Of a stretch of DNA of 14,760 nt, positions 1 through 14,760 are shown in pieces. Both the position numbers and the translations under genes were made by a program. Every line of letters starts with the position of its first letter. Positions within the stretch are counted from its first letter, which is position 1. This DNA is from an uncultured Helicobacteraceae bacterium. GTDB lineage: Bacteria; Campylobacterota; Campylobacteria; Campylobacterales; Helicobacteraceae. Location of the stretch: positions 1-14,760 of the forward strand of contig CAKVEH010000012.1 of NCBI GenBank assembly GCA_934728205.1, read 5' to 3'. The notes beneath the pieces were generated by a model, which saw nothing but the letters and a program-made list of their open reading frames with translations, was not told the DNA's origin and made no database searches.

Positions 1-1
1 A

Positions 2-100
2 CTTAAAATTAAGCCTCACGCTAAATATTGCATCGAATGTCGGGAGCATTTTGAGGAAAATCAAAACTTAGCAAAAAAGCGTGAAAAACTAAAAAGTTAA
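2..100 (+). CDS. dksA: DksA/TraR-type zinc-finger protein, C-terminal end (partial)
   Basis: Only the last 32 residues and the TAA are inside the window; the gene begins upstream. The readable tail contains PHAKYCIECREHFE, the second half of the C4 zinc finger (CxxC) typical of DksA/TraR proteins, followed by a basic helix ending in KLKS. DksA proteins bind the RNA polymerase secondary channel and act with ppGpp to adjust rRNA and amino-acid gene transcription. The next gene starts 18 bp downstream, so the two are probably co-transcribed. The family call rests on this short motif alone and the symbol is tentative; a shorter TraR-like paralogue is possible. Confidence 0.72.
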   Translation, partial: LKIKPHAKYCIECREHFEENQNLAKKREKLKS

Positions 101-118
101 AATAGTTAAGGAGAGAAA

Positions 119-1162
119 ATGAATTTTCGATATTACACACTTTTTTTATTTATATTTTGTATGGTGTTTGGCTCGTATTTATACTTGCTTGATTTGGGTA
201 TTTACGCGCCAAGAGTGCCATTCACTAACTATGAGCTTCCTCCGATGCCTGTGGCAGCGTGGATTTTGGCACTTATTGGGATATTTTTCATTTGCACGCT
301 GGTGCTCTTTGGTTTTTCGTGGGGAAAGGAATTTATGAAAGGCTACCATACACAAAGAGATTTTGGCAAGCTGCTTTCTCAAATTAACGAGCAAGCTCTC
401 AACAAGCCTATAGAATCACGAATATATAAAAATGCTGAAATTTCTAAAATTTCTAAAATCCTTGCACGCTTTTATCTTAAGCCCCGTTTGGATTCTAATG
501 AATGCTTTGAGTCAAAGATTGATAAACTTTTTGAAGATTACAAAAATGTAATGAATGGCAAAAATGTCGAATTAAAATCCTACAATTTGGCTAAGGACAA
601 TAAATTTAGCATTCAAAACAACAAAAATAAAATCCAAAATGATGTCAAATTTGCCTTTAATACGCTTAGCAAGGGCGAGCCTGAGGAATTACGCGACTAT
701 GCCCTCACGCAGATTCTCACCAATGGCGATAAAAAGGACTTGGAGCGACTTTTATCGCTTGATGTCGCCTATGAGCCACACAACTCACATATTAAAGAGC
801 TAAAGAACTCTCTTATTCAAGCCTTTGTGCGAGAAAACGAGGTTTTTAGCGTGGAATTTTTAGGAAAAACTTTTAAAAAATTAGGCTTTAGCCAAGCAGA
901 TTACCTCACTTTTACCAAAGCCACAAAATCCGTGCTTTTGCCTGATGTGTGGTATCACACGATTAAAAACTTTGCGGATAATGATGAAAATGCCGAAATC
1001 GCGCTGTTTTATGTGATGTTTGAGCTAGAAATGATTGAGCAGGCAAAAGAAAGGCGCGCTCTGCACGGCAAAGATGAGTTTGGGCTTATTGATGCGTATT
1101 TGGACTTACGCAAGAGTGGCAAGCGATTTCCGCTTGATGTGTTTTTAAATTACAATATTTAA
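119..1162 (+). CDS. Conserved-looking membrane protein, two N-terminal TM segments, function unknown
   Basis: A 347-residue protein I do not recognise by function. Two hydrophobic segments are visible near the N-terminus (about residues 6-24 and 46-66), separated by a short polar loop with PRVPFTNYELPPMP. The remaining 280 residues look soluble, mainly helical and charged, with no catalytic motif that I can name. The start is supported by a good Shine-Dalgarno (TTAAGGAGAG, 106-115) just before the ATG. The stop overlaps the ribosome binding site of glcD, whose ATG lies 9 bp downstream, so the pair is almost certainly one transcription unit. I have a vague recollection of a similar two-TM hypothetical protein next to glcD in Campylobacter, but cannot confirm it here. 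A role linked to the GlcD oxidase at the membrane is speculation from position. Confidence 0.85.
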   Translation: MNFRYYTLFLFIFCMVFGSYLYLLDLGIYAPRVPFTNYELPPMPVAAWILALIGIFFICTLVLFGFSWGKEFMKGYHTQRDFGKLLSQINEQALNKPIESRIYKNAEISKISKILARFYLKPRLDSNECFESKIDKLFEDYKNVMNGKNVELKSYNLAKDNKFSIQNNKNKIQNDVKFAFNTLSKGEPEELRDYALTQILTNGDKKDLERLLSLDVAYEPHNSHIKELKNSLIQAFVRENEVFSVEFLGKTFKKLGFSQADYLTFTKATKSVLLPDVWYHTIKNFADNDENAEIALFYVMFELEMIEQAKERRALHGKDEFGLIDAYLDLRKSGKRFPLDVFLNYNI

Positions 1163-1171
1163 AGGATAACA

Positions 1172-2569
1172 ATGCTAGATTCTACCCACATAAAAGCCCT
1201 GAAAAATATCGTAGGGGAGGAGAATTGCTACGATGATAAGGCCCATTTACTGGCCTACTGCTATGACGCTACGCGCGAGCGATATGAGCCTGAAGCGGTG
1301 GTATTCCCACGCGATGAGGGCGATGTAAGCGCGATACTCAAATACGCCAATGCGCACAAAATCCCCGTGATTCCGCGCGGTGCGGGCAGTGGCTTTACAG
1401 GTGGCGCGCTTCCAGCGCGAGGTGGGATAATCCTCGCTCTAGAAAAGCATTTCAATAAAATCCTAGAAATCAATGAAAAAAACCTCATCGCCCGCGTCCA
1501 GCCCGCTGTGGTAAATAAAATATTCCAAAACGAAGTCGAAAAACGCGGGCTTTTCTACCCGCCAGACCCCGCAAGCCAAGAATATAGCACACTAGGAGGC
1601 AATGTCAGCGAAAACGCAGGCGGAATGCGCGCCGCTAAATACGGAATCACCAAAGACTTTGTAATGGCGTTGCGTGCGGTGCTACCAAATGGCGAGATAA
1701 TCCGTGCGGGCAAAAAAACCATAAAAGATGTCGCGGGTTACAATGTCGCAGGAATCCTAATCGCAAGTGAAGGCACACTCGCCGTAATCACCGAAATCAC
1801 GCTCAAACTCATCGCTAAGCCAAAATTCAAACAATCCGCGCTTGGCGTGTTCCCCAGCATTGAATCTGCGATGAATGCTGTGTATAAAAGTATGGCAAGC
1901 GGGATTACGCCTGTGGCGATGGAGTTTTTAGATAATTTAAGCATTCGTGCGGTGGAGGAGAAATTTCACAAAGGCCTGCCTACTGAAGCGGGTGCGATTT
2001 TAATCACGCAAGTTGATGGGGATTTGGAAGTGCAAATCCAAAATCAAATCGCGCTTTTAGAATCGCGATTCAAAGAAAATGGTTGTATAGAATTTAAAAT
2101 CGCACAAAACTCGCAAGAGGAGGAGGATTTGTGGTTTGCTAGACGCAATGTAAGCCAAAGTATCAATATCTATGGCAAAAAAAAGCTCAACGAAGACATA
2201 ACCGTCCCTCGCTCGCGCCTACCTGAGCTGCTAGAGAGAATCGGGCAAATGAGCGAAAAATATGGCTTTAAGATTCCGTGCTTTGGACATACGGGCGATG
2301 GCAATGTGCATACAAATGTGATGGTTGGCGACCCAAGCAAGCCGCTAGATTATGCCGAGCTAGAGCGCGGGCATAAATGTATCGAGGAGATTTTCAAAAT
2401 CGCCGTGGAGCTAGAGGGGACACTTAGCGGGGAGCACGGAATCGGGCTATCTAAGGCCCCATTTATGCACCTAGCTTTTAGTAAGGCGGAAATGGATCTT
2501 TTTGGCGCAATAAAAAAAGCCTTTGACCCAAATAATATCCTAAACCCGCACAAAATGGGATTGGAGTGA
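1172..2569 (+). CDS. glcD: FAD-linked 2-hydroxyacid oxidase/dehydrogenase, GlcD family
   Basis: 465 residues with the full architecture of the GlcD/D-lactate dehydrogenase flavoprotein family. The N-terminal FAD-binding (PCMH-type) domain spans about 35-215 and includes IPRGAGSGFTGGALP (67-81) and LGGNVSENAGG (141-151). The C-terminal FAD-oxidase domain has HTGDGNVH (373-380), LSGEHGIG (418-425) and the terminal FDPNNILNPHKM (451-462). The family oxidises glycolate or D-lactate type 2-hydroxyacids and passes electrons to the respiratory chain, often through separate iron-sulfur subunits. No Fe-S domain is fused here and no glcE or glcF gene follows in the window, so partner and substrate are open. 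AAAGGA (1161-1166) overlaps the upstream stop codon. Parts of the gene are visibly richer in G+C (for example 1321-1380) than dnaN. Confidence 0.93.
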   Translation: MLDSTHIKALKNIVGEENCYDDKAHLLAYCYDATRERYEPEAVVFPRDEGDVSAILKYANAHKIPVIPRGAGSGFTGGALPARGGIILALEKHFNKILEINEKNLIARVQPAVVNKIFQNEVEKRGLFYPPDPASQEYSTLGGNVSENAGGMRAAKYGITKDFVMALRAVLPNGEIIRAGKKTIKDVAGYNVAGILIASEGTLAVITEITLKLIAKPKFKQSALGVFPSIESAMNAVYKSMASGITPVAMEFLDNLSIRAVEEKFHKGLPTEAGAILITQVDGDLEVQIQNQIALLESRFKENGCIEFKIAQNSQEEEDLWFARRNVSQSINIYGKKKLNEDITVPRSRLPELLERIGQMSEKYGFKIPCFGHTGDGNVHTNVMVGDPSKPLDYAELERGHKCIEEIFKIAVELEGTLSGEHGIGLSKAPFMHLAFSKAEMDLFGAIKKAFDPNNILNPHKMGLE

Positions 2570-2573
2570 GAAT

Positions 2574-2675
2574 CTAGTCCATTTTATTAGCGCGGTATCC
2601 AAGCGCAATAATACGATTTGCAAGCTCACGCTTTGTCATATTTTTTGCCTTTAAGGTGGCGTTGATTTGCTCTAA
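2574..2675 (-). pseudogene. Remnant of a helix-turn-helix-like small protein (C-terminal piece, truncated)
   Basis: On the minus strand the frame ending at 2574 reads LEQINATLKAKNMTKRELAN then RIIALGYRANKMD and a stop. The segment MTKRELANRIIALGY has the spacing of a helix-turn-helix and recalls the start of DUF6471-type proteins, which normally continue for about 30 more residues after this point. Upstream of about 2675 the same open frame continues to 2801, but that part is the antisense of the next feature and looks meaningless (MLSPCDSVFSHKDSLTLLL). I therefore read only the last 33 codons as genuine, making this a fragment cut at both ends, lying 5 bp from the end of glcD. Family assignment is weak; an unrelated chance frame is possible. 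Confidence 0.4.
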
Positions 2676-3084
2676 AATGCTCAGAAATGAGAAAAATAGA
2701 AAAGAATTTAGAGCGCACATAATCCGCGCTTGTAGCGAACTAATAAGCAACAAAGTCAATGAATCTTTATGCGAAAATACCGAATCACAAGGCGATAGCA
2801 AGGAATTAAGCGAAGATGAGATTGGGGCATTTATATCGTGTGCGGGATTTTAGATGGAAAACCCAAAGGCAACCTTGCAAAATATCGTGCCACGCTCCAC
2901 TACAAACTATCTTGGTATTCTTTTAGATGACAAGAGTAATAAATGGATTTGTCGGCTTTCGCTAAATAGCGCGAGTAAATATATACAAACGCCCAAAGAA
3001 AAACGACTTGAAATAGCCGACTTTAGCGACATTTATAAATACAAAAACGAATTGTTAGAATCGCTAAAAATACGCCTAAAATAG
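2656..3084 (+). pseudogene. C-terminal remnant of a type I restriction HsdR-N-like (COG4748-like) protein, interrupted by TAG
   Basis: The + frame reads a helical piece (RNEKNRKEFRAHIIRACSEL and ISNKVNESL), an acidic linker, an in-frame TAG at 2851-2853, then ATG and a 76-residue piece with NYLGILLDDKSNKWICRLSL, KYIQ and DFSDIYKYKNELLESL. The order 'GILLDDNNRKPICRLHFN...KYIG...LDDIYKY' is the usual C-terminus of stand-alone HsdR N-terminal-domain proteins, preceded in that family by a linker and a helix ending in 'N(D/K)(R/V)(I/N)NERL'. Such proteins are normally 300-400 residues with an N-terminal PD-(D/E)XK nuclease fold, which is absent here. The upstream piece begins only with a GTG (2656) or internal ATG, and no good ribosome binding site is visible. 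This is best read as a degraded 3' end left by a deletion. The alternative is that the 76-residue ORF (2854-3084) is still translated. Confidence 0.6.
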
Positions 3085-3220
3085 AATCTAATAGATTTGC
3101 TTCCAACAAAAAAGCCAAAAGCAATCCAAACTTAAGACAAAAAACTCAACAATCTATGAGGAATCGCGAGGATTTTTACAAAAATTTTATTTCGTTTAAA
3201 ATTTTGTTACAAATTTTTTT

Positions 3221-3275
3221 TACAATGCGTGTTTGATAATTATTTGTTATCAAAAAAATTTTTAATTTAAGGAGT
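3221..3275 (+). promoter_or_regulatory. ahpC promoter region with candidate operator (perfect 8-bp inverted repeat)
   Basis: The 3085-3279 intergenic is very A/T-rich and carries no ORF I trust. Two -10-like hexamers occur: TACAAT (3221-3226) and GATAAT (3235-3240). The second overlaps a perfect inverted repeat, TTTGATAA (3232-3239) and TTATCAAA (3247-3254) with a 7-bp spacer. Its inner 19 bp have the size and A/T character of Fur/PerR-family operators, although the match to the classic Fur or PerR box is imperfect. AAGGAG (3269-3274) is a strong ribosome binding site for the ATG at 3280. A metal- or peroxide-responsive repressor acting here would fit the gene, but that is inference. Confidence 0.5.
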
Positions 3276-3279
3276 TAAT

Positions 3280-3876
3280 ATGCTAGTTACAAAACAAGCA
3301 CCAAACTTTACAGCAGAGGCATTAAAAGCTGATGGGACATTTGATGATAAATTCGAGCTTTATAGCAACATAGGCAAAAACGGCGCGATTTTATTTTTCT
3401 GGCCCAAAGATTTTACTTTTGTCTGCCCAAGCGAAATTATCGCATTTAACAACCGTGTGAAAGAATTTAATGAGCGCGGGATTAACCTTATTGGAATTTC
3501 TATAGATTCTAAAGAGGTGCATTTCGCGTGGCGCAACACACCTGTGAATCAAGGCGGGATTGGCGAAGTTGCATTCCCAATCGTAAGCGACATCACAAAA
3601 GCGATTTCACGCGATTATGATGTGCTTTTTAATAGCGCGGTGGCATTGCGCGGGACATTTTTAATCGATAGAAACAAAGTCATTCGCCACGCGACAATTA
3701 ACGATTTGCCACTTGGACGCAATGTCGATGAGACTTTGAGACTTGTTGATGCGCTCCTTTTTGTCGAGCAGCACGGCGAAGTGTGTCCAGCGGGCTGGAA
3801 TAAGGGCGATAAGGGTATGAAACCTGATGCAAAAGGTGTGGCAAGTTATCTTGCTGAAAACGCTTCTAAACTCTAA
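3280..3876 (+). CDS. ahpC: Alkyl hydroperoxide reductase AhpC, typical 2-Cys peroxiredoxin
   Basis: 198 residues, the normal length for the family (called TsaA/AhpC in H. pylori). The peroxidatic cysteine is C49 in DFTFVCPSE, with the supporting T46 and R124 (ALRGTF). The resolving cysteine is C169 in HGEVCPAGW, so this is the obligate-dimer 2-Cys type. It reduces H2O2, organic peroxides and peroxynitrite in the cytoplasm. No ahpF-type reductase is adjacent; in Helicobacter the electron donor is thioredoxin/thioredoxin reductase, which probably applies here. The gene stands alone: its own promoter region with a palindrome lies upstream and a hairpin follows 7 bp after the stop. The ATG choice is supported by the AAGGAG six bases upstream. 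No anomalies seen. Confidence 0.97.
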   Translation: MLVTKQAPNFTAEALKADGTFDDKFELYSNIGKNGAILFFWPKDFTFVCPSEIIAFNNRVKEFNERGINLIGISIDSKEVHFAWRNTPVNQGGIGEVAFPIVSDITKAISRDYDVLFNSAVALRGTFLIDRNKVIRHATINDLPLGRNVDETLRLVDALLFVEQHGEVCPAGWNKGDKGMKPDAKGVASYLAENASKL

Positions 3877-3882
3877 ATTCTC

Positions 3883-3916
3883 AAGCAAGGTGTGTGATAA
3901 ACTCGCACCTTGCTTT
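3883..3916 (+). terminator. Probable ahpC terminator hairpin
   Basis: A perfect 10-bp inverted repeat, AAGCAAGGTG (3883-3892) and CACCTTGCTT (3906-3915), with a 13-nt loop, begins 7 bp after the ahpC stop. The downstream T-run is short (TTT then CGC), so termination may be imperfect. It lies between the convergent ahpC and ruvC genes, but the minus-strand orientation lacks a T-tract. Confidence 0.7.
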
Positions 3917-3965
3917 CGCACAAACTTCTATTATCATCTAGAATCTCAAAATTTTCTGTATTTGT

Positions 3966-4478
3966 TTAGTTGTTTTTGGATAATGGTGGATTTTTCGCGC
4001 CAGATTCTCGTAACTTTATGCGCTGGGAATGTGTAATTGCCACCGCAATAGCATCAGTAATATCTAAGGGTTTAATCTCGCCTTTAATGCCTAAAATTCG
4101 CTTTACCATAAAAGCAACTTGTGTTTTATCCGCTTTGCCATTTCCTGTGAGGGCTTTTTTGACTTGCAGAGGCGTGTATTCGGCAAAATTGCCTAAATCT
4201 TGGAGAATCTTTAGACTTAATGCCCCGCGAAATTGTGCGAGCTTAATCACGCTTTTTGGATTATAAGCAAAAAACATATCCTCAATGGCGACCTCATCGA
4301 TATTATGTGCTTTTAACACAATCTCTATGCCCTCAATAAACTCCATAATCTGTTCTTGCAAGATTCTTTGTTTAATTTTGATAAATCCTGCTTCTATGAG
4401 CTTGATGCCTGTGTTGTTTGATTGGATAATTGCATATCCACAATTTCTCGTCCCTGGGTCTATCCCTAAAATTGTCAT
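3966..4478 (-). CDS. ruvC: Crossover junction endodeoxyribonuclease RuvC
   Basis: RuvC cleaves Holliday junctions made and moved by RecA and RuvAB, as a dimer. The protein begins [18 protein letters not shown], giving catalytic D7; E66 lies in VAIEDMFF; D139 and D142 lie in [13 protein letters not shown]. The acidic tetrad is therefore complete. Length is 170 residues, close to the usual 160-175. I chose the ATG at 4478. The frame also allows a TTG two codons upstream (4484), but the ATG gives the conserved N-terminus exactly and has GGA nearby upstream. The gene diverges from dnaA across 118 bp containing the oriC1 boxes, and converges on ahpC. The tail (KNPPLSKNN) is non-conserved. Nothing is missing or broken. 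Confidence 0.96.
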
Positions 4479-4506
4479 TTTCAATCCACTTTAAGCTAAA
4501 ATATTT

Positions 4507-4512
4507 TATAAT
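4507..4512 (+). promoter_or_regulatory. Candidate -10 element for dnaA
   Basis: TATAAT in an A/T-rich context, about 85 bp before the dnaA ATG. Transcription from here would place the oriC1 inverted repeat (4535-4567) inside the dnaA leader, which fits autoregulation by DnaA. No clear -35 is visible, as is usual for Campylobacterota sigma-80 promoters. On the opposite strand TTGACG and A/T-rich hexamers in the same stretch could serve ruvC. Confidence 0.5.
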
Positions 4513-4534
4513 CGTCAAAAACAAAAATCCAAAG

Positions 4535-4567
4535 TTTTCACATTTCTTTCACGGAGAAATGTGAAAA
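4535..4567. other. Candidate oriC1: DnaA-box cluster in a perfect 13-bp inverted repeat upstream of dnaA
   Basis: TTTTCACATTTCT (4535-4547) and AGAAATGTGAAAA (4555-4567) form a perfect inverted repeat with a 7-bp spacer, TTCACGG. Three TTCAC cores occur: 4537-4541 (+), 4548-4552 (+) and 4561-4565 (-). TTCAC at positions 4-8 is, from memory, the core described for Campylobacterota DnaA boxes. The same 11-mer TTTTCACATTT appears again, in both orientations, between dnaA and dnaN. The repeat may also act as a hairpin in the dnaA leader RNA or as a DnaA autoregulatory site; its lack of a T-tract argues against a terminator. Confidence 0.72.
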
Positions 4568-4596
4568 ATATATCTATTTTCTAAGGCGATTATTTT

Positions 4597-5922
4597 ATGG
4601 AGATAAATGATATACTAAATCAGCTTAAAAACGAAATAAGTGAATACGAATTTGATACTTTTTTGGGGAAATTAGAATTTGTGAAATCCGCTTCTAAAGA
4701 GGATTTGTTGGTCTTTTTAGCTCCAAATGTCTATATTGCGGATTGGGTGCAGGTGCATTATGTCGAGCAATTAAAACTTTATGCCCAAAAACTACGAGGA
4801 ATCGAGCCTGAAATCCAAATAAAAATAAAACAAATTTCAAACAATGTGAAAGCTTTAGATACCAAAAAAAATGAGAATCTTGATGAACCTCCTTTAGAGC
4901 CATTTAATTATGACCAAACTTTTGATAATTTTGTCATCGGCAAATCTAATGAATATGCCTTTAGAATCTCACAAACCGTGGCACAAAATCAAGCCTCTTA
5001 TCCCATTGTCCTTATATACGGCAATACGGGCGTGGGGAAAACGCATTTGCTTAATGCCATTAGAAACCACACCGCACAAAAGGGAAAAAATGTCATCTAC
5101 ATTACTTCAGAAAAATTTTTAAATGACTTTATGCGCCGCATAAAAAGCCAAAAAGCAATGGAATCTTTCCGTGATACTTATAGAAAATGTGATTATTTAC
5201 TTATTGATGATGTGCAGTTTTTTGGCGGGAAAGAGGCTAGTAGCGAGGAATTTTTCCACACTTTTAATGAACTTTATGAAAATAAAAAACAAATTGTAAT
5301 GACAAGCGACCAACCACCAAATAAGATTCGCGGGCTTGATGAACGATTAAAATCACGCTTTGAGCAAAGCATTATGACAGAAATTGAAAATACCGAGCTT
5401 GACACAAAAATTGAAATTATCAAAAGCAAATGCGCGCTGTATGACTTTGAGCTTGATTCTGAAAATATCAGCTACATCGCCACAAAAATCAGTAACACAA
5501 GGCAGATTATGGGAATCATACAGGGGATAAATTTCCAATCAAACCTTAATCCAGACTCAAATAAACTTAGCATTACCAAAAGCGTGATAAAGGCATATTT
5601 AAAAGAAAGTATGGAAAATATTAGCGTAGATAAAATTATTAGCATTGTGGCAAAAGAACGTAACATTAAACCAAGTGAAATCACTTCCAAAGAAAAAAGT
5701 CGCAAAATTTCTCAAGCAAGGCGCATCGTCATTTATATTGCCAATGCTTTGACGCTTAATTCTTACGCGCAACTTGCCAATAGCCTTAATATGAAAGACC
5801 ACACTTCCATAAGTAAGGCTTTACAAGGTATTAAAGAAACGATGAAAAAAGATGAAAATCTCAAAAATCTCATCGAAGAAATCCAAAACAAAATAAAAAA
5901 CTATAATATAAGCGAAGTTTGA
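4597..5922 (+). CDS. dnaA: Chromosomal replication initiator protein DnaA
   Basis: 441 residues with the four-domain layout. Domain I (about 1-80) interacts with partner proteins and a short linker follows (about 81-105). The AAA+ domain has Walker A GNTGVGKT (142-149), Walker B LLIDDVQ (201-207), sensor 1 MTSDQPP (235-241), the arginine-finger-type segment GLDERLKSRFEQ (247-258) and sensor 2 around R302 (NTRQIMG). Domain IV is the C-terminal helix-turn-helix with MKDHTSISKALQGI (399-412) in place of the common RDHTTVLHA-type signature, a change expected for Campylobacterota DnaA that reads TTCAC-core boxes. ATP-bound DnaA oligomerises on oriC and opens the duplex. AAGG lies about ten bases before the ATG. 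The gene is flanked on both sides by candidate DnaA boxes. Confidence 0.98.
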   Translation: MEINDILNQLKNEISEYEFDTFLGKLEFVKSASKEDLLVFLAPNVYIADWVQVHYVEQLKLYAQKLRGIEPEIQIKIKQISNNVKALDTKKNENLDEPPLEPFNYDQTFDNFVIGKSNEYAFRISQTVAQNQASYPIVLIYGNTGVGKTHLLNAIRNHTAQKGKNVIYITSEKFLNDFMRRIKSQKAMESFRDTYRKCDYLLIDDVQFFGGKEASSEEFFHTFNELYENKKQIVMTSDQPPNKIRGLDERLKSRFEQSIMTEIENTELDTKIEIIKSKCALYDFELDSENISYIATKISNTRQIMGIIQGINFQSNLNPDSNKLSITKSVIKAYLKESMENISVDKIISIVAKERNIKPSEITSKEKSRKISQARRIVIYIANALTLNSYAQLANSLNMKDHTSISKALQGIKETMKKDENLKNLIEEIQNKIKNYNISEV

Positions 5923-5934
5923 GAAAAAATACGA

Positions 5935-5940
5935 TATAAT
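5935..5940 (+). promoter_or_regulatory. Candidate -10 element upstream of dnaN
   Basis: TATAAT shortly after the dnaA stop. If used, the dnaN transcript would have a leader of about 175 nt crossing all of candidate oriC2. No clear -35. Just downstream, two TTTTGGG repeats and a weak 6-bp hairpin (CTTTGT 5965-5970 with ACAAAG 5977-5982) occur, too weak to call a terminator. Confidence 0.4.
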
Positions 5941-6035
5941 GTAGCGTTTTGGGCTTTTGGGTATCTTTGTTTATTTACAAAGCAAAAATGTGAAAATATA
6001 AATGTATCAATGTGAATAATTCATTGTTGATAAAA

Positions 6036-6053
6036 GCGTAAAGTGCGTAAAGT
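6036..6053 (+). repeat. Perfect tandem 9-bp direct repeat inside oriC2
   Basis: GCGTAAAGT occurs twice without a gap (6036-6044, 6045-6053). It is not a TTCAC-core box. It could be a binding site for a second origin protein or a spacer; no function is assigned. Confidence 0.7.
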
Positions 6054-6081
6054 TTAGCAAATTTTCACATTTTCAATCGCT

Positions 6082-6096
6082 CTACTACTACTACTA
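6082..6096 (-). other. DnaA-trio motif (five triplets)
   Basis: Five perfect CTA triplets on the + strand, that is five 3'-GAT-5' triplets on the complementary strand, reading away from the last DnaA box. DnaA-trios of this type guide DnaA filament assembly on single-stranded DNA in Bacillus and other bacteria. The distance from the end of the box-like 9-mer (6062-6070) is 11 bp. Confidence 0.75.
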
Positions 6097-6121
6097 AAAT
6101 CTAAAATTAAAGGGGACTACA

Positions 6122-7183
6122 ATGAAGTGCAGTGTTTCAAAAACTCCATTTGAGATAATTTTATCAAACTTTCAAAGCTTTTTGGAAAAAAGAGATTTAT
6201 CGCAAATTACTTCACACATTTACTTTGAATGTGCAGACAGCAAACTTACACTAAAGGCTACAGATTATGAAATAGCCATTACCTCACAAATCGAAGTAAA
6301 TATGGAAGAAGAAGGAAAAGCCACAGCAAATGGTAAAGATGTTTTAAATTTCATCAAAAATCTTAAAGAAGGTGATATTTTACTTGAAGTGCAAAATGAT
6401 TCTTTAATTATTAAACAAGGAGATTCAGACACTACACTTGAAATGTTTAATGCACAAGAGTTTCCTTTAATGCCACAATATGACGAAAATCAACAAATTA
6501 ACATTGAAGCAGAAAAATTTCTTAGTTCAATGCGTAAAATTAACTCTGCCACAGATACAAACAATCCTAAGTTTGAGTTAAATGGAGCTCTGCTTGATGT
6601 GAAAGAATATGCTTTTAACTTCGTAGCCACAGATACAAGGCGTCTAGCTATCGTAAAGCACGAAAGTCAAGGAGTTAATACACTTGGGGTCATTATCCCA
6701 AAACGCGCTATTAACGAAATACTAAAGTTATTTGTTGATTCTATAGAAATATTTTTCAACGAAACTCATATCATCATCAAATCTCCGCAATATCTCTTTT
6801 TTAGCAAGGTAATCAATGGTAAATTCCCTGATTATGAGAAAATCATTCCAAAAGAGTTTTCTCATCAAATCAAATTACCAAAAGATAAATTTGTAGAATC
6901 TAACAAAATTGTAAGCTCACTTTCTCATAGGATTAAAATTACTATTACTAAAAATGAGATTTTGTTTGAATCTATCGGTGAAGACAACCGCAAAACACGC
7001 ACAAAAATTGAAATTCAAACAGATGTTGAGAACTTTACTTTCGGAGTGGAATCAAAATATCTCACTGACTTCCTCTCTCAAGTAGAATCAAATAAATTTA
7101 TTCTTGGGGTAAAAGAGGAAAACACGCCATTTGTTTTAAGTAATGATAACTTTAGCACAATTATTATGCCTGTGATTTTATAA
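6122..7183 (+). CDS. dnaN: DNA polymerase III beta subunit (sliding clamp)
   Basis: 353 residues, near the 355-375 usual for this phylum. The three-domain clamp fold is recognisable from KDVLNFIKNLKEGD, FVATDTRRLAIVKHE, VINGKFPDYEKIIP and the C-terminal TIIMPVIL, equivalent to the canonical MP(M/V)(R/I)L ending that lines the partner-binding pocket. The dimeric ring encircles DNA and tethers Pol III and other clamp clients, including in many bacteria Hda-type regulators of DnaA and Pol I. AAGGGG lies about seven bases before the ATG. The start sits only 25 bp after the DnaA-trio, so the leader overlaps the unwinding region. The gene is notably A/T-rich compared with glcD (for example 6481-6540). 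Confidence 0.97.
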   Translation: MKCSVSKTPFEIILSNFQSFLEKRDLSQITSHIYFECADSKLTLKATDYEIAITSQIEVNMEEEGKATANGKDVLNFIKNLKEGDILLEVQNDSLIIKQGDSDTTLEMFNAQEFPLMPQYDENQQINIEAEKFLSSMRKINSATDTNNPKFELNGALLDVKEYAFNFVATDTRRLAIVKHESQGVNTLGVIIPKRAINEILKLFVDSIEIFFNETHIIIKSPQYLFFSKVINGKFPDYEKIIPKEFSHQIKLPKDKFVESNKIVSSLSHRIKITITKNEILFESIGEDNRKTRTKIEIQTDVENFTFGVESKYLTDFLSQVESNKFILGVKEENTPFVLSNDNFSTIIMPVIL

Positions 7184-9535
<2,352 letters not shown>

Positions 9536-9539
9536 CTAA

Positions 9540-12272
9540 ATGAAAACTATCACGGTAATAGACACTTTTGGCTTTTTTTTCCGCGCTTTTTACGCCCTCC
9601 CGCCACTTAAAAATAAAGATGGATTCCCAACGGGCTTACTTTTGGGGTTTTGTAATCTTTTATCAAGTCTTTATAAAGACGAACAATGCAACTATATAAT
9701 TTTCGCCCTAGAAGGCAGAGGGGTAAATAGACGCAAGATTCTTTATCCTTCCTATAAGCAAAATCGCCAAGAAACGCCACAAGATTTAGTTTTACAACTT
9801 CCAATCGCCATAGAGTGGATTAACAAAATGAATTTGTTTAACCTTAGCATAGAGGGATACGAAGCCGATGATATTATCGCCACTGTGGCTACGATTGCAC
9901 AAAAACAAGGATTAAGCGTGCGCATAATAAGCCACGATAAAGACCTCTATCAGCTTATTAACGACCAAATACATATTTATGACCCCATAAAAAAGAGAAT
10001 TATTGGAGAGAGGGAATGCGAGGAAAAATTTGGTGTGCAGCCTTGCGAGTTTGTGGATTATCAAAGTTTGGTTGGCGATAGCGTGGATAATATCAGTGGA
10101 GTTAAGGGTATCGGGGCAAAAAGCGCGTGCAAACTCATCAAACATTTTGGCTCATTGGAATCGCTTTATGAGCGCACTGATGAAATTGCGAGCATTTTGA
10201 CTCCTCGCCTTGCCAAAGTCATTGAAGATTCTAAAAACGAAGCATTTATCTCAAAGCAACTTGTTTCTTTGGTGCGCGACATTCCGCTAGAGATTGATTT
10301 TGCTGCTTGTGCAATGCCAAGCCAAAATCCCCTTTTACACATTGTTAATGAATTAGAAGAATATGAATTTAAAGGGATTTTAAATAAAATTTTAGGACCA
10401 AATTCTAAAGCAATATCAAAAAATGCCAAATACGCAAATGCAGTGCAAAAAAGCCCAAATAAAGAGCAAAAAGACACTCACACAAGGTTTGAGTATGAAT
10501 GGGAAGTTATAACAGATTCTAATGCCCTTTTCGCACTTTTACATAGCATATCAAGCACAGCCCAAATCGCCTTTGATACAGAGAGCGATAGCCTTGATAC
10601 AAGGGTGGCAAACATCATTGGCTTTAGTTTTTGTCTAGATGAAAAAAAGGGCTATTATGTTCCCATTGCGCACACTTATTTAGGTGCAAACCAAATACAG
10701 ATTCCAAAACAAGAGGCAAAAAAAGCCATTGAGACGATTTTTGCCCACCCAATCATCGGGCATAATCTAAAATTTGACATAGCCCTTGTGAAAAAAAACT
10801 TTTCCATAGAGCCACAGGGCGAAATTGTTGATACGATGATTTTAAGCTGGCTCCTAGATTCTGCAAGGCCTGTGGGGCTGGATAAGCAAATGGCACAACA
10901 CTTTAATCATAAAATGATTAGCTTTGATAGTGTGGTGGATAAAGAGAAAAACTTCGCTAATGTCGAAGTGCAAGTCGCCGCCGAGTATGCTGCGGAGGAT
11001 GCCGTAGCGACATTTTGCCTGTATAAGCATCTTTTAGGCGAGTTTGATAAAAGAGATTTAGGCGAGATTCTTAAGTTGGCACACGATTTGGAGTTTCCTT
11101 TCATCAAAGTGCTCTGCGCTATGGAATCAAGAGGCATACGCATTGATACGACACTCTTTGAGCGACAAGATGACAAAATTAGCAAAATTTTACACACACT
11201 CACCAAAGAAATTTATGAGCAAGCAGGTGAAAATTTTAACATCAACTCTCCCCAACAGCTCTCAAACTTGCTTTTTCATAAGTTTGGCTTGCAAAGTGGC
11301 AGGGCAGTTAAGGGTGGTTTAAGCACTGATGAAGCCACGCTTAATAAAATCGTAGATTCTCACCCTATAATTCCTCTCATCCTTGATTACAGAGAGATGA
11401 ATAAACTTAAAAATACCTATATTGAGCCATTATTAAAATATGCTAAACAGAATCCACAACACAAAATCTATACTTCATTTTTACAAACAGGCACGGTTAC
11501 AGGGCGATTAAGCTCCAAATCTCCTAATTTGCAAAATATCCCTGTGCGAAGTGAATACGGGCGCGAGATTCGCAGGGGGTTTATCGCCCAAGAGGGTTGC
11601 GTGCTTATTAGTGTGGATTACTCTCAAATTGAGTTGCGCCTTTTGGCTCATTTTAGCCAAGATTCTTTGTTAATACAATCATTTATGCAGGACAAAGATA
11701 TTCATTATGAGACGGCATTGCGCCTTTTTGGAGAATCTCAAGCCCAAAGCAAGCGCGCGATTGCCAAGAGCATAAATTTTGGACTCATTTATGGAATGGG
11801 CGCAAGGAAACTTGGCGAAACACTAAAAATCCCCACCAAAGAAGCAAAACACTATATTGATAGTTATTTTGAGCTTTTTCCCACGGTAAAAGACTATCTT
11901 CACACACAAAAGGAGCTTTTACTTCAAAATGGCTATTCTCAAACGCTTTTAGGGCGGAGGCGATATTTTGACTTTGTCAATGCGAGTGAATTTATGAAAG
12001 CAAACTTTTTGCGCGAGGGGATAAATTGCATTTTTCAAGGGAGTGCAGCAGATTTGATTAAACTTGGTATGCTTGAGCTTCATAGGCGGTATCACACAAG
12101 CGATTTGCAAATGCTTTTGCAAGTGCACGATGAGCTCATTTTCCAAGCACCAGAACAAAGTGCAAAAGATTATCTTCCCCGCATAGAATCTATAATGAAT
12201 TCTGTTTGCGCGCTCAATGTTCCCCTTAAATGCAATGTAAGTGTTGCTACAAATTGGGCAGAACTCAAATAA
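9540..12272 (+). CDS. polA: DNA polymerase I with 5'-nuclease and intact proofreading motifs
   Basis: 910 residues, three domains. The N-terminal 5'-3' nuclease (1-about 290) shows D8, YEADDIIAT (107-115), SHDKDLYQL (131-139) and VGDSVDNISGVKGIG (178-192). The 3'-5' exonuclease domain retains all five catalytic positions: D346 and E348 (FDTESDSLD), D413 (NLKFD), Y483 and D487 (YAAEDAVAT). The polymerase palm has motif A VDYSQIELR (D693), motif B KRAIAKSINFGLIYG (738-752, F747 predicted to select dNTPs) and motif C QVHDEL (H863, D864, E865). Role: Okazaki-fragment primer removal, gap filling and excision repair. It starts 4 bp after gyrB with no recognisable Shine-Dalgarno, suggesting translational coupling. 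The fully conserved proofreading site contrasts with what I recall being reported for H. pylori Pol I. Confidence 0.97.
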   Translation: MKTITVIDTFGFFFRAFYALPPLKNKDGFPTGLLLGFCNLLSSLYKDEQCNYIIFALEGRGVNRRKILYPSYKQNRQETPQDLVLQLPIAIEWINKMNLFNLSIEGYEADDIIATVATIAQKQGLSVRIISHDKDLYQLINDQIHIYDPIKKRIIGERECEEKFGVQPCEFVDYQSLVGDSVDNISGVKGIGAKSACKLIKHFGSLESLYERTDEIASILTPRLAKVIEDSKNEAFISKQLVSLVRDIPLEIDFAACAMPSQNPLLHIVNELEEYEFKGILNKILGPNSKAISKNAKYANAVQKSPNKEQKDTHTRFEYEWEVITDSNALFALLHSISSTAQIAFDTESDSLDTRVANIIGFSFCLDEKKGYYVPIAHTYLGANQIQIPKQEAKKAIETIFAHPIIGHNLKFDIALVKKNFSIEPQGEIVDTMILSWLLDSARPVGLDKQMAQHFNHKMISFDSVVDKEKNFANVEVQVAAEYAAEDAVATFCLYKHLLGEFDKRDLGEILKLAHDLEFPFIKVLCAMESRGIRIDTTLFERQDDKISKILHTLTKEIYEQAGENFNINSPQQLSNLLFHKFGLQSGRAVKGGLSTDEATLNKIVDSHPIIPLILDYREMNKLKNTYIEPLLKYAKQNPQHKIYTSFLQTGTVTGRLSSKSPNLQNIPVRSEYGREIRRGFIAQEGCVLISVDYSQIELRLLAHFSQDSLLIQSFMQDKDIHYETALRLFGESQAQSKRAIAKSINFGLIYGMGARKLGETLKIPTKEAKHYIDSYFELFPTVKDYLHTQKELLLQNGYSQTLLGRRRYFDFVNASEFMKANFLREGINCIFQGSAADLIKLGMLELHRRYHTSDLQMLLQVHDELIFQAPEQSAKDYLPRIESIMNSVCALNVPLKCNVSVATNWAELK

Positions 12273-12314
12273 AACCTTAAAAACCCCAAATTCTATACAA
12301 TCTTGTTTCCATTA

Positions 12315-12345
12315 GCACGCTTTAAGTTAAAAAGGCGTGCAGTTT
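12315..12345 (+). terminator. Hairpin between convergent polA and nucT
   Basis: GCACGC (12315-12320) pairs with GCGTGC (12335-12340); the stem extends through TTT/AAA with one bulged G. AGTTTTT follows on the + strand, so it fits a polA terminator. The right arm lies in the last codons of nucT, so the structure overlaps the nucT stop codon. Confidence 0.6.
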
Positions 12346-12842
12346 TTATACATTATTTCAAAATTTTGCACCGCCTTTTGCACCACTTCATTTTGTTGTG
12401 TGAAATAAAGTAACTCATAGCTCCGCTCAAATGCTTGTTTTGAATAATTTGCCGAGCCTATAATAAGTGTTTTATTATCAATTATTGCCATCTTTTGGTG
12501 CATTATTCCTGTGATGTCGCCACTTTTTAATCCCTCTAGCGTGCAAACAGCAATATTTTTATATTTTGCTAGGTAACCAATGGTAGAGTTTTTGCTTTGG
12601 AGGTTTTGTGATTTGTCATAAATGACTTGCACTTTTATGCCTTTTTTGGCACTATCGCGCAAGGCATTGGCAATTTGACGATGTGTAAAGGTGTAAATGG
12701 AAATTTTAATTTCACTTTGTGCGTTTGAGAGTGCAGATGTGAGGGCGTTTAAAGCCTCTTTGTTTTCGTTAGGGAGGAAATAAATGCTTTGAGCAAAGCC
12801 TAAGGCACACCAAACAATCCACAAATGAAAAACTTTTTTCAT
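12327..12842 (-). CDS. nucT: Exported phospholipase-D-family nuclease, NucT-like
   Basis: 171 residues. A hydrophobic N-terminal segment (MKKVFHLWIVWCALGFAQS) reads as a signal peptide or membrane anchor. The rest is a single PLD domain with one complete HKD motif, H115-x-K117-x4-D122-x6-G129-S-x-N132, as in the small Nuc/NucT nucleases that dimerise to form one active site. In H. pylori NucT (HP0323) is a surface-associated nuclease linked to DNA uptake and to use of external nucleic acids as purine source; this gene is the likely orthologue, also because the adjacent gene resembles HP0322. AAGGAATG lies four bases before the ATG. Two cysteines, C100 and C167, remain after the signal and could form a disulfide in the periplasm. 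It converges on polA and diverges from the next gene. Confidence 0.9.
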   Translation of the reverse strand: MKKVFHLWIVWCALGFAQSIYFLPNENKEALNALTSALSNAQSEIKISIYTFTHRQIANALRDSAKKGIKVQVIYDKSQNLQSKNSTIGYLAKYKNIAVCTLEGLKSGDITGIMHQKMAIIDNKTLIIGSANYSKQAFERSYELLYFTQQNEVVQKAVQNFEIMYKNCTPF

Positions 12843-12929
12843 TTAACATTCCTTAAAAACTAAATTGTTTGGCTATAATACCCTAATAGCTTTAACGATT
12901 TTATAAAATCAATATAACAAGGGCGTGCA
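12843..12929. promoter_or_regulatory. Divergent nucT / acidic-protein promoter region
   Basis: An 87-bp intergenic with TATAAT at 12874-12879, a good + strand -10 about 50 bp before the ATG at 12930; its reverse complement also offers TATTAT on the minus strand, so the two promoters may overlap. A perfect 14-bp palindrome, GATTTTATAAAATC (12897-12910), lies in the + strand leader and could be an operator. AAGGGC precedes the 12930 ATG by seven bases. Confidence 0.5.
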
Positions 12930-14760
12930 ATGCAGATTCTCTTTATTAACACTAATCCAATTGTTCAAAAGCTTATTGAGGTTACAGCAGCTAAAGCAAA
13001 TGTGAGACTTATAACGGTGCGTGAGCCTAGTGAAATCGGTGATATTGCCAAATATGATTACATCATCGCTGATGATGGGTGTTATAGCATTGATAAGTCA
13101 AAATACAAACAGCTTCTAAAAAATCGCCGTGCGTGCCTTATCTACTCTAAGGAAATGTATAGCGGATTTAGCGAATATATTAAAAAGCCATTTATCCCTA
13201 CGCATATTTTAAACATCATCATTGAAGAAATCGCCAAGTCCAAAAAAGAGCATAGCTTTGAATCCATAGAAGAAGAAGTCGTGCCAGAAGATATGAGTGT
13301 AGATTCTGTCTTGCAGGCTACACGAGCAATGCGCACGGCTGAAGATTCTCTCTCAAGCCTTGACTTACTTTCAAAAGAGCTTAATATTAAGCACCCAGAA
13401 GCCTCACCACAAGACAAAGTCAATGATAGCTTTGCCAAGCAATCCGCAAGCGAGCCCCCAGCTAAAGAAATAAGCACAGAGGAATTGCTCGCAGATACGG
13501 ATTTGCACAAAGATGAGCAAACACCAGAACCCCTTGATATTGATGATATTAACCTTGATGATTTGGTCGATGAAGTAGAATCTGCTCCCCAAGAGCCAGC
13601 CAAAGACAATCCACCACCAGCCCCAGAGCCAACTACCAAAGAGGCTAATGAGGCAGAGCCAGCAATCCCAACGCCAGAGGCAAGCGACACACAACCACAA
13701 GTGCTTGATAAGGAGCAAATAAGCGAAGTGAGTGAATTGCTTGATGCTATCGGTGATGAATCAAATGGAGAGCCAAAACAAGAGCAAACCTCCCAACCAG
13801 CGACAGAATCTGCCCCAAGCGAATCCGCAGAGGATGTAATGGATGCAATGCTAGATTTAGCAGAGGCCCCAAGCGAATCTCCTAGCAAATCTGATACAGG
13901 TGGCGAGAGTGATTTAGATTTAGACGCACTTGGTTTAGAGCTCGCGGATAAACCCGATGAATCTGCGCAAGAAGCACAAGAGCTAGACTTAGATTCCCTA
14001 GATTTAACCCAAGAAGCCCCAGTCAAAGATGAAGTGCCACAAGAATCTTCAACCCAAAATGAGGTCGCACAAGATGAGGTCGATGAAGTCACCCAAGCGA
14101 GCGAGCCTATTGCACAAGAAAGCCAAGATGACAAATCTGATTCCAAACAAGTCCAAGAGTTTTTTGCTGATACAAGTGCTGAGTTGAGCGAGACTTCACA
14201 AGATAATGTCCAAGCTAAAGAAGAGCCAGCGATAGAGGCGGCAGAGATACCGCAAGATGAAGCGACACAAGCTCCACAAGAGGCTCAAGAGGTCGCATTA
14301 GAAGATATTACAGAATCTCTCCCACAAGAAGACAATGCGCAAGCAAGTAGTGCAGAGCCAAGCGTGGCTGATGAGTTAAGCGAGGACATTGCGCTTGATG
14401 AACCAGTCCTAGCAGATGTAGAAATGCCTGCAGATGAGCCTAGTGCGCCCACAGATGATATGACGGATATTGACATAGCCCAAGATTCTCAACCTAGCGC
14501 GCAAGGCACGGAGGACTTTAGCAATCTTAATGAAAGTGAAGTGGCAGAAGCATTGGGTGAAGAGCCATTGGCGGAGTTGCAAACCCCACAAGATAGCACA
14601 CCAAGCGATGAGGTGGCACAGCCTCACTCACAATCTGTCGAATCTGCCACCTCGCCAGCTGAAATAGATGCAGTGAAAAATGCCATAGGCAAATCTTTAG
14701 AGGGTGCGTTGCAGTCTATGACAAGCAATGAATTAAAAACACTACTTGATGGAATGGAAG
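12930..14760 (+). CDS. Large acidic low-complexity protein with N-terminal pseudo-receiver domain (poly E-rich family), 3' end outside window
   Basis: The frame is open from the ATG at 12930 to the window end, 610 codons, with no stop; the C-terminus is missing. Residues 1-104 look like a receiver-type alpha/beta fold: ILFINTN strand, KYDYIIADDG (41-50), ACLIYSKEM (68-76) and YIKKPFIPTHIL (83-94), whose KPF recalls the conserved Lys-Pro of response regulators. The acidic pair expected after the first strand is replaced by NTN, so phosphorylation is unlikely. Residues of about 110-570 are dominated by E, D, S, A, Q and P, with recurring LDxDxLxL motifs (202-211, 329-338, 352-359). A more ordered helical stretch resumes at EIDAVKNAIGKSLEGAL. 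Position next to nucT and composition match the H. pylori 'poly E-rich protein' (HP0322). Function is unknown; the disordered acidic region could be a scaffold or spacer. Confidence 0.85.
   Translation, partial: MQILFINTNPIVQKLIEVTAAKANVRLITVREPSEIGDIAKYDYIIADDGCYSIDKSKYKQLLKNRRACLIYSKEMYSGFSEYIKKPFIPTHILNIIIEEIAKSKKEHSFESIEEEVVPEDMSVDSVLQATRAMRTAEDSLSSLDLLSKELNIKHPEASPQDKVNDSFAKQSASEPPAKEISTEELLADTDLHKDEQTPEPLDIDDINLDDLVDEVESAPQEPAKDNPPPAPEPTTKEANEAEPAIPTPEASDTQPQVLDKEQISEVSELLDAIGDESNGEPKQEQTSQPATESAPSESAEDVMDAMLDLAEAPSESPSKSDTGGESDLDLDALGLELADKPDESAQEAQELDLDSLDLTQEAPVKDEVPQESSTQNEVAQDEVDEVTQASEPIAQESQDDKSDSKQVQEFFADTSAELSETSQDNVQAKEEPAIEAAEIPQDEATQAPQEAQEVALEDITESLPQEDNAQASSAEPSVADELSEDIALDEPVLADVEMPADEPSAPTDDMTDIDIAQDSQPSAQGTEDFSNLNESEVAEALGEEPLAELQTPQDSTPSDEVAQPHSQSVESATSPAEIDAVKNAIGKSLEGALQSMTSNELKTLLDGME

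Follow-up and report, generated by a model that had tools for sequence, protein, structure and literature searches.

A probable bipartite replication origin flanking dnaA in a Helicobacter-like campylobacterote

Introduction

Do the two intergenic regions that flank dnaA in this Helicobacter-type bacterium form one replication origin in two parts, and do they hold anything that is not already known from its relatives? The window analysed here is the whole stretch of 14,760 bases that contains the locus. A preliminary description had proposed a bipartite origin marked by an 11-bp sequence that occurs as two inverted pairs around dnaA, with the two halves possibly bridged by DnaA. Its premise, that bipartite origins are known in Campylobacterota, is borne out by the published arrangement ruvC-oriC1-dnaA-oriC2-dnaN (PMC5043019). 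According to the same study, the ruvC-dnaA-dnaN-gyrB locus is highly conserved in the class, several Helicobacter species excepted, and in three species electron microscopy showed DnaA joining the sub-origins through loops, which were present in approximately 25-30% of the molecules that had bound it (PMC5043019). The bipartite plan, the loops made by DnaA and the inward and outward orientation of boxes are hence not new for Campylobacterota. Here we describe the locus and ask what it adds to this plan.

Gene order and intergenic regions

To judge from its sequence, the locus is very likely where a Helicobacter-like campylobacterote starts replication of its chromosome, from an origin of the known bipartite type. 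A bipartite origin around dnaA is well supported by the gene order, the clusters of boxes with their class-specific TTCAC core, an array of DnaA-trios and a twin box predicted next to the DUE.

On the minus strand, ruvC (3966..4484; Pfam RuvC, E 4.5e-57) was called as an open reading frame from a TTG at 4484, and its ATG start, judged by eye, is probably at 4478. The plus strand carries dnaA (4597..5922; 441 aa with Pfam DnaA_N, Bac_DnaA and Bac_DnaA_C), dnaN (6122..7183; Pfam DNA_pol3_beta domains) and gyrB (7217..9535; Pfam). PolA was also named by Pfam in the window. The order ruvC-dnaA-dnaN-gyrB is complete, such that both intergenic regions co-localise with ruvC-dnaA-dnaN, and the present bacterium keeps this order, unlike several Helicobacter species in PMC5043019. 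The ruvC-dnaA intergenic region, here oriC1 (4485..4596), measures 112 bp with 25% GC and holds three sites that resemble DnaA boxes; the dnaA-dnaN intergenic region, here oriC2 (5923..6121), measures 199 bp with 28% GC. Together they are 73% A+T.

GC skew, which is noisy over approximately 15 kb, does not switch clearly across 4.5-6.1 kb in the 14.8-kb window. Cumulative skew, subject to the same noise, dips to a shallow local minimum near 6.6-7.2 kb, but its rise began before 3.9 kb. On the top strand, the four genes leftward have third-position skews of +0.05, -0.11, -0.14 and +0.03, and those from dnaA through a PLD-like gene have -0.20, -0.24, 0.00, -0.09 and +0.25. The lack of a clear switch, which the preliminary description had listed among its refuting conditions, speaks against the origin but at this level of noise does not refute it.

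The initiator protein

DnaA is most similar to that of Helicobacter sp. 23-1046 (98% identity, the closest among the matches listed, the best 120 of 6,253), and the same 120 include seven unnamed entries at 85-89%, a Helicobacter MAG at 64% and H. himalayensis at 59%. A literature search under the name Helicobacter sp. 23-1046 retrieved no paper, most subscription papers being outside its coverage. When the single protein was used to query genome contigs for DNA of relatives, only Gemella and an Oscillospiraceae MAG were recovered (two of 49 pattern matches). Viral contigs gave 41 loci from 186 pattern matches with best-segment identities of 20-44%, the 44% spanning just 41 residues. Plasmids (66 records) and phages (42) all fell in the band below 60% identity, with top values of 37% and 38% among the matches listed (30 and 20), and plasmids showed no match at the DNA level.

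Alignment with solved DnaA chains and 32 homologues identified helix 5 of domain IV as K400, D401, H402, T403, S404, I405, S406 and K407. Helix 5 is altered in the manner typical of the class: Lys, Ser and Lys occupy the equivalents of E. coli positions 432, 438 and 439, as placed by the DH dyad. Substitutions at these positions have been suggested as a possible basis of the TTCAC preference, as tendencies and not as strict rules (PMC5043019).

DnaA boxes on both sides of dnaA

Four exact copies of TTTTCACATTT are found where the preliminary description had put them, at 4535-4545 (plus), 4557-4567 (minus), 5986-5996 (minus) and 6062-6072 (plus). The 14,760 bases contain no fifth exact copy; a site that differs in one base lies at 2685 and is the only one of its kind. 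If one mismatch is tolerated, at least five matches turn up in 5 of 200 shuffles of the whole window, which makes the bare count just moderately unusual. Placement in the two gaps is stronger evidence: in dinucleotide shuffles of both intergenic stretches, any 11-mer on either strand was split two and two in 4 of 20,000 cases and occurred four times in 53 of 20,000, a test that scored placement and left orientation out.

The copies overlap nine-base boxes. In oriC1, box GTTTTCACA (4534..4542, plus; an exact match) goes with the first copy, and is followed head-to-tail, after a 2-bp gap and at an 11-bp step, by TCTTTCACG (4545..4553, plus), which has the TTCAC core and is probably weaker. Opposed to these two lies TTTTTCACA (4560..4568, minus) with the second copy. 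In oriC2, the outward-facing ATTTTCACA (5989..5997, minus) goes with the third copy; TTATTCACA (6011..6019, minus) has the same orientation 22 bp (2.1 turns) onward; and a second ATTTTCACA (6061..6069, plus), an R1-type box proximal to and directed at the predicted DUE, goes with the fourth. The earlier claims that each side of dnaA has an opposed pair and one further TTCAC-core box (TCTTTCACG and TTATTCACA, respectively) thus stand; the pair is head-to-head upstream and tail-to-tail downstream. Clusters of TTCAC-core boxes are present both upstream and downstream of dnaA, as far as the letters tell, with three cores per gap against shuffle means of 0.20 for oriC1 (P 0.0002) and 0.33 for oriC2 (P 0.0032; 5,000 shuffles each).

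The six boxes have the core of the class but agree with the published nine-base consensuses only partially: two match that of W. succinogenes, four that of A. butzleri, one that of S. denitrificans, one that of H. pylori and four the stringent C. jejuni form. The relaxed C. jejuni consensus NHHWDCAMH is loose, with 316 matches in the window; the gaps hold 13 where 7.17 are expected, and 15 of 2,000 shuffles have as many. ATP-DnaA boxes of the H. pylori type, TYATTCCWT, are absent from the window.

The arrangement had been called mirror-like. This is overstated: the oriC1 pair is convergent with 9-mer centres 26 bp apart and the oriC2 pair divergent with centres 72 bp apart, so that they agree neither in polarity nor in spacing. 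Symmetry as a special feature is also weak, the same orientation of terminal boxes being known in W. succinogenes and S. denitrificans. The arms do exceed 11 bp: each pair forms a perfect inverted repeat of 13 bp, at 4535-4547/4555-4567 in oriC1, where the arms are separated by 7 nt, and at 5985-5997/6061-6073 in oriC2, where they are separated by 63 nt. Helical phasing is suggestive only: boxes that follow each other in the same orientation are spaced by 11 and 22 bp, and 26 bp (2.48 turns) separate the opposed boxes of oriC1.

An unwinding module in oriC2

Overlooked in the preliminary description was the most informative feature, a predicted unwinding module of textbook type and near-ideal form, which consists of a twin box, a spacer, DnaA-trios and AT-rich DNA. 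The predicted weak twin, ATTTTCAAT (6069..6077, plus), overlaps the strong box at 6061..6069 by 1 bp and has the same C8 to A change as C. jejuni DnaA box 1. A short GC-containing spacer, CGCT (6078..6081, plus), leads to five perfect trios, CTA on the plus strand and TAG on the bottom strand (6082..6096). This is the only exact copy of the array in the window, and shuffles contain a mean of 0.01 with at most two mismatches.

The published module combines a DnaA box, or two of them, with a spacer that was searched up to 16 bp and peaks at about 10-13 and with a minimum of three DnaA-trios (PMC8287927). Here 12 nt separate the strong box from the first of five trios at 6082; together with the predicted twin, this arrangement corresponds to the basal unwinding system (BUS). 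By its sequence, the DUE-proximal box also points towards a predicted, AT-rich DUE between dnaA and dnaN, at a distance inside the range of about 8-18 bp that characterises bipartite origins of Campylobacterota. In H. pylori, the DUE contains the same type of triplets in a less regular form (PMC10316083), and trios that were disrupted, reversed or randomised gave marginal or zero unwinding (PMC8235120).

The predicted DUE, trios together with AT-rich DNA (6082..6112), has a nearest-neighbour energy z of 2.32, and 6083-6112 are the least stable 30 bp in oriC2. Helix instability is not unique to it: 6082-6111 is surpassed in instability by 34 of the 14,731 positions in the window, and ten other non-overlapping 30-mers rank ahead.

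Possible extended boxes and the oriC1 palindrome

What remains beyond known biology is modest, namely a possible 3' extension of the DnaA box and the palindrome of oriC1. The TTCAC core is followed by ATT in five of six gap boxes and in one of 30 other window sites (Fisher p 9e-5), and by ATTT in four of six versus none of 30. Longer-than-usual conservation, as claimed previously, therefore holds within the window. TTCACATT occurs six times in the window where 1.09 are expected, and none of 200 shuffles has as many; its sole occurrence outside both gaps lies inside dnaA (4843..4850, minus) and is a possible extra DnaA site. Comparison of the gaps with coding DNA is lenient because the gaps are AT-rich. 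With the composition of the gaps taken into account, ATT would follow the core in at least five of six boxes with a probability of approximately 1.6e-6, a figure that assumes independence and concerns a motif picked post hoc from the same data.

The five campylobacterote box consensuses compared here end at nine positions (PMC5043019, PMC6052347). Outside Campylobacterota, T. maritima boxes have been named 12-mers, with only moderate conservation of the last three bases (PMC10316083). A literature search for the Helicobacter DnaA box as an 11-mer retrieved no paper, although most subscription papers were outside its coverage. As causes of the 3' extension we considered specificity at positions 10-12, relics of twin boxes, copying between boxes and a second protein. 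A relic is clear only at 6069; there, the 3' TTT of the copy at 6062-6072 coincides with the start of the overlapping weak second box.

In oriC1 the boxes form a perfect 13-bp inverted repeat with a 7-nt centre (4535..4567), which can fold as a DNA hairpin. Single-stranded DNA of 4525-4580 folds at -11.4 kcal/mol (z -5.07; none of 200 shuffles is equally stable), and when the oriC1 stretch is shuffled, a 13-bp inverted repeat with a spacer of at most 20 arises in 7 of 20,000 cases.

We tentatively propose, as a reading that is possible though rather doubtful, that the DnaA site of this lineage would be longer than the 9-mer of the class, NNNTTCACATT(T), and that positions 10-12 would show a true preference for certain bases. 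The oriC1 palindrome would then be two extended boxes head-to-head, a compact and possibly cruciform-capable unit dedicated to capture of the oriC2 complex or to silencing of dnaA. If DnaA does read the 3' extension, the DnaA-box consensus of the group would be revised and origin prediction become sharper.

A quite unlikely alternative is that DnaA and HP1021/Cj1509, an orphan response regulator, use the conserved element as a common site, its extra conservation reflecting a replication inhibitor that competes with DnaA and not looping. In C. jejuni, the sequence of Cj1509 box 1 is TTTCACA, and DnaA box 2 has bases in common with one Cj1509 site (PMC6052347). TTTCACA is contained in all four 11-mers, and 4 of its 11 window copies are in the gaps (0.07 expected; none of 2,000 shuffles reaches four). 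Being wholly within the 9-mer, however, it leaves the 3' ATT(T) unexplained. The relaxed Cj1509 consensus WKTHWCA likewise has 12 of its 118 window sites in the gaps, as opposed to 2.71 expected and none of 2,000 shuffles, but nine of these share bases with DnaA boxes or with the twin box and the other three (5973, 6003 and 6028) equal the shuffle background, so that DnaA boxes alone can explain the excess. The stringent HP1021 consensus TGTTWCW has five matches in the window and none in either gap, and the regulator gene is absent among the genes named in the window. Since inhibition through overlapping DnaA and regulator sites has been described for both C. jejuni and H. pylori (PMC6052347), such overlap may well apply here in addition.

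Equally improbable is that the palindrome serves mainly as an operator, for DnaA autorepression or another dimeric regulator, in a divergent ruvC/dnaA promoter region and is not part of the origin. It is perfect over 13 bp and sits between divergent genes, and a TATAAT lies upstream of it at 4507-4512. TATAAT is at chance level in the window, though (14 versus 15.2 expected), and a consensus scan detected sigma-70-like promoters in neither gap, an uninformative result given five found and 7.5 expected in the window. Moreover, oriC2 carries the same 11-mer beside the DUE, and DnaA binds oriC1 in three relatives (PMC5043019); operator and origin roles can also coexist.

Composition provides a much poorer explanation, and we think it very improbable that the shared 11-mer is a by-product of AT-richness around short 9-mer boxes. 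Both stretches are 73% A+T, and the observed count is matched in 5 of 200 whole-window shuffles when one mismatch is tolerated, but the two-and-two distribution of any 11-mer (4 of 20,000 shuffles), ATT after the core (5/6 versus 1/30, p 9e-5) and the TTCACATT excess (6 versus 1.09, 0/200 shuffles) argue against it, the latter two for motifs picked post hoc.

That the oriC1 repeat is an RNA hairpin or terminator we reject as extremely unlikely: a scan flags one terminator-like site (minus strand, 4567-4535) where 1.3 are expected by chance, it has G-C pairs at 3 of 13 positions and falls between divergent gene starts, and no Rfam family reaches its gathering score within the window.

Working model

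Within the bipartite plan DnaA would bind the six TTCAC boxes that flank dnaA, most readily those of oriC2, by analogy with relatives. From the twin box at 6061-6077 it would load across the spacer onto the five bottom-strand TAG trinucleotides, the modules for which are seen in the sequence. DnaA on the trios would pull open the AT-rich DUE just upstream of dnaN. The opposed oriC1 boxes would bind a second DnaA cluster that touches the oriC2 complex and loops out dnaA, as suggested by electron microscopy in relatives. Because they lie upstream of the dnaA start, the oriC1 boxes are possibly autoregulatory and may allow DnaA to control its own gene.

Bridging of oriC1 and oriC2 by DnaA with a loop, as suggested in the preliminary description, is a sound inference from relatives. 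Since loops and box orientation had already been published, the idea restates a model that was in place before; and since C. jejuni, of the same phylum, is probably monopartite and without loops, looping cannot be assumed. The locus adds a readable origin in a Helicobacter that keeps ruvC-dnaA-dnaN-gyrB and, as it stands, confirms known biology.

Comparison with known origins

Closest in plan are W. succinogenes and S. denitrificans, which have the same ruvC-oriC1-dnaA-oriC2-dnaN order and TTCAC-core boxes, the same orientation of the terminal boxes, facing inward in the upstream sub-origin and outward in the downstream one, and the DUE in the place where it is predicted here, the dnaA-dnaN gap, with a DnaA-trio (PMC5043019). 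They have 8-10 footprinted boxes each, whereas six TTCAC boxes and one predicted twin were read here. Four boxes of the present origin share 11 identical letters; the available text on those two species does not mention a perfect 13-bp oriC1 palindrome such as found here (PMC5043019).

The H. pylori oriC is likewise bipartite around dnaA, with twin DUE-proximal boxes, a GC-rich spacer, trios and an AT-rich tract (PMC8235120). It differs in its dnaA context, punB-comH, and in its boxes: one of the six boxes described here fits its classic TYATTCACN, and its ATP boxes have no counterpart in the window.

C. jejuni likewise has twin boxes with a 1-bp overlap ahead of the DUE, and the one near the DUE has the C8 to A change, AATTTCAAC as compared to ATTTTCAAT here (PMC6052347). 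Its DnaA sites also occur inside dnaA, where we have the candidate at 4843-4850 (PMC6052347). It differs in being probably monopartite, with a degenerate trio and without a GC-rich spacer (PMC6052347).

The basal unwinding system of B. subtilis and others similarly combines tandem boxes, a spacer and DnaA-trios, and the B. subtilis origin too lies in two parts around dnaA (PMC8287927, PMC8235120). In B. subtilis, oriC1 spans 620 bp with 13 boxes and oriC2 has seven; the present origin has three in 112 bp, and three with a predicted twin in 199 bp.

Other open frames in the window

The minus strand encodes a small PLD-like protein (PLDc_2 by Pfam; 12327-12842), the N-terminus of which appears signal-like by eye. 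A Pfam search at E 0.001 gave no match for the 347-aa open frame at 119-1162, nor for two short neighbouring open frames of 65 and 76 aa (2656-3084). At the right end a long open frame of 610 aa (12930-14759, plus strand) extends past the window; as judged by eye, some 100 ordinary residues are followed by sequence rich in Asp, Glu, Ser, Pro and Ala, and GC content in this part goes up to about 0.45-0.48.

Possible additional sites in and beside dnaA

In oriC2, the dnaA-dnaN intergenic region, GCGTAAAGT occurs twice as a perfect tandem 9-mer (6036-6053), flanked by the two outward DnaA boxes (5989-5997 and 6011-6019, minus strand) and the box proximal to the predicted DUE (6061-6069, plus strand). 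The tandem may be bound by another origin protein.

The interior of dnaA carries TTCACATT at 4843-4850, the sole copy in the window beyond the two intergenic regions that flank the gene. DnaA sites within dnaA are also described for C. jejuni (PMC6052347). A weak twin DnaA box, ATTTTCAAT, is predicted at 6069-6077, where it shares 1 bp with the DUE-proximal box; it is similar to C. jejuni DnaA box 1 (PMC6052347).
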